From assembly GCF_003627815.1 (NCBI RefSeq), contig NZ_CP032698.1, forward strand, positions 6,200,001-6,264,000: DNA of 64,000 nt. The letters run 5' to 3'. The first letter of the stretch is position 1; every line of letters starts with the position of its first letter. Made by a program: the position numbers and the translations under genes. The notes under the pieces are model-generated. The model was not told the DNA's origin. It saw only the letters and a list, made by a program, of their open reading frames with translations, and ran no database searches. This document shows, one piece after another, positions 1 through 64,000 of the stretch. Source of the stretch: Streptomyces hundungensis. Its GTDB lineage: Bacteria; Actinomycetota; Actinomycetes; Streptomycetales; Streptomycetaceae.

Positions 1-1385
1 TCGGCCAGTACGCCCACGACGGCCGCAGCGAGCTGGTCGTCACCTTCGCCTACAACCAGTACCAGCAGCAGTTCCAGGCGCTGGCCAAGGGCATGGTGGA
101 GTGGGTCACCCAGGGCGTGCACCTGGGGCAGAGCCACAACTACCTGTCGATGCACGTGGACGACGTGTTCGCGCCCGACGCCCGCTGGGACACCGTCAAC
201 AACTGCACGCCCGGCGACTTCGACTGCCCCGCGGGCGGCGCCGCGAGCACGGACATCCGGATGACGGCGGCCGACGCCCAGTACGCCGCGCAGTGGGAGC
301 AGACCAGCGGCTTCACGCTCGACATGGTCTTCAACGCGGGCTCGGGCGAGGAGTGGAAGTCGGAGAACGGCGGCACCGACGCGCTCACCGCCCAACTCCT
401 GGCCGACAAGGCCAAGTTCCGCTGGATGAACCACACCTACACGCACGAGTTCCTCGGCTGCGTCCAGGACAACACCGTCGTGCCGTGGCAGTGCAAGAAG
501 AACGCCGACGGAAGCACCCAGTGGATGAGCCGGGCCGACATCTCGGCGCAGATCTCGCAGAACTACAACTGGGCCGTCCAAAAGGGCCTCCCGGTCGACA
601 AGAGCGAGATCGTCACCGGTGAGCACTCCGGCATGAAGGTCCTGCCGCAGCAGCCCGACGACAACCCGAACCTGGCGGGCGCCTTCGCCGACAACGGGAT
701 CAAATGGGCCGGCAGCGACGCCTCGCGCGAGCCGGACCAGCGCGCGGTCGGCGCCACCCAGACGGTGCCCCGGCACCCGATGAACGTGTACTACAACGTC
801 GGCAAGGCCGCCGAGATGACCGACGAGTACAACTGGCTGTACACCTCACGGGCCAACGGCGGAAGCGGCGTCTGCGAGGACAACCCGGCCTCCACCTGCA
901 TGCCCGCACCGCTGGACACGGCCACCGGCTACGCGTCGTACATCGTGCCGCGGGAGGCCAAGACCGCGCTCTCGCACGTGCTGTGGAACGACCCGCGCCC
1001 GACGTACGTCCACCAGTCGAACCTGGCCGAGGAGCGGATCCTCTACCCGGTCCTCGACCGGATCCTCGGCGACTACAAGGCGCTGTACGCGGACAACGCG
1101 CCGATCGTGAACCTGCGCGAGAAGGACGCGGGAACCGAGTTGGGCCGCCGGGCGTCCTGGGACAAGGCGCTCGCGTCCGGTTCGGTGACCGCCTACCGGA
1201 TCGGCACCGCCGTGACCGTCCAGGCTCCGAAGGGGGTGGCCGCCCCGGTCACGGCGCCGGAGGGCACCGTCAAGCAACTGCTCCTCGGCACCGCCGTTTT
1301 CGGGACGCCGTACGCGGGCGAGCGCTCCGACTGGACCTCGCCCGAGGCGCTCCAGTCGGCGATCACGCTGAAGCTGCCGGCCTGA
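1..1385 (+). CDS. Agd3-like NodB-fold polysaccharide deacetylase, 5' end outside window
   Basis: The frame is open from base 3, so the start lies upstream and only about the last 460 residues are visible. Two deacetylase motifs can be read: His-x-Asp-Asp at 153-164 and Asn-His-Thr-Tyr-Thr-His at 429-446, which in NodB-fold enzymes carry the catalytic aspartate and the metal-binding histidines. The text around them (HVDDVFAPDARWD) resembles, from memory, the CE18 enzyme Agd3, which deacetylates GalNAc in fungal galactosaminogalactan, more than chitin or peptidoglycan CE4 enzymes. The protein is probably exported; the signal peptide would be in the missing part. It leads a co-oriented set with a PelF-type glycosyltransferase and two hydrolases, which suggests it makes the polymer cationic. 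The deacetylase fold is fairly sure; the substrate is inferred from context. Confidence 0.75.
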   Translation, partial: GQYAHDGRSELVVTFAYNQYQQQFQALAKGMVEWVTQGVHLGQSHNYLSMHVDDVFAPDARWDTVNNCTPGDFDCPAGGAASTDIRMTAADAQYAAQWEQTSGFTLDMVFNAGSGEEWKSENGGTDALTAQLLADKAKFRWMNHTYTHEFLGCVQDNTVVPWQCKKNADGSTQWMSRADISAQISQNYNWAVQKGLPVDKSEIVTGEHSGMKVLPQQPDDNPNLAGAFADNGIKWAGSDASREPDQRAVGATQTVPRHPMNVYYNVGKAAEMTDEYNWLYTSRANGGSGVCEDNPASTCMPAPLDTATGYASYIVPREAKTALSHVLWNDPRPTYVHQSNLAEERILYPVLDRILGDYKALYADNAPIVNLREKDAGTELGRRASWDKALASGSVTAYRIGTAVTVQAPKGVAAPVTAPEGTVKQLLLGTAVFGTPYAGERSDWTSPEALQSAITLKLPA

Positions 1386-1404
1386 CCGACCGCTCGATCG
1401 CCAG

Positions 1405-1499
1405 GGTCTGTCCGGCGGGTCCGGTCGCCCGTCGGCGGCCCGGCACCCGGACGCCGTGAACCACAGGGCGTCCCGGGGGCGGGACCCGCCGGACAGACC
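1405..1499. repeat. 18-bp perfect inverted repeat between deacetylase and pelF
   Basis: GGTCTGTCCGGCGGGTCC at 1405-1422 is matched by its exact reverse complement at 1482-1499, with a 59-base spacer. It fills most of the 149-base gap between the deacetylase stop and the pelF start. In RNA it would form a long stem, so it may act as a terminator or attenuator inside the cluster. It could also be a small non-autonomous element, but I see no target duplication at its edges. Confidence 0.75.
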
Positions 1500-1534
1500 T
1501 TGTACGCACGACCGCTTGTCCTGGGGGGACATTC

Positions 1535-3085
1535 ATGCCGAGCAGTGGCCGTCATGTCACCATGCTCACAGAGGGCACATATCCGCATATTCACGGGGGT
1601 GTGAGTACCTGGTGCGATCAGCTCGTCCGCGGGATGCCGGAGGTCGACTTCCAGGTCGTCGCCCTCACCGGCAGCGGCCGCGAGCCGGTCACCTGGGAGC
1701 TTCCCGCCAACGTCTACCGGCACACGGCCTTCGCGCTGTGGGGGCCGCAGCCCGGCAGGCGCCGGCCGCTCCTCGGCAAGGAGCGGCGCCGGTTCACCGA
1801 CACCTACGAACGCTTCCTGCTCGCCCTGCTCGACCCGGAGTCCGGCTGTGACTTCGCCTCGGCCCTGTACGGCCTGGCCGAACTCGCCCGGGCCGGGCGC
1901 CTGTCGGCGGCGCTGCGCTCCGAGGCGGCGCTGAAGTCGCTCATGTGGATCTGGAGCATGCCGCACCTGGCGCTCTCCCGGGCGCGGCCCACCGTGCACG
2001 ACGCCCTGACCGCGACCGACCTCCTGGAACACGCCCTGCGCCCGCTCGCCGCCCGCATCCCGGCGGACAGCGTGGCGCACGCGGTCAGCAGCGGCCTGGC
2101 CACGCTGCCCGCGCTCGCCGCGCAGCACTTCGACCAGGTGCCGTTCCTGCTCACCGAACACGGCATCTACCTGCGCGAACGCTATCTCGGCTACCGCACG
2201 GCCCAGCAGAGCTGGCCGGTGAAGGCGGTGCTGTTGAGCTTCTACCGGGAGCTCAACACCCTGGGATACCGCAAGGCCGACCTCATCACCCCCTGCAACC
2301 AGTACAACCGCCGCTGGGAGGAGCGCGGAGGCGCCCCCTCCGAGCGCATCCGCACCGTCTACAACGGCGTCGACCCCGACCTGTTCCCGCACGCCGGACC
2401 CGACCCGGCGATCCCCACCCTCAGCTGGTGCGGGCGCATCGACCCGATCAAGGACCTGGAGACCCTGATCCGGGCGTACGCCATCGTGCGCGCCGAACTC
2501 CCCGACACCCGGCTGCGGTTGTACGGGGGAGTGCCGGCCGGCGGCCAGGACTACAAGACCCGTCTGGAGAAGCTGGCCGCCGAACTCGGCGTCACCGACG
2601 GCATCTCCTACGAGGGCCGCGTCACGGACGTCGCGAGCGCGTACGCCTCGGGCAGCGTCGTGATGCTCTCCAGCATCAGCGAGGGCTTCCCGTTCTCCCT
2701 GATCGAGGCCATGTCCTGCGGGCGGGCCACCGTCTCCACGGACGTCGGAGGGGTACGGGAAGCGGCCGGCGACGCGGGGCTCGTGGTGCCGCCACGGGAG
2801 CCCGCCGTCATGGCCGAAGCCGCCATCGGACTGCTCCGCGACCCCGCGCGCCGCACCGAACTGGGCGCCGCCGCCCGTCAGCGCGTGATCGACAAGTTCA
2901 CCCTGCACCGGTCGGTGGACGGCTTCCGCCGCATCTACCGGGAACTGGCCGGACACCTCGAACCCGAGCCCGCGCGGGCCGAGTTCAGGCCCGAGGACGA
3001 CTGGACGCTGCAACTCGCGGCGCCCTGGTACCGCGAGCTGTCCCACGACGGGGCGGCCGGCACGCTCGGCGGGGTGGCCCGATGA
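1535..3085 (+). CDS. pelF: PelF-type family 4 glycosyltransferase
   Basis: A 516-residue cytosolic GT-B glycosyltransferase. The N-terminus carries the PelF signature (TEGTYPHIHGGVSTW, residues 12-26), and the C-terminal Rossmann half has the Glu-x7-Glu sugar-nucleotide motif EGFPFSLIE (Glu383, Glu391) followed by GGVREA. PelF proteins polymerise UDP-activated amino sugars for Pel exopolysaccharide; fungal galactosaminogalactan uses the related enzyme Gtb3. The ATG follows a GGGGGGA ribosome site by a few bases. The stop overlaps the next ATG (ATGA), so translation is coupled to the membrane partner gene. No PelD- or PelE-like genes are seen, though upstream sequence is missing. Length is normal for the family. 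The family call is firm; the exact polymer is inferred. Confidence 0.88.
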   Translation: MPSSGRHVTMLTEGTYPHIHGGVSTWCDQLVRGMPEVDFQVVALTGSGREPVTWELPANVYRHTAFALWGPQPGRRRPLLGKERRRFTDTYERFLLALLDPESGCDFASALYGLAELARAGRLSAALRSEAALKSLMWIWSMPHLALSRARPTVHDALTATDLLEHALRPLAARIPADSVAHAVSSGLATLPALAAQHFDQVPFLLTEHGIYLRERYLGYRTAQQSWPVKAVLLSFYRELNTLGYRKADLITPCNQYNRRWEERGGAPSERIRTVYNGVDPDLFPHAGPDPAIPTLSWCGRIDPIKDLETLIRAYAIVRAELPDTRLRLYGGVPAGGQDYKTRLEKLAAELGVTDGISYEGRVTDVASAYASGSVVMLSSISEGFPFSLIEAMSCGRATVSTDVGGVREAAGDAGLVVPPREPAVMAEAAIGLLRDPARRTELGAAARQRVIDKFTLHRSVDGFRRIYRELAGHLEPEPARAEFRPEDDWTLQLAAPWYRELSHDGAAGTLGGVAR

Positions 3086-4518
3086 GCGGATCCCTGTGGA
3101 TCGGCGGGGAGGAGGGGCAGGACACCCTGCCCTTCATCCCCCGCCAGCGCACGGCCCGGTCGCCCGAGGGCGACGCCGTGGCCGAACTCGCCCTGCGCCT
3201 TGAGGACTTGATAGCCGTGGCCGTCCACCCGGACGAGATAGCCGCGATCATGGAGTCCGACGGCATGACCGACGCCCGGATACACGCCGTCTACGGCCAT
3301 CCCGACTCCTTCTCGCTCGCCGAGGAGCTCTACGGCCGGGTCGAGCGCCACTACCCGGCCGCCCCGGCCCCGCCCCCCGAGCCCTGGCACACCCACCTCG
3401 GCTCCTGCCTCCTGCGCGGCCTCGTCTTCGCCCTGCCGGGCCTCGCCTACGTCCTGGGGGCGCCCCTGCTGGCCGGGCCGCCCGCCGAGTTCGGCCTCCC
3501 CTCCGGGACGCTCGCCCTGCTCGCCGGGACCGTCACGGGCTGGGTGTGGAACCAGTCGCTCTCCCACCGCGCGCACTCCTGGCTCAGCCTCGCCGACCGC
3601 CCCGCCGCCGTCCGCGCGCTGCGCCTGGGCGCCCCGCTCGGCGCCGCGCTCAGCGCCCTGGCCGCTGTCGCCGCGGCCGGCCCGAACGACCTGGACGCCG
3701 CCGTGTTCGCCGCCGGCCAGTGCTGTTACCTCGCGGCGGCCACCACGCTGTTGGTGCTGGGCCGCGAACGCCCGCTGTTCTGGGCCCTGTTGCCCCTCAC
3801 CCTCGGCCTCGTACCGGCAGTCGCGGCCACCGTGGGCCCCGCGCTGCTCCTGGGCTCGCTTCTCGCCGCGGTGACGCTCGCCGTGCTCGCGCTGCGCGGC
3901 GAGACGGCCGGGCCCGGCCCGCGGGGCGCGGTCTCGCCCCGGCTCGCCGCCTCCGTCCCGTACGGCCTGTTCGGCCTCGGCGCGGGCATCCTCGTGCTGT
4001 ACGCCGCCCTCGGCGACCTCTTTCGGCACGACTCCACGGGCATGGTCGCCGGGCCGTCCGCGGTCGCCCTCACGCTGAGCATGGGCCCCGCCGAATGGCT
4101 CCTGCACCGCTTCCGCGCCGAGAGCCTCGCGGGCCTGCGCGCCACGTCGAGCGCGCGGGGATTTCGCGGTTCGGTGACGGCCACCGTCTCGCTCTGCCTC
4201 CTCGCCTATCTCCTGACCCTGGCCGCGCTCGCCGAGGCGGGCACCCGGCTGTGGCCGGACGCCCCCGCACTGAGCGGCATCCGTCTGGCGACGCTGCTCA
4301 TGATCGGCGCGGTGCTGTGGACCGGGCTGCTGCTCCAGTCGTTCGGGGCGGCGCCGGGAGCGGCCGTGGTGTGCTGCGCGGCGGCCCTCGCACAGACCCT
4401 GGCCCTGCTCCTGGGCGCGCCGCCCGAGGCGGGCCTGGTGGTCTCGGGCGGCGCGGTCGCGCTGCTGGCCGCCATGGCGTGTGTCCTACTGGGAAGGGCG
4501 AGCGCCCACCGCCCATGA
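3082..4518 (+). CDS. 12-helix membrane protein, PelG-like exopolysaccharide exporter candidate
   Basis: 478 residues, starting at an ATG inside the pelF stop (ATGA). About 110 mostly soluble, acidic N-terminal residues (GGEEGQDTLPFIPRQ onward) are followed by roughly twelve hydrophobic segments between about residues 115 and 475. A GPAEWLLHRFR stretch after the eighth segment recalls the polar loop motifs of PelG. PelG is the MOP-superfamily membrane partner of PelF and moves the nascent polymer across the membrane. I could not recognise this protein by sequence alone: the assignment rests on topology, coupling to pelF and operon position. The cytosolic N-terminal extension is unusual and might dock PelF or sense a regulator. 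A plain membrane protein of unknown function is the alternative. Confidence 0.6.
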   Translation: MSGSLWIGGEEGQDTLPFIPRQRTARSPEGDAVAELALRLEDLIAVAVHPDEIAAIMESDGMTDARIHAVYGHPDSFSLAEELYGRVERHYPAAPAPPPEPWHTHLGSCLLRGLVFALPGLAYVLGAPLLAGPPAEFGLPSGTLALLAGTVTGWVWNQSLSHRAHSWLSLADRPAAVRALRLGAPLGAALSALAAVAAAGPNDLDAAVFAAGQCCYLAAATTLLVLGRERPLFWALLPLTLGLVPAVAATVGPALLLGSLLAAVTLAVLALRGETAGPGPRGAVSPRLAASVPYGLFGLGAGILVLYAALGDLFRHDSTGMVAGPSAVALTLSMGPAEWLLHRFRAESLAGLRATSSARGFRGSVTATVSLCLLAYLLTLAALAEAGTRLWPDAPALSGIRLATLLMIGAVLWTGLLLQSFGAAPGAAVVCCAAALAQTLALLLGAPPEAGLVVSGGAVALLAAMACVLLGRASAHRP

Positions 4519-4585
4519 ACGCCGCCGCCCATGAACGCCGCCGCCCATGAACCCAGCCATCCATGAACCCCACCGCCCATGAACC
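4513..4585 (+). repeat. Five-copy 16-bp tandem repeat carrying in-line ATG codons
   Basis: The core CCATGAAC recurs with its ATG at 4515, 4531, 4547, 4563 and 4579, an exact 16-base period with small sequence drift between units. The array starts inside the stop region of the membrane protein gene and runs into the leader of the spherulin-like gene. Sixteen is not a multiple of three, so the ATGs lie in all three frames. Confidence 0.9.
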
Positions 4586-4631
4586 CCCCACCGAGCCCTC
4601 CGAGAACCCCGAGCGCGCTGCGAGGCAGCAC

Positions 4632-5249
4632 ATGAGCAGACTCCTGGTGCCCTACTACGAGCACCCGGCCGAGCGCCCCGACGCCTGGGACGCGCTGATC
4701 GCCGCCGCGCCCTCGCTGTATGGGGTCGTCCTCAACCCGGCCAGCGGGCCCGGGAGTTCACCCGACGCCGCGTTCGCCGCGGTGGCCGGCCGGCTGCGCT
4801 CGGCGGGCGTGCGGGTGCTCGGCTACGTGGACACCGCCTACGGCCGGCGCCCGCCGCAGGACGTGGTGCGCGAGGCGGTGCGCCACCACCAGTGGTACGG
4901 GGTGCACGGGCTCTTCCTCGACCAGGCGGCCACCAACGCCCAGCAACTGCCGTACTACGCGGACCTGCGGACCGCGCTCGCCGCCACCCAGGACACCTAT
5001 GTCACGCTCGTCCTGAACCACGGAGCCGACCCGCACCCCGGCTACGCCAGGATCGCCGACCTCCTCGTCACCTTCGAGGGCCCCTGGTCGGCGTACCGGC
5101 CGACCGGGACGGCCGGACCCGACACCTGCCACCTGGTGTACGAGGCGCCGCCCGACGCGGTCGCCCAGGCCCCGGTCCACTGCCTGGTTCCCGGTCAACT
5201 CCCGCACCCCTGGGGCACGTTGCCGCACCTCCCGGAGCCCGCCCGGTGA
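4632..5249 (+). CDS. Spherulin-4/GH135-family glycoside hydrolase
   Basis: 205 residues from the ATG at 4632, which has GAGG at the right distance; an in-frame ATG at 4563 sits inside a tandem repeat without a ribosome site. The family pattern is clear: LLVPYYEHP at the N-terminus, VVLNPASGPG, VLGYVDTAYGRR, WYGVHGLFLDQ and VTFEGPW. These are the strand ends of the TIM barrel of spherulin-4/Sph3 proteins, which cleave GalNAc-containing galactosaminogalactan in fungi. The usual Asp-Glu pair after the fifth strand reads Asp97-Gln98 here, while Glu149 is kept. I see no obvious signal peptide, so it may act inside the cell or use another export route. The stop overlaps the GTG of the GH114 gene. 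Confidence 0.82.
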   Translation: MSRLLVPYYEHPAERPDAWDALIAAAPSLYGVVLNPASGPGSSPDAAFAAVAGRLRSAGVRVLGYVDTAYGRRPPQDVVREAVRHHQWYGVHGLFLDQAATNAQQLPYYADLRTALAATQDTYVTLVLNHGADPHPGYARIADLLVTFEGPWSAYRPTGTAGPDTCHLVYEAPPDAVAQAPVHCLVPGQLPHPWGTLPHLPEPAR

Positions 5250-6070
5250 GACGCGCGCTCCTCCTGCTCGCCCCGCTGCTCCTGCTCGCGGCGTGCACCT
5301 CCTCCCCGGACGGGCCCGACGAGGGGGACGGCGCGGACGGCGGGAGCACCAGGCCTCCCGCCCCCTCGGGCCCGCACTGGAAGCCGAAGCCGGGCCTGAC
5401 CTGGCAGTGGCAGCTCAAGGGCACCCTCGACGCAACCGTGGACGTCCAGGTGTACGACATCGACGCCTTCGACCAGAGCGCGGCGGCCGTCGCCGATCTG
5501 CACCGCCGGGGCCGCAAGGTCATCTGCTACGTCTCGACGGGCGCCTGGGAGAACTGGCGGCCCGACGCGGCGCGGTTCCCCAAGGACGTGCTCGGCAAGG
5601 GCAACGGCTGGGACGGCGAGCGCTGGCTCGACATCCGCCGCACCGACGTCCTGGAGCCGCTCGTCGCCGCCCGTCTGGACATGTGCCGGGCCAAGGGCTT
5701 CGACGCGGTCGAACCGGACAACATGGACGGCTACCGCAACGACACCGGCTTCCCCCTCAAGGCCGCCGACCAGCTCCGCTACAACGAGCTGGTCGCCCGC
5801 CTCGCCCACGACCGGGGGCTCGGGGTGGGCCTGAAGAACGACCTCGACCAGATCCCGCCGCTGCTCGCCCACTTCGACTTCGCGGTCAACGAGCAGTGCG
5901 CCCAGTACCACGAGTGCGACCGGCTCACCCCGTTCGTCGCCGCGGGCAAGGCCGTCTTCCACGTCGAGTACGAACTCCCGCCCGCCCGGTTCTGCGCCCA
6001 GTCGAAGAAGCTCGGCCTCAGCTCGATGGCGAAGAAGTACGACCTCCAGGTCTGGCGCGACCCCTGCTGA
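5246..6070 (+). CDS. GH114 endo-alpha-1,4-polygalactosaminidase lipoprotein
   Basis: 274 residues from a GTG that overlaps the previous stop (GTGA). A lipoprotein signal ends in LLAAC with Cys17, followed by a flexible Gly/Asp/Pro-rich linker. The catalytic domain matches GH114 (Ega3-type): TWQWQLKGTLD near the N-terminus, VQVYDIDAFD, KVICYVSTGAWENWRPD, then GFDAVEPDNMDGY with candidate acid Asp158 and FAVNEQCAQY with Glu216. GH114 enzymes cut alpha-1,4-linked galactosamine polymers. A cell-anchored GH114 would trim or release the polymer made by the upstream genes. It is the last gene before a bidirectional terminator. Family assignment is strong; that it acts on this cluster's own product is inferred. 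Confidence 0.88.
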   Translation: MRRALLLLAPLLLLAACTSSPDGPDEGDGADGGSTRPPAPSGPHWKPKPGLTWQWQLKGTLDATVDVQVYDIDAFDQSAAAVADLHRRGRKVICYVSTGAWENWRPDAARFPKDVLGKGNGWDGERWLDIRRTDVLEPLVAARLDMCRAKGFDAVEPDNMDGYRNDTGFPLKAADQLRYNELVARLAHDRGLGVGLKNDLDQIPPLLAHFDFAVNEQCAQYHECDRLTPFVAAGKAVFHVEYELPPARFCAQSKKLGLSSMAKKYDLQVWRDPC

Positions 6071-6103
6071 GGCTGAGCTCGTCGTTCAACGACAAGCTCA
6101 GCC
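6071..6103. terminator. Bidirectional terminator between GH114 gene and cobS
   Basis: GGCTGAGCT at 6071-6079 pairs perfectly with AGCTCAGCC at 6095-6103, and GTCG/CGAC extends the stem around a TTCAA loop. It lies between two convergent stop codons and can serve both genes. Confidence 0.85.
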
Positions 6104-6880
6104 GAGCGTGAGGGCGACCAGCGTCACCGTCGCGCAGCCCTCTGCGACCGCCCCGAACACATCGCCCGTCACCCCGCCGAAGCGCCGCAGGCACCGTCGC
6201 AGCAGCACCTCGGCCGCCCCGAGCCCGGCCACCGCGGCCAGCGCGAAGTGCGGCGCGGACCAGGGCCCGAACAGGCCGCCCGTGCCCGCGCAGACCGCCG
6301 TCACCAGGGCGGCCACGGCCAGCGCGCCCCACCCCGCCACCGTGCCCGCGACCACCGCGCCGAGCCCGTCGGGCCGGGCCGCCGCGACCCCGCGCCGCGA
6401 GGCGAGGGTCAGCGCGGTGCGGGCGGTCAGCGCCGCGACGACGGCCCCGGCCGCGCCCCGCGCCCAGCCGTCCTCGAACAGTCGGGACAGCGCCGCGATC
6501 TGGGCCAGCAGACAGAACAGCAGGGTGACCACGCCGAAGGGGCCGATGTCGCTGCGCTTCATGATGCGCAGCGCCTCCTCTGCGGGCTTGGCGCTGCCGA
6601 GGCCGTCGGCGACATCGGCGAGCCCGTCCAGATGCAGACCCCGGGTCAACAGGGCGGGCGCGGCCACACTCCCCACGGCCGCAAGCAGGGCCCCCGCCCC
6701 GAGCGCCCGGAGCCCCGCGCCCGCGGCCGCCGCGCACAGGCCCACGGCGAGCCCGGCGAGCGGGGCGAGGGTCATCCCCGCGCGGGCGGTGGCGCGGTCC
6801 CACCGGGTGATGCGGGCGGGGAAGACGGTGAGGGTGCCGAAGGCGAAACGTACGCCGTGCAGGGCCGTGCTTGGGTTCAC
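6098..6880 (-). CDS. cobS: Cobalamin synthase (adenosylcobinamide-GDP ribazoletransferase)
   Basis: 260 residues from GTG at 6880. CobS is a membrane enzyme that joins adenosylcobinamide-GDP to alpha-ribazole (phosphate), the last step of the nucleotide loop. The diagnostic motif LTRGLHLDGLADVADGLG, followed by ALRIMKRSDIGPFG, is present, as is the C-terminal GGVTGDVFGA segment, all between hydrophobic helices. Length is typical (about 250). It is separated from cobT and cobU by a gene on the opposite strand. I saw no cobalamin riboswitch in the 78-base gap upstream. Its stop codon falls inside the shared terminator. Confidence 0.95.
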   Translation of the reverse strand: MNPSTALHGVRFAFGTLTVFPARITRWDRATARAGMTLAPLAGLAVGLCAAAAGAGLRALGAGALLAAVGSVAAPALLTRGLHLDGLADVADGLGSAKPAEEALRIMKRSDIGPFGVVTLLFCLLAQIAALSRLFEDGWARGAAGAVVAALTARTALTLASRRGVAAARPDGLGAVVAGTVAGWGALAVAALVTAVCAGTGGLFGPWSAPHFALAAVAGLGAAEVLLRRCLRRFGGVTGDVFGAVAEGCATVTLVALTLG

Positions 6881-6958
6881 CCGGCGCAGGCTATCTTGAG
6901 CGCTTCGCCCGCCCCCGGCGGTAAATTGCGCATACCAGCGCAAACAGGAGCGGGTGGG

Positions 6959-7720
6959 ATGGGTCACTGGTTCTACCGGAACATCACCGAGCCGGGCAAG
7001 CTGCCCATGCTGCTCGCACTCGCCGCGTTCGTCGTGACGTTCGTGGTGACGCGCTCCATCACCCGTCTGATCCGGGCCGGGCGCGGCCCGTTCCGCAACA
7101 TCAGGCCCGGCGGGCTGCACATCCACCATGTGGTGCCGGGCGTCATCCTCACCATCGTCGGCGGCTTCGGCGCGGTGGGCAGCGGCCGGCACGGCATCGC
7201 CGCTCCCGTCTTCGCCGTCCTGTTCGGGATGGGCGCGGGCCTCGTCCTCGACGAGTTCGCGCTGATCCTGCACCTCGACGACGTGTACTGGACCGAGAAC
7301 GGGCGCAAGAGCGTCGAGGTCGTGGTGCTGACCGCCGCCCTGATGACGCTGGTGCTGGCCGGGTTCTCACCGCTCGGCGTCAATGACGTGAGCCCCGGGG
7401 AGCGGCAGGACCGCGCCTCGTTCATCACCACGATGGCGATCAACTTCTGCTTCGTGCTGATCGCGCTCTTCAAGGGCAAGGTGCGGCTTTCGGTGCTCGG
7501 CATCTTCGTGCCGTTCGTGGCCCTGTTCGGCGCGATCCGGCTCGCCCGCCCCGACTCCCCGTGGGCCCGGCGCTTCTACCGCAAACGGCCCCGGGCCAGG
7601 GCCAGGGCGGGGATGCGGGCCTACCGTCACGACCGGCGCTGGTCGGCGCCGCGCCGTCGGCTTCAGGACTGGATCGGCGGCGCACCCGACAAGCTCCCGG
7701 TGCGCCGCCCGCGATCATGA
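6959..7720 (+). CDS. Multi-pass membrane protein with HIHH and DE/HLDD motifs, function unknown
   Basis: 253 residues, ATG 8 bases after AGGAG, divergent from cobS. About six hydrophobic segments are visible. The first loop contains GGLHIHHVVPG and the third helix region LDEFALILHLDDVYWTENGR, giving a cluster of His, Asp and Glu beside the membrane that could hold metal ions. The C-terminal 60 residues are very basic (RKRPRARARAG) and likely cytosolic. I recognise it only as a conserved actinobacterial membrane protein. The histidine/acid arrangement recalls di-iron membrane hydroxylases, but the spacing does not match any family I know. The last 58 bases overlap the 3' end of the convergent gene. 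Confidence 0.7.
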   Translation: MGHWFYRNITEPGKLPMLLALAAFVVTFVVTRSITRLIRAGRGPFRNIRPGGLHIHHVVPGVILTIVGGFGAVGSGRHGIAAPVFAVLFGMGAGLVLDEFALILHLDDVYWTENGRKSVEVVVLTAALMTLVLAGFSPLGVNDVSPGERQDRASFITTMAINFCFVLIALFKGKVRLSVLGIFVPFVALFGAIRLARPDSPWARRFYRKRPRARARAGMRAYRHDRRWSAPRRRLQDWIGGAPDKLPVRRPRS

Positions 7721-8397
7721 CGGTCGCGTCGTCGCCTCCTGCGCCGCACCCAGGTGACCCAGCAGATCACGGCGACCGCGAGGAGGGCCGCGATGTGCTC
7801 CTTGCCCGCGAGGTTGTTCTTGAGCACCACTTCGAGCACCATCGAGGCGACCACCACCCCGGCCGTCCAGTACGCCCGGTAGCGCCAGCACACGTACACC
7901 GCGAGGGCCACGACGGCCGCCGAGGGGCCGGTGTCGACCATCTCGGCGGCGGAGGCGGGCAGGCCGAAGACGCTGTCCGGCCCGATGTGGATGCCGACCC
8001 GCGCGTACAGGGTGCCGGCCAGCGTCGCGGCGTAGGCGATGAGCAGCATCCGCCCGCGTCCGATGCAGATCTCCGCGACGCCGAAGACGAGCAGCACCTG
8101 GGCGAGCGCGCCCCACACCGGCAGGTCGAGGGCCGGCACGAACAGCGAGAACGGGGTGCGCAGGAGGGAGATCCACAGCGGGTACTCGGCCTTCACCGAG
8201 CCGATGATCTGGATCGGCCGAAAGCCCCAGGACTGGTTCTGGATGATCTGGAAGACCGAGGTGAGGGCCACCGCCGAGAGCGTCAGCCCGATCGCCCGCC
8301 AGCGCTGGGTGTGCAGCGCGTACGACACGGTCTTGAGCAGGGGCCCCCATTCGCGTTCCGCGAACCGGCGCACCCCGCCCCTGGCCCCACCGCTCAT
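7663..8397 (-). CDS. Rhomboid-like integral membrane protein
   Basis: 244 residues from ATG at 8397, overlapping the stop of the upstream gene (ATGA), so the two are translationally coupled. Six or so hydrophobic segments are present. The segment DTGPSAAVVALAVYVCW has a G-x-S-A arrangement like the rhomboid catalytic serine, but I see no clear matching His, so activity is doubtful. The tail is a run of Arg with HDRGRRTG. From context and pattern it fits the rhomboid-like proteins that accompany MprF-type proteins in Streptomyces. It may assist membrane insertion or turnover of its partner. The 3' end overlaps the opposite gene by 58 bases. Confidence 0.65.
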   Translation of the reverse strand: MSGGARGGVRRFAEREWGPLLKTVSYALHTQRWRAIGLTLSAVALTSVFQIIQNQSWGFRPIQIIGSVKAEYPLWISLLRTPFSLFVPALDLPVWGALAQVLLVFGVAEICIGRGRMLLIAYAATLAGTLYARVGIHIGPDSVFGLPASAAEMVDTGPSAAVVALAVYVCWRYRAYWTAGVVVASMVLEVVLKNNLAGKEHIAALLAVAVICWVTWVRRRRRRRDRHDRGRRTGSLSGAPPIQS

Positions 8398-10148
8398 CTC
8401 TGCGACTCCAGGTGTCTGCGGTGCAGCCACTTGGGCAGGCCCGGGGCTTCCAGGAAGCCCTCGGCGCGCGCGGACGCGATGGCGATGCGCGGCAGGTCCG
8501 CGCTCTTCTCGAACAAGGTGAACCGTGGCTCCCAGATCGGCCGGTACTTGGCGTTGGACCGGTACAGCGACTCGATCTGCCACCAGCGGGAGAAGAAGCT
8601 GAGGAGCGAGCGCCACAGCCTCAGCACGGGTCCCGCCCCGAGCTTCGAGCCGCGCTCGAAGACGGAACGGAACATCGCGAAGTTCAGTGAGACCTGAGTG
8701 ATCCTGATCTCCTTGGCGCGCTGGAGGAGTTCGATCACCATGAACTCGATCAGGCCGTTCTCGGAGTCACGGTCACGGCGCATCAGGTCGAGCGAGAGCC
8801 CCTCGGGGCCCCAGGGCACGAAGCTGAGCAGCGCCCTCAACTCGCCGTCCCCGTCGAAGCATTCGAGCATCATGCACTGGCCGTCGGCGGGGTCGCCGAG
8901 CCGGCCGAGCGCCATCGAGAAGCCGCGTTCGGTGGCGCCGTCGCGCCAGTCGTCGGCCTTGCGCAGGAGCTCGTCCATCTCCTCGGCGGGAATGTCCGCG
9001 TGGCGGCGGATCCGCACCTCGTACCCGGCCCGCTTCACCCGGTTGTACGCCTGGCGCACGGTCCGCATGGCGCGGCCCTCCAGGGTGAACTCGGCGGTCT
9101 CCACGATCGCCTCGTCGCCCATCTCCAGTGCGTCGAGGCCGTGCCGGGCGTAGATCTGCCCGGCCTCCTCGCTGGCGCCGGTGACGGCCGGGATCCAGCC
9201 GTGCGCGCGGGCCTCGGCGAGCCACGGCTCGATCGCGCCGGGCCAGGCCTCGGGGTCGCCGATGGGGTCGCCGGAGGCCAGCGAGACGCTGTTGATCACG
9301 CGGTAGGTGACGGCGGCCTTGCCGGTGGGCGACCAGATGACGGCCTTCTCGCGGCGCAGCGCGAAGTAGCCGAGCGAGTCGCGCTCGCCCTGCTTGTCCA
9401 GGAGCGCGCGCAGCTTCTCCTCGTCCTCGACGGTGAGCGGGTCCACGGCCCTGCGGTTGCGGAAGGCGGCGTAGACGACCGCGATCAGGAGCAGCGTGGC
9501 GAGCACGTTGATGGTGACGTTGACCCAGCCCGGGGTGGTGACGCCCTGGGTGTGCCGGTCGTCGGGGACCAGGAAGACCAGACGCATCAGGCCGTAGCGC
9601 CAGCGGCGCAGGAACGTCGACTGGTCGGTGCCGTCATAGGTGTTGGTCGCGCTGACCAGGACCGCCGCGATCAGCGAGGTGACGAGCAGCCCGCCGACGG
9701 CCGTGACGACCGCGGCCAGCGGGTTGGAGCGGTCGCCCTTGGCGTAGAACTCGCGGCGGCCCACCAGGAGCGCCACCACGAAGGCGGTGGTGAGCCCCAG
9801 CGAGATCCAGTTCTGGAGGTAGCGGTGGAACCCCGGCAGGGCCATGACGTACGCGCAGAGCAGCAGGAAGAGCCCGCCGAGCACCAGGTTGAGGATCCAG
9901 GCGGCCCGCTTGCGGCGGCGCATGGTGACGGCGAGGAAGAGCGTGACCACCCCGGAGGTGAAGCCGGCTTCGAGCAGATACGGCGTGAAGTAGTCGTCCG
10001 TGTTGTGCCGCCGCAGCCCCTGTCCGAGGGTCACCCACACGGCACTGAGGAAGTTGATGAACGTCACGACGCGCAGGTACCAGACGGCGAACGCCGCGCC
10101 GGTCCGCGAGCGGGGGGTGCTCCGGTTCGTTCCTTCAGTGGTGCTCAA
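8394..10148 (-). CDS. MprF/LysX-like membrane protein with DUF2156 transferase domain
   Basis: 584 residues from TTG at 10148, chosen because GGAGAAG lies five bases upstream; an ATG at 10163 is in frame but overlaps that ribosome site and has none of its own. The N-terminal 270 residues hold about seven membrane helices. The cytosolic C-terminal half is a DUF2156 double-GNAT domain: GYFALRREKAVIWSP, VTYRVINSVSLASGDPIGD, VKRAGYEVRIRRH, FSMALGRLGDPADGQ and LMRRDRDSENGLIEFMV. Such domains transfer an amino acid from tRNA to phosphatidylglycerol or other acceptors, changing membrane charge. No lysyl-tRNA synthetase is fused, unlike mycobacterial LysX. It sits downstream of cobT, 96 bases away. 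Substrate unknown. Confidence 0.85.
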   Translation of the reverse strand: MSTTEGTNRSTPRSRTGAAFAVWYLRVVTFINFLSAVWVTLGQGLRRHNTDDYFTPYLLEAGFTSGVVTLFLAVTMRRRKRAAWILNLVLGGLFLLLCAYVMALPGFHRYLQNWISLGLTTAFVVALLVGRREFYAKGDRSNPLAAVVTAVGGLLVTSLIAAVLVSATNTYDGTDQSTFLRRWRYGLMRLVFLVPDDRHTQGVTTPGWVNVTINVLATLLLIAVVYAAFRNRRAVDPLTVEDEEKLRALLDKQGERDSLGYFALRREKAVIWSPTGKAAVTYRVINSVSLASGDPIGDPEAWPGAIEPWLAEARAHGWIPAVTGASEEAGQIYARHGLDALEMGDEAIVETAEFTLEGRAMRTVRQAYNRVKRAGYEVRIRRHADIPAEEMDELLRKADDWRDGATERGFSMALGRLGDPADGQCMMLECFDGDGELRALLSFVPWGPEGLSLDLMRRDRDSENGLIEFMVIELLQRAKEIRITQVSLNFAMFRSVFERGSKLGAGPVLRLWRSLLSFFSRWWQIESLYRSNAKYRPIWEPRFTLFEKSADLPRIAIASARAEGFLEAPGLPKWLHRRHLESQR

Positions 10149-10244
10149 GCGGACTTCTCCCATGAAACGCGATGATATGGGGGCAAGGCGTTTCGCAGTG
10201 GCCGCGGGCAGCGCAGGGGGGAGGCCCCCCGGCGCTGCCGTGAC

Positions 10245-11330
10245 TCACTCCTCGACGCTCTCCTGCGTGCCGTCCGTGCGCTGGTCGGCGCGCTCGGGCA
10301 GCTCCGCGGCCAGGGCGGCCGCGGCTTGTACGAGGGGAAGAGCGAGCAATGCCCCGGTTCCTTCGCCCACTGTGACGCCATGATCGAGCAGAGGGTTGAG
10401 CGCCATCCGGTCCAGCGCCTTCGCCTGGCCCGGCTCGCCGCTCGACTGGCCAGCGAGCCACCAGTCCGGCGCCCGGAAGGCGGCCCGCTGGGCGACCAGC
10501 GCACAGGCCGACGAGACGACCCCGTCGAGGATCACCGGCAGTCTGCGCACCGCACACTGGAGCAGGAAACCCGTGGCGGCGGCAAGGTCCGCGCCGCCCA
10601 CCGCGGCCAGCAGTTCGAGCTGATCGCCGAGAACCGGCCGCGCCCGGCGCAGCGCGTCACGGATCGCGGCGCACTTGCGCATCCACGCCAGATCGTCGAT
10701 CCCGGCGCCGCCGCGCCCGGTGACCACCGAGGCGTCCGTCCCGCACAGCGCCGCGATCAGCACCGCCGCCGGGGTGGTGCCGCCCACGCTGAGGTCGCCG
10801 AGCACCACCAGGTCGGTGCCGGAGTCGGCCTCCTCGTCGGCGATCCGCACGCCGAGCCGTACGGCCGCCTCCGCCTCCTCCACCGTGAGCGCGTCCTCGA
10901 TGTCGATACGGCCGCTGCCGCGCCGCACCCGGTGGCGCACCACGTCCTCGGGCAGCAGGGCCGGGTCGCAGTCGAGACCGGCGTCGACCACCCGGACCGG
11001 GACGCCCTGGCGGCGGGCGAGCACCGCGACCGGGCTCTCGCCCTCCAGGACGGAGCGGACCAGGGTGTGCGCGGAGGCGGCGGGACGGGCCGAGACGCCG
11101 AGCCCGGCCACCTTGTGGTCGCCCGCGAACAGCACCACGCGGGGCCGCTCGACGGCCCTGACGGGGTTGGCGCCCTGCGCCGCCGAGAGCCAGGTGGCCA
11201 GCTCGTCGAGCCGGCCGAGCGCGCCGGGCGGCACGCTCTGCCGCTCCCGGCGTTCCTCGGCGTCACGCCGCACGCCGTTGTCGGGGCGTTCGATCAGATC
11301 GGAGAAGTCGTCCAGGTTCAGCCTGCTCAT
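10245..11330 (-). CDS. cobT: Nicotinate-nucleotide--dimethylbenzimidazole phosphoribosyltransferase
   Basis: 361 residues. CobT makes alpha-ribazole phosphate from nicotinate mononucleotide and dimethylbenzimidazole for the lower loop of cobalamin. Family marks are LGRLDELATWLSAAQG, VVLFAGDHKVAGLGVSA, LGDLSVGGTTPAAVLIAAL, VTGRGGAGIDDLAW and the C-terminal GVTVGEGTGALLALPLVQAA, which contains the catalytic Glu region. Length is typical (about 350). It lies 30 bases downstream of cobU on the same strand, forming cobU-cobT, and the MprF-like gene follows. The C-terminal ERADQRTDGTQESVEE tail is non-conserved and charged. Confidence 0.96.
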   Translation of the reverse strand: MSRLNLDDFSDLIERPDNGVRRDAEERRERQSVPPGALGRLDELATWLSAAQGANPVRAVERPRVVLFAGDHKVAGLGVSARPAASAHTLVRSVLEGESPVAVLARRQGVPVRVVDAGLDCDPALLPEDVVRHRVRRGSGRIDIEDALTVEEAEAAVRLGVRIADEEADSGTDLVVLGDLSVGGTTPAAVLIAALCGTDASVVTGRGGAGIDDLAWMRKCAAIRDALRRARPVLGDQLELLAAVGGADLAAATGFLLQCAVRRLPVILDGVVSSACALVAQRAAFRAPDWWLAGQSSGEPGQAKALDRMALNPLLDHGVTVGEGTGALLALPLVQAAAALAAELPERADQRTDGTQESVEE

Positions 11331-11360
11331 CTGCCGAACAGTACCGCCAGCGGGTGGACA

Positions 11361-12563
11361 TCAGCCGCGCAGCAGGAGCGCCTGACCCGCGACGACGAGC
11401 AGCACCTGTTCGCACTCGGCCGCGAACGCCGCGTTCAGGCGCCCCAGTTCGTCCCGGAACCGGCGGCCCGACGCCGTCGCCGGCACCACGCCCGAGCCCA
11501 CCTCGTTGCTCACCGCCACCACGGTGCGCGAGGTGCCCCGGACGGCCGCGACGAGTTCGGCCGTACGCTCCTTCAGCGCCCGCTCGCCGCCCGCCGCCCA
11601 CTTCTCGTCGTCCCACGCGCCGACCCGGTCCATCGCGTCGGTCAGCCACAGCGCCAGACAGTCGATCAGGAGCGGGGGCCCCGGCTCGTCGAGGAGCGGC
11701 GCGAGTTCACAGGTCTCCTCGGTACGCCAGGAGGCGGGCCGGCGCTCGCGGTGCAGGCCGACCCGCGCCGCCCACTCGGCGTCGCCCTCGCGGCCGCCCC
11801 CCGTCGCCACGTACACGACCCGCGGGAAGCCCGCCAGACGCCGCTCGGCCTCCACCGACTTGCCGGAGCGCGCCCCGCCGAGGACGAGCGCCCGGCGCGG
11901 CACGTCCGGCACCGCGTGGTACTCGCCGACCACCAGCGTCGTGCCGTCCGGCACCGCCCGCGCGCCGAGCGCGGCGAGCCGGCGCTCCAACTCCCGCCCC
12001 GGCGGCACCTCGTGGTCGATGTGCACCGCGATCACATCGGTGGCGGGGCCGATGCCGCCCGCCGCCCGCAGCCTGGCCAGCGCGTCGGGGCGCCCGCAGA
12101 CATCGGCCACCACCATGTCGTACGGGCGCACCTCGGCGGGGCCCGCGGGGGCGCCGCCCGGCGGCAGGTAGAGCAGGCGCTCGCCGTCGGGGGAGGCCAC
12201 CTCGTACCCGGTGCCCGGCGAGTCCAGCGGCACGGCCACCACCCGGTGGCCGCTGATCAGCGACAGCCTGCGGCCGTCCGGCACCCGGCCGGCCGCGGGC
12301 AGCCCGGCGGGGAGTTCGAGGGCGGGCCCGTCGTGCGGGTGGGTGAGCAGCACCTGGCGCACGCCCGCCAGCGAGTGCCCGGCGCGGGCGGCGGCGAGCG
12401 CCGCGCCGGGTGTGAGGTCGAGCAGCAGCGCGCCGTCGACGAGCAGGGCGGTCGCGGCGCGGGCGTCCGCTCCGCGGGCTACGGCGCACGCGGCGCAGGG
12501 ACAGTCGGGGCGCGGCAGGCCGGCGGGGGCCCCGGTGCCGAGGAGAGTCAGTTCCACAGGCAC
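11361..12563 (-). CDS. cobU: Fusion of PhnP/PqqB-like metallo-beta-lactamase domain and CobU kinase/guanylyltransferase
   Basis: 400 residues in two parts. Residues 1-220 resemble a metallo-beta-lactamase fold of the PhnP/PqqB kind: LLGTGAPAGLPRPDCPCAAC with the Cys-x-Cys-x2-Cys at 21-26, then LLTHPHDGP at 72-80 where the usual HxHxDH metal motif is degraded, and HIDHE near 181. Residues 225-400 are CobU: Walker A GGARSGKS at 229-236, VYVATGGGREGDAEW, LLIDCLALWLTD and VSNEVGSGVVP. CobU phosphorylates adenosylcobinamide and adds GMP. The first domain has no known role; it may have lost catalysis or handle a related phosphoester. The gene is first of the cobU-cobT set and divergent from a small protein gene. 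Confidence 0.9.
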   Translation of the reverse strand: MPVELTLLGTGAPAGLPRPDCPCAACAVARGADARAATALLVDGALLLDLTPGAALAAARAGHSLAGVRQVLLTHPHDGPALELPAGLPAAGRVPDGRRLSLISGHRVVAVPLDSPGTGYEVASPDGERLLYLPPGGAPAGPAEVRPYDMVVADVCGRPDALARLRAAGGIGPATDVIAVHIDHEVPPGRELERRLAALGARAVPDGTTLVVGEYHAVPDVPRRALVLGGARSGKSVEAERRLAGFPRVVYVATGGGREGDAEWAARVGLHRERRPASWRTEETCELAPLLDEPGPPLLIDCLALWLTDAMDRVGAWDDEKWAAGGERALKERTAELVAAVRGTSRTVVAVSNEVGSGVVPATASGRRFRDELGRLNAAFAAECEQVLLVVAGQALLLRG

Positions 12564-12637
12564 GATCCTCCCGCGTAACCGGCCCTCTTGCGCGCCCGGT
12601 TACGCTGCGGGCAGCAACGTGACGTAAGGAGGCGGAC

Positions 12638-12847
12638 ATGGCGTGGACGTGGCGTTTCGAGAAGTCGGACGGTACGGAGGTCGAGCCGGCGGTGGCGCCG
12701 GAGGAGTTCACGACCCAGGGCGACGCGGAGTCCTGGATCGGTGAGGTGTGGAAGGACCTCGTGGAGGGCGGGGCCGACCAGGTCTTCCTCTTCGAGGACG
12801 GCGCGAAGATCTACGGCCCGATGAGCTTGCACGCCGAACAGGTCTGA
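12638..12847 (+). CDS. Small conserved acidic protein, 69 aa
   Basis: Starts at ATG 12638, eight bases after AAGGAGG, one of the best ribosome sites in the region. The sequence runs MAWTWRFEKSDGTEV, SWIGEVWKDLVEGGADQVF and EDGAKIYGPMSL. It is short, soluble and acidic, with no cysteine, signal peptide or transmembrane part. It looks like a compact alpha/beta domain of a type widespread in Streptomyces, but I do not know a function. It is divergent from cobU and convergent with the HtrA-type protease gene, so it is probably its own transcription unit, closed by a hairpin at 12856-12884. Confidence 0.85.
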   Translation: MAWTWRFEKSDGTEVEPAVAPEEFTTQGDAESWIGEVWKDLVEGGADQVFLFEDGAKIYGPMSLHAEQV

Positions 12848-12855
12848 AACCAGGC

Positions 12856-12884
12856 GGCCGGGGGCGCCCGCGGTGCCCCCGGCC
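12856..12884. terminator. Bidirectional terminator hairpin
   Basis: GGCCGGGGGCGCC at 12856-12868 pairs with GGTGCCCCCGGCC at 12872-12884 with one mismatched pair. It sits between the convergent stops of the small protein and protease genes. Confidence 0.8.
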
Positions 12885-12888
12885 CGTC

Positions 12889-13989
12889 TCAGATCTCGCC
12901 GAGGGTGACCTCCGCCGTCTTCTTCGCTCCGTCGCGGACGTACGTCACCTGGACCTTCTGGCCGGGCTTGTCGGCCGCCAGGGCCTCGGTGAGCGCGGTG
13001 ATGGAGGCGATGTCGGTGTCGCCGAGCCGGGTGATGATGTCGCCCGGCCGCAGGCCCGCCCGGGCCGCCGCGCCGTTCGCCGGGGCCTGGACGACCGCGA
13101 CCCCGGCCGGTTGGTAGCCGGCGTCGACCACGGTGCGGCCGGTGATGCCGAGCGCGGCCCGGCCGGAGTCGGTGACCTTGCCGCTCTTGATGATCTGGTC
13201 GGCCACCGTCCTGACCATCGACGCGGGGATCGCGAAACCGATGCCGGGGGCCGCGCTGCCGCCCATGTCCGGGTCGGTCGCGGCGAGCGTCGGGATGCCG
13301 ATGACCTCGTCGTCCAGGTTCACCAGGGCGCCGCCGCTGTTGCCGGGGTTGATCGCGGCCGAGGTCTGCACCATGTTGGCGATGGTGGCGCCCGTCCCGC
13401 CGCCGGCGCTCCCCTCGGAGACGGTGCGGCCGGTCGCCGACACGATGCCCTGGGTGACGCTGGAGGACAGGCCGAGCGGGGAGCCCATGGCGAGCACGAT
13501 CTGGCCCATCTCGACCTTGGCCGAGTCGCCGAACCGGGCGGCCTTGAGGCCGCTCGGCACCGAGTCGAGCTTGATCACGGCGAGGTCCTGCTCGGGGTAG
13601 GACGACACGAGCCGCGCGGTGATCGCCGCACCGCTGCCGGAGGTCGACACCTTGAACGTCCGCTCGTTGCCGACCACATGGGCGTTGGTGACGATGTGCC
13701 CCTGGCCGTCGTAGACGACCCCCGACCCGAGGCTGTTGGAGGCGTCGATCTGCACGACGGAGGGCAGCACGTCCTTGATGACCCGCTGGTAGTCGCTCTG
13801 GAGCGTGTTGGCACCCCCGGAGCCGCTGTGCTGGGGGGCCGCGGAGCTCGCGGAGGTGGCGGTCGACGCCTTCGGCGCCGCGGCGGGTCCGGTGCCCGAA
13901 CAGCCGCTCAGCGCGACGGCGGTGGCGACGGCGACGGTCAGCGGCGGCACCGCACGGCGCGCCCGCCCGGCGCGAAGAGATGCATCCAT
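12889..13989 (-). CDS. HtrA/DegP-type serine protease lipoprotein with PDZ domain
   Basis: 366 residues. A signal peptide ends in the lipobox VALSGC (Cys30), followed by a Ser/Ala-rich linker. The trypsin-like domain carries the full triad: His104 in TNAHVV, Asp135 in PEQDLAVIK and Ser218 in NPGNSGGAL. A PDZ domain follows from about residue 270 (LGITGRTVV to KTAEVTLG), with GLRPGDIITRLGDTDI as its core. HtrA proteases degrade or check misfolded envelope proteins under stress. No transmembrane anchor other than the lipid is seen, unlike most mycobacterial HtrA. It appears to be transcribed alone. Confidence 0.93.
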   Translation of the reverse strand: MDASLRAGRARRAVPPLTVAVATAVALSGCSGTGPAAAPKASTATSASSAAPQHSGSGGANTLQSDYQRVIKDVLPSVVQIDASNSLGSGVVYDGQGHIVTNAHVVGNERTFKVSTSGSGAAITARLVSSYPEQDLAVIKLDSVPSGLKAARFGDSAKVEMGQIVLAMGSPLGLSSSVTQGIVSATGRTVSEGSAGGGTGATIANMVQTSAAINPGNSGGALVNLDDEVIGIPTLAATDPDMGGSAAPGIGFAIPASMVRTVADQIIKSGKVTDSGRAALGITGRTVVDAGYQPAGVAVVQAPANGAAARAGLRPGDIITRLGDTDIASITALTEALAADKPGQKVQVTYVRDGAKKTAEVTLGEI

Positions 13990-14087
13990 GGCAGGAGTAT
14001 CCCTTTGGTCCGATATGACGGCCCCTCGGTGCGCCCGATCAGGTACCGGAGCCCCGGACCGGGGCCCACTCGGCGGATACCCGCGGC

Positions 14088-14885
14088 TCAGTCCCGTACG
14101 CCGAAGAGGTGCAGCAGCGCCGCGACCTGGCGGTAGGGGTCGGTGCGGCCGGCCCGGTCCTCGGCGGCCAGCAGCCGCTCCAGCTCGTCGGCGGCGGGCA
14201 GTTCGGCCGTGTTGGGCACGTTGTCGGTGAACACCCGCACCCCGTACCAGGTGTGCAGCGGCGCCGCGATCCCGTCCAGCGTGCGGGTCAGCACCGCGAG
14301 CCGGTCGGCCCGCACCGGCAGACCGAGCCGATTGGTGTACGAGTCGGTGTCGAAGGCGGTCAGGGCGCCCGCCCAGTCACCGGCCAGGCCCGGCCGCACG
14401 GCCAGCGCGTCCGCGTTGCGCACGAGCAGCGAGAGCAGACCGCCGGGGGCGAGCATCCGGGCCAGGCCCGCCAGCATCGCGTCCGGCTCCTCGACGTACA
14501 TCAGGACGCCGTGGCAGAGCACCACGTCGAAGGAGCCCGGCATGAAGTGCACACCGGTCTCGCGGCCGTCGCCCTCGATCAGGCGGACCCGCTCACGGAT
14601 GCCCTCGGGCTCGGTGACCAGCGCCTCGCGGGCCACCTTGAGCATCGCGGGGTCGGATTCGAGCCCGGTCACGGAGTGCCCGGCGCGGGCCAGGCGCAGG
14701 GCCTGGGTGCCCTGGCCCATGCCGACGTCCAGGACGCGCAGCCGCTGGCCCACCGGGAAGCGCCCGGCTATCTGCTCGTCCAGGTGCCGGGCGACGAGCT
14801 CCTGGCGGACGACGTTGCGCAGCCCGCCGAGCCCCTCCAGCCAGGCGCCGGAGGCGCCGGTGAACCCGGACGGTGTGCCGCTCAG
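14088..14885 (-). CDS. SAM-dependent class I methyltransferase with a CTG start
   Basis: 265 residues if started at CTG 14885, giving (M)SGTPSGFTGASGAWLEGLGG, which agrees with the N-terminus I remember for Streptomyces homologues. No ATG, GTG or TTG lies near that point, and CTG overlaps the upstream stop (CTGA) with GGAGAG a few bases before it. The SAM site is VLDVGMGQGTQALRLA, followed by the acidic LESDPAML and the LCHGVLMYVEEPDAML segment. The end has a long domain (AGALTAFDTDSYTNRLG) of unclear role that resembles CmoM-type tRNA methyltransferases. The substrate is unknown. It is coupled to the DUF3043 gene upstream. Confidence 0.85.
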   Translation of the reverse strand: MSGTPSGFTGASGAWLEGLGGLRNVVRQELVARHLDEQIAGRFPVGQRLRVLDVGMGQGTQALRLARAGHSVTGLESDPAMLKVAREALVTEPEGIRERVRLIEGDGRETGVHFMPGSFDVVLCHGVLMYVEEPDAMLAGLARMLAPGGLLSLLVRNADALAVRPGLAGDWAGALTAFDTDSYTNRLGLPVRADRLAVLTRTLDGIAAPLHTWYGVRVFTDNVPNTAELPAADELERLLAAEDRAGRTDPYRQVAALLHLFGVRD

Positions 14886-15478
14886 GGCCGCTCTCCGCGC
14901 TTGACCTGCGGCTTGGGCAGCCGCAGTCGACGCATCTGGAGCGTACGCATCAGGCCGTAGGCGACGGCGCCCTTCTTCGGCTCGTCCGGGAAGCGGGCGG
15001 CGAGCGCCCTCTTCAGACGGAAGGCGAGGCCGACCGAGTCGAGCACGATGAGCACGATCACCACGAGCCACAGCAGCAGCGAGAGGTTCTGGAGGCTGCC
15101 GATGCGGATCATCGAGAGCACCAGGATGATCACCGCGAGCGGCAGGAACATCTCGGCGACCGAGAACCGCGAGTCGACGTAGTCGCGGACGAACCTGCGC
15201 ACCGGGCCCTTGTCACGGGCGGGCAGATAGCGCTCATCGCCCTTGGCGAGCGCCTCGCGCTGCTTCGCCATGTCGACCCGGCGGGCCTCGCGCTGGCGCT
15301 TGGCGGCCTCCTTGCGGTCGGTCGGCACGGTGGAAGCCCGGCGGCGCTGGGTCTGGGCCTCACTCCGCTTGGGAGTGGGGCGCCCCTTGGGAGCCTCGGG
15401 GTCGCGGGACTTCTGGGAGAGGTCCGCCGTCACCTTGTCGGTGGGGGCCTTCTCTGCGTTGGAACGGCTACGGAACAC
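14882..15478 (-). CDS. DUF3043 membrane protein
   Basis: 198 residues from GTG 15478 (VFRSRSNAEKAPTDK). The first 110 residues are highly charged and basic (KRSEAQTQRRRAST, KRQREARRVDMAKQ), then GPVRRFVRDYVDSRFSVAEMF leads into two hydrophobic helices separated by a short loop, and a basic tail ends in LPKPQVKRGERP. This layout matches the DUF3043 family found across actinobacteria. The function is not known; the basic cytosolic region could contact nucleic acid or acidic lipid. It is divergent from pspA, with 264 bases between the two starts, and is translationally coupled to the methyltransferase. Confidence 0.85.
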   Translation of the reverse strand: MFRSRSNAEKAPTDKVTADLSQKSRDPEAPKGRPTPKRSEAQTQRRRASTVPTDRKEAAKRQREARRVDMAKQREALAKGDERYLPARDKGPVRRFVRDYVDSRFSVAEMFLPLAVIILVLSMIRIGSLQNLSLLLWLVVIVLIVLDSVGLAFRLKRALAARFPDEPKKGAVAYGLMRTLQMRRLRLPKPQVKRGERP

Positions 15479-15742
15479 AATCCCCAAGGGTACGGGGTAC
15501 CCGGCATGGACCCCAGGCCGGTGGGGAACGATCCCGCAACGCCTTGCGTCCGTAGGGACGGGCGGCGCGCGCTTCCCCCGAGGGTCACCTACTCCCTGCG
15601 CCGGATCGACGGCGGACGTAGTCGTCCTTGGGGATGAGCGCATCGACGCCCGAACAGTGCGGTAATGGATGCAGGGCCCGTACTGTGGGTTCTGTTGCAG
15701 CAGCGGGAGCTGGAGTCCGTCAGAAGGGGGCGCGCGAAGCCC

Positions 15743-16537
15743 ATGAGCGGTGTCATGAAGCGTATGGGAATGATCTTCCGCGCGAAGGCGAACAAGGCCC
15801 TTGACCGGGCCGAGGACCCTCGCGAGACCCTCGATTACTCGTACCAGAAGCAGCTTGAGCTGCTCCAGAAGGTACGCCGGGGCGTCGCCGACGTGGCGAC
15901 CTCCCGCAAGCGTCTTGAACTACAGCTCAACCAGTTGCAGAGCCAGTCCTCCAAGCTGGAGGACCAGGGGCGCAAGGCCCTCTCGCTGGGCCGCGAGGAC
16001 CTGGCGCGCGAGGCCCTGTCCCGCCGTGCCTCGCTCCAGCAGCAGGTCACCGACCTGGAGACGCAGCACCAGACGTTGCAGGGCGAGGAGGAGAAGCTCA
16101 CCCTCGCGGCCCAACGGCTCCAGGCCAAGGTCGACGCCTTCCGCACCAAGAAGGAAACTATCAAGGCCACCTACACGGCGGCCCAGGCCCAGACCCGGAT
16201 CGCCGAGTCCTTCTCGGGCATCTCCGAGGAGATGAGCGACGTGGGCCTCGCCATCCAGCGGGCCGAGGACAAGACCGCGCAGCTCCAGGCGCGGGCCGGC
16301 GCGATCGACGAACTGCTCGCCTCCGGCGCCCTCGACGACCAGTCGGGCCTCGCCAAGGACGACATCCAGACCGAGCTCGACCGGCTGTCCGGTGGTACGG
16401 ATGTGGAGCTGGAGCTCCAGCGGATGAAGGCCGAGCTCATGGGCGGCGGATCCGCCGGGAAGCAGGCCATCGAGGGCGGCGCCACCACCCCGCAGGACCA
16501 GGCCCCGCAGCAGAGCCCGCGCTTCGACAAGCAGTGA
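15743..16537 (+). CDS. pspA: PspA/IM30-family membrane stress protein
   Basis: 264 residues from ATG 15743 (MSGVMKRMGMIFRAKAN), with GAAGGGGG upstream; an ATG at 15755 is an alternative. The protein is almost wholly coiled coil, from DYSYQKQLELLQKVRRGVAD through the long middle helices to ELELQRMKAELMGG, as expected of PspA/Vipp1, which build ESCRT-III-like assemblies on damaged membranes. The N-terminal amphipathic helix (KRMGMIFRAKANKALD) is present. The Gln/Pro-rich tail after about residue 240 is extra and disordered. The next gene encodes its partner PspAA, then a two-component system follows. Confidence 0.94.
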   Translation: MSGVMKRMGMIFRAKANKALDRAEDPRETLDYSYQKQLELLQKVRRGVADVATSRKRLELQLNQLQSQSSKLEDQGRKALSLGREDLAREALSRRASLQQQVTDLETQHQTLQGEEEKLTLAAQRLQAKVDAFRTKKETIKATYTAAQAQTRIAESFSGISEEMSDVGLAIQRAEDKTAQLQARAGAIDELLASGALDDQSGLAKDDIQTELDRLSGGTDVELELQRMKAELMGGGSAGKQAIEGGATTPQDQAPQQSPRFDKQ

Positions 16538-16556
16538 CGAGCGGCAGGAGACGTTC

Positions 16557-16835
16557 ATGATCGTCCGGATCATGGGGGAGGGGCAGGTGAAGCTGGCGGA
16601 CAGCCACTTCACCGAGCTCAACAAGCTCGACGACGAGCTCCTCGAACAGATGGAGAGCGGCGACGAGCAGGGCTTCCGCCAGACCCTGGGCGCGCTGCTC
16701 GACGCGGTGCGCCGCCTGGGTACGCCCCTGCCCGACGACGCCCTCGAACCGTCCGAGCTGATCCTTCCGGGCCCGGACGCCAGTCTGGACGAGGTCAGGG
16801 ACATGCTCAGCGACGACGGGCTCATCCCGGGCTGA
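16557..16835 (+). CDS. pspAA: PspA-associated protein PspAA
   Basis: 92 residues, 19 bases after pspA. The sequence MIVRIMGEGQVKLAD, LNKLDDELLEQMESGDEQGF, LGTPLPDDALEPSELILPGPD and LDEVRDMLSDDGLIPG fits the PspAA family, small acidic proteins encoded next to PspA in actinobacteria and archaea. It has no membrane part. It presumably binds PspA and modulates its assembly or its link to signalling. The start is fixed by the short intergenic gap. Confidence 0.88.
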   Translation: MIVRIMGEGQVKLADSHFTELNKLDDELLEQMESGDEQGFRQTLGALLDAVRRLGTPLPDDALEPSELILPGPDASLDEVRDMLSDDGLIPG

Positions 16836-16865
16836 CGGGGGCGGGCCCCCGGACCCTTACGGTAG

Positions 16866-18095
16866 GTGCCCGTGACCCCCATCGACCGCGCCCGGCCCTG
16901 GCTCAGGGCGCATCCGCTGGCCCTGGACGCCGCCCTCGCCGTCGGCGTCCTGATCTGCATGGTCATCGGGTCCTTCGCCGACCCGCACGGCCCCAACGGG
17001 CCCACCTTCGGCACCCGTACGCCGGGTCCCCGCTCGCTCGTCCTGATGACGCTGGGCGCCGGCGCCCTCGTGCTGCGGCGCCGCGCGCCCATGGCCGTGC
17101 TCGCCTGCACCACCGCGCTCGCCGCGGTGGAGCTCGCCCTCGGCGCGCCGCCCGCGCCCGTCGCGATGAGCGCGGTCGTCGCCCTCTTCACCGTCGCGGC
17201 CCATACCGACCGGCCCACCACCTACCGGGTCGGCCTGCTCACGATGGTCGTGCTCACCGGCACGGCCATGCTGTTCGGCGTCCCGCCCTGGTACTCCCAG
17301 GAACACCTGGGCGTCTTCGCCTGGACCGGCATGGCCGCGGCCGCCGGAGACGCCGTCCGCAGCCGGCGTGCCTTCATCCACGCCATCCGGGAGCGCGCCG
17401 AGCGGGCCGAGCACGGCCGCGAGGAGGAGGCCCGGCGCCGGGTCGCCGAGGAGCGCCTGCGGATCGCCCGCGACCTGCACGACGTGGTGGCCCACCACAT
17501 CGCCCTGGTCAACGTGCAGGCCGGTGTCGCGGCCCACGTCATGGACAAGCGGCCCGACCAGGCCAAGGAGGCCCTCGCCCACGTACGCGAGGCCAGCCGC
17601 TCCGCACTGGACGAACTCCGCTCCACCGTCGGCCTGTTGCGCCAGTCCGGGGACCCCGCCGCCCCCACCGAACCCGCCCCCGGCCTCGCCGTCCTGGACG
17701 ATCTGCTGGCCGGCTTCCGGCGCGCGGGGCTGCCCGTGGAGCTCGCCCGCACCGACGAGGACCCGCTGCCCGCCTCCGTCGACCTCGCCGCCTACCGGGT
17801 CATCCAGGAGGCGCTCACCAACGTACGCAAGCACGCGGGCCCCGGCGCCAGGGCCGAGGTGAGCGTCGTACGGGTCGGTCCGAACACCGAGATCACCGTC
17901 ATCGACAACGGCACAAGCACCGGCGCCGCGGACGGCGACGGCGGCGGCCACGGCCTGCTCGGGATGCGCGAGCGCGTCACCGCCCTCGGCGGCAGCTGCA
18001 CCGCGGGCCCCCGCTACGGCGGCGGTTTCCGCGTCCAGGCGATACTGCCGGTCAAGGCCGCGGAGACCGGGGCCACGGGGGAAGGCACGTCATGA
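16866..18095 (+). CDS. NarL-family sensor histidine kinase
   Basis: 409 residues from GTG 16866; a second GTG at 16872 is equally possible. Four or five hydrophobic segments fill the first 165 residues with almost no outside loop, so the signal is probably read in or at the membrane. The HisKA_3 box is RIARDLHDVVAHHIALVN, the phospho-His being in LHDVVAHH, and the ATP domain shows VIQEALTNVRKHAG and GHGLLGMRERVTALGG. The pair with the next gene overlaps as ATGA. Position right after pspA-pspAA suggests a role in envelope stress, though this kind of kinase is common and the link is inferred. Confidence 0.92.
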   Translation: MPVTPIDRARPWLRAHPLALDAALAVGVLICMVIGSFADPHGPNGPTFGTRTPGPRSLVLMTLGAGALVLRRRAPMAVLACTTALAAVELALGAPPAPVAMSAVVALFTVAAHTDRPTTYRVGLLTMVVLTGTAMLFGVPPWYSQEHLGVFAWTGMAAAAGDAVRSRRAFIHAIRERAERAEHGREEEARRRVAEERLRIARDLHDVVAHHIALVNVQAGVAAHVMDKRPDQAKEALAHVREASRSALDELRSTVGLLRQSGDPAAPTEPAPGLAVLDDLLAGFRRAGLPVELARTDEDPLPASVDLAAYRVIQEALTNVRKHAGPGARAEVSVVRVGPNTEITVIDNGTSTGAADGDGGGHGLLGMRERVTALGGSCTAGPRYGGGFRVQAILPVKAAETGATGEGTS

Positions 18096-18781
18096 CCATC
18101 AAGGTGGTACTCGCCGACGACCAGGCGCTGCTGCGCTCGGCCTTCCGCGTCCTGGTCGACTCCGAGCCGGACATGGAGGTCGTGGGCGAGGCGGCCGACG
18201 GCGCCGAGGTCGTCGACGTGGTCCACCGGACGCTGCCGGACGTCGTCCTGATGGACATCCGGATGCCCGGCACCGACGGCCTGGCCGCGACCCGCGCCAT
18301 CACCGCCGACCCCGCCCTCGCCTCCGTCCACGTGGTGATGCTGACGACCTTCGAGGTCGACGAGTACGTGGTGCGGTCGCTGCGGGCGGGTGCCTCGGGC
18401 TTCCTCGGCAAGGGCGCCGAGCCCGAGGAGCTGCTCGGCGCGATCCGGATCGCCGCGGCCGGCGAGGCCCTGCTCTCCCCGGCCGCGACCAAGGGCCTGA
18501 TCACCACCTTCCTTGCCCAGGGCGGCAGTTGGGACGCCGGCGAGGAGGAGTCGCGGCGGTACGGCGAGCGGCTCGCCGCCCTGACCGTGCGCGAGCGCGA
18601 GGTGCTGGTCCAGGTCGCGGGCGGCCACTCCAACGACGAGATCGCCGAGCGGCTCACCGTCAGCCCGCTCACGGTCAAGACCCACGTCAACCGGGCGATG
18701 GCCAAATTGAGCGCCCGCGACCGCGCCCAACTGGTGGTAATCGCCTACGAATCGGGCCTTGTCCGCCCACGGGTGGAGTGA
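18092..18781 (+). CDS. NarL/LuxR-family response regulator
   Basis: 229 residues, translated by ATGA overlap with its kinase. The receiver domain has VVLADDQALLRSAF (acidic pocket), VVLMDIRMPGTDGL with the phospho-Asp, LTTFEVDEYV and FLGKGAEPEEL with the conserved Lys. A linker of about 40 residues leads to a LuxR helix-turn-helix: LTVREREVLVQVAGG, NDEIAERLTVSPLTVKTHV. It will bind DNA as a dimer after phosphorylation. Targets are unknown; the RND pump gene 207 bases downstream and the pspA genes are the obvious candidates. Confidence 0.94.
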   Translation: MTIKVVLADDQALLRSAFRVLVDSEPDMEVVGEAADGAEVVDVVHRTLPDVVLMDIRMPGTDGLAATRAITADPALASVHVVMLTTFEVDEYVVRSLRAGASGFLGKGAEPEELLGAIRIAAAGEALLSPAATKGLITTFLAQGGSWDAGEEESRRYGERLAALTVREREVLVQVAGGHSNDEIAERLTVSPLTVKTHVNRAMAKLSARDRAQLVVIAYESGLVRPRVE

Positions 18782-18988
18782 CGGGTGGAGTGCGGCGTAC
18801 TGCGGCTGCGGTATGCGCGGGATAAGGAAAGGGACCTGGGAGCGAGGCATTGACCCCGCCCCATGGCCGAGGGTTGTAGGTGGGGGCCGGGTCTTCCCGG
18901 GTGATGCGCCGCGTGATCGCGGGCCGGTCCCGCCTGCCCCTCCTGCCTCGTACCGCCGCTCGCACGCCACAGAAGAGAGACCCCACCC

Positions 18989-21900
18989 ATGTCCTGGCTG
19001 TCCAGATTCAGCCTCGCACAGCGGGCCCTGATAGGCCTGATGTCGATCGTCGCGATCGTCTTCGGGGCGATCGCCATTCCGCAGCTCAAGCAGCAGTTGC
19101 TGCCCACCATCGAACTGCCGATGGTGTCGGTGCTCGCCCCCTACCAGGGCGCGTCCCCCGACGTGGTCGAGAAGCAGGTCGTCGAGCCGCTCGAAAAGAA
19201 CATCAAGGCCGTCAGCGGAGTCAAGGGCATCACGTCCACGGCGTCCGAGGGCAACGCCGTCATCATGGCGACCTTCGACTTCGGCACCGGTACGAAGCAG
19301 CTCGTGGCCGACATCCAGCAGGCCGTCAACCGCTCCCGCACCCAGCTCCCCTCCGAGGTCGACCCGCAGGTCGTGGCCGGTTCCACCGACGACATGCCGA
19401 CCGTGGTGCTCGCGGTGACCTCCGACAAGGACCAGCAGGCGCTCGCCGACCAGCTGGACCGTACGGTCGTGCCGGTCCTGGAGGACATCAAGGGCGTCGG
19501 CCGCGTCAGCGTCGACGGCGTCCAGGACCTCCAGGTGAACGTGGTGCCCGACGCGAAGAAGCTCGCCGAGGCCGGCCTCACCACCATGACGCTCGGCGAC
19601 GCCCTCAAGGCGGGCGGCGCGACGATACCCGGCGGCTCGTTCTCCGAGGACGGCAAGAGCCGCACCGTCCAGGTCGGCGCCCCCTACACCTCGCTCCAGC
19701 AGATCCAGGACCTGCGGATCAAGCCGCAGCAGGGCGCCCCGGTCCGCCTCGGTGACATCGCCACGGTCACGCAGGTGCCCGCGAAGCGGGTCTCCATCAC
19801 CCGCACCAACGGCAAGCCCAGCCTCGCCGTGATGGCCACCATGGACCACGACGGCAGCGCCGTCGCGATCTCCCAGGCCGTCAAGGACAAGCTGCCCGAC
19901 CTGAAGAAGGACCTCGGCGCGGGCGCGGAGCTCACCGTCGTCTCGGACCAGGGCCCCCAGGTCTCCAAGGCCATCTCCGGCCTGACCACCGAGGGCGCGC
20001 TCGGCCTGCTCTTCGCGGTGATCGTGATCCTGCTGTTCCTCGCCTCGATCCGCTCCACCCTGGTGACCGCGGTCTCCATCCCGCTCTCCGTGGTCCTCGC
20101 GCTGATCGTGCTGTGGACGCAGGACCTCTCCCTGAACATGCTCACGCTCGGCGCGCTGACGATCGCGATCGGCCGGGTCGTCGACGACTCGATCGTGGTC
20201 CTGGAGAACATCAAGCGCCACCTCGGCTACGGCGAGGAGCGCCATGAGGCGATCCTGACGGGCGTCAAGGAGGTGGCCGGCGCGGTGACCGCCTCGACGC
20301 TCACCACCGTCGCGGTCTTCCTGCCGATCGCCTTCGTCAACGGCATGGTGGGCGAGCTCTTCGGCTCGTTCAGCCTCACCGTCACCGCGGCCCTGCTGGC
20401 CTCGCTGCTCGTCTCGCTGACCGTCGTCCCGGTCCTGTCGTTCTGGTTCCTGCGCGCGCCGAAGGCGATCGCGGGCATCGACCCGGACGAGGCGCGCCGC
20501 AGGGCCGAGGAGAAGGAGAACAAGTCCCGCCTCCAGCGGGTGTACGTCCCGGTGCTCCGCTTCGCGACCCGCCGCCGCCTCACCAGTGTGCTGCTCGCGG
20601 TCGTCATCCTGATCGGCACCTTCGGGATGGCCGGGCTGCTCAAGACCAACTTCTTCGACCAGGGCGAGCAGGACACCCTGTCGATCAAGCAGGAGCTGGA
20701 GCCGGGCACCAGCCTGGACGCGGCGGACGCCGCCTCCAAGAAGGTCGAGCAGATCCTCGCCGGTGACCCGGCGGTCAAGAGCTACCAGGTCACCGTCGGC
20801 TCCTCCGGCTTCATGGCGGCCTTCGGCGGCGGCACCGGCGCCAACCAGGCCTCGTACACCGTGACGCTCAAGAGCGCGGGCGACTACGACAAGGCGCACG
20901 ACCGGCTGGAGGCGGCCCTCAAGAACCAGCCGGGCAACCCCGCGATCTCCTCCGGCGGCGGCTTCGGCAGCCAGAACCTGAGCGTGGTCGTCAAGGCGGC
21001 CGACGGCGACGTGCTGAAGAAGGCCGCGGAGCAGGTGCGTCAGGCCGTCGCGGGTCTCAAGGACGTCAGCGACGTGCAGAGCGACCTGGCGCAGAGCGTG
21101 CCCCGCGTCTCGGTGCAGCCCAACGCCAAGGCGGCCGACGCGGGCTTCAACCAGACCACCCTCGGCATGGCCGTCGCCCAGCAGGTGCGCGGCACCCAGG
21201 TCACCAAGGCGATCATGGGCGACTCCGAGCGGGACGTCTACATCACCTCGCCCAACCCGGCCACCACCGTGGACCAGCTCAGGAGCCTCTCCCTCGGCCC
21301 GGTCAAGCTCGGTGACATCGCCGAGGTGAAGCTGGTGCCCGGCCCGGTCTCGATGACCCGGATCGACGGCGCCCGCTCGGCGACCATCACCGCCAAGCCG
21401 GTCGGCGACAACACCGGCAAGGTCAGCACCGACCTCCAGGCCAAGATCAAGGACCTGAAGCTGCCGGCCGGCGCCACCGCCTCCATCGGCGGTGTCTCCT
21501 CGGACCAGTCGGACGCGTTCAAGAACCTGGGCCTGGCGATGCTGGCGGCGATCGCGATCGTCTTCATGCTCCTGGTCGCGACGTTCAAGTCCCTCATCCA
21601 GCCGCTGATCCTGCTGGTCGCCATCCCCTTCGCGGCCACCGGCGCGATCGGCCTGCTCATCATCACCGACACCCCGATGGGCGTCCCCGCGATGATCGGC
21701 ATGCTGATGCTGATCGGCATCGTGGTGACCAACGCGATCGTCCTGATCGACCTGATCAACCAGTACCGCAAGCAGGGCCTCGGCGTGGTCGAGGCGGTCG
21801 TCGAGGGGGGTCGCCACCGGCTCCGCCCGATCCTGATGACGGCACTGGCGACGATCTTCGCGCTGCTCCCGATGGCGCTCGGCATCACGGGCGAGGGCGG

Positions 21901-22105
21901 CTTCATCGCCCAGCCGCTCGCGGTGGTGGTGATCGGCGGCCTGGTCACCTCGACGCTGCTGACCCTGCTCCTGGTGCCGACCCTCTATGCGATGGTCGAG
22001 CTCCGCAAGGAGCGCAAGGCGAAGAAGAAGGCGGCCAAGCGCGCCAAGAAGGCAGGGGCCGCCGAGGCGTCGGACTCCGACGACCGCGAGCCGGCCAACG
22101 CCTGA
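18989..22105 (+). CDS. RND-superfamily (HAE1/AcrB-like) efflux transporter
   Basis: 1038 residues in the duplicated RND plan: helix 1 (ALIGLMSIVAIVFGAIAIP), a large outer domain with LLPTIELPMVSVLAPYQG, a helix bundle with TIAIGRVVDDSIVVLENI (the Asp-Asp proton-relay motif), a second outer domain, and a final bundle with LMLIGIVVTNAIVLIDLI. The size and the YQGASPDVVEKQVVEPLE motif fit AcrB-type drug pumps rather than MmpL lipid transporters. Gram-positives have no TolC partner, so export would end outside the membrane. The tail is Lys-rich (KKKAAKRAKKAG). It may be controlled by the two-component system just upstream. A four-copy repeat and terminator follow. Confidence 0.92.
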   Translation: MSWLSRFSLAQRALIGLMSIVAIVFGAIAIPQLKQQLLPTIELPMVSVLAPYQGASPDVVEKQVVEPLEKNIKAVSGVKGITSTASEGNAVIMATFDFGTGTKQLVADIQQAVNRSRTQLPSEVDPQVVAGSTDDMPTVVLAVTSDKDQQALADQLDRTVVPVLEDIKGVGRVSVDGVQDLQVNVVPDAKKLAEAGLTTMTLGDALKAGGATIPGGSFSEDGKSRTVQVGAPYTSLQQIQDLRIKPQQGAPVRLGDIATVTQVPAKRVSITRTNGKPSLAVMATMDHDGSAVAISQAVKDKLPDLKKDLGAGAELTVVSDQGPQVSKAISGLTTEGALGLLFAVIVILLFLASIRSTLVTAVSIPLSVVLALIVLWTQDLSLNMLTLGALTIAIGRVVDDSIVVLENIKRHLGYGEERHEAILTGVKEVAGAVTASTLTTVAVFLPIAFVNGMVGELFGSFSLTVTAALLASLLVSLTVVPVLSFWFLRAPKAIAGIDPDEARRRAEEKENKSRLQRVYVPVLRFATRRRLTSVLLAVVILIGTFGMAGLLKTNFFDQGEQDTLSIKQELEPGTSLDAADAASKKVEQILAGDPAVKSYQVTVGSSGFMAAFGGGTGANQASYTVTLKSAGDYDKAHDRLEAALKNQPGNPAISSGGGFGSQNLSVVVKAADGDVLKKAAEQVRQAVAGLKDVSDVQSDLAQSVPRVSVQPNAKAADAGFNQTTLGMAVAQQVRGTQVTKAIMGDSERDVYITSPNPATTVDQLRSLSLGPVKLGDIAEVKLVPGPVSMTRIDGARSATITAKPVGDNTGKVSTDLQAKIKDLKLPAGATASIGGVSSDQSDAFKNLGLAMLAAIAIVFMLLVATFKSLIQPLILLVAIPFAATGAIGLLIITDTPMGVPAMIGMLMLIGIVVTNAIVLIDLINQYRKQGLGVVEAVVEGGRHRLRPILMTALATIFALLPMALGITGEGGFIAQPLAVVVIGGLVTSTLLTLLLVPTLYAMVELRKERKAKKKAAKRAKKAGAAEASDSDDREPANA

Positions 22106-22117
22106 CCGGGCCACGCG

Positions 22118-22177
22118 TGACGAAGGTCCGCGCCTGACGAAGGCCCAGGCATGACGAAGGCCCAGGCATGACGAAGG
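22118..22177 (+). repeat. Four-copy 17-bp tandem repeat after the RND gene
   Basis: TGACGAAGG begins at 22118, 22135, 22152 and 22169, an exact 17-base period; the middle units are CATGACGAAGGCCCAGG. The last copy merges into the left arm of the terminator at 22173, so the array looks like duplications of the terminator foot. Confidence 0.9.
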
Positions 22178-22206
22178 CCGCCCCCCCGTCGAGGGGGGCG
22201 GCCTTC
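22173..22206. terminator. Strong terminator between RND gene and nadA
   Basis: GAAGGCCGCCCCCC at 22173-22186 pairs with GGGGGGCGGCCTTC at 22193-22206 with a six-base loop. It lies between convergent genes and reads as a terminator on both strands. Confidence 0.9.
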
Positions 22207-22223
22207 CGTCGTGTTCCGCGCGG

Positions 22224-23429
22224 TTACGGCAGCGCCAGCATCCGCTCAAGAGCCAGCTTCGCGAAGCTCTCGGTCTCCCGGTCGACCTGGATCTGGTTGA
22301 TCACCTTGCCGTCGGCGAGCGACTCCAGGGTCCACACCAGGTGCGGCAGGTCGATGCGGTTCATGGTCGAGCAGAAGCAGACCGTCTTGTCGAGGAAGAC
22401 GATCTCCTTGTCCTCGGCGGCGAACCGGTTGGCCAGGCGCCGCACCAGGTTCAGCTCGGTGCCGATCGCCCACTTCGAGCCGCGCGGGGCGGCTTCCAGG
22501 GCCTTGATGATGTACTCCGTCGAGCCGACGTAGTCCGCCGCGGCCACCACCTCGTGCTTGCACTCGGGGTGCACGAGGACGTTCACGCCCGGGATCCGCT
22601 CGCGCACGTCGTTCACCGAGTCCAGCGAGAAGCGGCCGTGCACCGAGCAGTGCCCGCGCCACAGGATCATCTTGGCGCCCCGCAGCTCCTCGACGGTGAG
22701 CCCGCCGTTGGGCTTGTGCGGGTTGTAGAGCACACAGTCCTCCAGCGACATGCCGAGGTCGCGCACCGCGGTGTTGCGGCCCAGGTGCTGGTCCGGCAGG
22801 AAGAGCACCTTCTCGCCCTGCTCGAAGGCCCAGTTCAGGGCGCGCTCGGCGTTGGAGGAGGTGCAGATGGTGCCGCCGTGCTTACCGGTGAACGCCTTGA
22901 TGTCGGCCGAGGAGTTCATGTACGAGACGGGAACGACCTGCTCGGCGATGCCGGCCTCGGTCAGTACGTCCCAGCACTCGGCGACCTGCTCGGCGGTGGC
23001 CATGTCGGCCATCGAGCAGCCCGCGGCGAGGTCCGGCAGGACGACCTTCTGGTCGTCCCCGGTCAGGATGTCCGCCGACTCGGCCATGAAGTGCACACCG
23101 CAGAACACGATGTACTCGGCCTCGGGCCGGGCGGCCGCGTCCTTGGCGAGCTTGAACGAGTCGCCCGTCACATCGGCGAACTCGATGACCTCGTCGCGCT
23201 GGTAGTGGTGCCCGAGGATGAAGACCTTGTCCCCGAGCTTCGCCTTGGCCGCGCGGGCGCGCGCCACCAGGTCCGGGTCGGAGGGCGAAGGCAGGTCGCC
23301 GGGGCACTCCACGCCGCGCTCGCTCTTGGGGTCGGCCTCGCGGCCGAGCAGGAGCAGCGCGAGCGGCGTCGGCTGGACGTCGAGCTCGACGCGGCCGGCG
23401 AGGTCCTGACGGGGCTGGGCGGTGGTCAC
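22224..23429 (-). CDS. nadA: Quinolinate synthase
   Basis: 401 residues from GTG 23429, which has an AAAGGG site upstream. NadA condenses iminoaspartate with dihydroxyacetone phosphate to quinolinate for NAD synthesis and needs a 4Fe-4S cluster. Visible marks are VFILGHHYQRDEV, IVFCGVHFMAESADIL, LPDLAAGCSMADM, SNAERALNWAFEQG, LVHPECKHEVVAAAD and KTVCFCSTMNRIDLPHL; the last, HPEC and FCGVHF motifs hold the cluster cysteines. This is the long actinobacterial type. No nadB or nadC follows in this window, so the gene stands alone, divergent from erpA, which encodes an iron-sulfur carrier. Confidence 0.97.
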   Translation of the reverse strand: MTTAQPRQDLAGRVELDVQPTPLALLLLGREADPKSERGVECPGDLPSPSDPDLVARARAAKAKLGDKVFILGHHYQRDEVIEFADVTGDSFKLAKDAAARPEAEYIVFCGVHFMAESADILTGDDQKVVLPDLAAGCSMADMATAEQVAECWDVLTEAGIAEQVVPVSYMNSSADIKAFTGKHGGTICTSSNAERALNWAFEQGEKVLFLPDQHLGRNTAVRDLGMSLEDCVLYNPHKPNGGLTVEELRGAKMILWRGHCSVHGRFSLDSVNDVRERIPGVNVLVHPECKHEVVAAADYVGSTEYIIKALEAAPRGSKWAIGTELNLVRRLANRFAAEDKEIVFLDKTVCFCSTMNRIDLPHLVWTLESLADGKVINQIQVDRETESFAKLALERMLALP

Positions 23430-23732
23430 GTCACGCACCCTTTCTGTTCCTGAGCAGTGCGGCGGAGCCGCTCCAGTGGAGCCGGTGTGGTGCACCGGGG
23501 GTTTTCGTCTAAATGACGCTATCTATCATAACTGCTTCACGTCACTTTGACGATGGCCATAACGTCGATGTGACGCACCCGGCCCCCGTCCCTCTCCGCC
23601 CCCGGTTGTCCCCAGGCCTTTCCCCGCTTGCGCCCACGTGTGCGAGCATGAAAGAGAAGACCCGGAATGAATCCGGGGCCCCGCCGGTTGCAACCGTCGG
23701 CAAGCAGTCCGTACAACCCGGGAGAGAAGCAG
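23430..23732. promoter_or_regulatory. Divergent nadA/erpA intergenic region with palindrome
   Basis: About 300 bases without a gene. One stretch near 23515-23575 is much less G+C-rich than the surroundings. It contains the palindrome CGTCACTTTGACG (23540-23552). On the minus strand a TATGAT hexamer at 23525-23530 could be the nadA -10 box, which would put the palindrome over its -35 region. The erpA side has a clear GGAGAG ribosome site but no promoter I can name. Confidence 0.4.
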
Positions 23733-24089
23733 ATGTCCGTATCGGACGAGACCACCACCGTGAGCGACGGCATCCTCCTGTCCGACGCCGCCGCGGCCAA
23801 GGTCAAGGGCCTTCTTGAGCAGGAGGGCCGGGACGACCTGGCGCTGCGCGTCGCCGTTCAGCCCGGTGGCTGCTCCGGCCTGCGCTACCAGCTGTTCTTC
23901 GACGAGCGCTCGCTCGACGGCGACGTCGTCAAGGACTTCGACGGCGTCAAGGTCGTCACCGACCGCATGAGCGCCCCGTACCTGGGCGGCGCCTCGATCG
24001 ACTTCGTCGACACGATCGAGAAGCAGGGCTTCACGATCGACAACCCGAACGCGACGGGTTCCTGCGCCTGCGGCGACTCCTTCAGCTAA
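23733..24089 (+). CDS. erpA: ErpA/HesB-type iron-sulfur cluster insertion protein
   Basis: 118 residues from ATG 23733, preceded by GGAGAG. A-type carriers hand Fe-S clusters to apo-enzymes. The three ligand cysteines are present in GGCSGLRYQLFFDE and the C-terminal GSCACGDSFS. ILLSDAAAAKVKGLLEQEGRDD forms the usual first helix. Divergence from nadA makes sense because quinolinate synthase needs a 4Fe-4S cluster. A strong hairpin closes the gene. Confidence 0.95.
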   Translation: MSVSDETTTVSDGILLSDAAAAKVKGLLEQEGRDDLALRVAVQPGGCSGLRYQLFFDERSLDGDVVKDFDGVKVVTDRMSAPYLGGASIDFVDTIEKQGFTIDNPNATGSCACGDSFS

Positions 24090-24107
24090 GCCTCGCGGCA
24101 GTCGAAA

Positions 24108-24141
24108 GGCGGGTGCCCCCCCGATCTCGGGGGCACCCGCC
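24108..24141. terminator. Terminator after erpA
   Basis: GGCGGGTGCCCCC (24108-24120) and GGGGGCACCCGCC (24129-24141) form a 13-bp perfect stem with an 8-base loop, followed by TTCG. Confidence 0.9.
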
Positions 24142-24205
24142 TTCGTCATGTCCACAGCGGTCCGGACGTCCACAGCCGTCCGGCCGGCGCCACTTCTTCC
24201 CGGCG

Positions 24206-25711
24206 CTACTTCTTCGCCAGCTCCTTGCCGGTGTCCGCGTCGATCACCTTGCGCGCCCCGAGCGTCTGGCCCAGCTCCACCGAGACCGTCTGCTGCTTGG
24301 CCAGCGCGACACACATCTTCTTCGGATTCGTCACCTGGCCGGTCACCGTGACGCGCACGCCGTCGCCGCTCTCGTCGGCCGTCGCCGTATAGGTGCTGCA
24401 CACCCCGCCCCAGAACGTGATGTCCAGGGTCCGCCCGTCCGGCGCGAGGGCGTAGGACTCCAGCGCCTGGCCGTGGGCGCCCGGCGTGGTGGCCGAGCCC
24501 GAGGGAGCCGGGACCGGGGCGCCGGTCGGCGGGGAGGGGGGCTTGGCGATGTACTCGGGCGCCACCGCCGGCGCGCTGATCGTGAACGGCTGCCCGGCGT
24601 CCGGCTTCACATGGAACAGCCACGAGGGCACCAGCGCCTGGGTCCCGTCCACGAACTGCGCGGCGAGCCCGAAGGTGGCTCCGTCGACCGTCACCGTCGA
24701 GGGGGTGGGCTGCTCGCAGGGCTTGATGTTGCCCTGGGGGTCGCTCGGCAGCCGGCCCTGGGTGGGCTGCCCGTCGAGCGGCACCGGGCCCGTGCAGTCC
24801 TTGGCCATCGGCCGCCGGCCGGGGTGGCTGTTGAGCTGGTCGAGGGCCTTGTCCGCGCTGATCACGGGGTAGACCGCGCCCTTGTCCGGCATCGTCAACC
24901 GGCCGCTGCCGCCCACGACTTGACCGTCCGAACCGACCTGGATGCCGGTCGTCCAGCCGTAGGTGGGCAGGCCGTCGACCACCGGGTCGGCGTTCACCAC
25001 CCGGGCCGAGGCGAGGATCTGTTGGGCGTCCAGCTTGGCGTCGTCCTGTCCGAGCGCCTTGAGGACCGGCGCCGCGGCCGCCTTCGCCGCCTGCTCGCTC
25101 ACCGGGCCGCCGCCCGTACCGCCCCCGGTGTCCGCGCCCGTGGTGTGCATCGGACACTTCGCGCCCTTGGGGCAGTTGTCCGTGCCGCCGCTGCCGAAAC
25201 GCGCGAACGTCCAAGTACCCGGCGCCTTCTGACTGACCGTCAGAGTCGGTCCCGAGCCGTCCTTCGTCGCGCCCACCGTCCAGCGCTCGCCCTCCAGGCG
25301 CGCCGCGCCCTCGACGCCCAGCGCCCGCGCGAGCCGGTTCACCTCCGCCTCGCCCACCGTGCCGCGCGGCCGGTGGACGGCCGCCTCGCGGGGGCCGCCG
25401 GGCAGCTTCACCGACGCCCGGTAGAGGACCCCGTTCGGGTCGGGCTCACCCGGCGCGATGCCGTTGCCGGCGCTGCTCCCGGTGCCGCCACCGCTGCCGC
25501 CGCTCCCGCCGGGGGCGCTGTCGAGGGCGAGCGGCGGGGGTGCGCCGTCCGCGGCGGGCGCGCTGCCGCCGCCCGATGAGGACGCCGTCGTGGCCCAGTA
25601 CGCCCCGCCACCGCCCGCGGCCAGTACGGCCACGGCCGTCGCGGCGAGGATCAAGGGAGACCGCCGCGAACGCCGCTGCCGGGGCTCGTCCTGCGTGTGC
25701 TCGCTGCTCAC
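24206..25711 (-). CDS. Large membrane-anchored or secreted protein of unknown function
   Basis: 501 residues from GTG 25711, with AGGAG at a suitable distance. A basic cytosolic start (DEPRQRRSRRSP) is followed by one helix (LILAATAVAVLAAGGGGAYW) and a long Ser/Gly/Ala/Pro linker, so it is a type II anchored or secreted protein. The outer part has two repeated-looking regions with PNGVLYRASVKLPGGP, ALGVEGAARLEGERWTVG and later EHTFG-like beta strands, plus a second Pro/Thr linker. It resembles the large secreted proteins found next to nadA-erpA in Streptomyces, but I recognise no catalytic motif. Cysteines (DNCPKGAKCPMH, DCTGP, EQPTP region) may form disulfides. Confidence 0.75.
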   Translation of the reverse strand: MSSEHTQDEPRQRRSRRSPLILAATAVAVLAAGGGGAYWATTASSSGGGSAPAADGAPPPLALDSAPGGSGGSGGGTGSSAGNGIAPGEPDPNGVLYRASVKLPGGPREAAVHRPRGTVGEAEVNRLARALGVEGAARLEGERWTVGATKDGSGPTLTVSQKAPGTWTFARFGSGGTDNCPKGAKCPMHTTGADTGGGTGGGPVSEQAAKAAAAPVLKALGQDDAKLDAQQILASARVVNADPVVDGLPTYGWTTGIQVGSDGQVVGGSGRLTMPDKGAVYPVISADKALDQLNSHPGRRPMAKDCTGPVPLDGQPTQGRLPSDPQGNIKPCEQPTPSTVTVDGATFGLAAQFVDGTQALVPSWLFHVKPDAGQPFTISAPAVAPEYIAKPPSPPTGAPVPAPSGSATTPGAHGQALESYALAPDGRTLDITFWGGVCSTYTATADESGDGVRVTVTGQVTNPKKMCVALAKQQTVSVELGQTLGARKVIDADTGKELAKK

Positions 25712-25826
25712 CAGATCGCTCCTGTCCAGTCGTATCCCGCATCCCCTTGACGAGGGACGGCGCTTGGACGGAGCGGGGGAGCGCACGGTTCCATCCCGTG
25801 CGCCGCACCCGTGCGATCAGGCCGTT

Positions 25827-26033
25827 TCAGTCCCCGTATTCGGACATGTCCGCGATCAGCCGTACCGAGGCGGACGGAATCGTCACACCGTGGATCCGGG
25901 ACGGCGGCACCGGCGCCGGAGCGCTCGCGGCCGGCACCACCCAGTGCGGGGCCATCCGTGCGCAGTCCCCGCGCAGCTCTTCAAGACCCGGATCCTTCGC
26001 CACCGCTCGCCCGCCGCTCACCTTGGTTTCCAT
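25827..26033 (-). CDS. Small hypothetical protein, 68 aa
   Basis: Begins METKVSGGRAVAKDPGLEELRGD from ATG 26033; an in-frame ATG at 26054 would add seven residues. The middle reads CARMAPHWVVPAASAP and the end VRLIADMSEYGD. No signal peptide, membrane helix or known domain is visible, and neither start has a convincing ribosome site. It lies between the secreted protein gene and the divergent kinase gene. G+C in third positions is compatible with a real gene, but confidence is moderate. Function unknown. Confidence 0.5.
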   Translation of the reverse strand: METKVSGGRAVAKDPGLEELRGDCARMAPHWVVPAASAPAPVPPSRIHGVTIPSASVRLIADMSEYGD

Positions 26034-26175
26034 GCTTCGCACCGTACGCATCACGAGGCGTGCGCAGTAAGACCTACTATTGGGTAGTTTCCGCCGGTCG
26101 GACCGGCGGGGACGACCCGGTAGCGTGAACTGTCAACGCCCGCCCCTCCGTATTCCCACCAGGAGCGCCCCCGCC

Positions 26176-27150
26176 GTGCGTATCGCAGTCACCGGCTCCA
26201 TCGCCACCGACCACCTCATGACCTTTCCCGGCCGCTTCGCCGACCAGCTGGTCGCCGATCAGCTGCACACGGTCTCCCTCTCCTTCCTGGTCGACAACCT
26301 CGACGTACGGCGTGGCGGTGTCGGGCCCAACATCTGCTTCGGGATGGGCCAGCTCGGCGGCCGGCCGATCCTGGTCGGCGCGGCCGGCTCCGACTTCGAC
26401 GAGTACCGCGCCTGGCTCGACCGGCACGGCGTCGACACCGGCTCGGTACGGATCTCCGAGGTCCTGCACACGGCCCGCTTCGTGTGCACCACCGACGCCG
26501 ACCACAACCAGATCGGCTCCTTCTACACGGGCGCGATGAGCGAAGCCCGCCAGATCGAGCTGAAGTCCGTCGCCGACCGGGTCGGCGGCCTCGACCTGGT
26601 GCTGATCGGCGCCGACGACCCCGAGGCGATGCTCCGCCACACCGAGGAGTGCAAGGCGCGGAGCATCCCCTTCGCCGCCGACTTCTCGCAGCAGATCGCC
26701 CGCATGTCCGGCGACGACATCCGCACCCTGCTCGAAGGCGCCACGTACCTCTTCTCCAACGAGTACGAGAAGGGGCTCATCGAGTCCAAGACCGGCTGGA
26801 GCGACGAGGAGATCCTCGCCAAGGTCGACCACCGGGTCACCACCCTCGGCTCGCGCGGGGTGCGCATCGAGCAGGTCGGCGCCGAGCCGATCGTCGTCGG
26901 CGTCCCCGAAGAGGAGGCCAAGGTCGACCCGACGGGCGTGGGCGACGCCTTCCGCGCCGGGTTCCTGACCGGCCTGTCCTGGGGCGTGGGCCACGAGCGC
27001 GCGGCCCAGCTCGGCTGCATGCTGGCCACCCTGGTCATCGAGACCCTCGGCACCCAGGAGTACACCCTGCGCCGGGCCAACTTCATGGACCGGTTCACCA
27101 AGGCGTACGGGGACGAGGCCGCCGCCGAGGTGCGGTCCCACCTCCAGTAG
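26176..27150 (+). CDS. PfkB-family kinase, probable adenosine kinase
   Basis: 324 residues from GTG 26176, ten bases after AGGAG. The N-terminus IAVTGSIATDHLMTFPGRF, the RRGGVGPNICFGMGQLGG substrate motif, and KVDPTGVGDAFRAGFLTG with the catalytic Asp and anion hole match the PfkB fold. The wording is very close to what I remember of mycobacterial AdoK, which is a PfkB-type adenosine kinase also encoded near ctaC, so purine salvage is the most likely role. Generic sugar kinase is the alternative. A transposable-element remnant follows six bases after the stop. Confidence 0.9.
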   Translation: MRIAVTGSIATDHLMTFPGRFADQLVADQLHTVSLSFLVDNLDVRRGGVGPNICFGMGQLGGRPILVGAAGSDFDEYRAWLDRHGVDTGSVRISEVLHTARFVCTTDADHNQIGSFYTGAMSEARQIELKSVADRVGGLDLVLIGADDPEAMLRHTEECKARSIPFAADFSQQIARMSGDDIRTLLEGATYLFSNEYEKGLIESKTGWSDEEILAKVDHRVTTLGSRGVRIEQVGAEPIVVGVPEEEAKVDPTGVGDAFRAGFLTGLSWGVGHERAAQLGCMLATLVIETLGTQEYTLRRANFMDRFTKAYGDEAAAEVRSHLQ

Positions 27151-27156
27151 TCCTCA

Positions 27157-27319
27157 GAGCCTGGGTCTGAACCCCGCCCGGGCCCGCGGCGCCTGGCACG
27201 CACGCTCGCCGCGTTGGCCCGAAAGCCCTAGTAGCTCCGCTACGAGGACTTCCAGCCGCCTTGCGATCGCACGCACCAGACGCCGCAGTCTGATCCGGAC
27301 GGAGTTCAGACCCAGGCTC
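27157..27319. mobile_element. 163-bp MITE-like element with 16-bp terminal inverted repeats
   Basis: GAGCCTGGGTCTGAAC at 27157-27172 and its exact reverse complement at 27304-27319 bound the element, which has no open frame of its own. The triplet TCA directly flanks both ends (27154-27156 and 27320-27322) and reads as a 3-bp target duplication. The right TCA is the stop codon of the desulfurase gene on the minus strand. The interior (CTAGTAGCTCCGCTACGAG and so on) looks like a dispersed Streptomyces repeat. A TNA-type target and GA-start ends suggest mobilisation by an IS5-family transposase. Confidence 0.8.
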
Positions 27320-28708
27320 TCAGCCCGTACGGCGCACCCGGTAGGCGACTCCGCGCTCCGCCGGGTGTTCGCCCAGGTACTCCTGGCCCCGCATCTCGCA
27401 CCACGCCGGAATGTCGAGCCGGGCCGCCTCGTCGTCGGCCAGCACCGTCACGACACCGCCGACGGGCACCCGGCCGATCGCCTTGGCGAGTTCGATGACC
27501 GGGATCGGGCAGAGCCGGCCGAGCGAGTCCACGGTGAACTCCTCGGCGCCGGCCGGGTCGGCCGCCCCGGACGCCCCGGCCGGCGCCCCGAGCCTGGCCC
27601 GTACGGAGGCGACCACGCCCGGCAGCACCTCCAGGAACCGCTCGACGTCCCGCTCCGCCGTGCCCAGCGGCAGCGACACCCGTACGTTGCCCTCGCTCAG
27701 CACCCCCATCGCACGCAGCACATGGCTGGGCGTCAGGGTGCTGCTGGTGCAGGAGGAACCGGAGGAAACGGAGAATTCCGCCCGGTCCAGCTCGTGCAGC
27801 AGGCTCTCCCCGTCGACATAGAGACAGGAGAAGGTGACCAGATGCGGCAGCCGCCGCACCGGGTCGCCCACCACCTCCACATCCGGCACCAGCTCCCCGA
27901 CCCGGGCGCGGATGCGCTCCACCAGGGCCCGCAGGCGCACCGATTCGGCCGCCGCCTCGGCCCGTACCGCCCGCAGTGCGGCGGCCGCCGCCACGATCGC
28001 CGGAATGTTCTCGAAGCCGGGTGCCCGCCCCGACTCCCGCTCGTCGACGGGGCCTTGGGGGGCGAACCGGACGCCCTTGCGCACCGCGAGCAGCCCGACC
28101 CCCGCCGGGCCGCCCCACTTGTGGGCGCTCGCCGCCAGGATCGACCACGCGCCCTCCACGGGCCCCCACGCCAGCGACTGGGCCGCGTCCACGAGCAGCG
28201 GCACCCCCGCCGCCCGGCACGCCTCGGCCACCTCGGCCACCGGCTGGAGGGTGCCCACCTCGTGGTTGGCGGACTGGAGGCAGGCCAGCGCGGTGTCGCC
28301 GCGCAGCGCCTCGGCGTAGGCGTCGGGGGAGACCCGGCCGGTGCGGTCCACCGCGACCCGGGTCACCGAACCGCCGTCCGACTCGTGGGAGGCGGCCGAA
28401 TGGAGGACCGAGGAGTGTTCGACCGCGGACACCACCAGGTGCCGCCCGACACGCCGACGCCCGGACAAGGATCCGTAAATTCCCAAGTGCACCGCGCGGG
28501 TCCCCGAACCGGTGAAACTGAGCTCGTCCGGGCGGCAGCCGACGGCCTCCGCGGCGGCTTCCCGCGCCGCGTCCAGGAGCAGCCGGGCACGCCGCCCCTC
28601 CCGGTAGAGCCGGGCCGGATCCGCCCACCCCTCGTCCAAGGAGGCTTGCAGGGCCTGACGGGCGACGGGGTGCAGGGGGGCCGAGGAGGCCGCGTCGAAG
28701 TAGGGCAC
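27320..28708 (-). CDS. Cysteine desulfurase fused to a C-terminal TusA/SirA domain
   Basis: 462 residues from GTG 28708. Residues 1-370 are a class V PLP desulfurase: YFDAASSAPLHP, PLP lysine Lys197 in SAHKWGGPAGVG, catalytic Cys320 in SVSSGSSCTSSTLTPSHVL. Residues about 391-462 are a TusA domain with LGRLCPIPVIELAKAIG (sulfur-accepting Cys400 in the CPxP motif). In other bacteria these are separate proteins that relay sulfur from cysteine to tRNA, molybdopterin or other acceptors; the fusion would pass persulfide within one chain. The ribosome site is weak, and a TAGCGT box six bases before GTG hints at a leaderless message. The stop codon coincides with the MITE target site. Confidence 0.93.
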   Translation of the reverse strand: MPYFDAASSAPLHPVARQALQASLDEGWADPARLYREGRRARLLLDAAREAAAEAVGCRPDELSFTGSGTRAVHLGIYGSLSGRRRVGRHLVVSAVEHSSVLHSAASHESDGGSVTRVAVDRTGRVSPDAYAEALRGDTALACLQSANHEVGTLQPVAEVAEACRAAGVPLLVDAAQSLAWGPVEGAWSILAASAHKWGGPAGVGLLAVRKGVRFAPQGPVDERESGRAPGFENIPAIVAAAAALRAVRAEAAAESVRLRALVERIRARVGELVPDVEVVGDPVRRLPHLVTFSCLYVDGESLLHELDRAEFSVSSGSSCTSSTLTPSHVLRAMGVLSEGNVRVSLPLGTAERDVERFLEVLPGVVASVRARLGAPAGASGAADPAGAEEFTVDSLGRLCPIPVIELAKAIGRVPVGGVVTVLADDEAARLDIPAWCEMRGQEYLGEHPAERGVAYRVRRTG

Positions 28709-28870
28709 GCGGTCACGCTAACCCCGGCCCGGCGCGCGCACGGCGGCGGCCGGGGCGAGGGGTCGTCAGATGGCGCCCGGAGGCCGGGATTCCACCCGGG
28801 TTCCACCCCTTCGGGGACTCGGACGGCGCGTTGGGCACCCTCCCCGCGCGACCCCAAATAGCGTCCAGTA

Positions 28871-28899
28871 GGGTTTGGTCCGCATAAACATCCAAACCC
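28871..28899. repeat. Inverted repeat in the ctaC leader region
   Basis: GGGTTTGG (28871-28878) and CCAAACCC (28892-28899) are perfect complements 13 bases apart, inside the 273-base divergent gap between the desulfurase and ctaC. It lies about 85 bases before the ctaC start. It could be an operator or an RNA hairpin; no known binding protein matches by eye. Confidence 0.5.
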
Positions 28900-28981
28900 C
28901 TGCCCGTGTGCCAGGGCGGCGACCGACCAGCGAGACGGCCGTAGCCGACCACCGCGGGCGAGACTCTCGGGAAGGCGCTAC

Positions 28982-29980
28982 GTGAGTCCCAACGGCTCCG
29001 ACCTCCCCCGCTGCCTGGAAGGCGCGGGTGGTTCCCCCACGTCGAGGCGCCCGATGCGGCGGAAGCTGCCGCAGGTGCTGACTGCGGGCCTGGTCCTGGC
29101 GACAGCATCCGGTTGCTCGTACAACTGGAAAGACTTCCCTCGACTTGGTATGCCCACTCCGGTGACGGAAGAGGCTCCCAGGATCCTGTCCCTCTGGCAG
29201 GGCTCGTGGGCGGCTGCGCTCGCCACGGGCGTGCTGGTCTGGGGCCTGATCCTGTGGAGCGTCATCTTCCACCGGCGTAGCCGCACCAAGGTCGAGGTAC
29301 CCGCGCAGACCCGGTACAACATGCCCATCGAGGCGCTGTACACCGTGGTCCCGCTCATCATCGTCTCCGTGCTCTTCTACTTCACGGCACGGGACGAGAC
29401 GAAGCTCCTGGCTCTGTCCCCGAAGCCCGCCCACACGGTCAACGTGGTCGGCTATCAGTGGAGCTGGGGCTTCAACTACGTCGAGGACGTGCCCGGTGTG
29501 AAGGGCGACGCCAAGGCGGACAAGAACCTGGAAGCGATTCCGGACCGGCTGAAGAAGGACTTCCCCGCCAACGCGGGCGGTGTCTACGACGTCGGCATCC
29601 CCGGCACCCGTAACCCGCAGACCGGAAACCCGGGCCCGACCCTGTGGCTGCCGAAGGGCGAGAAGGTCCGCTTCGTGCTGACCTCGCGCGACGTCATCCA
29701 CTCCTTCTGGGTGGTGCCGTTCCTGATGAAGCAGGACGTCTTCCCCGGGCGTGCCAACACCTTCGAGGTCACGCCGAACCAGGAAGGCACCTTCCTGGGC
29801 AAGTGCGCCGAGCTCTGCGGCGTCGACCACTCGCGCATGCTTTTCAACGTGAAGGTCGTCTCTCCCGAGCGCTACCAGCAGCACCTCAAGGAGCTGGCGG
29901 CTAAGGGCCAGTCCGGCTACGTGCCGGCGGGCATCGCTCAGACCGACCCCGCCAAGAACGCGGAGACGAACAAACTGTGA
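28982..29980 (+). CDS. ctaC: Cytochrome c oxidase subunit II
   Basis: 332 residues from GTG, with AAGG about eight bases upstream. The N-terminus is long, then a lipoprotein-type signal ends in ATASGC. Two membrane helices follow ([19 protein letters not shown] and [19 protein letters not shown]), then the cupredoxin domain: [31 protein letters not shown] and the CuA site [12 protein letters not shown] with both cysteines, His and Met. It receives electrons from the bcc complex. It heads ctaC-ctaD-ctaF, with a GTGA overlap to ctaD. An actinobacterial insertion ([18 protein letters not shown]) sits in the cupredoxin domain. Confidence 0.97.
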
Positions 29981-31719
29981 GCATCCTCAACGAATCTCAG
30001 GGTGCCGCGGCAGCAGACGACTCGTACGAGAACGAGCTGCCGGTCCGGCGCAAGCAGCCGGGAAACGTCGTCATCAAGTGGTTGACCACCACTGATCACA
30101 AGACGATCGGCACGATGTACCTGGTCACGTCGTTCGCGTTCTTCTGCATCGGCGGCATCATGGCGCTCTTCATGCGCGCCGAACTCGCCCGCCCCGGCAC
30201 GCAGATCATGTCGAACGAGCAGTTCAACCAGGCGTTCACGATGCACGGCACGATCATGCTGCTGATGTTCGCGACGCCGCTGTTCGCCGGATTCGCGAAC
30301 TGGATCATGCCGCTTCAGATCGGCGCGCCCGACGTGGCGTTCCCGCGGCTGAACATGTTCGCCTACTGGCTCTACCTGTTCGGCTCGACCATCGCGGTCG
30401 GTGGCTTCCTCACCCCGCAGGGCGCGGCCGACTTCGGCTGGTTCGCCTACTCCCCGCTGTCGGACGCGGTCCGCTCGCCGGGTGTCGGCGCCGACATGTG
30501 GATCATGGGTCTGGCCTTCTCCGGCTTCGGCACGATCCTCGGCTCGGTCAACTTCATCACCACGATCATCTGCATGCGCGCCCCCGGCATGACGATGTTC
30601 CGGATGCCGATCTTCGTGTGGAACGTCCTGCTGACCGGTGTGCTGGTCCTGCTGGCCTTCCCGGTCCTCGCGGCCGCGCTGTTCGCCCTGGAGGCGGACC
30701 GCAAGTTCGGTGCGCACATCTTCGACGCCAGTAATGGCGGCGCGTTGCTGTGGCAACACCTCTTCTGGTTCTTCGGGCATCCAGAGGTGTACATCATCGC
30801 GTTGCCCTTCTTCGGAATCATTTCCGAAGTGATCCCGGTGTTCAGCCGCAAGCCGATGTTCGGCTACAGCGGTCTGATCGGCGCCACCATCGCGATCGCG
30901 GGTCTGTCCGTGACCGTGTGGGCGCACCACATGTACGTCACCGGTGGCGTGCTCCTGCCGTTCTTCTCCTTCATGACGTTCCTCATCGCCGTTCCGACCG
31001 GCGTGAAGTTCTTCAACTGGATCGGCACGATGTGGAAGGGCTCACTGTCCTTCGAAACCCCGATGCTGTGGGCGATCGGCTTCCTGATCACCTTCACCTT
31101 CGGCGGTCTGACCGGCGTCATCCTGGCCTCGCCGCCGATGGACTTCCACGTCTCCGACTCGTACTTCGTCGTCGCGCACTTCCACTACGTCATCTTCGGC
31201 ACCGTGGTCTTCGCGATGTTCTCCGGATTCCACTTCTGGTGGCCGAAGTTCACCGGAAAGATGCTGGACGAGCGGCTCGGCAAGATCACCTTCTGGACGC
31301 TGTTCGTGGGCTTCCACGGCACGTTCCTGGTGCAGCACTGGCTGGGCGTCGAGGGCATGCCGCGTCGTTACGCGGACTACCTGGCCGCCGACGGCTTCAC
31401 CGCCCTCAACACGATCTCGACGATCTCCTCGTTCCTGCTCGGTCTGTCGATCCTGCCGTTCCTCTACAACGTCTGGAAGACCGCCAAGTACGGCAAGAAG
31501 ATCGAGGTCGACGACCCGTGGGGCTACGGCCGTTCGCTGGAGTGGGCGACGTCCTGCCCGCCGCCGCGGCACAACTTCCTCACCATGCCGCGCATTCGCT
31601 CCGAATCGCCGGCGTTCGACCTCCACCACCCGGAGATCGCGGCTCTCGACCAGCTCGAGAACCACGGCGACGTCCACGGTGACCACATGCTCGCCGGTGG
31701 CAAGGAGGCCGGGAAGTGA
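29977..31719 (+). CDS. ctaD: Cytochrome c oxidase subunit I (aa3-type)
   Basis: 580 residues, twelve helices. Metal ligands are visible: His90 (heme a) in [10 protein letters not shown], His268 and Tyr272 with Glu270 in GHPEVY, the CuB pair His317-His318 in WAHHMYVTG, and His401/His403 in HFHYVIFG for hemes a3 and a. Glu in GHPEVY marks an A-type oxidase with the D-channel end point. The N- and C-termini are the extended charged ones typical of actinobacteria (ending [15 protein letters not shown]). Starts by GTGA overlap with ctaC and overlaps ctaF likewise, so the three are made together. Confidence 0.98.
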
Positions 31720-32114
31720 AGATCCAGGGCAAGATGTTCCTGTGGTTGTCCGCCTTCATCCTGGTCATGGCCGTCGTGTACGGCGTGTGGTCCAAGGAGG
31801 CGGCCGGCACCACCGCGCTCGTCATGGCGTTCGGCCTGAGCGTCATGATCGGCTTCTACCTGGCCTTCACGGCCCGGCGGGTCGACGTGGGCGCCCAGGA
31901 CGACAAGGAGGCCGACGTCGCGGACGACGCCGGTGAGGTCGGCTTCTTCTCGCCGCACTCCTGGCAGCCGCTCGCGCTCGGCATCGGCGGCGCCCTGGCG
32001 TTCCTCGCGATCGCCATGGGCTGGTGGCTGCTGTACTTCTCGGCGCCGCTGATCCTGGTCGGCCTCTACGGCTGGGTGTTCGAGTACTACCGCGGCGAGA
32101 ACCAGAACCAGTAG
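31716..32114 (+). CDS. ctaF: Cytochrome c oxidase subunit IV
   Basis: 132 residues, GTGA overlap with ctaD. Four hydrophobic helices in two pairs ([39 protein letters not shown]; then [19 protein letters not shown] and [14 protein letters not shown]) are joined by an acidic loop. This is the actinobacterial subunit IV that stabilises the bcc-aa3 supercomplex. It ends the operon before a terminator. Confidence 0.95.
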
Positions 32115-32137
32115 GTTCGCACGCCGCACTGCGCCAA

Positions 32138-32176
32138 GAGGGGCCCTCCGTCTCGTTCCGGGACGGGGGGCCCCTC
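32138..32176 (+). terminator. Terminator after ctaF
   Basis: GAGGGGCCC at 32138-32146 pairs with GGGCCCCTC at 32168-32176, extended inward by further pairs with one or two mismatches and followed by GTTTGC. It closes ctaCDF. Confidence 0.75.
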
Positions 32177-32228
32177 GTTTGCAGTCACCCCGCGCGCCGT
32201 ACCTGACGAATCTTCATACCGTGAGGTC

Positions 32229-33482
32229 ATGAGCCACGCACCGCGCATCCGCACCGTAGTGAGCTGCACCCTCCTTGTCCTGTCCCTCGGTGTGGGGGTC
32301 ACGGGGTGCGGCGGGTCCGACGGCAACCCGCTTTCGGCGAAGCCGTACGACGCGGCCGGGCAGGTCGCGTACAACGGCCCGGCGGGCAGTCAGAAGGCCG
32401 ATCCCGACAAGCCCCTGGAGATCACCGCCAAGGGCAAGGACGGCCGTCTCACGGACGTCACGGCCGTCGACGGCAACGGGCGCTACCTGGCCGGCGAACT
32501 GGCCGCCGACGGCACCCGCTGGCACTCCACGGCCCCTCTGGTGGCCGGCGCGCACTACACCGTCAAGGTCTCCACGGAGAACGAGGACGGCTCCCCGGGG
32601 CTGCGCACGCTGACCTTCGACACCGAGGCGGCCAAGGACGCCCTGGAGGTCGAGTTCGGCCCCGACGCGGGCAAGTACGGCGTCGGACAGCCCATCACCG
32701 CGCAACTCAGCAGGCCCGTCAAGGACAAGGCGGCCCGCGCGGTGGTGGAGCGGGCCCTGAAGGTCGAGTCCACGCCCTCGGTGGAGGGCGCCTGGTACTG
32801 GGTGGACGACAAGGTCCTGCACTACCGCCCCAAGGAGTACTGGCCCACCCACGCCACCATCAACGTCCACTCCAACCTTCAGGGCGTGAAGATCGCCGAC
32901 AAGCTGTACGGCGGCGCGGCCAAGCCCCTGAAGATCACCACGGGCGACAAGATCGAGGCCATCACCGACGCCGCCGGGCACTACATGACGGTCAAGCGCA
33001 ACGGAGAAGTGATCAACACCATTCCGGTCACCACCGGGAAGCCCGGCTTCTCCACCCGCAACGGCGTCAAGGTGGTCCTGGGCAAGCAGTACTTCGTACG
33101 TATGCGCGGGGAGACGGTCGGCATCTCGTCCAGCAGCGCGGACGCCTACGACCTGCCCGTCTACTACGCGACCCGCGTCACCTGGAGCGGTGAGTACGTG
33201 CACGCCGCGCCCTGGTCGGTGGGCTCACAGGGCTCCGCCAACGTCAGCCACGGCTGTACGGGCATGAGCACGGGCAACGCCGCGTGGTTCTTCGAGACCA
33301 TCAACGAGGGCGACATCGTCAAGGTCGTCAACAGCATCGGCGACGACATGACGCCCTTCGACAACGGCTTCGGCGACTGGAACGTGTCCTGGGACAAGTG
33401 GCGCACGGGCAGTGTTCTCGCGGCCGACGCCAAGGCCGGGCAGAGCAGGGTCAACTCCGCCCGGCTGCGCCCGGGAGTGTGA
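32229..33482 (+). CDS. L,D-transpeptidase lipoprotein (YkuD domain, Ig-like N-terminal domains)
   Basis: 417 residues. The signal ends in LGVGVTGC. Two beta-rich domains follow (KPLEITAKGKDGRLTDVTAV and GKYGVGQPITAQLSRPVKD), then YkuD with HYMTVKRNGEVINTIPVTTG and the active-site motif SQGSANVSHGCTGM, catalytic Cys343. Such enzymes make 3-3 crosslinks in peptidoglycan. The layout matches mycobacterial LdtMt2-type proteins. It stands between the two respiratory operons and is convergent, two bases apart, with the receiver-domain gene, without a clear terminator in between. Confidence 0.95.
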   Translation: MSHAPRIRTVVSCTLLVLSLGVGVTGCGGSDGNPLSAKPYDAAGQVAYNGPAGSQKADPDKPLEITAKGKDGRLTDVTAVDGNGRYLAGELAADGTRWHSTAPLVAGAHYTVKVSTENEDGSPGLRTLTFDTEAAKDALEVEFGPDAGKYGVGQPITAQLSRPVKDKAARAVVERALKVESTPSVEGAWYWVDDKVLHYRPKEYWPTHATINVHSNLQGVKIADKLYGGAAKPLKITTGDKIEAITDAAGHYMTVKRNGEVINTIPVTTGKPGFSTRNGVKVVLGKQYFVRMRGETVGISSSSADAYDLPVYYATRVTWSGEYVHAAPWSVGSQGSANVSHGCTGMSTGNAAWFFETINEGDIVKVVNSIGDDMTPFDNGFGDWNVSWDKWRTGSVLAADAKAGQSRVNSARLRPGV

Positions 33483-33484
33483 GG

Positions 33485-33886
33485 TCAGGCACCCACGGCG
33501 AGCCGCTTGCGCAGCAGGGAGGCCAGGGCGTCCGCGAACTCGACCGGCTCCACCGGCAGGGTCACCGCGGCGTCCGCCCGGCTCCACGTGGCCAGCCAGG
33601 CGTCCTGCGGGCGGCCGATGAGGAGCAGCACCGGCGGGCACCGGAAGACCTCGTCCTTGATCTGGCGGCAGATCCCCATGCCGCCCGCCGGGGCGGCCTC
33701 TCCGTCCAGCACACAGACGTCGATCCCGCCGCGTTCCAGCTCCTTGAGGACCGCGGGCAGCGTCGCGCACTCCAGGAACTCCACGGGGGGCACGTCGGAG
33801 GCGGGCCTGCGTCCGGCCGCGAGCCGCACCTGGGCGCGGGTGTTCGCGTCGTCGCTGTAGACCAGAACGGTGGCGCTCGACTGCAT
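33485..33886 (-). CDS. Stand-alone degenerate receiver-domain protein
   Basis: 133 residues from ATG 33886 with CGGAGG six bases upstream. It is a lone receiver fold: VLVYSDDANTR (Asp12, Asp13), VCVLDGEA with the phosphoacceptor-like Asp61, VLLLIGRPQDAW and AVTLPVEPVEFADAL. The conserved Thr/Ser after strand 4 (Ile90-Gly91) and the Lys before the Pro of strand 5 (Leu110-Pro111) are missing, so phosphorylation signalling would be unusual or absent. There is no DNA-binding part. It is divergent from ctaE, with 187 bases between, so it could respond to or affect respiration. Function unknown. Confidence 0.8.
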   Translation of the reverse strand: MQSSATVLVYSDDANTRAQVRLAAGRRPASDVPPVEFLECATLPAVLKELERGGIDVCVLDGEAAPAGGMGICRQIKDEVFRCPPVLLLIGRPQDAWLATWSRADAAVTLPVEPVEFADALASLLRKRLAVGA

Positions 33887-34073
33887 GGATCCTCCGAAGG
33901 TCAGGCTTTGTCGCCGACGTTGGCTCATGAACCGATGCGCGGATGCTACTCCGTCCGACTGCCCGTCAACACCGGTTCGGGCAGCCCTTCGATGGGCCGT
34001 TCGGGCCCTGCATACGCGCCTGACACACCGAACGGCACCCCCCGGAGTGAGGGCGGGATAAGCGACCGACATA

Positions 34074-34694
34074 ATGTCGGTCGTGGCGACAGCAACGACA
34101 GTAGAAACCGGGCACGCGCACCCGTCGGTCAATCGACCGAACCTCACCAGCGTCGGAACCATCATCTGGTTGAGTTCCGAGCTGATGTTCTTCGCGGCCC
34201 TCTTCGCGATGTACTTCACTCTGCGTTCGGTAACGGGTGCCGCGCACTGGTCAGAAATGGCCTCGTCCCTGAACCTTCCGTTCTCGGCGACCAACACCAC
34301 GATCCTGGTGCTCTCCTCTCTCACCTGCCAGCTCGGCGTCTTCGCCGCGGAGCGGGGCGATGTGAAGAAGCTGCGCACCTGGTTCATCATCACGTTCGTG
34401 ATGGGTGCGATCTTCATCGGTGGTCAGGTCTACGAGTACACCTCCCTAGTGAAGGAGGAAGGTCTCTCGCTCTCCTCGGATCCGTACGGCTCGGTCTTCT
34501 ACCTGACGACGGGCTTCCACGGAATGCATGTGACGGGTGGCCTGATCGCCTTCCTGCTGGTTCTCGGCAGGACGTACGCGGCCAAGAGGTTCACCCACGA
34601 GCAAGCGACCGCAGCCATCGTCGTGTCCTATTACTGGCACTTCGTCGATGTTGTGTGGATCGGCCTCTTCGCCACGATCTATCTGATCAAGTAA
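34074..34694 (+). CDS. ctaE: Cytochrome c oxidase subunit III
   Basis: 206 residues from ATG 34074 ([16 protein letters not shown]); a GTG at 34083 is an in-frame alternative. Five helices of the shortened bacterial type: [21 protein letters not shown], then [60 protein letters not shown] and [18 protein letters not shown]. The Glu and the TGFHGMH motif are those of subunit III. Transcription runs on into qcrCAB, 65 bases later, as in mycobacteria. Confidence 0.97.
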
Positions 34695-34759
34695 CCAGGG
34701 CCCGAAGGTCCGCACCACATCCAGCATCGACGCAGAAGATCCTGACACCGGGGTAATCC

Positions 34760-35569
34760 GTGAAAAAGCTCTCCGCACGACGACGCCATCCGCTGGCGGC
34801 GGTCGTCGTCCTACTCCTCGCGCTGGCGGCCACCGGGGGGCTGTACGCCGCGTTCGCGCCCGCGGGCAAGGCTCAGGCTGACGAAACCGCCCAGTCCCTC
34901 GCCATCGACGAGGGCAAGAAGCTCTACTCCGTCGGCTGCGCCAGCTGCCACGGAACCGGCGGTCAGGGAACCTCTGACGGCCCCTCCCTGGTCGGCGTCG
35001 GCGCCGCCGCGGTGGACTTCCAGGTCGGCACCGGCCGTATGCCGGCGCAGCAGCCCGGCGCGCAGGTGCCGAAGAAGAAGGTCATTTACTCCCAGTCCGA
35101 GATCGACCAGCTCGCCGCGTACGTGGCGTCGCTGGGCGCCGGTCCGAGCGTGCCGACCGAATCGCAGTACAACCCGAGCGGTGCGGACATCGCCAAGGGT
35201 GGCGAGCTGTTCCGCACCAACTGCGCCCAGTGCCACAACTTCACGGGTGAGGGCGGTGCCCTGACGAACGGCAAGTTCGCCCCCAGCCTGGAGGACGTGG
35301 ACCCCAAGCACATCTACGAGGCCATGCAGACCGGCCCGCAGAACATGCCGTCCTTCCCGGACACGACGATGCCGCAGAAGCAGAAGCAGGACATCATCGC
35401 GTACCTGCACGCCGTGAACAGCGACAAGTCCGCCAGCCCCGGCGGTCTCAAGCTCGGCGGGCTCGGCCCGGTCAGCGAGGGTCTGTTCGGCTGGATCTTC
35501 GGTCTGGGTGCCCTCATCGCAGTAGCCATCTGGGTCGCGGCCCACACCGCTAAGGCCAAGAAGTCATGA
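34760..35569 (+). CDS. qcrC: Diheme cytochrome c of the bcc complex
   Basis: 269 residues from GTG. An N-terminal anchor (HPLAAVVVLLLALAATGGLY) and a C-terminal helix (GLFGWIFGLGALIAVAIWVAA) bracket two cytochrome c folds, with heme sites CASCH (Cys60, Cys63, His64) and CAQCH (Cys155, Cys158, His159). In actinobacteria this subunit replaces soluble cytochrome c and passes electrons directly to CtaC. ATGA overlap with qcrA. Confidence 0.98.
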   Translation: MKKLSARRRHPLAAVVVLLLALAATGGLYAAFAPAGKAQADETAQSLAIDEGKKLYSVGCASCHGTGGQGTSDGPSLVGVGAAAVDFQVGTGRMPAQQPGAQVPKKKVIYSQSEIDQLAAYVASLGAGPSVPTESQYNPSGADIAKGGELFRTNCAQCHNFTGEGGALTNGKFAPSLEDVDPKHIYEAMQTGPQNMPSFPDTTMPQKQKQDIIAYLHAVNSDKSASPGGLKLGGLGPVSEGLFGWIFGLGALIAVAIWVAAHTAKAKKS

Positions 35570-36615
35570 GTAGCCAAGAGAATTCCGAGAGCCTGCCTGA
35601 AGCGCAGGCCACCGCGCACGGCGCGGTAGAGACCGCGGGCGACCCCTTCGCCGACCCCGGACTGCCGGCCCACAAGCCGCGCATCCAGGACATCGACGAG
35701 CGGGCGGCCAAGCGCTCCGAGCGCGTGGTCGCGTTCCTGTTCTTCCTGTCCATGGTCGCGACGATCGGCTTCATCGCCTCGTACGTGATCTTCCCGGTCG
35801 ACAAGATCGTCTTCATCTTCCCGTTCGGGCACGTCAGCATCCTCAACTTCGCTCTGGGTCTGACCCTGGGCGTGGCGCTGTTCTGCATCGGCGCGGGCGC
35901 GGTCCACTGGGCCCGCACCCTGATGTCGGACGTCGAGATGCCGGCCGAGCGGCACGAGATCGCGGCTCCGCCGGAGGTCAAGGCGCAGGTCCTGGCCGAC
36001 TTCAGGCAGGGCGCGGCCGAGTCCGGCTTCGGGCGGCGCAAGCTGATCCGCAACACCATGTTCGGCGCGCTGGCCATGGTGCCGCTCTCCGGTGTGATGC
36101 TCCTGCGCGACCTGGGCACGCTGCCCGAGGACAAGCTGCGGCACACCATGTGGTCCAAGGGCAAGGCCCTGATCAACATGAACACCAACGAGCCGCTGCG
36201 TCCCGAGGACCTGCTGGTCGGTTCCCTCACCTTCGCCAAGCCCGAGGGCCTGGAGGAGGACGCCGAGGACTTCCAGACGCAGATCGCCAAGGCCGCCCTG
36301 ATGCTCGTCCGGATCAAGCCGGAGGACATCAAGGACAAGCGCGAGCTCGAATGGTCGCACCAGGGCATCGTCGCCTACTCGAAGATCTGCACCCACGTCG
36401 GCTGCCCGATCTCCCTGTACGAGCAGCAGACGCACCACGTGCTCTGCCCGTGCCACCAGTCCACCTTCGACCTCTCCGACGGCGCCCGCGTCATCTTCGG
36501 CCCGGCCGGCCACGCCCTTCCGCAGCTGCGGATCGGTGTGAATGACGAGGGTTACCTCGAAGCGCTCGGCGACTTCGAAGAGCCCGTCGGTCCTGCCTTC
36601 TGGGAGCGCGGATGA
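35566..36615 (+). CDS. qcrA: Rieske iron-sulfur subunit of the bcc complex
   Basis: 349 residues. Three helices come before the Rieske domain, as in mycobacteria (VVAFLFFLSMVATIGFIASYV, HVSILNFALGLTLGVALFCI, and a third around FGALAMVPLSGVMLL). Cluster ligands are Cys275 and His277 in CTHVGCPIS and Cys294 and His297 in CPCHQSTFD, with Cys280 and Cys296 as the disulfide. A long acidic N-terminus (PEAQATAHGAVETAG) is typical. ATGA overlaps join it to qcrC and qcrB. Confidence 0.98.
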   Translation: MSSQENSESLPEAQATAHGAVETAGDPFADPGLPAHKPRIQDIDERAAKRSERVVAFLFFLSMVATIGFIASYVIFPVDKIVFIFPFGHVSILNFALGLTLGVALFCIGAGAVHWARTLMSDVEMPAERHEIAAPPEVKAQVLADFRQGAAESGFGRRKLIRNTMFGALAMVPLSGVMLLRDLGTLPEDKLRHTMWSKGKALINMNTNEPLRPEDLLVGSLTFAKPEGLEEDAEDFQTQIAKAALMLVRIKPEDIKDKRELEWSHQGIVAYSKICTHVGCPISLYEQQTHHVLCPCHQSTFDLSDGARVIFGPAGHALPQLRIGVNDEGYLEALGDFEEPVGPAFWERG

Positions 36616-38237
36616 GCACCACGACAGACGCACGGCGCGAAGCGCCCGCCGGTGAGCGGATCGCGGACTGGGCGGACGGCCGGCTCGGGATCTACTCCCT
36701 GGCCAAGGCCAACATGCGCAAGATCTTTCCGGACCACTGGTCCTTCATGCTCGGCGAGATCTGCATGTACAGCTTCATCATCATCATCCTCACGGGTGTG
36801 TATCTGACGCTGTTCTTCCACCCGAGCATGAACGAGGTCGTCTACGACGGCTCGTACGTACCGCTTCAGGGCATGCACATGTCCGAGGCGTTCAACTCGA
36901 CCATGCACATCAGCTTCGACGTGCGCGGCGGACTGCTGATCCGGCAGATCCACCACTGGGCGGCGCTGGTCTTCCTGGCCGGCATGTTCGTGCACATGAT
37001 GCGCGTGTTCTTCACGGGCGCGTTCCGCAAGCCGCGTGAGGTCAACTGGCTCTTCGGCTTCCTGCTGTTCGTCCTGGGCATGTTCACCGGCTTCACCGGT
37101 TACTCGCTCCCGGACGACCTGCTGTCGGGCACCGGTGTCCGCTTCATGGAAGGCGCGGTCCTGTCCGTGCCGGTCGTCGGCACGTACCTCTCGTTCTTCC
37201 TCTTCGGTGGCGAGTTCCCCGGCGGGGACTTCGTGGCCCGGTTCTACTCGGTGCACATCCTGCTGCTGCCGGGCATCATGCTCGGCCTGATGGTGGCGCA
37301 CCTGATCCTGGTCTTCTACCACAAGCACACCCAGTTCGCGGGTGCCGGACGCACGAACAAGAACGTCGTCGGCATGCCGCTGCTCCCGGTGTACATGGCG
37401 AAGGCGGGCGGGTTCTTCTTCCTGGTCTTCGGCGTCATCGCGGTCATCGCGGCGATCGCCTCGATCAACCCGATCTGGGCGATGGGCCCCTACCGGCCGG
37501 ACCACGTCTCCACGGGCGCCCAGCCCGACTGGTACATGGGCTTCTCCGAAGGCCTCATCCGTGTGATGCCGGGCTGGGAGATCAACCTGTGGGGCCACAC
37601 CCTCGTCCTGGGTGTGTTCATCCCGCTGGTGATCTTCCCGCTGGTCCTGGCGACCATCGCGGTCTACCCGTTCATCGAGTCCTGGGTCACCGGGGACAAG
37701 CGCGAGCACCACATCGCCGAGCGGCCGCGCAACGCGCCGACCCGCACCGCGTTCGGTGTCGCGTGGATCACCTGGTACATGGTGCTGCTGATCGGTGGTG
37801 GAAACGACCTCTGGGCGACCCACTTCCACCTGTCGATCAACGTGATCACCTGGTTCGTACGGATCTCGTTCTTCGTCGCTCCGGTCCTCGCGTTCATCGC
37901 CACCAAGCGGATCTGCCTGGGCCTTCAGCGTCGCGACGCCGAGAAGGTGCTGCACGGACGCGAGTCCGGCATCATCAAGCGGCTGCCGCACGGTGAGTTC
38001 ATCGAGGTCCACGAGCCGCTTGAGCCGGCCGCGCGCTACAAGCTCACCGCGCACGACCAGTACAAGCCGGTCGAACTCGGTCCCGAGACCGACGAGAACG
38101 GTGTCGCCCGCAAGATCTCGTGGACGCAGAAGCTGCGCGCCAAGCTCAGCAAGGGCTACTACGGCGAGGGGAACCAGATTCCCAAGCCGACCGCCGAGGA
38201 GTACCAGGAGATCACGAGCGGCCACGGCCACCACTGA
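36612..38237 (+). CDS. qcrB: Cytochrome b subunit of the bcc complex
   Basis: 541 residues. The four heme-binding histidines lie in the helices containing IRQIHHWAALVFLAGMFVHMMRV and FYSVHILLLPGIMLGLMVAHLIL (quoted in parts: IRQIHHWAALVF, AGMFVHMMRV, YSVHILLLPGI, LMVAHLILVFY). The Qo-site region reads PDWYMGF near residue 300. The C-terminal 120 residues form a charged extension (EVHEPLEPAARYKLT) usual in actinobacteria. It closes the operon ahead of a very stable hairpin. Target of Q203-type inhibitors in mycobacteria. Confidence 0.98.
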   Translation: MSTTTDARREAPAGERIADWADGRLGIYSLAKANMRKIFPDHWSFMLGEICMYSFIIIILTGVYLTLFFHPSMNEVVYDGSYVPLQGMHMSEAFNSTMHISFDVRGGLLIRQIHHWAALVFLAGMFVHMMRVFFTGAFRKPREVNWLFGFLLFVLGMFTGFTGYSLPDDLLSGTGVRFMEGAVLSVPVVGTYLSFFLFGGEFPGGDFVARFYSVHILLLPGIMLGLMVAHLILVFYHKHTQFAGAGRTNKNVVGMPLLPVYMAKAGGFFFLVFGVIAVIAAIASINPIWAMGPYRPDHVSTGAQPDWYMGFSEGLIRVMPGWEINLWGHTLVLGVFIPLVIFPLVLATIAVYPFIESWVTGDKREHHIAERPRNAPTRTAFGVAWITWYMVLLIGGGNDLWATHFHLSINVITWFVRISFFVAPVLAFIATKRICLGLQRRDAEKVLHGRESGIIKRLPHGEFIEVHEPLEPAARYKLTAHDQYKPVELGPETDENGVARKISWTQKLRAKLSKGYYGEGNQIPKPTAEEYQEITSGHGHH

Positions 38238-38268
38238 TCCCCGCTGACCTGTCGGTCGCCACAACCGA

Positions 38269-38308
38269 GGCTCCGGCCCGGCCCCCTCACGGGAGCCGGG
38301 CCGGAGCC
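38269..38308. terminator. Terminator after qcrB
   Basis: GGCTCCGGCCCGGC (38269-38282) and GCCGGGCCGGAGCC (38295-38308) form a perfect 14-bp stem with a 12-base loop, followed by TTTCG. Confidence 0.92.
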
Positions 38309-38416
38309 TTTCGCGCGGTACCGCCGTCCGCACTGCGGGCACGCGCGCGGCCCGGCCCGCGGCTGTCGATAGGCTGACGGGCGGCATTCCACGACCCGTG
38401 ACCACCAGGAGCGAGC

Positions 38417-39481
38417 ATGAGCGCTGTTACCCCCACCGGAGGCGACACCGTGGCGGCCCGCACCTGGCCGGGCGTCCTGGACGCGCTGCTCAGCGGCACC
38501 GACCAGAGCGCGGACGTCACCGCCTGGGCGATGGACCGGATCATGCGCGGCGAGGCCACCGACGCCCAGATCGCGGCCTTCGCGGTGGCCCTGCGCGCCA
38601 AGGGCGAGACCGTCGCCGAGATCACCGGTCTGGTACGCACCATGTACGAGCACGCCAACCTCATCGAGGTGCCGGGGCCCAGCGTGGACATCGTCGGCAC
38701 CGGCGGCGACGGCGCCAAGACGGTCAACATCTCCACCATGTCGGCGATCGTGGTGGCCGGCACCGGGGCCAAGGTCGTCAAGCACGGCAACCGGGCGGCC
38801 TCCTCGGCCAGCGGCGCCTCCGACGTCCTGGAGAAGCTCGGCGTCAACCTCGACCTCACGCCCCGGCGCGTCGCCGAGGTCGCCGAGGAGGCCGGCATCA
38901 CGTTCTGCTTCGCCGTGAAGTTCCACCCGGCGCTGCGTTACGTCGCCGCCGCCCGGCGCGAGATGGGCATCCGCACCACTTTCAACTTCCTCGGCCCGCT
39001 GACCAATCCGGCCCGGGTGCGCGCCCAGGCGACCGGCGTCGCGGACGCGCGGATGGCGCCCATCGTGGCGGGCGTACTGGCCGAGCGGGGCTCCTCCGCC
39101 CTGGTCTTCCGGGGCGACGACGGCCTCGACGAGCTGACCACCACGGGCACCTCCCGCATCTGGGTGGTGCGCGGGGGCGAGGTCCGCGAGGAGGCGTTCG
39201 ACCCGCGTCACGTCGGCATCGAGACCGTGCCCATCGAGGCGCTGCGCGGCGCGGACTCCTCGTACAACGCCGATGTCGCCCGCCGCCTCCTCGGGGGCGA
39301 GCGCGGGCCGGTGCGGGACGCGGTGCTCCTGAACGCGGCCGCCGCCCTCGTCGCCCTCGAACCGGGGGAGGGCCCGCTCGCCGAGCAGATCGGCGCCGCG
39401 ATGGCGCGGGCCGCGGAGGGGATCGACTCCGGGGCGGCCCAGCGCACCCTGGAGCGCTGGGTCGCGGCCAGCAACGCCTGA
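38417..39481 (+). CDS. trpD: Anthranilate phosphoribosyltransferase
   Basis: 354 residues, ATG with AGGAGCG upstream. Motifs: [19 protein letters not shown] (PRPP site), [36 protein letters not shown] and [14 protein letters not shown]. It transfers phosphoribose to anthranilate in tryptophan synthesis. No other trp gene is adjacent; trpD beside qcrB is an old actinobacterial arrangement also seen in mycobacteria. Confidence 0.97.
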
Positions 39482-39620
39482 GCGCGGGCGGGGCGGTACG
39501 GGTCCGGGCCGATCCGCGCCGAGCGCGGTGGGTCCGGCCGTACGGGTGTGACTCAGGGCGCAGTCCGGATCGCGGACTGCGTCTTGCGTCCGCCGGGAGC
39601 TGTGGCAGGATGCTCTCCAA
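39482..39620 (+). promoter_or_regulatory. Presumed promoter region ahead of the riboswitch
   Basis: 139 bases between the trpD stop and the riboswitch. The start must be transcribed from within or upstream of this stretch. I see no clear -10/-35 pair; the last 30 bases (CTTGCGTCCGCCGGGAGC onward) lead straight into the aptamer. Confidence 0.3.
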
Positions 39621-39740
39621 GGTCATGAGTGACAGCGATTTAGGCCCCGGCTCGCTGTCCGGCAACCCTCCGTCCGTGGCGGGGTGCCCCGGGTGAAGAC
39701 CAGGTCGTAGGCAGCAAGGCCTACGGCAAGCGCGGACCCC
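39621..39740 (+). promoter_or_regulatory. SAM-IV riboswitch aptamer
   Basis: The sequence follows the SAM-IV consensus I remember: GGTCATGAGTGACAGCGA at 39621, closing GACC after GGGTGAA, a P2 helix GACAGCGA/TCGCTGTC, the core CCGGCAACCC, a P3 hairpin with GGCGGGGTGCCCCGGG, and a P4/P5 hairpin CGTAGGC/GCCTACG ending in GGCAAGCGCGG, the 3' pseudoknot strand. SAM-IV riboswitches occur mostly in actinobacteria and shut off sulfur amino acid genes when S-adenosylmethionine is plentiful. The regulated gene here is the class V aminotransferase. Confidence 0.88.
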
Positions 39741-39773
39741 TGGACATCGCGTGATGTCACAGCCCTGGGGTCC
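39734..39773 (+). terminator. Hairpin of the riboswitch expression platform
   Basis: GGACCCC at 39734-39740 pairs with GGGGTCC at 39767-39773, and GACATC/GATGTC pairs at the tip around GCGT. The left arm begins inside the last bases of the aptamer, so SAM binding and this hairpin could compete or cooperate. It sits 212 bases before the structural gene, which favours transcription control. Confidence 0.6.
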
Positions 39774-39795
39774 TGGTCCTCAAGGGAGCAGTCTC

Positions 39796-39816
39796 GTGAG
39801 CAAGCGAATGCGATAG
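39796..39816 (+). CDS. Six-codon mini-ORF (possible leader peptide)
   Basis: GTG at 39796 lies seven bases after AAGGGAG, a good ribosome site, and reads Met-Ser-Lys-Arg-Met-Arg before TAG. It is placed between the riboswitch hairpin and the aminotransferase gene. Two of six codons are methionine (counting the start). It may be a leader peptide that couples translation to regulation, or chance. Confidence 0.4.
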   Translation: MSKRMR

Positions 39817-39984
39817 GGCGTACCGCCCCTTCTTCCCACCTCCGCGCACCCTTCTTCGGGCTGCGTGTTCGAGGTCAACCCCGGTACACAGCACGGCAGT
39901 TGAACCCGCACCTTTGGTGTGGGGCCGCTCCGCCGTACCCGGGGTCCGAAGCCAACTCGCCTTGTCCTGCCGGGAGATACCGCC

Positions 39985-41391
39985 ATGTCCGCACGCCCCA
40001 CCGCCTCCGCGACCACCTCCGTCACCGTCGAGTCCGCCGCCGTCGAGTCCGCCGACCCCTGCTGTGCCGCGCCGCTGCCGGTGCTCGGCCGCGATGTCTC
40101 CGTGCCGCTGGTCACCGGCGGCGAGGTGACGTACGCCGCCCTCGACTACGCGGCGAGCGCGCCCGCCCTCCAGCGGGTCTGGGACGACGTCGCCGCGTAC
40201 GCCCCCTACTACGGCAGCGTGCACCGCGGGGCCGGCTATCTCTCCCAGCTCTCCACCGACCTGTTCGAGAGCAGCCGCGTCACGGTGGCCGAGTTCCTCG
40301 ACTGCCGCGCCGACGACCAGGTCGTCTTCACCCGCTCCACCACCGACTCGCTCAACCTGCTCGCCAAGGCGCTGCCGGCCGACTGCCAGGTCTTCGTCTT
40401 CGAGACCGAGCACCACGCCTCGCTGCTGCCGTGGCAGGACGCCCGCGTCACCTACCTCAACGCGCCGCGCACCCCGCGCCAGGCCGTCGAGACGCTGGAG
40501 CGGGCGCTGGCCGACCGTGACCCCTACGGGCCCGCGCTGGTCTGCGTCACCGGCGCGTCCAACGTCACCGGCGAGCTCTGGCCGGTGGGCGAACTCGCCG
40601 CCGCCGCGCACGCCCACGGCGCCCGCATCGTCCTGGACGCCGCCCAGCTCGCACCCCATCACCCCGTGTCCGTAAGGGAGTTGGACGTCGACTGGATCGC
40701 CTTCTCCGGACACAAGCTGTACGCGCCGTTCGGCTCGGGCGTGCTGGCCGGGCGGGCGGACTGGCTCCAGGAGGCCGAGCCGTACCTCGCGGGCGGCGGC
40801 GCGTCCAAGAAGGTCGCCCGGCGTTCCGACGGCGGCGTGGACGTCGAGTGGCACACCACGGCCGCGCGCCACGAAGCCGGTTCGCCCAACGTCATCGGGG
40901 TCTACTCCATCGCCTCCGCGTGCAAGGCGCTCACCGAGGCGGGGTTCGACGCGCTCGTCTCGCGGGAGCGGCACCTGATCGCGAAGGTCCGCGAGGGTCT
41001 GGCGGCCGTCCCCGAGGTGCGGGTCCTGTCCCTCTTCGGGGACGACGCGCCCCGGGTCGGCGTCATCTCGTTCGTCGTCGACGGCTGGAACAGCTCGCAC
41101 TTCGCGGCGGCGCTCTCCGCGGAGTACGGCATCGGGGTGCGCGACGGCCTCTTCTGCGCCCACCCGCTGGTGCGCACCCTGCTCGGCAGCGACCCCCAGG
41201 ACCCGGGCGAGTGCGGGGCGCCCGAGGCGGAGCCGGGCGAGCGGTCCCTGAACGCGATCCGGGTCAGCTTCGGGGCGGGGACGCCGGATGAGCACGTGGA
41301 GCGGTTTGTGCGGGCGGTTCGGGAGTTGGTGGTGGACGGAGCGAAGTGGCGCTACCACACGGAGCAGGGCCGCTGCGTCCCCGTCGTCTAA
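39985..41391 (+). CDS. Class V PLP aminotransferase / cysteine desulfurase-like, SAM-controlled
   Basis: 468 residues from ATG 39985, with GGGAG eight bases upstream. Fold type I class V: YAALDYAASAPALQRVWDD, VVFTRSTTDSLNLLAKALP, FETEHHASLLPW, IVLDAAQLAPHHPVS and the PLP lysine motif WIAFSGHKLYAPFGSG. SufS/NifS-like proteins share this, but I find no clear catalytic Cys loop in the usual place, and FAAALSAEYGIGVRDGLFCAHP holds the only candidate. Control by a SAM riboswitch points to sulfur amino acid metabolism. The exact reaction is unknown. The start sits over 240 bases past the aptamer. Confidence 0.88.
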   Translation: MSARPTASATTSVTVESAAVESADPCCAAPLPVLGRDVSVPLVTGGEVTYAALDYAASAPALQRVWDDVAAYAPYYGSVHRGAGYLSQLSTDLFESSRVTVAEFLDCRADDQVVFTRSTTDSLNLLAKALPADCQVFVFETEHHASLLPWQDARVTYLNAPRTPRQAVETLERALADRDPYGPALVCVTGASNVTGELWPVGELAAAAHAHGARIVLDAAQLAPHHPVSVRELDVDWIAFSGHKLYAPFGSGVLAGRADWLQEAEPYLAGGGASKKVARRSDGGVDVEWHTTAARHEAGSPNVIGVYSIASACKALTEAGFDALVSRERHLIAKVREGLAAVPEVRVLSLFGDDAPRVGVISFVVDGWNSSHFAAALSAEYGIGVRDGLFCAHPLVRTLLGSDPQDPGECGAPEAEPGERSLNAIRVSFGAGTPDEHVERFVRAVRELVVDGAKWRYHTEQGRCVPVV

Positions 41392-41395
41392 CCCC

Positions 41396-41412
41396 CTGGG
41401 GCTCCGCCCCAG
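41396..41412. terminator. Hairpin directly after the aminotransferase stop
   Basis: CTGGGGCTCCGCCCCAG can fold into a 7-bp stem with a 3-base loop immediately downstream of the stop codon. It is the first palindrome of the repeat array. Confidence 0.6.
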
Positions 41413-41941
41413 ACCCCGTGTCGCGCCTTGAGGCGCTCGTCCTCAAACGCCGGACAGGCTGAGGTGCTGGCCAGCACCGCCCCTGCCAGGGGCGCGGGGA
41501 ACTGCGCGCCCAGCCCCGCACGGTCCGCAGCCGAGGGGCTCCTGGGGCTCCGCCCCAGACCCCGTTCGCGCCTGAACGGCGCTCGTCCTCAATCGCCGGA
41601 CGGGCTGAGGTGCTGGCCAGCACCGAGCGCTTAAGGGGCGCGGGGAACTGCGCGCCCAGCCCCGCACGGTCCGCAGACGAAAGGGCTCCTGGGGCTCCGC
41701 CCCAGACCCCGTTCGCGCCTGAACGGCGCTCGTCCTCAAACGCCGGACGGGCTGAGGTGCTGACCAGCACCGAGTACTTAAGGGGCGCGGGGAACTGCGC
41801 GACCAGCCACGCACGGTCCGCAGCCGAAAGGGCTCCTGGGGCTCCGCCCCAGACCCCGTTCGCGCCTGAACGGCGCTCGTCCTCAAACGCCGGACGGGCT
41901 GAAGGTGCTGGCCAGCGCCGAGCATTTAAGGGGCACGGTCC
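41396..41941. repeat. Tandem array of a 147-bp GC-rich Streptomyces repeat, about 3.7 copies
   Basis: The palindromic foot CTGGGGCTCCGCCCCAG occurs at 41396, 41542, 41689 and 41836, spaced 146-147 bases. Each unit continues with GCGCTCGTCCTCAAACGCC, the perfect palindrome GGTGCTGGCCAGCACC (altered in some copies) and GGGGCGCGGGGAACTGCGC. Any open frame across it is a by-product of the repeat. The first hairpin, four bases after the aminotransferase stop, probably ends that transcript. No gene is seen in these 560 bases. Confidence 0.92.
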
Positions 41942-41954
41942 GCAGGGGCGGGGG

Positions 41955-42236
41955 TCAGGAGTCCAGGCCGATGGCGAAGGCCGCTTCCAGGTCGTGTTGG
42001 GAGTACGTGCGGAACGCCACGTGCGTATCCGTCCCCTCCACCCCGGGGATCTTGCTGATGCTGCCGGGGATGATGTCCGCGAGGTCGTCGTGGCGGGCCA
42101 CCCTGACCAGCGCGATCAGATCGTAGGTGCCGGTCACCGAGTACACCTCGCTGACGCTGTCGAGCGCCGCGATGGACTCCGCGATCTCGGGAATCCGGTC
42201 CACGCTGGTCTTGATGAGCACGATCGCGGTGATCAC
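41955..42236 (-). CDS. Stand-alone Lrp/AsnC ligand-binding (RAM) domain protein
   Basis: 93 residues from GTG 42236, overlapping the upstream rhomboid stop (GTGA). The whole chain is one RAM fold: ITAIVLIKTSVDRIPEIAES, VSEVYSVTGTYDLIALVRVA, DLADIIPGSISKIPGVEGTD and THVAFRTYSQHD. The DNA-binding half of Lrp is absent. Such proteins bind amino acids and form rings; some modulate full-length Lrp regulators. The role is unknown. Confidence 0.92.
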   Translation of the reverse strand: MITAIVLIKTSVDRIPEIAESIAALDSVSEVYSVTGTYDLIALVRVARHDDLADIIPGSISKIPGVEGTDTHVAFRTYSQHDLEAAFAIGLDS

Positions 42237-42982
42237 GGCTGGCTTTCTCCCTCGGTGGCGGCCGGACCCGCGGTCTTCACGGGCTTTCGGCGTTTCACTC
42301 TATCCGCCCCGCCGAAACGGGCCCACGCGTAGAGGAAGCCCAGGCCGAAGCCGACCAGATGGGCGAGGTAGGCCACCCCGGGCCCGGCCGAGGCGCCCTG
42401 GATCGCCAGCCATTGCAGGGCGAACCAGAAGATGAGCACGATCCAGGCGGGGAAGCGCAGGGGGAGGAAGAGGAGGAAGGGGAAGATGCTGGTCACCCTC
42501 GCCCGCGGGAAGAGGTAGAGGAAGGCGCCGAGGACGGCGGAGATCGCCCCGGACGCCCCCACCAGCGTCTGCTGCGAGCCCGCGTGCGCCGCCGCGTACG
42601 CGAAGAGCGCCAGATAGCCGGACACCAGGTAGAACAGGGCGAACTCTGGCCACCCCAGGCGCTCCTCGGCCATCGCGCCGAAGACGTACAGGAAGAGCAT
42701 GTTGCCCAGCAGGTGCAGCCAGCTGCCGTGGACGAACAGGGCGGTGAGGGGGGTGAGCAGGGCGTGCGGCCGCCCCGCCATCAGTTCCGCGGGGATGACG
42801 CCCCAGCGCGCGAAGTGGTCGCTCTGGGCGCTCAGGATCGCGTCGCCCGTGCCGTACACCGGATTCAGGCCGGAGACCGGGCTCACCAGGAAGAGCAGAC
42901 AGCACGCGGCGATCAGCCCGTACGTCACGGTCGGGCCGTGCACCGCGCCGCTCAGGATCGCCGTCGCCCGCCGTTTGGTCAT
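42233..42982 (-). CDS. Rhomboid-family intramembrane serine protease
   Basis: 249 residues from ATG 42982. Six helices with HGSWLHLLGNMLFLYVFG (the HxxxN-type helix 2 motif), the catalytic serine in LVGASGAISAVLGAF (GxSG) and the His in VAYLAHLVGFGLGFLY. It cleaves helices within the membrane; substrates unknown. The soluble end is basic then acidic (VKRRKPVKTAG, ATEGESQP). It is divergent from the zinc-ribbon gene. Confidence 0.95.
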   Translation of the reverse strand: MTKRRATAILSGAVHGPTVTYGLIAACCLLFLVSPVSGLNPVYGTGDAILSAQSDHFARWGVIPAELMAGRPHALLTPLTALFVHGSWLHLLGNMLFLYVFGAMAEERLGWPEFALFYLVSGYLALFAYAAAHAGSQQTLVGASGAISAVLGAFLYLFPRARVTSIFPFLLFLPLRFPAWIVLIFWFALQWLAIQGASAGPGVAYLAHLVGFGLGFLYAWARFGGADRVKRRKPVKTAGPAATEGESQP

Positions 42983-43139
42983 GGGGAGAGAATGGCCCAA
43001 AGGGAGCTTTCGGTACAGACCGCCTCGCCGTGCCGGGGGCCGACGGGTAGGCCGTAGGGTTGCGGGCAGTACTCCCGCAGTTCGACGGCGCACCGCGAGA
43101 TCCTGGACCATGGAAGAAGTGGAAAGAGGACGGCACCCC

Positions 43140-43394
43140 ATGAGCACCGTTCCCCGGATGACCGCAGAGACCCGCTGGCGCTGCTCGCTCTGCGGAAACC
43201 TCACCCGTTTCGATGTCACCCGCTCGTCGAAAGTGGTCGAGTACGTCCATCTGGACCTTGCGGGAGAGCCCACGGTGGAGGAACGCGAGGTGGTCAGTGA
43301 GACCATCGAGTCGGTCCGCTGCCGCTGGTGCAACGCGGTGGACCAGATCGAGCTAGTGGACCGGCCGGGTACCGATACCGCGACCGCCTCCTGA
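43140..43394 (+). CDS. Small zinc-ribbon-like protein
   Basis: 84 residues from ATG 43140 with AGAGGA upstream; an in-frame ATG at 43110 would add ten residues. Two Cys pairs, CSLCGN and CRWCNA, are about 45 residues apart and likely bind one zinc ion, with a beta strand region (TRFDVTRSSKVVEYVHLD) between. I do not know a function; similar short proteins are common in Streptomyces. The NYN-domain gene follows 46 bases later. Confidence 0.85.
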   Translation: MSTVPRMTAETRWRCSLCGNLTRFDVTRSSKVVEYVHLDLAGEPTVEEREVVSETIESVRCRWCNAVDQIELVDRPGTDTATAS

Positions 43395-43440
43395 GGGGCG
43401 GCCGCCCACGCGGTACGGATGACAGTTGGGGTGACGGATT

Positions 43441-44802
43441 GTGGAGCATGCAAGCGGTGCTGAACCGGCCGCTGCGGCCGGCGACGGCCCCGCCGAGGTG
43501 CTCGACCGCCCGCTGCCCGAAGGGGTGCGGCGCCGGGTCGTCGCCTTCGTCTCGGAGGCGTTCGGCGGCCTGACCGTCGCCGAACTGCCCGCCCAATTGC
43601 GGCAGTACGCCCGTTTCACCCCGACCCGGCGCGCCAAGTTCGCGGGCAACGCGATGGCCGCCGCCCTGGAGGGCGACCCGGTCTTCCGCCAGCGCATCGG
43701 CGAGCGGCTCAAGGAGTCGCAGCCGGAGCTGGCCGGGGCCGTCGAGGCGGGCTCGCCCCCCGCGGCCGCCGACCCGGTGGACGTGGCGGCCGCGGCCTAT
43801 GTGCTGCGCCCGGCCGGCTGGGTGAAGCTGGTGGCCGCGGCCGGCGAGGAGGCCCAGCGGGCGTTCGCCGAGCGTGCGGAGGAGGAGGGCCGGCGCGAGG
43901 TGGAGCGCCTGCGGGAGGAACTCGCCGAGGCGCGCGAACGGATCAGGTCCGAGAACGAGACCCTGCGCGCCGAACTGCTCGCCGCCCGCAAGGAAGCCGA
44001 GACGCTCCAGCGCAAGCTGCGCAGTGCGCAGAGCGATGTGAAGCGCGGCGAGGCCGCCCTGCGCAGGACCACCGCCGAGATCGACGGCATCAAGTCCGAG
44101 GCGGCCGCGCGCGTCACCGCCGCCGAGAGCGAGACGCGCCGGCTCAAGACGCGGCTGAGCGAGGCCGAGTCCGGCCTGGAGGCGAGCCGGCGCGCGACCC
44201 GTGAGGGGCGTTCCGTCGAGGACATGCGGCTGCGGCTGCTGCTCGACACCGTCCTGGAAGGCGCCCAGGGACTGCGGCGCGAACTCGCCCTGCCGCCCGC
44301 CTCGGTACGCCCCGCCGACACCGTGGACGCGGTCGCGCCGGGCACCATGACGCCCAAGGACATCGCGGCCCGCGCCCTCTCGGAGACCGACCCGGCCCTG
44401 CTCGACCAGCTGCTCGCGCTGCCCCAGGTGCATCTGCTTGTGGACGGCTACAACGTCACCAAGACCGGCTATCCGACGATGCCGTTGGAGAAGCAGCGCC
44501 TTCGTCTCCTTGGCGGGCTCTCCGTGCTCGCCGCGCAGACCGGGGCCGAGGTCACCTGTGTCTTCGACGGCGCGGAGCTGGCCGCCCCGGTGCTGCTCGC
44601 CCCGCCCCGGGGCGTACGGGTGCTGTTCTCCAAGCCCGGGGTGACCGCGGACGAGCTGATCCGCCAGCTGGTGCGGGCCGAGCCCTCCGGTCGGCCGGTG
44701 GTGGTGGCCTCCACGGACAAGGAGGTCGCGGACGGCGTCGCGAAGGCGGGCGCCCGCCCCGTCGCCTCCCTGCTGCTCCTGAAGCGGCTTTCACGCGTCT
44801 GA
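43441..44802 (+). CDS. YacP-like NYN (PIN-fold) domain protein with coiled coil
   Basis: 453 residues from GTG. Residues 30-130 resemble the first domain of actinobacterial YacP-like proteins (LPEGVRRRVVAFVSEAFGGL). Then comes a long coiled coil (EEGRREVERLREELAEARER to SEAESGLEASRRA, parts), and the C-terminal 150 residues are a NYN domain with VHLLVDGYNVTKTGYP, CVFDGAEL and VVVASTDKEVADG giving the acidic metal site. NYN/YacP nucleases cut mRNA or rRNA. The coiled coil probably makes it an oligomer. Function in Streptomyces not known. Confidence 0.85.
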   Translation: MEHASGAEPAAAAGDGPAEVLDRPLPEGVRRRVVAFVSEAFGGLTVAELPAQLRQYARFTPTRRAKFAGNAMAAALEGDPVFRQRIGERLKESQPELAGAVEAGSPPAAADPVDVAAAAYVLRPAGWVKLVAAAGEEAQRAFAERAEEEGRREVERLREELAEARERIRSENETLRAELLAARKEAETLQRKLRSAQSDVKRGEAALRRTTAEIDGIKSEAAARVTAAESETRRLKTRLSEAESGLEASRRATREGRSVEDMRLRLLLDTVLEGAQGLRRELALPPASVRPADTVDAVAPGTMTPKDIAARALSETDPALLDQLLALPQVHLLVDGYNVTKTGYPTMPLEKQRLRLLGGLSVLAAQTGAEVTCVFDGAELAAPVLLAPPRGVRVLFSKPGVTADELIRQLVRAEPSGRPVVVASTDKEVADGVAKAGARPVASLLLLKRLSRV

Positions 44803-45076
44803 GGCATTCAGGCCGTTCTGCAACTCCTGTGTTCAATGCCCGAATTCGGGTGGTCGTCGACGAGCACTCCGTCAAGTGCCCACTACTGCGCGTGGGATGA
44901 CAGTAAAGAATCCTCTCAGTGACCGACTTTTTCCCATCAGGATTTGAACTGATCACAGGAAGGTCACTAGGGTCGGGGCTCGTACCTTCATGCGGTTGAT
45001 CACTCGTTCGGGGTGTCCGTGAAGGGCCCGCCGATTCTGCTCTGTTCGGCGGCTGAGGAAGAAGGAGCTCGCCTTC
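44803..45076. other. 274-bp gap before the first NlpC/P60 gene
   Basis: No gene is seen. It holds the palindrome CCCGAATTCGGG at 44839-44850 and a less G+C-rich segment near 44900-44960 that probably contains the promoter. I looked for a cyclic di-AMP riboswitch, which often precedes such hydrolase genes, and did not find its conserved core. Confidence 0.4.
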
Positions 45077-46102
45077 GTGGGGTCCCACCGTCGTCCCAAG
45101 CCCGCGAGCCGCACGCGCGTGACCGTGCTCAGCGCGACCGCCGCCGCTGTCGTCGCCCTCACTTCGCAGGCCGCGCAGGCGGACCCGAAGCCCACCAAGG
45201 ACGAGGTCAAGAGCAAGGTCGACAAGCTCTACGACGAGGCCGAGCAGGCGACCGAGGCGGCCAACGGCGCCAAGGAGAAGCAGGGTCAGCTGGAGAAGCA
45301 GATCGGCGAGATCCAGGACAAGGTGGCCCGCGGCCAGCAGGAGCTCAACACCCTGCGCAGCGGCCTCGGTTCGATGGCCTCCGCGCAGTACCGCTCCGGT
45401 GGCATCGACCCCTCGCTCGCCCTCTTCCTCTCCTCCAACCCGGACGACTTCCTCGACAAGGCGTCCTCCCTCGACCAGCTCAGCGCCAACCAGACCGAGG
45501 CGCTCCAGAAGATCCAGGGCAAGCAGCGCACCCTCGCGCAGCAGCGCAAGGAAGCCCAGGACAAGTTGAAGGACCTCGCCGACACCCGCCAGGTGCTCGA
45601 CGACAAGAAGAAGGAAGTCCAGGGCAAGCTCGGCGAGGCGCAGAAGCTGCTCAACACGCTGACCGCGCAGGAGAAGGCCGCGCTCGCCTCCGACGAGGCC
45701 CGCGCCAACCGCTCCACCGAGCGCCCCAACCTCGGCAAGGACGTGCCCGCCTCGGGCGTCGGCGCCGCCGCCCTCGCCGCGGCCCAGGGCCAGTTGGGCA
45801 AGCCGTACAGCTACGGCACGACCGGCATGGCGACCTTCGACTGCTCAGGCCTCACGGGCTACGCCTACGGGCAGGCGGGCGTTCACCTGCCGCGCACCTC
45901 GCAGGAGCAGGCCACTCGCGGCACCCGGATCGGCCGCGGCGACCTCAAGCCCGGCGACCTGGTGCTCTTCTTCGGCGACCTGCACCACATCGGCCTGTAC
46001 GCCGGCAACAACACGGTGCTGCACGCCCCGCACTCGGGAGCGGTCGTCCGCTACGAGTCCATGGACAACATGCCCTTCCAGTTCGGTGTGCGCATCGGCT
46101 GA
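45077..46102 (+). CDS. Secreted NlpC/P60 peptidoglycan endopeptidase (first copy)
   Basis: 341 residues from GTG, after GAAGGAG. A signal peptide ends near TSQAAQADPKP. A long N-terminal coiled coil (KVDKLYDEAEQATEAANGAK to QKLLNTLTAQEKAALA, parts) is followed by the NlpC/P60 domain with the catalytic Cys in FDCSGLTGYAYGQ and the His in HHIGLYAGN. This is the RipA/RipC-type layout: the coiled coil keeps the enzyme inactive or docks it to FtsX-like partners. A close paralogue follows. Confidence 0.95.
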   Translation: MGSHRRPKPASRTRVTVLSATAAAVVALTSQAAQADPKPTKDEVKSKVDKLYDEAEQATEAANGAKEKQGQLEKQIGEIQDKVARGQQELNTLRSGLGSMASAQYRSGGIDPSLALFLSSNPDDFLDKASSLDQLSANQTEALQKIQGKQRTLAQQRKEAQDKLKDLADTRQVLDDKKKEVQGKLGEAQKLLNTLTAQEKAALASDEARANRSTERPNLGKDVPASGVGAAALAAAQGQLGKPYSYGTTGMATFDCSGLTGYAYGQAGVHLPRTSQEQATRGTRIGRGDLKPGDLVLFFGDLHHIGLYAGNNTVLHAPHSGAVVRYESMDNMPFQFGVRIG

Positions 46103-46170
46103 TCCGCCTGTGCCCCCGTCAGCCGTCGACACCGCCCAAACGGGCGAATTGCCGCACCTCCCGCTGACGC

Positions 46171-46209
46171 GACGCCCCGCCGGTGACCTGTGTTCTCCGG
46201 TGGGGCGTC
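46171..46209 (+). terminator. Hairpin between the two NlpC/P60 genes
   Basis: GACGCCCCGCCGG (46171-46183) pairs with CCGGTGGGGCGTC (46197-46209) with one mismatch and a 13-base loop. It may end the first transcript or attenuate the second. Confidence 0.6.
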
Positions 46210-46341
46210 ACTGTGCGTACGCCAAACGGTCGTTGGCCCCCGGGTGTTCGCCCGGTTACTGTCCGGCGTGCGGTTCCCCCGGTGACTCGCCGCCCGCCCG
46301 GGCGGCAGGGGCCGCACGCAGTGCAAGGGAGTACGGCATCC

Positions 46342-47370
46342 GTGGCGTCCCATCGCCGGCCTTCGCAGTCGGGCCTGACCCAGAGCGCCCGCGTCACCGT
46401 CCTTTCGGCCGCGGCGGCGACGGCCGCGGCGGCGCTCGGGGCCACCGTGGCGAGCGCGGCCCCGCAGGAGCCGAGCCCGTCCGGGCAGGCCGCGGTCGAC
46501 CGCCTCTTCGAGGAGGCCGAGCGGGCCACCGAGCAGTTCGACAAGGCGGACGAGCACGCCAAGCTCCTGCGTGACCAGGTCAAACAGGCACAGGACGGCG
46601 TCGCGCGCGGCCAGGAGAAGATCAACCGCATGCGGGGCGCGCTCGGCGCGATCGCCGGGGCCCAGTACCGGTCGGGCGGCATCGACCCCGCGCTCGCCCT
46701 GCTGCTCTCCTCGAACCCGGCCACCTATCTCGACCAGGCCGCCACCCTCGACCGGCTGGGCGAACGCCAGTCGGGAGCGCTCCAGGACCTGCGGCACGAG
46801 CAGCGCCACCTGGCCCAGCAGCGCGCCGAGGCGAGCCGCAAACTCGCCGAGCTGGAGCGCAGCCGCACCGACGTGGCCCGGCACAAGCGGACCGTCGAGT
46901 CGAAGCTGGCCGAGGCGCGCCGCGTCCTGAACGCGCTGCCGAGCGCCGACCGGGCCGCCTTCGACCGCGCGTCCCGCTCGGAGCGCGGCGAACTGCCCCC
47001 GCTCTCCGACTCCGCCCCCGCCTCCTCGCGCGCCGCCGCGGCCGTCATGGCGGCCCGCTCCGCGATCGGCAAACCGTACATCTGGGGCGCCAACGGGCCC
47101 TCCGGGTTCGACTGTTCGGGCCTGATGCAGTGGTCGTACGCCCGGGCCGGCGTCGGCCTGCCGCGCACCTCGCAGGCACAGCGGTACGCCGGCCGCCAGG
47201 TGCCGCTCTCCGAGGCCAAGCCCGGGGACCTGGTCGCCTACCGGCACGACGCGAGCCACATCGCCATGTACGTGGGCAACGGCCAGGTGGTGCACGCGCC
47301 GTACCCCGGCGCGCCGGTGCGCTACGACCCCGTCGGGATGATGCCCGTCTCCTCGGTGACCCGCGTGTGA
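46342..47370 (+). CDS. Secreted NlpC/P60 peptidoglycan endopeptidase (second copy)
   Basis: 342 residues from GTG 46342, with AAGGGAG upstream. It shares the plan and many phrases of the preceding gene (VTVLSAAA, AQYRSGGIDPALALLLSSNP, the coiled coil, FDCSGLMQWSYARAGVGLPR), with catalytic Cys in FDCSGL and His in SHIAMYVGN. The two clearly arose by duplication and have since diverged, mainly in the linker and signal peptide. The metallopeptidase gene follows after 16 bases and may be co-transcribed. Confidence 0.95.
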   Translation: MASHRRPSQSGLTQSARVTVLSAAAATAAAALGATVASAAPQEPSPSGQAAVDRLFEEAERATEQFDKADEHAKLLRDQVKQAQDGVARGQEKINRMRGALGAIAGAQYRSGGIDPALALLLSSNPATYLDQAATLDRLGERQSGALQDLRHEQRHLAQQRAEASRKLAELERSRTDVARHKRTVESKLAEARRVLNALPSADRAAFDRASRSERGELPPLSDSAPASSRAAAAVMAARSAIGKPYIWGANGPSGFDCSGLMQWSYARAGVGLPRTSQAQRYAGRQVPLSEAKPGDLVAYRHDASHIAMYVGNGQVVHAPYPGAPVRYDPVGMMPVSSVTRV

Positions 47371-47386
47371 CCGTACGATCGGCGGC

Positions 47387-48619
47387 GTGGCAGGCGATGG
47401 GCAGGGGCGAGGGAGACGGCGGGGCCGGGCGGCGGCGGGCGCGCTCGCGGTGCTGCTGTGCGCCACGGCCTGCTCGGCGCCCGCGGCGGCGCCCGACGCC
47501 ACCACCGGCGAGGTGCAGCAGGTTCTGGACCGGCGCGCGGCCGCGGTCCTGAAGCACGACGCGAGCGGCTATCTGGCGGCGCTCGACCCCGCGGCGAGCG
47601 CCCTGCGGGCGTCCCAGGGCGCCGAGTTCACCAACCTCGCACAGGTGCCGCTGGCCTCCTGGGCGTACCGCGTCACCGGCGTGGACCACAAGGGCCCGCA
47701 GGCCACCGCCCAGGTCGAGCTGCGCTACCGGATCCAGGGCTATGACACCGCGCCCGTGACGGCGGCCCGCACCCTCACCCTGGGCCGGCGCGGCGGGACC
47801 TGGTACGTCACCGGCGACCTGCCCGCGCGCGGCGCCGCGCAGCCGCTGTGGCAGCAGGGCCCGGTCACCGTCGTGCGCGGCGCCCGCAGCCTGATCCTCG
47901 GGGTGGGCCAGGACGCGGCGAAGCTGCGGGGGATCGCGGCGGCCGAGGACGCGGCCGTGCCCGCGGTGTCGGCGGCCTGGCCGGGAGTCTGGGCCCGCCG
48001 GGTCGTCGTCCTCGTACCGGCCTCCCTGGACGGCATGGCCGCGCTGCTCGGCGCGCCCGCCGCCTCCTACCGGGGCATCGCGGCCGTGACCACCGGCGAG
48101 GTGGGCGGGGCGGGGGCCGCCCCGGCGGACCGGGTGATCGTGAATCCGGACGCCTACGCGGTCCTCGGCGACCTGGGCCGCCGCGTCGTCCTCGCCCACG
48201 AGACCACCCATGTCGCCACCCGCGCCCACACCTCGCCCGCCACCCCGCTGTGGCTCTCGGAGGGGTACGCGGACTGGATCGGCTACCGCGACACCGGCCG
48301 TACCGCGCCGCAGGCCGCCCCCGAACTCCTCAAGGCCGTCCGCGCGGGCGACCTCCCCGCCGACCTCCCCTCGGACGCCGACTTCGGCTTCGACGGCGGC
48401 GCGGACCGGCTGGCGAAGGCGTACGAGAGCGGCTGGCTGGCCTGCCGCATGATCGCCGCGAACTGGGGCGAGGCCGCGCTGGCCCGCTTCTACACCGAGG
48501 TCGGCGACCAGCCCCACCGCGAGGGCGCCCTGGAGAAGGCCATGGACGACCAACTGGGCCTGAACCTAAGGGAGTTCACGACACGGTGGCGGGAGTACGT
48601 ACGCTCCCAGCTGGCCTGA
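47387..48619 (+). CDS. Putative lipoprotein zinc metallopeptidase
   Basis: 410 residues from GTG. A lipoprotein-like signal ends near ALAVLLCATAC. A domain of about 150 residues (EVQQVLDRRAAAVLKHDASG, ATAQVELRYRIQGYD) resembles NTF2-like folds and is followed by a peptidase region with HETTH at residues 271-275 and the third zinc ligand Glu292 in LSEGYADWIG, the HExxH-16-E spacing of gluzincins. The end is ESGWLACRMIA, typical of the helix after the active site. Substrate unknown; association with the two cell-wall hydrolases suggests an envelope role. Confidence 0.85.
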   Translation: MAGDGQGRGRRRGRAAAGALAVLLCATACSAPAAAPDATTGEVQQVLDRRAAAVLKHDASGYLAALDPAASALRASQGAEFTNLAQVPLASWAYRVTGVDHKGPQATAQVELRYRIQGYDTAPVTAARTLTLGRRGGTWYVTGDLPARGAAQPLWQQGPVTVVRGARSLILGVGQDAAKLRGIAAAEDAAVPAVSAAWPGVWARRVVVLVPASLDGMAALLGAPAASYRGIAAVTTGEVGGAGAAPADRVIVNPDAYAVLGDLGRRVVLAHETTHVATRAHTSPATPLWLSEGYADWIGYRDTGRTAPQAAPELLKAVRAGDLPADLPSDADFGFDGGADRLAKAYESGWLACRMIAANWGEAALARFYTEVGDQPHREGALEKAMDDQLGLNLREFTTRWREYVRSQLA

Positions 48620-48640
48620 TCGTCGTCCGCGCCGGCGGGC

Positions 48641-49168
48641 TCAGCCGCCGCCCAGCTCCTCGATCGTCTCGGCCAGCCACGCCTTCTCCTCCCTGCCGGT
48701 GGCCCGCGCGATCCGCAGCATCCCCTGCCGGAACGGATCGGGCGCCCGCTCGACGGTGACGGGCTCGCCGTCGCGGTAGAAGAAGCTCGCGGGCGCCTGG
48801 AGAAAGGCCTGCCGCCGGGCGAGGACGGCCGCCTGCTCGGCGGGGTCGGGCAGGTGCCGCAGGAAGGCGAGCAGGGTGAAGAAGCGCTGCCCGTCGGTGA
48901 TCTCGACGTCCTTGGGGTGGCGCAGCCGCTCCAGGAGGGCGGCCCGGCCGGCGTCGGTGAGCGACAGGGTCCGCCGCGGGGCGGCCCCGCTGCCCGGCTC
49001 GGTGCGCTGCTCCAGGACGCCGGCCTTGACCAGGCGAGTGATCGCCGGGTAGAGCGCCCCGTCGCTGACCGGGCGGATGTGGCCGCTGAGCCCCTTGATC
49101 CGCTCCTTGAGCTCATAGCCGTGCAGGGGTTCCTCGTACAGGAAGCCCAGGATCGACAGCTCCAGCAT
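48641..49168 (-). CDS. PadR-family transcriptional repressor
   Basis: 175 residues. The N-terminal winged helix is MLELSILGFLYEEPLHGYELKERI and SDGALYPAITRLVKAGVLEQ; the C-terminal part is a helical Vir-like dimer domain with FFTLLAFLRHLPDPAEQ. PadR proteins repress transporters or detoxifying enzymes until a ligand binds. It is divergent from the MATE pump, and a tandem palindrome lies in the 89-base gap. Confidence 0.93.
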   Translation of the reverse strand: MLELSILGFLYEEPLHGYELKERIKGLSGHIRPVSDGALYPAITRLVKAGVLEQRTEPGSGAAPRRTLSLTDAGRAALLERLRHPKDVEITDGQRFFTLLAFLRHLPDPAEQAAVLARRQAFLQAPASFFYRDGEPVTVERAPDPFRQGMLRIARATGREEKAWLAETIEELGGG

Positions 49169-49204
49169 GGCGCCCCTCGTCTTGTCCGGTTGCCGCGCCC
49201 ATGG

Positions 49205-49236
49205 TACCTCTTATCGAGTTACCTCGAATCGAGGTA
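49205..49236. promoter_or_regulatory. Tandem palindromic operator for the PadR repressor
   Basis: TACCTCGAATCGAGGTA at 49220-49236 is a perfect palindrome, and TACCTCTTATCGAGTTA at 49205-49221 is a 14/17 match to it that overlaps by two bases. The centres are 15 bases apart. The position between the divergent repressor and pump genes, close to both starts, fits an autoregulatory operator. Confidence 0.8.
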
Positions 49237-49257
49237 TTGGCAACGGGGGAGAGCTCC

Positions 49258-50586
49258 ATGGAGGCGACCGCTCATCGCAGGCGGCTGGTGTCGCTCGCGT
49301 TTCCGGTCTACGGCGAACTCATGGCCGGGGTCGCGGCCGGAATCATCAACACCCTCTGGGTGACCCGCCTCGGCGGGGACGCCGTGGCCGCGGTCGCCGT
49401 CGCGACCAACGTCGAGAACGTGCTGCTCGGCATCGCCCTCATGGCCGGCTCCGGCACGACCGTGCTGCTCGCCCGGGCCAGGGGAGCCGGAGAGCAGGGC
49501 GCGGTGCGGGCGGCCGTGCGGGGTGGCTGGGCGCTGTGGGCGCTGCTCGCCCCGGCCGTCGCGATCGGCGCCTTCCTGGGACGGGAGCCGATCGCCCGGC
49601 TTGTGCTCGGCGCCGACGCGGGCGGGGCCCTGCCGCTCGCCGTCGGCTACTTCTCCATAGCGCTGCCCGGCATCGCCGTCTTCTTCGCCACCAACGTCGT
49701 CGACGGCATCCTCAAGGGCACCGGCGACACCCGCACCCCGATGCGCCTGGCGTTGCTGTCCAACGGGCTCATCCTCGTCCTCGACCCGCTGCTGATCCTG
49801 GGCTGCGGCCTCGGTGTGCGGGGCGCGGCGCTCGCCACCGTGGCCGGGCGCTCGGTCGCGCTGGCGCGGGGGCTCCTGGTGCTGCGCCGCACCCCCGCGC
49901 TGCGCGCCGCCGGACCCGTACCGCACGCGTGGACCACCGATCTGCGGCGCACGGTCCGCACCGGGCTCCCCCTGTCCGCCGACTTCGTCACGCGCATGGG
50001 CGGCGCCCTCGCCGTGGTCGCCGTCGTCGCCCGGATCGGCGTCGCCGAGGTCGCCGCGTACGGCATCGCGACCAAGGCGATGTACGGGGCGACCATGGCC
50101 TTCTACTCCGTACGCCAGGCCGCCGCCATCCACACCGCGCGGCTGCTCGGGGCCGGGCGGGACGAGCGGGGGGCCGTCGGGCGCGAGGTCCTGCGCGTCG
50201 CGGCCGTGCTGGGGGCCGGGGCCGGTCTCGTGCTGTTCGCCGCCGCGCCCTGGATCATGGCCGCCTTCGGTGCGCACGGTGCCGTCGCGACCGCCGGGGT
50301 GCTTCAACTGCGGTGTCTGGGGCCCTACTTGATGCTGCTCGCGTGCTTCATCGGGTGGGGCGGGGTGGTGGAGGGCGGCGGGGGCAGTCCTCGTCTGGTG
50401 CGGATCACCGGGTGCGGGGTGGCGCTGCAACTGGTGCTCGCCCACGCCCTGTCGGGGCTCGGGCTGCCGGGGATCTGTCTGGCCATGGCGCTGGCGATGG
50501 GGGTGCAGTGCGCGGCCCTGGCCCGGCTCCACCGGCGGACGGGCGCTCAGCGCGTCGTCGACGGTTCGCCCGCGCGGGCGGGCTGA
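49258..50586 (+). CDS. MATE-family multidrug exporter
   Basis: 442 residues from ATG with GGGGGAGA upstream. About twelve helices in two halves; FPVYGELMAGVAAGIINTLW and NVVDGILKGTGDTRTPMRLA (MATE motif) near helices 1 and 4-5, with PLSADFVTRMGGALAVVAVV starting the second half. MATE pumps export cationic drugs using sodium or proton gradients. It is controlled, most likely, by the divergent PadR protein. The last 40 bases overlap the convergent glycosyltransferase gene. Confidence 0.93.
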   Translation: MEATAHRRRLVSLAFPVYGELMAGVAAGIINTLWVTRLGGDAVAAVAVATNVENVLLGIALMAGSGTTVLLARARGAGEQGAVRAAVRGGWALWALLAPAVAIGAFLGREPIARLVLGADAGGALPLAVGYFSIALPGIAVFFATNVVDGILKGTGDTRTPMRLALLSNGLILVLDPLLILGCGLGVRGAALATVAGRSVALARGLLVLRRTPALRAAGPVPHAWTTDLRRTVRTGLPLSADFVTRMGGALAVVAVVARIGVAEVAAYGIATKAMYGATMAFYSVRQAAAIHTARLLGAGRDERGAVGREVLRVAAVLGAGAGLVLFAAAPWIMAAFGAHGAVATAGVLQLRCLGPYLMLLACFIGWGGVVEGGGGSPRLVRITGCGVALQLVLAHALSGLGLPGICLAMALAMGVQCAALARLHRRTGAQRVVDGSPARAG

Positions 50587-51773
50587 GGTGACAGGACCGA
50601 GGGAGTGCGCGGCGAGACGGTGGTGCGCCACAGGATGCGGCAGGCCAGGAGGGAGGCCCAGACCAGCAGGCCGTTGCGTACGGTGAGCAGGAGCAGGCCC
50701 AGCCAGTCGCCGGCGACCACGTGCGAGAACCAGATCGGGAACTCCAGGAACGTCACCCCCGTGGCGGCCAGGACGAGCCGCGCGGGGCGGGCCATCGGGC
50801 CGCGTCGGTGGACCAGGCACACCGCGGCGAGACCCACCAGCCACAGCATGTACTGGGGGCTGATGACCCGGCTCGTCGTCGTGAACAGCAGCACCGCCGT
50901 GAACGCCGCGTCCGCGGGGGTGCTCGGACGCATCGGCCCCCCGGCCCGTACGCGCCACAGCAGCAGCCAGCCGAAGGCGAGCACGGTCAGCGCCATCGAC
51001 AGGGCGGACACCAGCGGCACATAGGGCCCGAGGAACTCCACCGAGCCGTAGTTGAGCTGGACCGTGCCCCGCCAGCCGAACAGCCGGGCCAGATGGAAGA
51101 CCAGCGCGCCCAGCGACTCGACCTCCGTGCCCCGCTCCCGCTGGAAGGTGAGGAAGGCGAACGCGCCGGGCGCCGCCGCCACACACGCCGTCAGCAGCGC
51201 GGCGGCGCTCACCGCGGCCGCCGTCCAGGCCCGCCTCGGCGCACGGATCAGCAGCAGGGCGGGCCACCCCTTCAACAAGGCCCCGAACGCGGCGAGCGCG
51301 CCCAGGACGCGCGGCCGGCCGACTCCCGCCAGCAGCGCGGCGACCGCGACGGCCGTCACCATCAGGTCGTAGCGGGCGTACGCGGTCGGGCCGAGCAGCG
51401 CCACCCCGAGCGTCCACACCCACGCGCCGTTCAGGGACCTGCCCGGCCGGTCCGCCGCGTACATCAGGAGGCAGAAGACCACCGCGTCCGCCAGGAAGAC
51501 GAGCGCGAAGAACGCGGTCGCGTAGTCGAGGAACGGCAGGGCCGCGGGCGAGAGGATCGCCAGGGCGGCGGCCGGCGGGTACTGCCAGGTGACGTCGTCC
51601 AGCGGATAGGTGCCGGTCGCGAGCACCTGGGACCAGCCCTGGTAGATGGCGTGGACGTCGCTGGTGACGTCCGGGCCCGGCAGCAGCAGCACCCTGAAGG
51701 CGCAGAGCAACAGCAGGAAGCGGGTCACGGCCCAGGTGGCCGCCACCGCGAGGGGGCGCCGGGGGATGCTCAT
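50547..51773 (-). CDS. GT87-like membrane mannosyltransferase
   Basis: 408 residues from ATG 51773. About ten helices; the outer first loop has DVHAIYQGWSQVLATGTYPLDD and WQYPPAAALAI, typical of GT-C polyprenyl-phosphate mannose-dependent enzymes (acidic Asp near the first loop). In mycobacteria GT87 members add alpha-1,2-mannose to lipoglycans. It is divergent from the PimB'-like gene, which supports a lipoglycan role. The specific linkage is not known. Confidence 0.85.
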   Translation of the reverse strand: MSIPRRPLAVAATWAVTRFLLLLCAFRVLLLPGPDVTSDVHAIYQGWSQVLATGTYPLDDVTWQYPPAAALAILSPAALPFLDYATAFFALVFLADAVVFCLLMYAADRPGRSLNGAWVWTLGVALLGPTAYARYDLMVTAVAVAALLAGVGRPRVLGALAAFGALLKGWPALLLIRAPRRAWTAAAVSAAALLTACVAAAPGAFAFLTFQRERGTEVESLGALVFHLARLFGWRGTVQLNYGSVEFLGPYVPLVSALSMALTVLAFGWLLLWRVRAGGPMRPSTPADAAFTAVLLFTTTSRVISPQYMLWLVGLAAVCLVHRRGPMARPARLVLAATGVTFLEFPIWFSHVVAGDWLGLLLLTVRNGLLVWASLLACRILWRTTVSPRTPSVLSPQPARAGEPSTTR

Positions 51774-51932
51774 GATGTCCGTCTCGTCCTCGTTTCGGGG
51801 GCCCGGAGCCGCCATGATGCCGGGTGCCCCGCTCCGTCCGGCGTCAGGCGGGGCCGAGCCCGACGGTTGCGGGGCGCCGACCGGGCCCGCCCGCCGCGTC
51901 CGCGCGCGCCGGGTTCGGTACTGTCGGCGGCG

Positions 51933-53075
51933 ATGCACAAGACCTTGATCGTGACCAATGACTTCCCGCCGCGCCCGGGCGGGATCCAGGCGTTCCTGCA
52001 CAACATGGCGCTGCGACTCGACCCCGAACAGGTCGTCGTGTACGCCTCGACGTGGAAGCGCGGCCAGGAGGGCGCGGCGGCGACCGCCGCGTTCGACGCC
52101 GAACAGCCCTTCACCGTCGTACGGGACCGCACCACGATGCTGCTCCCGACGCCCCGGGTCACCCGGCGGGCCGTCGGGCTGCTGCGCGAACACGGCTGCT
52201 CCTCCGTGTGGTTCGGGGCGGCCGCCCCGCTCGGCCTCATGGGCCCCGCGCTGCGCCGGGCCGGCGCGGAGCGGCTCGTGGCGACCACCCACGGGCACGA
52301 GGCCGGCTGGGCCCAACTCCCCGTCGCGCGGCAGCTGTTGAGGCGCATCGGTGAGGGCACCGACACCATCACCTACCTCGGCGAGTACACCCGCTCGCGG
52401 ATCGCGGGCGCGCTCACCCCGCAGGCGGCGGCCCGCATGGTCCAACTGCCGCCCGGCGTCGACGAGAAGACCTTCCACCCCGGCTCCGGCGGCGACGCCG
52501 TACGCGAGCGGCTCGGGCTCACCGACCGGCCCGTGGTGGTCTGCGTCTCACGGCTCGTGCCGCGCAAGGGGCAGGACACGCTGATCCTCGCCCTCCCGGC
52601 GATCCTCGCGCAGGTGCCGGACGCGGTCCTGCTCATCGTGGGTGGCGGCCCCTACGAGGCGGAGCTGCGCAAGCTCGCGGCCGACACCGGGGTCGCGTCC
52701 TCGGTCCGCTTCACCGGGGCGGTGCCGTGGGCCGAGCTGCCCGCGCACTACGGGGCGGGGGACGTCTTCGCGATGCCCTGCCGCACGCGGCGCGGCGGCC
52801 TGGACGTCGAAGGCCTCGGCATCGTCTACCTGGAGGCCTCCGCGACCGGCCTGCCCGTGGTGGCCGGCGACTCCGGCGGCGCGCCGGACGCGGTCCTGGA
52901 CGGCGAGACGGGCTTCGTCGTACGGGGCGGCTCCCCCGAGGACTCGGCGGCCCGCATCGTGACCCTGCTCCAGGACGCGGGGCTGCGGGGGCGGATGGGG
53001 GAGCGGGGGAGGGCGTGGGTGGAGGAGCGCTGGCGCTGGGACCTCCTGGCGCGGAAGCTGCGCGGCTTGCTGTAA
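51933..53075 (+). CDS. GT4 mannosyltransferase, PimB'-like
   Basis: 380 residues from ATG. VTNDFPPRPGGIQAFLHNMAL is the N-terminal GT-B loop, VSRLVPRKGQDTLILALP the start of the sugar-nucleotide domain, and EGLGIVYLEASATGLPVVAGDSGG the Glu-x7-Glu motif. It closely resembles PimB', which adds the second mannose to phosphatidylinositol mannosides. Adjacent GT87 and FadD-like genes match the mycobacterial order. Repeats follow. Confidence 0.9.
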   Translation: MHKTLIVTNDFPPRPGGIQAFLHNMALRLDPEQVVVYASTWKRGQEGAAATAAFDAEQPFTVVRDRTTMLLPTPRVTRRAVGLLREHGCSSVWFGAAAPLGLMGPALRRAGAERLVATTHGHEAGWAQLPVARQLLRRIGEGTDTITYLGEYTRSRIAGALTPQAAARMVQLPPGVDEKTFHPGSGGDAVRERLGLTDRPVVVCVSRLVPRKGQDTLILALPAILAQVPDAVLLIVGGGPYEAELRKLAADTGVASSVRFTGAVPWAELPAHYGAGDVFAMPCRTRRGGLDVEGLGIVYLEASATGLPVVAGDSGGAPDAVLDGETGFVVRGGSPEDSAARIVTLLQDAGLRGRMGERGRAWVEERWRWDLLARKLRGLL

Positions 53076-53116
53076 CGGGCCCGTTCGGCCCCCGGCCGAC
53101 TGCGGGCGAGGCCATT

Positions 53117-53540
53117 GCGCAGTTCCCCGCGCCCCTGAAACCCGTCTGCGTCTGCGGGCCACGGGCGGCTGCTCGCGCAGTTCCCCGCGCCCCTAAACCC
53201 TCTCGACCCTGCGGACCGTGCCCGCGTCTCGCGCAGTTCCCCGCGCCCCCAAGAAAACCCGCTTTCGTCTGCGGGCCGTGGCTGGCTGGTCGCGCAGTTC
53301 CCCGCGCCCCTAAAAGCCCTTCGGTCTGCGGACCGTGCTCGCTTCTCGCGCAGTTCCTCGCGCCCCTTAAGTGCTCGGTGCTGGCCAGTGCAGGCCACCT
53401 CAGCCCGTCCGGCGTTTGAGGACGAGCGCCGTTCAGGCGCGATACGGGGTCTGGGGCGGAGCCCCAGGAGGCCCGGAACCATCCAACCCCCGTCACGGGC
53501 GGGTGGGTGGGCAAGGCGCCTCGGGGTCTGGGGCGGAGCC
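53117..53540. repeat. Dispersed GC-rich repeats (five GCGCAGTTCCCCGCGCC copies plus palindromic module)
   Basis: GCGCAGTTCCCCGCGCCCCT-like units start at 53117, 53175, 53231, 53292 and 53348, 56-61 bases apart, and are followed by a module CTCAGCCCGTCCGGCG, GAGGACGAGCGCC and CTGGGGCGGAGCCCCAG (repeated near 53523). They are the same sequences as in the array at 41396, here on the opposite strand. They fill the gap of about 500 bases between the PimB'-like gene and the acyl-CoA ligase. No gene is seen. Confidence 0.9.
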
Positions 53541-53585
53541 CCAGGGGGTGCGGGGTCGGGGGCGGAGCCCGGGGGCCCCTGGGGG

Positions 53586-55382
53586 CTAGGGGGTGTAGAT
53601 CGCTTCGATCTCGTCCGCGAAATCCTTGGCCACGACATTCCGCTTGAGCTTCAGCGACGGCGTGATGTGCCCCGCCTCCTCCGTGAACTGTGCCCCGAGG
53701 ATCCGGAACTTGCGTACCGACTCCGCCTTGGAGACCGCTGCGTTGCCGTCGTCCACCGCCCGCTGCACCTCCGCGAGGAGCTCCGCGTCGTCGCGCAGCG
53801 AGATCGCCGTGGCCCCCACGGGCTTGCCGTGTTCCTCCGCCCAGCGCCCGAGGAACTCCTCGTCCAGCGTGATGAGCGCGCCCACGAAGGGCCGCCCGTC
53901 GCCGACGACCATGCACTCGGCGACCAGGGCGTGCCCGCGGATGCGGTCCTCGATGACGGCGGGGGCGACGTTCTTGCCGCCCGCCGTGACGATGATCTCC
54001 TTCTTGCGGCCGGTGATCGCGAGGTAGCCGTCCTCGTCGAGGGTGCCGATGTCACCGGTGTGGAACCAGCCGTCCGCCAGCGCCTCGGCGGTCGCGGACT
54101 CGTTGTTCCAGTAGCTCTGGAAGAGGTGCTCGCCGTGGAGCAGCACCTCGCCGTCGTCCGCGATCCGGACCACCGAACCCGGCAGCGGCTGACCGACCGT
54201 GCCGATCTTGGGCCGGTCCCACGGGTTGAAGGCGGTCGCGGCGCAGGACTCGGTGAGGCCGTAGCCCTCCAGGACCGTGAAGCCGATGCCGCGGAAGAAG
54301 TGGCCGAGCCGCTCGCCCAGCGGCGCGCCGCCGGAGATCGCGTACTCGCCGCGTCCGCCGAGCACCGCCCGCAGCTTGCTGTAGACGAGCTTGTCGAAGA
54401 CCTTGTGTTTGAGCTTGAGCCCGATGGACGGCCCGGCGTCCGTGCTGAGCGCCTTGCTGTAGGCGATCGCGGTGCCGGCGGCCTTGTCGAAGATCTTGCC
54501 CTTGCCGTCGGCCTGCGCCTTGGCGCGCGCCGAGTTGTAGACCTTCTCGAAGACGCGCGGCACGCCGAGGATCAACGTCGGCCGGAACGAGGCGAGTTCA
54601 TCGGTGAGGTTCTTGATGTCCGGTACGCAGCCGAGCTTGATCGGCGCCATCACCGAGGCCACCTCGACCAGCCGGCCGAAGACATGGGCGACGGGGAGGA
54701 AGAGCAGGACCGAGCACTCGCCGGTGCGGAAGAGCGGCTTGAGGCGCTCCACCACGTTGCCGCACTCGGCGAAGAACGCACGGTGGGTCAGCACACAGCC
54801 CTTGGGGCGGCCGGTGGTGCCCGAGGTGTAGACGATGGTCGCCGGGTCGTCGGCGTGCGCCGAGGACATCCGGGCGTCGAGCACGGCGTCCGGGACGTCC
54901 GCGCCGGTCGCGGCGAGCCGGGCGACGGCGTCGGCCTCGACCTGCCAGATGCCCTTGAGGGCGGGCAGCCCGGCCCGGACCGACTCCACCGATGCCTCGT
55001 GCGCCGGGGACTCGACGATGGCGAGCGTCGCGGCGGAGTCGCCGAGGATCCACTGGATCTGCTCGGGCGAGCTGGTCTCGTACACCGGCACGGTGACGGC
55101 GCCCGCGCTCCAGATCGCGAAGTCGATCAGCACCCACTCATAGCGGGTGCGCGAGAGCAGGGCGACGCGGTCGCCCGCCTCGACGCCCGCGGCGATCAGG
55201 CCCTTGGCGACGGCGCGCACCTCGGCGAGGAACTGGCGGGCGGTGACATCGGCCCAGGCACCCGCGATCTTGCGGCCCATCACCGCGACATCGGGGTGCT
55301 GAGCGGCATTGCGGCGGATCAGATCCGTCAGGTTGCCGTCCGAAGGGACCTCGTACAGGGCCGGAAGGCTGAACTCGCGCAA
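53586..55382 (-). CDS. Long-chain fatty-acid--CoA ligase, FadD15-like
   Basis: 598 residues from TTG 55382, with GAGGAG nine bases upstream. ANL-superfamily core: TIVYTSGTTGRPKGCVLTH (P-loop), VLEGYGLTESCAATAFNPW, DGWFHTGDIGTLDEDGYLAI and the hinge/lysine KLKRNVVAKDFADEI. The long insertions (KAQADGKGKIFDKAAGTAI) mark the ACSL type. It activates fatty acids to acyl-CoA. FadD15 lies in the same place in mycobacteria. Confidence 0.96.
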   Translation of the reverse strand: MREFSLPALYEVPSDGNLTDLIRRNAAQHPDVAVMGRKIAGAWADVTARQFLAEVRAVAKGLIAAGVEAGDRVALLSRTRYEWVLIDFAIWSAGAVTVPVYETSSPEQIQWILGDSAATLAIVESPAHEASVESVRAGLPALKGIWQVEADAVARLAATGADVPDAVLDARMSSAHADDPATIVYTSGTTGRPKGCVLTHRAFFAECGNVVERLKPLFRTGECSVLLFLPVAHVFGRLVEVASVMAPIKLGCVPDIKNLTDELASFRPTLILGVPRVFEKVYNSARAKAQADGKGKIFDKAAGTAIAYSKALSTDAGPSIGLKLKHKVFDKLVYSKLRAVLGGRGEYAISGGAPLGERLGHFFRGIGFTVLEGYGLTESCAATAFNPWDRPKIGTVGQPLPGSVVRIADDGEVLLHGEHLFQSYWNNESATAEALADGWFHTGDIGTLDEDGYLAITGRKKEIIVTAGGKNVAPAVIEDRIRGHALVAECMVVGDGRPFVGALITLDEEFLGRWAEEHGKPVGATAISLRDDAELLAEVQRAVDDGNAAVSKAESVRKFRILGAQFTEEAGHITPSLKLKRNVVAKDFADEIEAIYTP

Positions 55383-55657
55383 GACTGCTGCTCCTCATCG
55401 GGCGCCGGTGCCACGGCTCTGTGTGACGCACCGGCTGCGGTCCAAGATCGGGCAGGTGCCCGGCGGATCCGTGGGGGGCGGAACTGACGAGCACGACTGG
55501 ACTGCCCGGACGTTACCCACCGGTAGTGGGTTCCGGATAGGGGGTTCTGGCCAGATGTTCGGTGCGTCACACATGTTTGACACTGCTTCGCGCACAGTAG
55601 TCCACACCTTTGACCACCCGGAAGTAACCGCAGGTCCGACGGCCTAAGGTGATCCGC

Positions 55658-56419
55658 ATGCGAGTTCATGTGGTCAGTGACGTGCACGGGAACGCCGAGG
55701 GCCTGGCCAAGGCGGGTGAGGGCGCCGATGCCCTGATCTGCCTCGGTGACCTGGTCCTCTTCCTCGACTACGCCGACCACTCGCGCGGCATCTTCCCCGA
55801 CCTCTTCGGCGTCGACAACGCCGACCGGATCGTCGCCCTGCGCACCGCCCGGCGCTTCGAGGAGGCCCGTGAGCTGGGGCGTTCGCTCTGGGCCGGCCTG
55901 GACCGGGAGGCCGCGATCGAGGCCGCGGTCCGCCGCCAGTACGCCGAGCTGTTCGCCGCCTTCCCCACCCCGACGTACGCCACGTACGGCAACGTCGACC
56001 TGCCGCACCTCTGGCCGCAGTACGCGGGCCCGGGCACCACCGTCCTGGACGGGCAGCGCGTGGAGATAGCCGGGCGCGTCTTCGGCTTCGTCGGCGGCGG
56101 GCTGCGCACGCCCATGCGCACGCCGCATGAGATCTCCGACGAGGAGTACGCCGCCAAGGTCGAGGCGCTCGGCGAGGTCGACGTGCTCTGCTCGCACATC
56201 CCGCCCGAGGTCCCCGAGCTCGTGTACGACACCGTCGCCCGCCGCTTCGAACGCGGCTCGCGCGCCCTGCTCGCGGCGATCGAGAAGACCCGGCCCCGCT
56301 ACTCCCTCTTCGGCCACGTCCACCAGCCGCTGGCCCGGCGGATGCGGATCGGCCGCACCGAGTGCGTGAACGTCGGCCACTTCGCGGCCACCTCCCGCCC
56401 CTTCGCCCTCCAGTGGTGA
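55658..56419 (+). CDS. Calcineurin-like metallophosphoesterase
   Basis: 253 residues from ATG 55658. Metal motifs: VVSDVHGNAEGL, LICLGDLVLF, ATYGNVDLPHL and LCSHIPPEV, ending in FGHVHQPLARRM (GHxH). The family hydrolyses phosphoesters; substrate unknown. It is divergent from the acyl-CoA ligase and precedes the SRPBCC gene. Confidence 0.9.
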   Translation: MRVHVVSDVHGNAEGLAKAGEGADALICLGDLVLFLDYADHSRGIFPDLFGVDNADRIVALRTARRFEEARELGRSLWAGLDREAAIEAAVRRQYAELFAAFPTPTYATYGNVDLPHLWPQYAGPGTTVLDGQRVEIAGRVFGFVGGGLRTPMRTPHEISDEEYAAKVEALGEVDVLCSHIPPEVPELVYDTVARRFERGSRALLAAIEKTRPRYSLFGHVHQPLARRMRIGRTECVNVGHFAATSRPFALQW

Positions 56420-56545
56420 TCCGGCCACTGGAGTGGGCGCCGACCCGCACGCGATAGCCTGCACGCACATCTCCCCATCAACGACGGCCCCGCCGGGCGG
56501 GGGAGACCCAGACCCACCGGACCGCGCACTGGAGGAGCCACGACG

Positions 56546-57025
56546 ATGGCGGAACACACCAGCTCGTCTATCACCATCGAGGCAACCCCCGCCGACGTCA
56601 TGGGGGTGATCGCGGACTTCGCCCGCTATCCCGAGTGGACCGGCGAGGTGAAGGAGGCCGAGGTGCTCGCCACCGACGCCGCCGGCCACGCCGAGAAGGT
56701 GCGGCTGCTGCTGGACGCGGGCGCCATCAAGGACGACCACACCCTCGCCTACACCTGGAACGGCAACACGGTCAGCTGGACGCTGGTCAAGTCCCAGATG
56801 CTGCGCACCCTCGACGGCTCGTACATCCTCGCGGACGCCCCCGGCGGACGGACCGAGGTCACCTACCGGCTCACCGTCGACGTCAAGATCCCCATGCTCG
56901 GCATGATCAAGCGCAAGGCCGAGAAGGTCATCATCGACCGCGCCCTGGCCGGCCTGAAGAAGCGCGTCGAAAGCGGTTCGGGCGGCGCCGAGGCCGGTTC
57001 CGCCGACGGGACCAAGAAGCTCTAG
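56546..57025 (+). CDS. SRPBCC-fold lipid-binding protein
   Basis: 159 residues from ATG with GGAGGAG upstream. ITIEATPADVMGVIADFARYPEWTGEV is the start of a START/polyketide-cyclase-like fold, with EVTYRLTVDVKIPMLGMIK at the end. Such proteins bind lipids or hydrophobic molecules. The tail is Gly/Ala rich. It matches the mycobacterial neighbour of the ArsA-like ATPase. The ATPase start follows two bases after the stop. Confidence 0.9.
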   Translation: MAEHTSSSITIEATPADVMGVIADFARYPEWTGEVKEAEVLATDAAGHAEKVRLLLDAGAIKDDHTLAYTWNGNTVSWTLVKSQMLRTLDGSYILADAPGGRTEVTYRLTVDVKIPMLGMIKRKAEKVIIDRALAGLKKRVESGSGGAEAGSADGTKKL

Positions 57026-57027
57026 AC

Positions 57028-58158
57028 GTGCGTACGGTCCTGGTCACCGGCCCCGGCGGCGCGGGCCGCACCACCGTCGCGGCGGCGACCGCGCGCGCCG
57101 CCGCCCGGCGCGGCACCCGGGTCACCCTGCTGACCGCGGACCGGCTGCCCGGCGAACTCGCCGGGGTCACCGTCCGGCGCATCGACGCGGCGGCCCACTT
57201 CCGCGCCGAACTCCTCGCCTTCCAGGACCGCGCGGGCGCCGCCCTCGACCTGCTCGGCGCCTCCCGCCTGGACGCCGAGGAACTCACCGAACTCCCCGGC
57301 GCCGAACAGCTCGCCCTGCTCGCCGCCCTGCGCGAGGCGGCGGCCGACGAACCCGGCCTGCTCGTCGTCGACCTGCCGCCCGCCGACCGCGCGCTCGCCA
57401 CCCTCGCCCTGCCCGAGCAGCTGCGCCGCTATCTGCGCCGGCTCCTGCCGCCCGAGCGCCAGGCCGCCCGCTCGCTGCGCCCGGTCCTCGCCCAGCTCGC
57501 CGGGGTGCCCATGCCCGCGCAGTGGCTGTACGAGACCGCCGCCCGCTGGGACCGTGAACTGGCCGCCGTTCAGGCCGTGATCGAGGACGCGGGCACCACC
57601 GTGCGGCTGGTCGCGGAGCCGGGGCCCGCCGCGGCCGAGGCGCTGGGCACCGCACGGCTCGGCATCGCCGTGCACGGCCTCGCCCTCGACGCGGTGGTCG
57701 CCAACCGGCTGCTGCCCGCCGAGACCCCCGACCCCTGGCTCGCCGGGCTCGTCGCCCAGCAGCGCAAGCACCTGGACGAGCTGGCCGGGGAGTTCCCCGC
57801 CGTCCGCGAGGTCGCCCACCTCGGCCGCGATCCGCGCGGCGACGACGACCTCGACCTGCTCGACGCCGCATACGGACCCGACGAGAGCGTCCCCCCGCCC
57901 CCGCGCTGGAGCGTCCGGGACCGGCTCGCCGAGGACGACGTCCTGGTGTGGAGCCTGCCGCTGCCCGGCGCCGTCAAGGACGGGCTCTCGCTGGTGCGGC
58001 GCGGCGACGAACTCCTGCTCACCGTCGGCCCGTTCCGGCGGATCGTGCCGCTGCCCTCGGCGCTGCGCCGCTGCACCGTCACCGGAGCCGGGCTGCACGA
58101 CGGCGTGCTGGACATCCGCTTCGCGCCCGATCCCGAGCTGTGGCCCCGCGGGCAGTGA
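57028..58158 (+). CDS. ArsA/GET3-like ATPase
   Basis: 376 residues from GTG 57028. The deviant P-loop GPGGAGRTTVAAA (residues 8-20) is that of the ArsA family. LLVVDLPPADR is the switch/Walker B region, and VVANRLLPAETPDPW lies in the client-binding half. Only one ATPase half is present, and the second half is domain-degraded. It is paired with the SRPBCC gene, two bases upstream. In mycobacteria the equivalent locus has a pair of ArsA-like genes; role unknown. Confidence 0.85.
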   Translation: MRTVLVTGPGGAGRTTVAAATARAAARRGTRVTLLTADRLPGELAGVTVRRIDAAAHFRAELLAFQDRAGAALDLLGASRLDAEELTELPGAEQLALLAALREAAADEPGLLVVDLPPADRALATLALPEQLRRYLRRLLPPERQAARSLRPVLAQLAGVPMPAQWLYETAARWDRELAAVQAVIEDAGTTVRLVAEPGPAAAEALGTARLGIAVHGLALDAVVANRLLPAETPDPWLAGLVAQQRKHLDELAGEFPAVREVAHLGRDPRGDDDLDLLDAAYGPDESVPPPPRWSVRDRLAEDDVLVWSLPLPGAVKDGLSLVRRGDELLLTVGPFRRIVPLPSALRRCTVTGAGLHDGVLDIRFAPDPELWPRGQ

Positions 58159-58227
58159 ACGCGATACCTCCGTTCGGGTAACGTCGAGAGAAACGACACC
58201 GTAGGAAACCAGCGGCTGGAGTCCGCC

Positions 58228-58704
58228 ATGAGCGAAGCCACCGAGCGCCCCGCCCCCGACGCGGATGCCTGGGCCGACGCCTGCGCCGAGGACCTGGCCG
58301 CCGAGCAGGAACGCCGACGCGCCCAGTACGGCCCCGAGCCGGGGTCCGCCGCCGAGGAGCTGCGCAAGCTGCTGGGCGCCGTCACCGACAAGTTCGCCGG
58401 GCTCTTCGACGGCCCCTCGGGCCTGTCCGGCATGGCGGCCCAGGGCGCCGTGCAGCAGCTCATCAGCCAGGCGAAGGCCGCCGTCGAGCCCGTCATCGAG
58501 CGCAACCCCGAGGTCTTCGACCACCTCGCCGCGGCCGGCGGCGAACTGCTCGCCGCCTACCGCTCGGCCGTCGAGGGCCACGAGAAGCGCTGGACGTCCG
58601 ACGCCGGCCGCACGGGCCCGGGCGGCAAGGGCACCGGCCCCGACGGCACCGGCCGCGACGGCGACCAGGGCCCCGGCCCCACCGAGCACATCGACCTCGA
58701 CTGA
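58228..58704 (+). CDS. DUF5304 family protein
   Basis: 158 residues from ATG. EATERPAPDADAWADACAEDLA, then LLGAVTDKFAGLFDGPSGLSG, AQGAVQQLISQAKAAVEPVI and AAAGGELLAAYRSAVEGHEKRW are helical and acidic. A Gly-rich tail ends HIDLD. Known only as a Streptomyces domain of unknown function beside glkA. Confidence 0.85.
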   Translation: MSEATERPAPDADAWADACAEDLAAEQERRRAQYGPEPGSAAEELRKLLGAVTDKFAGLFDGPSGLSGMAAQGAVQQLISQAKAAVEPVIERNPEVFDHLAAAGGELLAAYRSAVEGHEKRWTSDAGRTGPGGKGTGPDGTGRDGDQGPGPTEHIDLD

Positions 58705-58833
58705 GACCCGACCGGTACGGACGGAGCGCCGCCCCCGTCCCACCCCCCGGACCAACCCGGGCTCGGCACGCTGGGTGCCGCCCCGGCTCGGGTACGGTTG
58801 GCCCTAGCGGGGCTCGACCGAACTGAGGGATTC

Positions 58834-59787
58834 ATGGGACTCACCATCGGTGTCGATATCGGCGGCACGAAGATCGCGGCGGGCGTGGTCGACGAGGAGG
58901 GCAACATCCTCTCGACCCACAAGGTGCCGACTCCCGGCACGCCCGATGCCATCGTGGACGCGATCGCCTCGGCCGTCGACGGCGCGCGCGTCGGACACGA
59001 GATCGTGGGCGTGGGCATCGGGGCCGCCGGTTACGTCAACCGTCAGCGGTCCACCGTCTACTTCGCGCCCAACATCGACTGGCGTCAGGAACCGCTGAAG
59101 GAGAAGGTCGAGCTGCGCGTCGGCCTTCCGGTCGTCGTCGAGAACGACGCCAACGCGGCCGCCTGGGGCGAGTACCGCTTCGGCGCCGGCAAGGGCCACC
59201 GCAACGTCATCTGCATCACGCTCGGCACCGGCCTCGGCGGCGGCATCATCATCGGCAACAAGCTGCGCCGCGGCCACTTCGGCGTGGCCGCCGAGTTCGG
59301 CCACATCCGGATGGTGCCGGACGGCCTGCTGTGCGGCTGCGGCAGCCAGGGCTGCTGGGAGCAGTACGCCTCAGGCCGCGCCCTGGTGCGCTACGCCAAG
59401 CAGCGCGCCAACGCCACGCCCGAGCGCGCCGAGTTCCTGCTCGGGCTCGGCGACGGCACCCCCGAGGGGATCGAGGGCAAGCACATCTCGATGGCCGCCC
59501 GCCAGGGCGACCCGGTGGCGGTCGACTCCTACCGCGAGCTGGCGCGCTGGGCGGGCGCGGGCCTGGCCGACCTGGCCTCGCTCTTCGACCCGTCCGCGTT
59601 CATCGTCGGCGGGGGGCTCTCGGACGAGGGCGAGCTGGTGCTCGACCCCATCCGCAAGTCCTACAAGCGCTGGCTGGTCGGCGGGAACTGGCGCCCGGTC
59701 GCCGATGTGATCGCGGCCCAGCTCGGCAACAAGGCCGGCCTGGTCGGCGCGGCCGACCTCGCGCGCCAGCCCGACCCCATCATGTAG
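58834..59787 (+). CDS. glkA: ROK-family glucokinase
   Basis: 317 residues, the same length as S. coelicolor GlkA. IGVDIGGTKIAAGVVDEEG is the phosphate-binding motif; ENDANAAAWGEYRFGAG, CITLGTGLGGGIIIGNKLRRG and the zinc-binding CGCGSQGCWEQYASGRAL follow. GlkA phosphorylates glucose and is needed for carbon catabolite repression in Streptomyces. It has its own ribosome site (GAGGGA) and is closed by a hairpin. Confidence 0.97.
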   Translation: MGLTIGVDIGGTKIAAGVVDEEGNILSTHKVPTPGTPDAIVDAIASAVDGARVGHEIVGVGIGAAGYVNRQRSTVYFAPNIDWRQEPLKEKVELRVGLPVVVENDANAAAWGEYRFGAGKGHRNVICITLGTGLGGGIIIGNKLRRGHFGVAAEFGHIRMVPDGLLCGCGSQGCWEQYASGRALVRYAKQRANATPERAEFLLGLGDGTPEGIEGKHISMAARQGDPVAVDSYRELARWAGAGLADLASLFDPSAFIVGGGLSDEGELVLDPIRKSYKRWLVGGNWRPVADVIAAQLGNKAGLVGAADLARQPDPIM

Positions 59788-59819
59788 GAGCCGTACCCGC
59801 AGGACCCGTACCACCGACG

Positions 59820-59853
59820 GCGCCCGCCGAGTCCACCCCGGACCGGCGGGCGC
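59820..59853. terminator. Terminator after glkA
   Basis: GCGCCCGCCG (59820-59829) and CGGCGGGCGC (59844-59853) form a perfect 10-bp stem. Confidence 0.85.
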
Positions 59854-59871
59854 TGTCATACGTTGGGGACC

Positions 59872-60621
59872 ATGACCACCCCCGACGGCGGGCTGCCCGC
59901 GTCCGCGACGGAGAGCGGCTCGGCCGTGATCCGTGTCCTCAGCTACAACATCCGCTCGATGCGCGACGACAACGCGGCGCTGGCCCGGGTGATCCGCGCC
60001 TGCGCGCCGGATCTCGTCCTGATCCAGGAGGCGCCCCGCTTCTTCCGCTGGCGCAAGGCCGCGGCGCGCCTCGCGGCGGCGACCGATCTGGTGATCCTGG
60101 GGGGCGGGGCCACGGCGGCGGGCCCGATGCTGCTGTGCTCGCTGCGGGCCACCGTCGAACAAACCGAGGACGTGCTGCTCCCGCTCACCCCCGGCCTGCA
60201 CCGGCGCGGTTTCGCCACCGCGGTGGTACGGATCGGCGGGGCCAGGATCGGCGTGCTGAGCGCCCACCTCAGCCTCCAGGAAGCCGAACGGTACGAGCAG
60301 ACGGGGGCGCTGCTCGACCGGCTCGCCGGGATGGGGGTGGACCATGCGATCGCGGGCGGCGACCTGAACGAACGGCCCGACGGACGCGGCTTCCGGCGGC
60401 TCGCCGGGGCGCTCCAGGACTGCTGGGAAGTGGCGCCGTGGGGTGGGGAGTTCACCTCCACGCCGGCCGATCCCCATCAGCGCATCGACGCGATCTTCGC
60501 GACGGCGGGGGTCGAAGTCCTGGGCTGCGGCGTCCCGTTGGGCCTCGCGGCCCCGGCCGACCTGCGCACGGCCACGGACCACCTGCCGGTGCTGGCCGCC
60601 CTCCGCGTCCCCGGGGCCTGA
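59872..60621 (+). CDS. Endonuclease/exonuclease/phosphatase-family protein
   Basis: 249 residues from ATG 59872. VLSYNIRSMRDDN, LIQEAPRFF, LSAHLSLQEAERYEQ, AGGDLNERPDG and TDHLPVLAALR are the EEP active-site motifs (Asn, Glu, His, Asp-x-Asn, Asp-His). The family includes DNases, phospholipases and sphingomyelinases; I cannot say which. No signal peptide is evident. Confidence 0.9.
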   Translation: MTTPDGGLPASATESGSAVIRVLSYNIRSMRDDNAALARVIRACAPDLVLIQEAPRFFRWRKAAARLAAATDLVILGGGATAAGPMLLCSLRATVEQTEDVLLPLTPGLHRRGFATAVVRIGGARIGVLSAHLSLQEAERYEQTGALLDRLAGMGVDHAIAGGDLNERPDGRGFRRLAGALQDCWEVAPWGGEFTSTPADPHQRIDAIFATAGVEVLGCGVPLGLAAPADLRTATDHLPVLAALRVPGA

Positions 60622-60676
60622 CCGGGTCCGCCCCGCGGCGCTGGCCCGCCCCAGGCCCGGGCCGCCGCGGCCGTTC

Positions 60677-60875
60677 GCGCAGTTCCCCGCGCCCCCAAAA
60701 ACCCGTTTCCGTCTGCGGCCCCCAGGTGGCTGGTCGCGCAGTTCCCCGCGCCCCCAAAAACCCGCTTTCGGCTGCGGGCCGCAGGTGGCTGGTCGCGCAG
60801 TTCCCCGCGCCCCTTAACTACTCGGTGCTGGCCAGGACCTCAGCCCGTCCGGCGATTGAGGACGAGCGCCCTTTA
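60677..60875. repeat. Dispersed GC-rich repeats, left side of IS insertion
   Basis: GCGCAGTTCCCCGCGCC units start at 60677, 60736 and 60795, then the module CTCAGCCCGTCCGGCG/GAGGACGAGCGCCC runs into the IS left end. They are the same sequence family as at 41396 and 53117. The gap between the EEP gene and the IS holds no gene. Confidence 0.9.
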
Positions 60876-61732
60876 GAAGCCATCTCATTTGGGCGACTCG
60901 GTATTCTGTGAGTCATGGTGGGGATCGTTGAGCGTCTGGTGCCGGACGAGTTGTGGGAGTTGTTCCAGCGGGTGGTGCCGGAGGCGCCGTCGAGGCCGCA
61001 GGGCGGTGGTCGGCGTCGGCACGGGGACCGGGAGGTGCTGGCCGCGATTGTCTTCGTGGCCACGTCGGGTTGTACCTGGCAGCAGCTGCCTTCGGCGTCG
61101 TTCGGGCCGTCCGGAGCGACCGCCCACCGGCGGTTCTCGGAGTGGTCGAAGGCCAGAGTGTGGGCCAAGCTCCACCGCCTGGTCCTCGACGAACTCGGCG
61201 CCCGCGGCGAACTGGACTGGTCTAGGTGCGCGATCGACTCGGTGAACATGCGGGCCCTGAAAAGGGGGACCTGACGGGTCCGAATCCTGTCGACCGGGGC
61301 AAGTACGGCTCGAAGATCCACCTGATCACCGAACGGTCCGGTCTGCCCATATCCGTCGGAATCTCCGGGGCCAACCTGCACGACAGTCAGGCCCTGATCC
61401 CGCTCGTGAAGGGCATCCCGCCGATCCGCTCGCGCCGCGGCCCGCGCCGCCGCAAGCCCAGCAAACTCCACGCCGACAAGGGCTACGACTACGCCCACCT
61501 GCGGCAATGGTTACGCGAACGCGGCATCACCCACCGCATCGCCCGCAAGGGAGTCGAGTCCTCGCAACGGCTGGGCCGCCACCGCTGGACCGTGGAACGC
61601 ACCATGGCCTGGCTCGCCGGCTGCCGACGACTCCACCGCCGCTACGAACGCAAGGCCGACCACTTCCTCGCCTTCACCAGCATCGCCTGCACCCTCATCT
61701 GCTACCGCCGACTCGCCAAATGAGATGACTTC
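60876..61732 (+). mobile_element. 857-bp IS5-family insertion sequence
   Basis: The left end starts GAAGCCATCTCATTTGG and the right end (read inward) GAAGTCATCTCATTTGG, 16 of 17 bases identical. TTA flanks both ends (60873-60875 and 61733-61735) as a 3-bp target duplication. The joined flanks rebuild the uninterrupted repeat text GAGCGCCCTTTAGGCGC, which is seen intact around 61880. The element carries one transposase in two overlapping frames. Because ends and duplication are intact, the insertion looks recent. Confidence 0.93.
60915..61723 (+). CDS. IS5-family transposase, two frames joined by a -1 frameshift
   Basis: The first frame (60915-61274) gives 119 residues: LVPDELWELFQRVVPEAPSR, GDREVLAAIVFVATSG and CAIDSVNMRALKRG with the first catalytic Asp. 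The second frame runs to 61723 and holds DLTGPNPVDRGKYGSKIHL, the second Asp in LHADKGYDYAH and the Glu in RWTVERTMAWLAG, the DDE triad. A -1 slip at AAAAGGGGG (about 61259-61267) joins KRG to DLTGPN, as in intact relatives, for about 269 residues. Whether this is programmed slippage or a mutation cannot be told. A TTA codon (61511) makes it dependent on the bldA tRNA. Confidence 0.85.
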
Positions 61733-61735
61733 TTA

Positions 61736-62040
61736 GGCGCGATACGGGGTCTGGGGCGGAGCCCCAGGGTCTTGGGCCGCGAGCCGTGCGTGGCTGGTCG
61801 CGCAGTTCCCCGCGCCCCTGGCAGGATCGGTGCTGGCCCGCATGAGCATGTTCAGCCCGTCCGGCGTTTGAGGACGAGCGCCCTTTAGGCGCGAACGGGG
61901 TCTGGGGCGGAGCCCCAGGGGCTTTGGCTGCGGGCCGTGCGTGGCTGGGCGCGCAGTTCCCCGCGCCCCTTAAGTGCTCGGTGCTGGCCAGTGCGGGCCA
62001 CCTCAGCCCGGCCGGCGATTGAGGACGGGGGGCTGGGGCG
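61736..62040. repeat. Dispersed GC-rich repeats, right side of IS insertion
   Basis: Continues the interrupted unit: GGCGCGATACGGGGTC, CTGGGGCGGAGCCCCAG, GCGCAGTTCCCCGCGCC, and a second whole copy of both modules with the undisturbed GAGCGCCCTTTAGGCGC near 61880. The area between the IS and the next gene (about 310 bases) has no gene. Confidence 0.9.
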
Positions 62041-62049
62041 GAGCCGGGT

Positions 62050-62652
62050 TTAGACGACCGCGCCTCGGCCGGGGTCGTCGTCGTCCTCGTCCGGCTGCAT
62101 CCGGGCGAACAACGTCGCGATCCCACCCAGGAATCCGCCCACGCCCAGCGTGGTGAGCCACCACGTCATGTCCCACCCGAAGATCGCGGCGAGGATCAGC
62201 AGGAGCGGCCCGCCGATCACCCCGAGCCACGCGAACTTCGCCGCGGCGTCGGCCTCCGGCAGCGGGGGCGGCTCCGGCGGTACGAAGTGCCCCTCGTCCG
62301 AGGGGTCCGAGGGGTCCGAGGGGTCGGACGGATCCGGGGCGCCCGCGCCGTCGCCCGCCGGATCCGCCGGCGTGAAGTCCCGGGGCCCGCCGACCCCCGG
62401 CGCGAACACCACCGAGCTGCCGAGAGCGGGCTTGTCCAGGCCCTTGCCGGGTCCCTTCGTCTTGACCGCCGGGTCGGGCCCTTCGCCCTCCTCGGCCGTC
62501 TCGTCCTCGATCAGGGCGAGATCCTCCACGGATCTGAAGGGTCTGGTGCCGGGCGGGTCGGCCGGTTCCTCGCCGTACCCCGCCACGATCGCCGCCCAGG
62601 CAGCCTCTTCGTCGATCGGCTGCGGCTCGCGGTCCGCGTCGTGTTCAGCCAC
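62050..62652 (-). CDS. Membrane protein with Ser-Asp-Pro repeats, unknown function
   Basis: 200 residues from GTG 62652. The first 140 residues are disordered and acidic (EEAAWAAIVAGYGEEP, EDETAEEGEGPDP), with a short tandem Ser-Asp-Pro repeat (DPSDPSDPSDPSDEG) encoded by a 9-base repeat near 62297-62330. Two hydrophobic helices (FAWLGVIGGPLLLILAAIFG and TTLGVGGFLGGIATLFARM, parts) end the protein before an acidic tail. It overlaps the hydrolase gene stop by a few bases, so the two are co-translated. Function unknown. Confidence 0.75.
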   Translation of the reverse strand: MAEHDADREPQPIDEEAAWAAIVAGYGEEPADPPGTRPFRSVEDLALIEDETAEEGEGPDPAVKTKGPGKGLDKPALGSSVVFAPGVGGPRDFTPADPAGDGAGAPDPSDPSDPSDPSDEGHFVPPEPPPLPEADAAAKFAWLGVIGGPLLLILAAIFGWDMTWWLTTLGVGGFLGGIATLFARMQPDEDDDDPGRGAVV

Positions 62653-63442
62653 CGGTCGTGCTCCCCTTCTTCCCGAGGCTCGGAGCGAGGCGGCCGATGA
62701 ACGAGTAGCTCTCCTCGAAGATCCGCTCCGCGTCGTGGTCCAACGTCGCCACGTGGTAGCTCTGTTCCAGCAGGATCTCCTCGACATCGGTGGAGGAGAC
62801 CCGGCTGAGGATCCGCGCCGAGTCGGCGGGCGGCACGACGTGGTCCTGCGGGCTGTGCAGGACCATCAACGGCTGGGTCACCTGCGGCAGTTCACCGTCG
62901 ACGATCCTGAAGAAGGTGCGCAGCGAGTGCGCCGCGTGCAGCGGCACCCGGTCGTAGCCGACCTCCTGGGAGCCCTCCAGCGCGATGTCGCTGGCGATGC
63001 CCTTGGTGGACGGCACGAAGTGGCGCACCACCGGAAGGGCGCGGGCGGCCACGCCGTGCACCTTGTTGCCGGGGTTGACGAGCACGAGCCCGCTGACCGC
63101 GTCCCCGTGCTTGGCGGCGAGCCGCAGCGCCAGCGCGCCGCCCATCGACAGCCCGAAGACGAACACCTGGGTGCAGCGCTCCAGGAGCTCGCACAGGGCG
63201 CGGTCCACCTCCGCGTACCAGTCCTGCCAGCCCGTGAGCTGCATGTCCTGCCAGCGGGTGCCGTGACCGGGAAGGAGCGGCAGCGAGACCGTGAGGCCGC
63301 GCTCGGCGAGGTGGTCGGCCCAGGGCCGCAGCGACTGCGGGGAACCGGTGAAACCGTGACAGAGGAGGACGCCGACCTCTCCGCCCTCGTGGCGGAACGG
63401 CTCGGCTCCAGGGAGGACCGGCACCAGGGGTCTCCTGTTCAT
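62645..63442 (-). CDS. Alpha/beta-hydrolase (carboxylesterase/monoglyceride lipase type)
   Basis: 265 residues from ATG 63442. GVLLCHGFTGSPQSLRPWAD is the oxyanion-hole region, VFGLSMGGALALRLAA the nucleophile elbow, VLHSPQDHVVPPAD the acid and LLEQSYHVATLDHD the His. The fold and lid region (GTRWQDMQLTGWQDWY) fit the Est30/monoacylglycerol lipase group. It is divergent from the PlsC-family gene, so lipid turnover is a likely theme. Confidence 0.92.
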   Translation of the reverse strand: MNRRPLVPVLPGAEPFRHEGGEVGVLLCHGFTGSPQSLRPWADHLAERGLTVSLPLLPGHGTRWQDMQLTGWQDWYAEVDRALCELLERCTQVFVFGLSMGGALALRLAAKHGDAVSGLVLVNPGNKVHGVAARALPVVRHFVPSTKGIASDIALEGSQEVGYDRVPLHAAHSLRTFFRIVDGELPQVTQPLMVLHSPQDHVVPPADSARILSRVSSTDVEEILLEQSYHVATLDHDAERIFEESYSFIGRLAPSLGKKGSTTGG

Positions 63443-63578
63443 CAGCGGGGCGGGGTGTGTGCGGGGGAGTCGTACTTCACGGTACGCGACCGGACCGACA
63501 CCGACCAGGGCCGTCGCGCCGGAGGCCGGGTCCGGCACGGGTTAAGGTCTGTTCGACAAGCACAGGAAGGCATCCGAG

Positions 63579-64000
63579 TTGATCTACGGCGCTATGAAGT
63601 TCTCCATCGGCGGCTCGCTGAAGCTCGCCTTCAGGCCGTGGGTGGAGGGCCTGGAGAACATCCCCGCCGAGGGTCCCGCGATCCTCGCGAGCAACCATCT
63701 CTCCTTCTCGGACTCCTTCTTCCTGCCGGCCGTCCTCGACCGCAAGGTGACGTTCATCGCCAAGGCCGAGTACTTCACCTCCCCGGGGGTCAAGGGCAAG
63801 CTGACGGCCGCCTTCTTCAAGGGCGTCGGCCAGCTCCCGGTGGACCGCTCCGGCGCCCGAGGGGCCGGCGACGCGGCGATCAAGGCCGGCATCGACGTCA
63901 TCAAGGCCGGTGGCCTGTTCGGCATCTACCCGGAGGGCACCCGCTCGCCCGACGGCCGCCTCTACCGCGGCAAGCCGGGCGGCCTCCCGAGGGTCGCCCT
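63579..64000 (+). CDS. PlsC-family 1-acyl-glycerol-3-phosphate acyltransferase, 3' end outside window
   Basis: Runs from TTG 63579, eight bases after AGGAAGG, off the edge of the window; about 140 residues are visible. ATG 63594 is an alternative start. The active-site motif NHLSFSD (residues 39-45) and the second motif YPEGTRSPDG (117 onward) are present, with FIAKAEYF and GQLPVDRSG between. The enzyme adds the second acyl chain in phospholipid synthesis. The equivalent gene lies at the same end of the mycobacterial block. Confidence 0.93.
   Translation, partial: MIYGAMKFSIGGSLKLAFRPWVEGLENIPAEGPAILASNHLSFSDSFFLPAVLDRKVTFIAKAEYFTSPGVKGKLTAAFFKGVGQLPVDRSGARGAGDAAIKAGIDVIKAGGLFGIYPEGTRSPDGRLYRGKPGGLPRVA

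Follow-up and report, generated by a model that had tools for sequence, protein, structure and literature searches.

The first 6.07 kb of the window, by which we mean the whole 64,000-nt stretch of Streptomyces hundungensis DNA that was analysed (NZ_CP032698.1), contains five genes in one direction (+) for a CE18/Agd3-type deacetylase, a PelF-type glycosyltransferase, a membrane protein, and two hydrolases of families GH135 (spherulin-4) and GH114. On balance, the product of this cluster is probably a GalNAc-rich alpha-1,4 exopolymer of the galactosaminogalactan/Pel kind, cationic through partial de-N-acetylation, which it would synthesise, export and finish with its two hydrolases acting on opposite sides of the membrane. 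The central idea, that an Agd3-type deacetylase, a glycosyltransferase, a membrane protein, GH114 and spherulin-4 occur together in bacterial operons and that transfer to fungi took place, is already in print in the portions of a 2020 paper available to us (PMC7229062).

An earlier note on this DNA had placed five co-oriented genes here and named their families from motifs. The coordinates and strand are confirmed and the family assignments are right, that of the deacetylase by way of an Agd3 profile and the fold. The features are as follows.

1..1385, + strand: CE18/Agd3-type deacetylase, 677 aa, of which the window holds the C-terminal two thirds (start at window position -648, L007:15353)
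1405..1499, + strand: strong stem-loop in the gap between the deacetylase gene and pelF, with perfect 18-base arms at 1405-1422 and 1482-1499
1535..3085, + strand: PelF-type GT4 glycosyltransferase, 516 aa, a predicted cytosolic polymer synthase, from family profiles
3082..4518, + strand: 12-helix MOP/MATE-fold membrane protein, 478 aa, the presumed exporter, from its predicted fold
4632..5249, + strand: GH135/spherulin-4 protein, 205 aa from ATG 4632 (PF12138)
5246..6070, + strand: GH114 endo-galactosaminidase-type lipoprotein, 274 aa (PF03537, lipobox)

The deacetylase gene starts 649 bases 5' of window base 1, and the window covers its residues from about 218 onward. Overlaps of 4 bases join pelF to the membrane-protein gene and the spherulin-4 gene to the GH114 gene. 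The stem-loop (-97.6 kcal/mol, z -5.4) sits in a gap of 149 bases; in 9 of 28 loci of the same kind, called type A below, the corresponding gap is merely 25-38 bases and is free of inverted repeats of 8 bases or more. Among the flanking genes scanned, those upstream (M17 aminopeptidase and lipoamide/pyruvate dehydrogenase-type genes) and downstream (cobS) lie on the opposite strand and are unrelated.

The window deacetylase scores 12.5-15.5 bits with the Pfam models Agd3_CE and CBM87_Agd3, below their cut-off of 27.6. A profile built from 15 relatives, however, matched Agd3 (6NWZ) at E 1.2e-35 across its CBM, CE and C-terminal parts, and Agd3 was also the best fold match, the three-domain fold comprising a CBM87 domain, a CE domain and a beta-rich C-terminal domain. 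Agd3 residues D377, D378, H510, H514, R613 and H668 of motifs CM1-CM4, which are named as catalytic in the available text of the Agd3 paper (PMC7229062), align with D270 (159-161), D271 (162-164), H361 (432-434), H365 (444-446), R474 (771-773) and H554 (1011-1013). A Tyr occupies the position of Agd3 M666 in CM4, a residue described there as needed for adhesion activity (PMC7229062); this substitution and the scores under the Pfam cut-offs count against the explanation that we favour. The N-terminus reads as Sec-type. By profile and fold match the enzyme is thus of the CE18/Agd3 type, and deacetylation of alpha-1,4-GalNAc oligomers is predicted. PF25115 is present in some of its close relatives. 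In a survey of CE18 with one genome per species, the best 80 of 305 stretches came from Actinomycetota, Chloroflexota, Deinococcota, Acidobacteriota, Pseudomonadota and Myxococcota.

The window PelF matches NCBIfam NF038011 with 169.7 bits (cut-off 100). Its 12-helix partner had been proposed for comparison with PelG, but no comparison made supports that identity: the protein has no PF16933 match, and indeed no match to any Pfam family, while the hhalign comparison with a PelG profile, a shallow one of 4 sequences, gave 1.1%. No PF16933 match was found in the whole genome either, the control, Thermotoga maritima, being positive. The predicted fold is instead the 12-helix MOP/MATE fold, with residues 32-86 forming a small helical domain at the N-terminus. 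A search for the c-di-GMP receptor PelD (PF16963) was silent in the host genome and likewise in every control genome.

The GH114 protein is recognised by PF03537 at 297.5 bits (cut-off 27) and by comparison with Ega3 at 208 bits, with the PDN and NEQ active-site stretches conserved. D158 (5717-5719) and E216 (5891-5893), taken as catalytic via the Ega3 alignment, are conserved, and the lipobox LAAC places the lipoprotein cysteine at Cys17 (5294-5296). A galactosaminidase activity of Streptomyces griseus is named, without a sequence, in the part of the literature source at hand (PMC12054363). Transfer to fungi has been argued for the Agd3 operons (PMC7229062), and the idea was raised earlier (PMC4817252), as far as the available sections of these papers go. 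Our GH114 tree speaks neither for nor against it, since Ega3 falls on a long branch outside a group that unites 50 bacterial rows with good support, in an unresolved position beside a Trueperaceae row (identity at most 48%).

The spherulin-4 protein scores 108.2 bits with PF12138 (cut-off 30.2) and 49.7 bits with 5c5g. Its start is either ATG 4632, which is preceded by GAGG, or ATG 4563, which would add 23 hydrophilic residues. It retains D97 (4920-4922) and E149 (5076-5078), which we take to be the catalytic pair from work on Sph3. A catalytic Asp/Glu pair is stated in the accessible part of one paper (PMC12054363).

The same genome contains two further PelF loci. The type B locus (L009) consists of genes for a deacetylase, PelF, a membrane protein, an epimerase-family protein, a nucleotidyltransferase, a second epimerase-family protein, spherulin-4 and GH114. 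The type C locus (L116) holds pelF, the membrane-protein gene, an epimerase-family gene and a spherulin-4 gene, and adjoins a gene that is presumably moeZ-like. Close to it, at a distance of a few genes, are two genes for ABC-type permeases. In the whole genome there are three spherulin-4 genes, one per PelF locus and none elsewhere; both GH114 genes and both CE18 matches fall in loci A and B. The three PelF proteins score at least 304 bits, and other GT4 enzymes no more than 68. The grouping is more than chance, because the family members of this genome sit in three loci and the gene order recurs in other genomes. The earlier note had weighed two adverse outcomes, a deacetylase matching only CE4 enzymes and homologues scattered through the genome; neither is what we see.

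Of 246 Streptomyces genomes, 213 have a PelF match with an E value of at most 1e-60. Among the matches listed, a count by eye gives at least about 69 genomes with the A kind of pelF and at least about 62 with the B kind, from which 20 type A and 12 type B loci were sampled by hand. Deacetylase, pelF and membrane-protein genes keep the same order in all 20 type A loci, with spherulin-4 in 18 and GH114 in 13. Spherulin-4 is absent from L084 and L102, two of the 28 type A loci, and GH114 was not seen in the fetched stretch of 7 of 20; neither hydrolase is thus indispensable, which counts against the favoured explanation. Every one of the 12 type B loci has pelF, the membrane-protein gene, the three sugar-nucleotide genes and spherulin-4 (partly masked in one case); the deacetylase is found in 11, once as a mere fragment, and GH114 in 9. 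Type C spherulin-4 is present in 95 of 101 Streptomyces genomes, and the type C order is kept in 14 of 14 further loci (L117, which has a different gene set, being excluded), with no deacetylase or GH114 gene within the fetched stretches. Six Dactylosporangium loci and one Virgisporangium locus combine an epimerase-family gene, deacetylase, pelF, membrane protein, spherulin-4 and GH114. In three protein searches, taking the best 120 of 2173, 1266 and 2216 matches, the named rows inspected were Streptomyces and none was fungal. In a PelF tree of 94 rows, the 10 A, 8 B and 7 C rows form one clade each (support 100, 91 and 100), and in the loci checked the PelF of this clade stands apart from the PelF that accompanies PelG.

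The side of the membrane on which the enzymes would work was read from a crude rule, which scores a protein as positive when a hydrophobic stretch precedes the domain, counted from any start codon that could be used. By this rule, and omitting loci whose match starts late in the domain, no actinobacterial spherulin-4 has an export signal (0/75: 26 type A, 27 type B, 15 type C and 7 Micromonosporaceae), whereas a signal is found in 57 of 62 deacetylases and 38 of 42 GH114 proteins of the A, B and Micromonosporaceae loci, with a lipobox in 22 of the 42. Most spherulin-4 genes of kinds A and B have a start codon only a few residues away from the first strand of the barrel, and the type C proteins carry about 22 additional residues, which are hydrophilic. 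It is on account of these starts and of the missing signals that spherulin-4/GH135 is predicted to be cytosolic. Were the polymer pathway the same and GH135 exported by an undetected (leaderless) route or released by lysis, it could work outside or at the membrane like Sph3. This would fit the hydrophobic N-terminus of two of the three control loci, both Rubrobacter-type (a label based on the 86% identity of L132 to L041), the third (L037) having none; we consider it unlikely, as the stretch is missing from all 75 actinobacterial copies over several kinds of locus while most of their operon neighbours are positive.

The third locus kind differs in the active site. Outside type C, the catalytic Asp and Glu are both kept in 62 of 64 bacterial loci, a count that omits spherulin-4 matches below 100 bits (for example L140), and the remaining two sequences are cut or masked at one of these positions. 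In type C the Glu is gone in 15 of 15 proteins, being replaced by Ser, Ala, Cys or Arg, and the Asp is also gone in 4 of them; the same was seen in a smaller set with another alignment. Since the catalytic Glu is lost, the type C proteins are predicted to be inactive. In open-licence PMC articles we found no prior report of three PelF loci each with one spherulin-4 and two of them with GH114, of export signals missing from all 75 spherulin-4 proteins while most of their neighbours have them, or of a Glu-less spherulin-4 in a third locus kind.

In the mechanism that we favour, PelF would work in the cytosol, polymerising a donor of the UDP-GalNAc type, and the chain would be carried outward by the MOP-fold protein. 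A supply of UDP-GalNAc is assumed, because the type A clusters show no epimerase (UDP-Glc/GlcNAc 4-epimerase, Uge3). The cytosolic GH135 may cut acetylated chain that is nascent or has stalled, either to set its length or to clear it. Once the chain is outside, some of its acetyl groups would be stripped by the secreted CE18 enzyme, and the stretches thus deacetylated would be cleaved by the GH114 lipoprotein. Deacetylation is expected to follow export because the CE18 enzyme bears an export signal, and therefore the cytosolic GH135 would meet an acetylated chain and GH114 a deacetylated one. In fungi, according to the parts of two papers available to us, Sph3 acts on the acetylated polymer and Ega3/GH114-1 on the deacetylated one, and Sph3 is required for polymer synthesis (PMC11356417, PMC7229062). 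This match of place and specificity is, in our view, the best argument for editing of the nascent chain by GH135.

As to the product, we infer that a GalNAc polymer with partial de-N-acetylation is the most probable. Another, non-GalNAc polymer, made for instance from the type B epimerase/nucleotidyltransferase sugars, with CE18, GH114 and GH135 drifted in specificity, seems improbable to us. The extra nucleotidyltransferase and two epimerase-family genes of type B, whose specificity is predicted by family, would suit such a product, as would the separation of this PelF clade from the PelG-associated PelF in the loci checked. Against it stand the 208-bit match to Ega3 with conserved active-site stretches, and the co-occurrence of families that the available text of earlier papers reports on alpha-1,4-GalN(Ac) polymer (Agd3, Sph3 and Ega3, PMC7229062; PelF, PMC7112168).

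We suggest, tentatively and at somewhat less than even confidence, that GH135 is a cytosolic editor of the nascent chain made by the PelF synthase, that PelF, the MOP-fold exporter and spherulin-4 form a core unit, of which this genome has three, and that the type C copy, having lost the acid/base Glu, presumably binds or guides the chain. The catalytic pair would then be kept where a deacetylase and GH114 accompany the core unit. That a cytosolic GH135 instead salvages imported GalNAc oligosaccharides freed by GH114, and is no partner of the synthase, is the least probable reading: the ABC-type permease genes near the type C locus of this genome would favour it, but none of the genes that were scanned in clusters of types A and B encodes an importer, and spherulin-4 accompanies PelF even without GH114 and the deacetylase and where the Glu is lost. 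If true, chain editing by GH135 would explain why the hydrolase Sph3 is needed to make the very polymer that it cuts, and so bear on the puzzle of exopolysaccharide hydrolases required for the synthesis of what they degrade. Thanks to the fit between compartment and substrate, and to a natural Glu-less form in most Streptomyces, what GH135 does can be tested in a genetically tractable host. The cluster as a whole may also be a sign that adhesion or pellet formation in Streptomyces involves a GalN-type polymer not recognised so far.

Compared with known members of the MOP superfamily (MATE, WzxE, MurJ), the Streptomyces membrane protein has an extra N-terminal helical domain and no Pfam sequence match. 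With the Pel operons (P. aeruginosa pelABCDEFG; Gram-positive pelDEADAFG) the loci share a PelF-family synthase and perhaps the kind of product, Pel being an alpha-1,4-GalNAc polymer deacetylated after synthesis; unlike them, this genome has no PelG, its membrane protein belonging to another MOP-fold family, and has CE18 in place of PelA/PelADA. The galactosaminogalactan cluster of Aspergillus fumigatus (uge3, sph3, ega3, agd3, gtb3) likewise combines a glycosyltransferase with enzymes of these deacetylase, GH135 and GH114 families, but in Streptomyces the glycosyltransferase and the membrane protein are separate genes, type A is without an epimerase and GH135 is without an N-terminal membrane segment. 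The available text on the bacterial Agd3 operons (Bamford 2020, PMC7229062) is silent on the side of the membrane of spherulin-4, the Glu-less third locus and the fold of the membrane protein. The operons that it describes have the same make-up as the one in the window: a three-domain Agd3-type deacetylase, a cytoplasmic glycosyltransferase, a multi-spanning membrane protein, GH114 and, in some Actinobacteria, spherulin-4.

The features to be considered, in the window and in other loci, are as follows.

Window 1405-1499: very stable stem-loop between the deacetylase and pelF genes
Window 8394-10163, minus strand: gene resembling lysyl-phosphatidylglycerol synthase, with matches to PF09924 and PF16995
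L116:3988-10103 (G000:C1:3064987-3071102): type C locus of the same genome, with genes for PelF, the membrane protein, an epimerase-family protein and spherulin-4
L117 (G396:C91:14000-31000), L043, L151-L155, L157 and L158: additional actinobacterial locus kind

A 17-base arm of the stem-loop was found at seven further places in the genome when one mismatch was allowed, against 2 places for the reversed-pattern control, and the element may therefore be a dispersed repeat or terminator-like. Short CGCCCATGAAC repeats, each containing an ATG, were read by eye at about 4511-4582, between the membrane-protein and spherulin-4 genes.

The type C spherulin-4 is carried by 95 of 101 Streptomyces genomes; that of L116, whose adjoining gene we take to be moeZ-like, lacks the catalytic Glu. 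The type C epimerase is 83-92% identical to that of L116 in 13 of 14 other type C loci; in L131 it is in two pieces (87 and 97% identity).

In the additional locus kind, CE18 and PelF are accompanied by the membrane protein and a nucleotidyltransferase; spherulin-4 was looked for in these loci and not found. Most of them also contain epimerase-family genes, and several a weak GH114-like gene.
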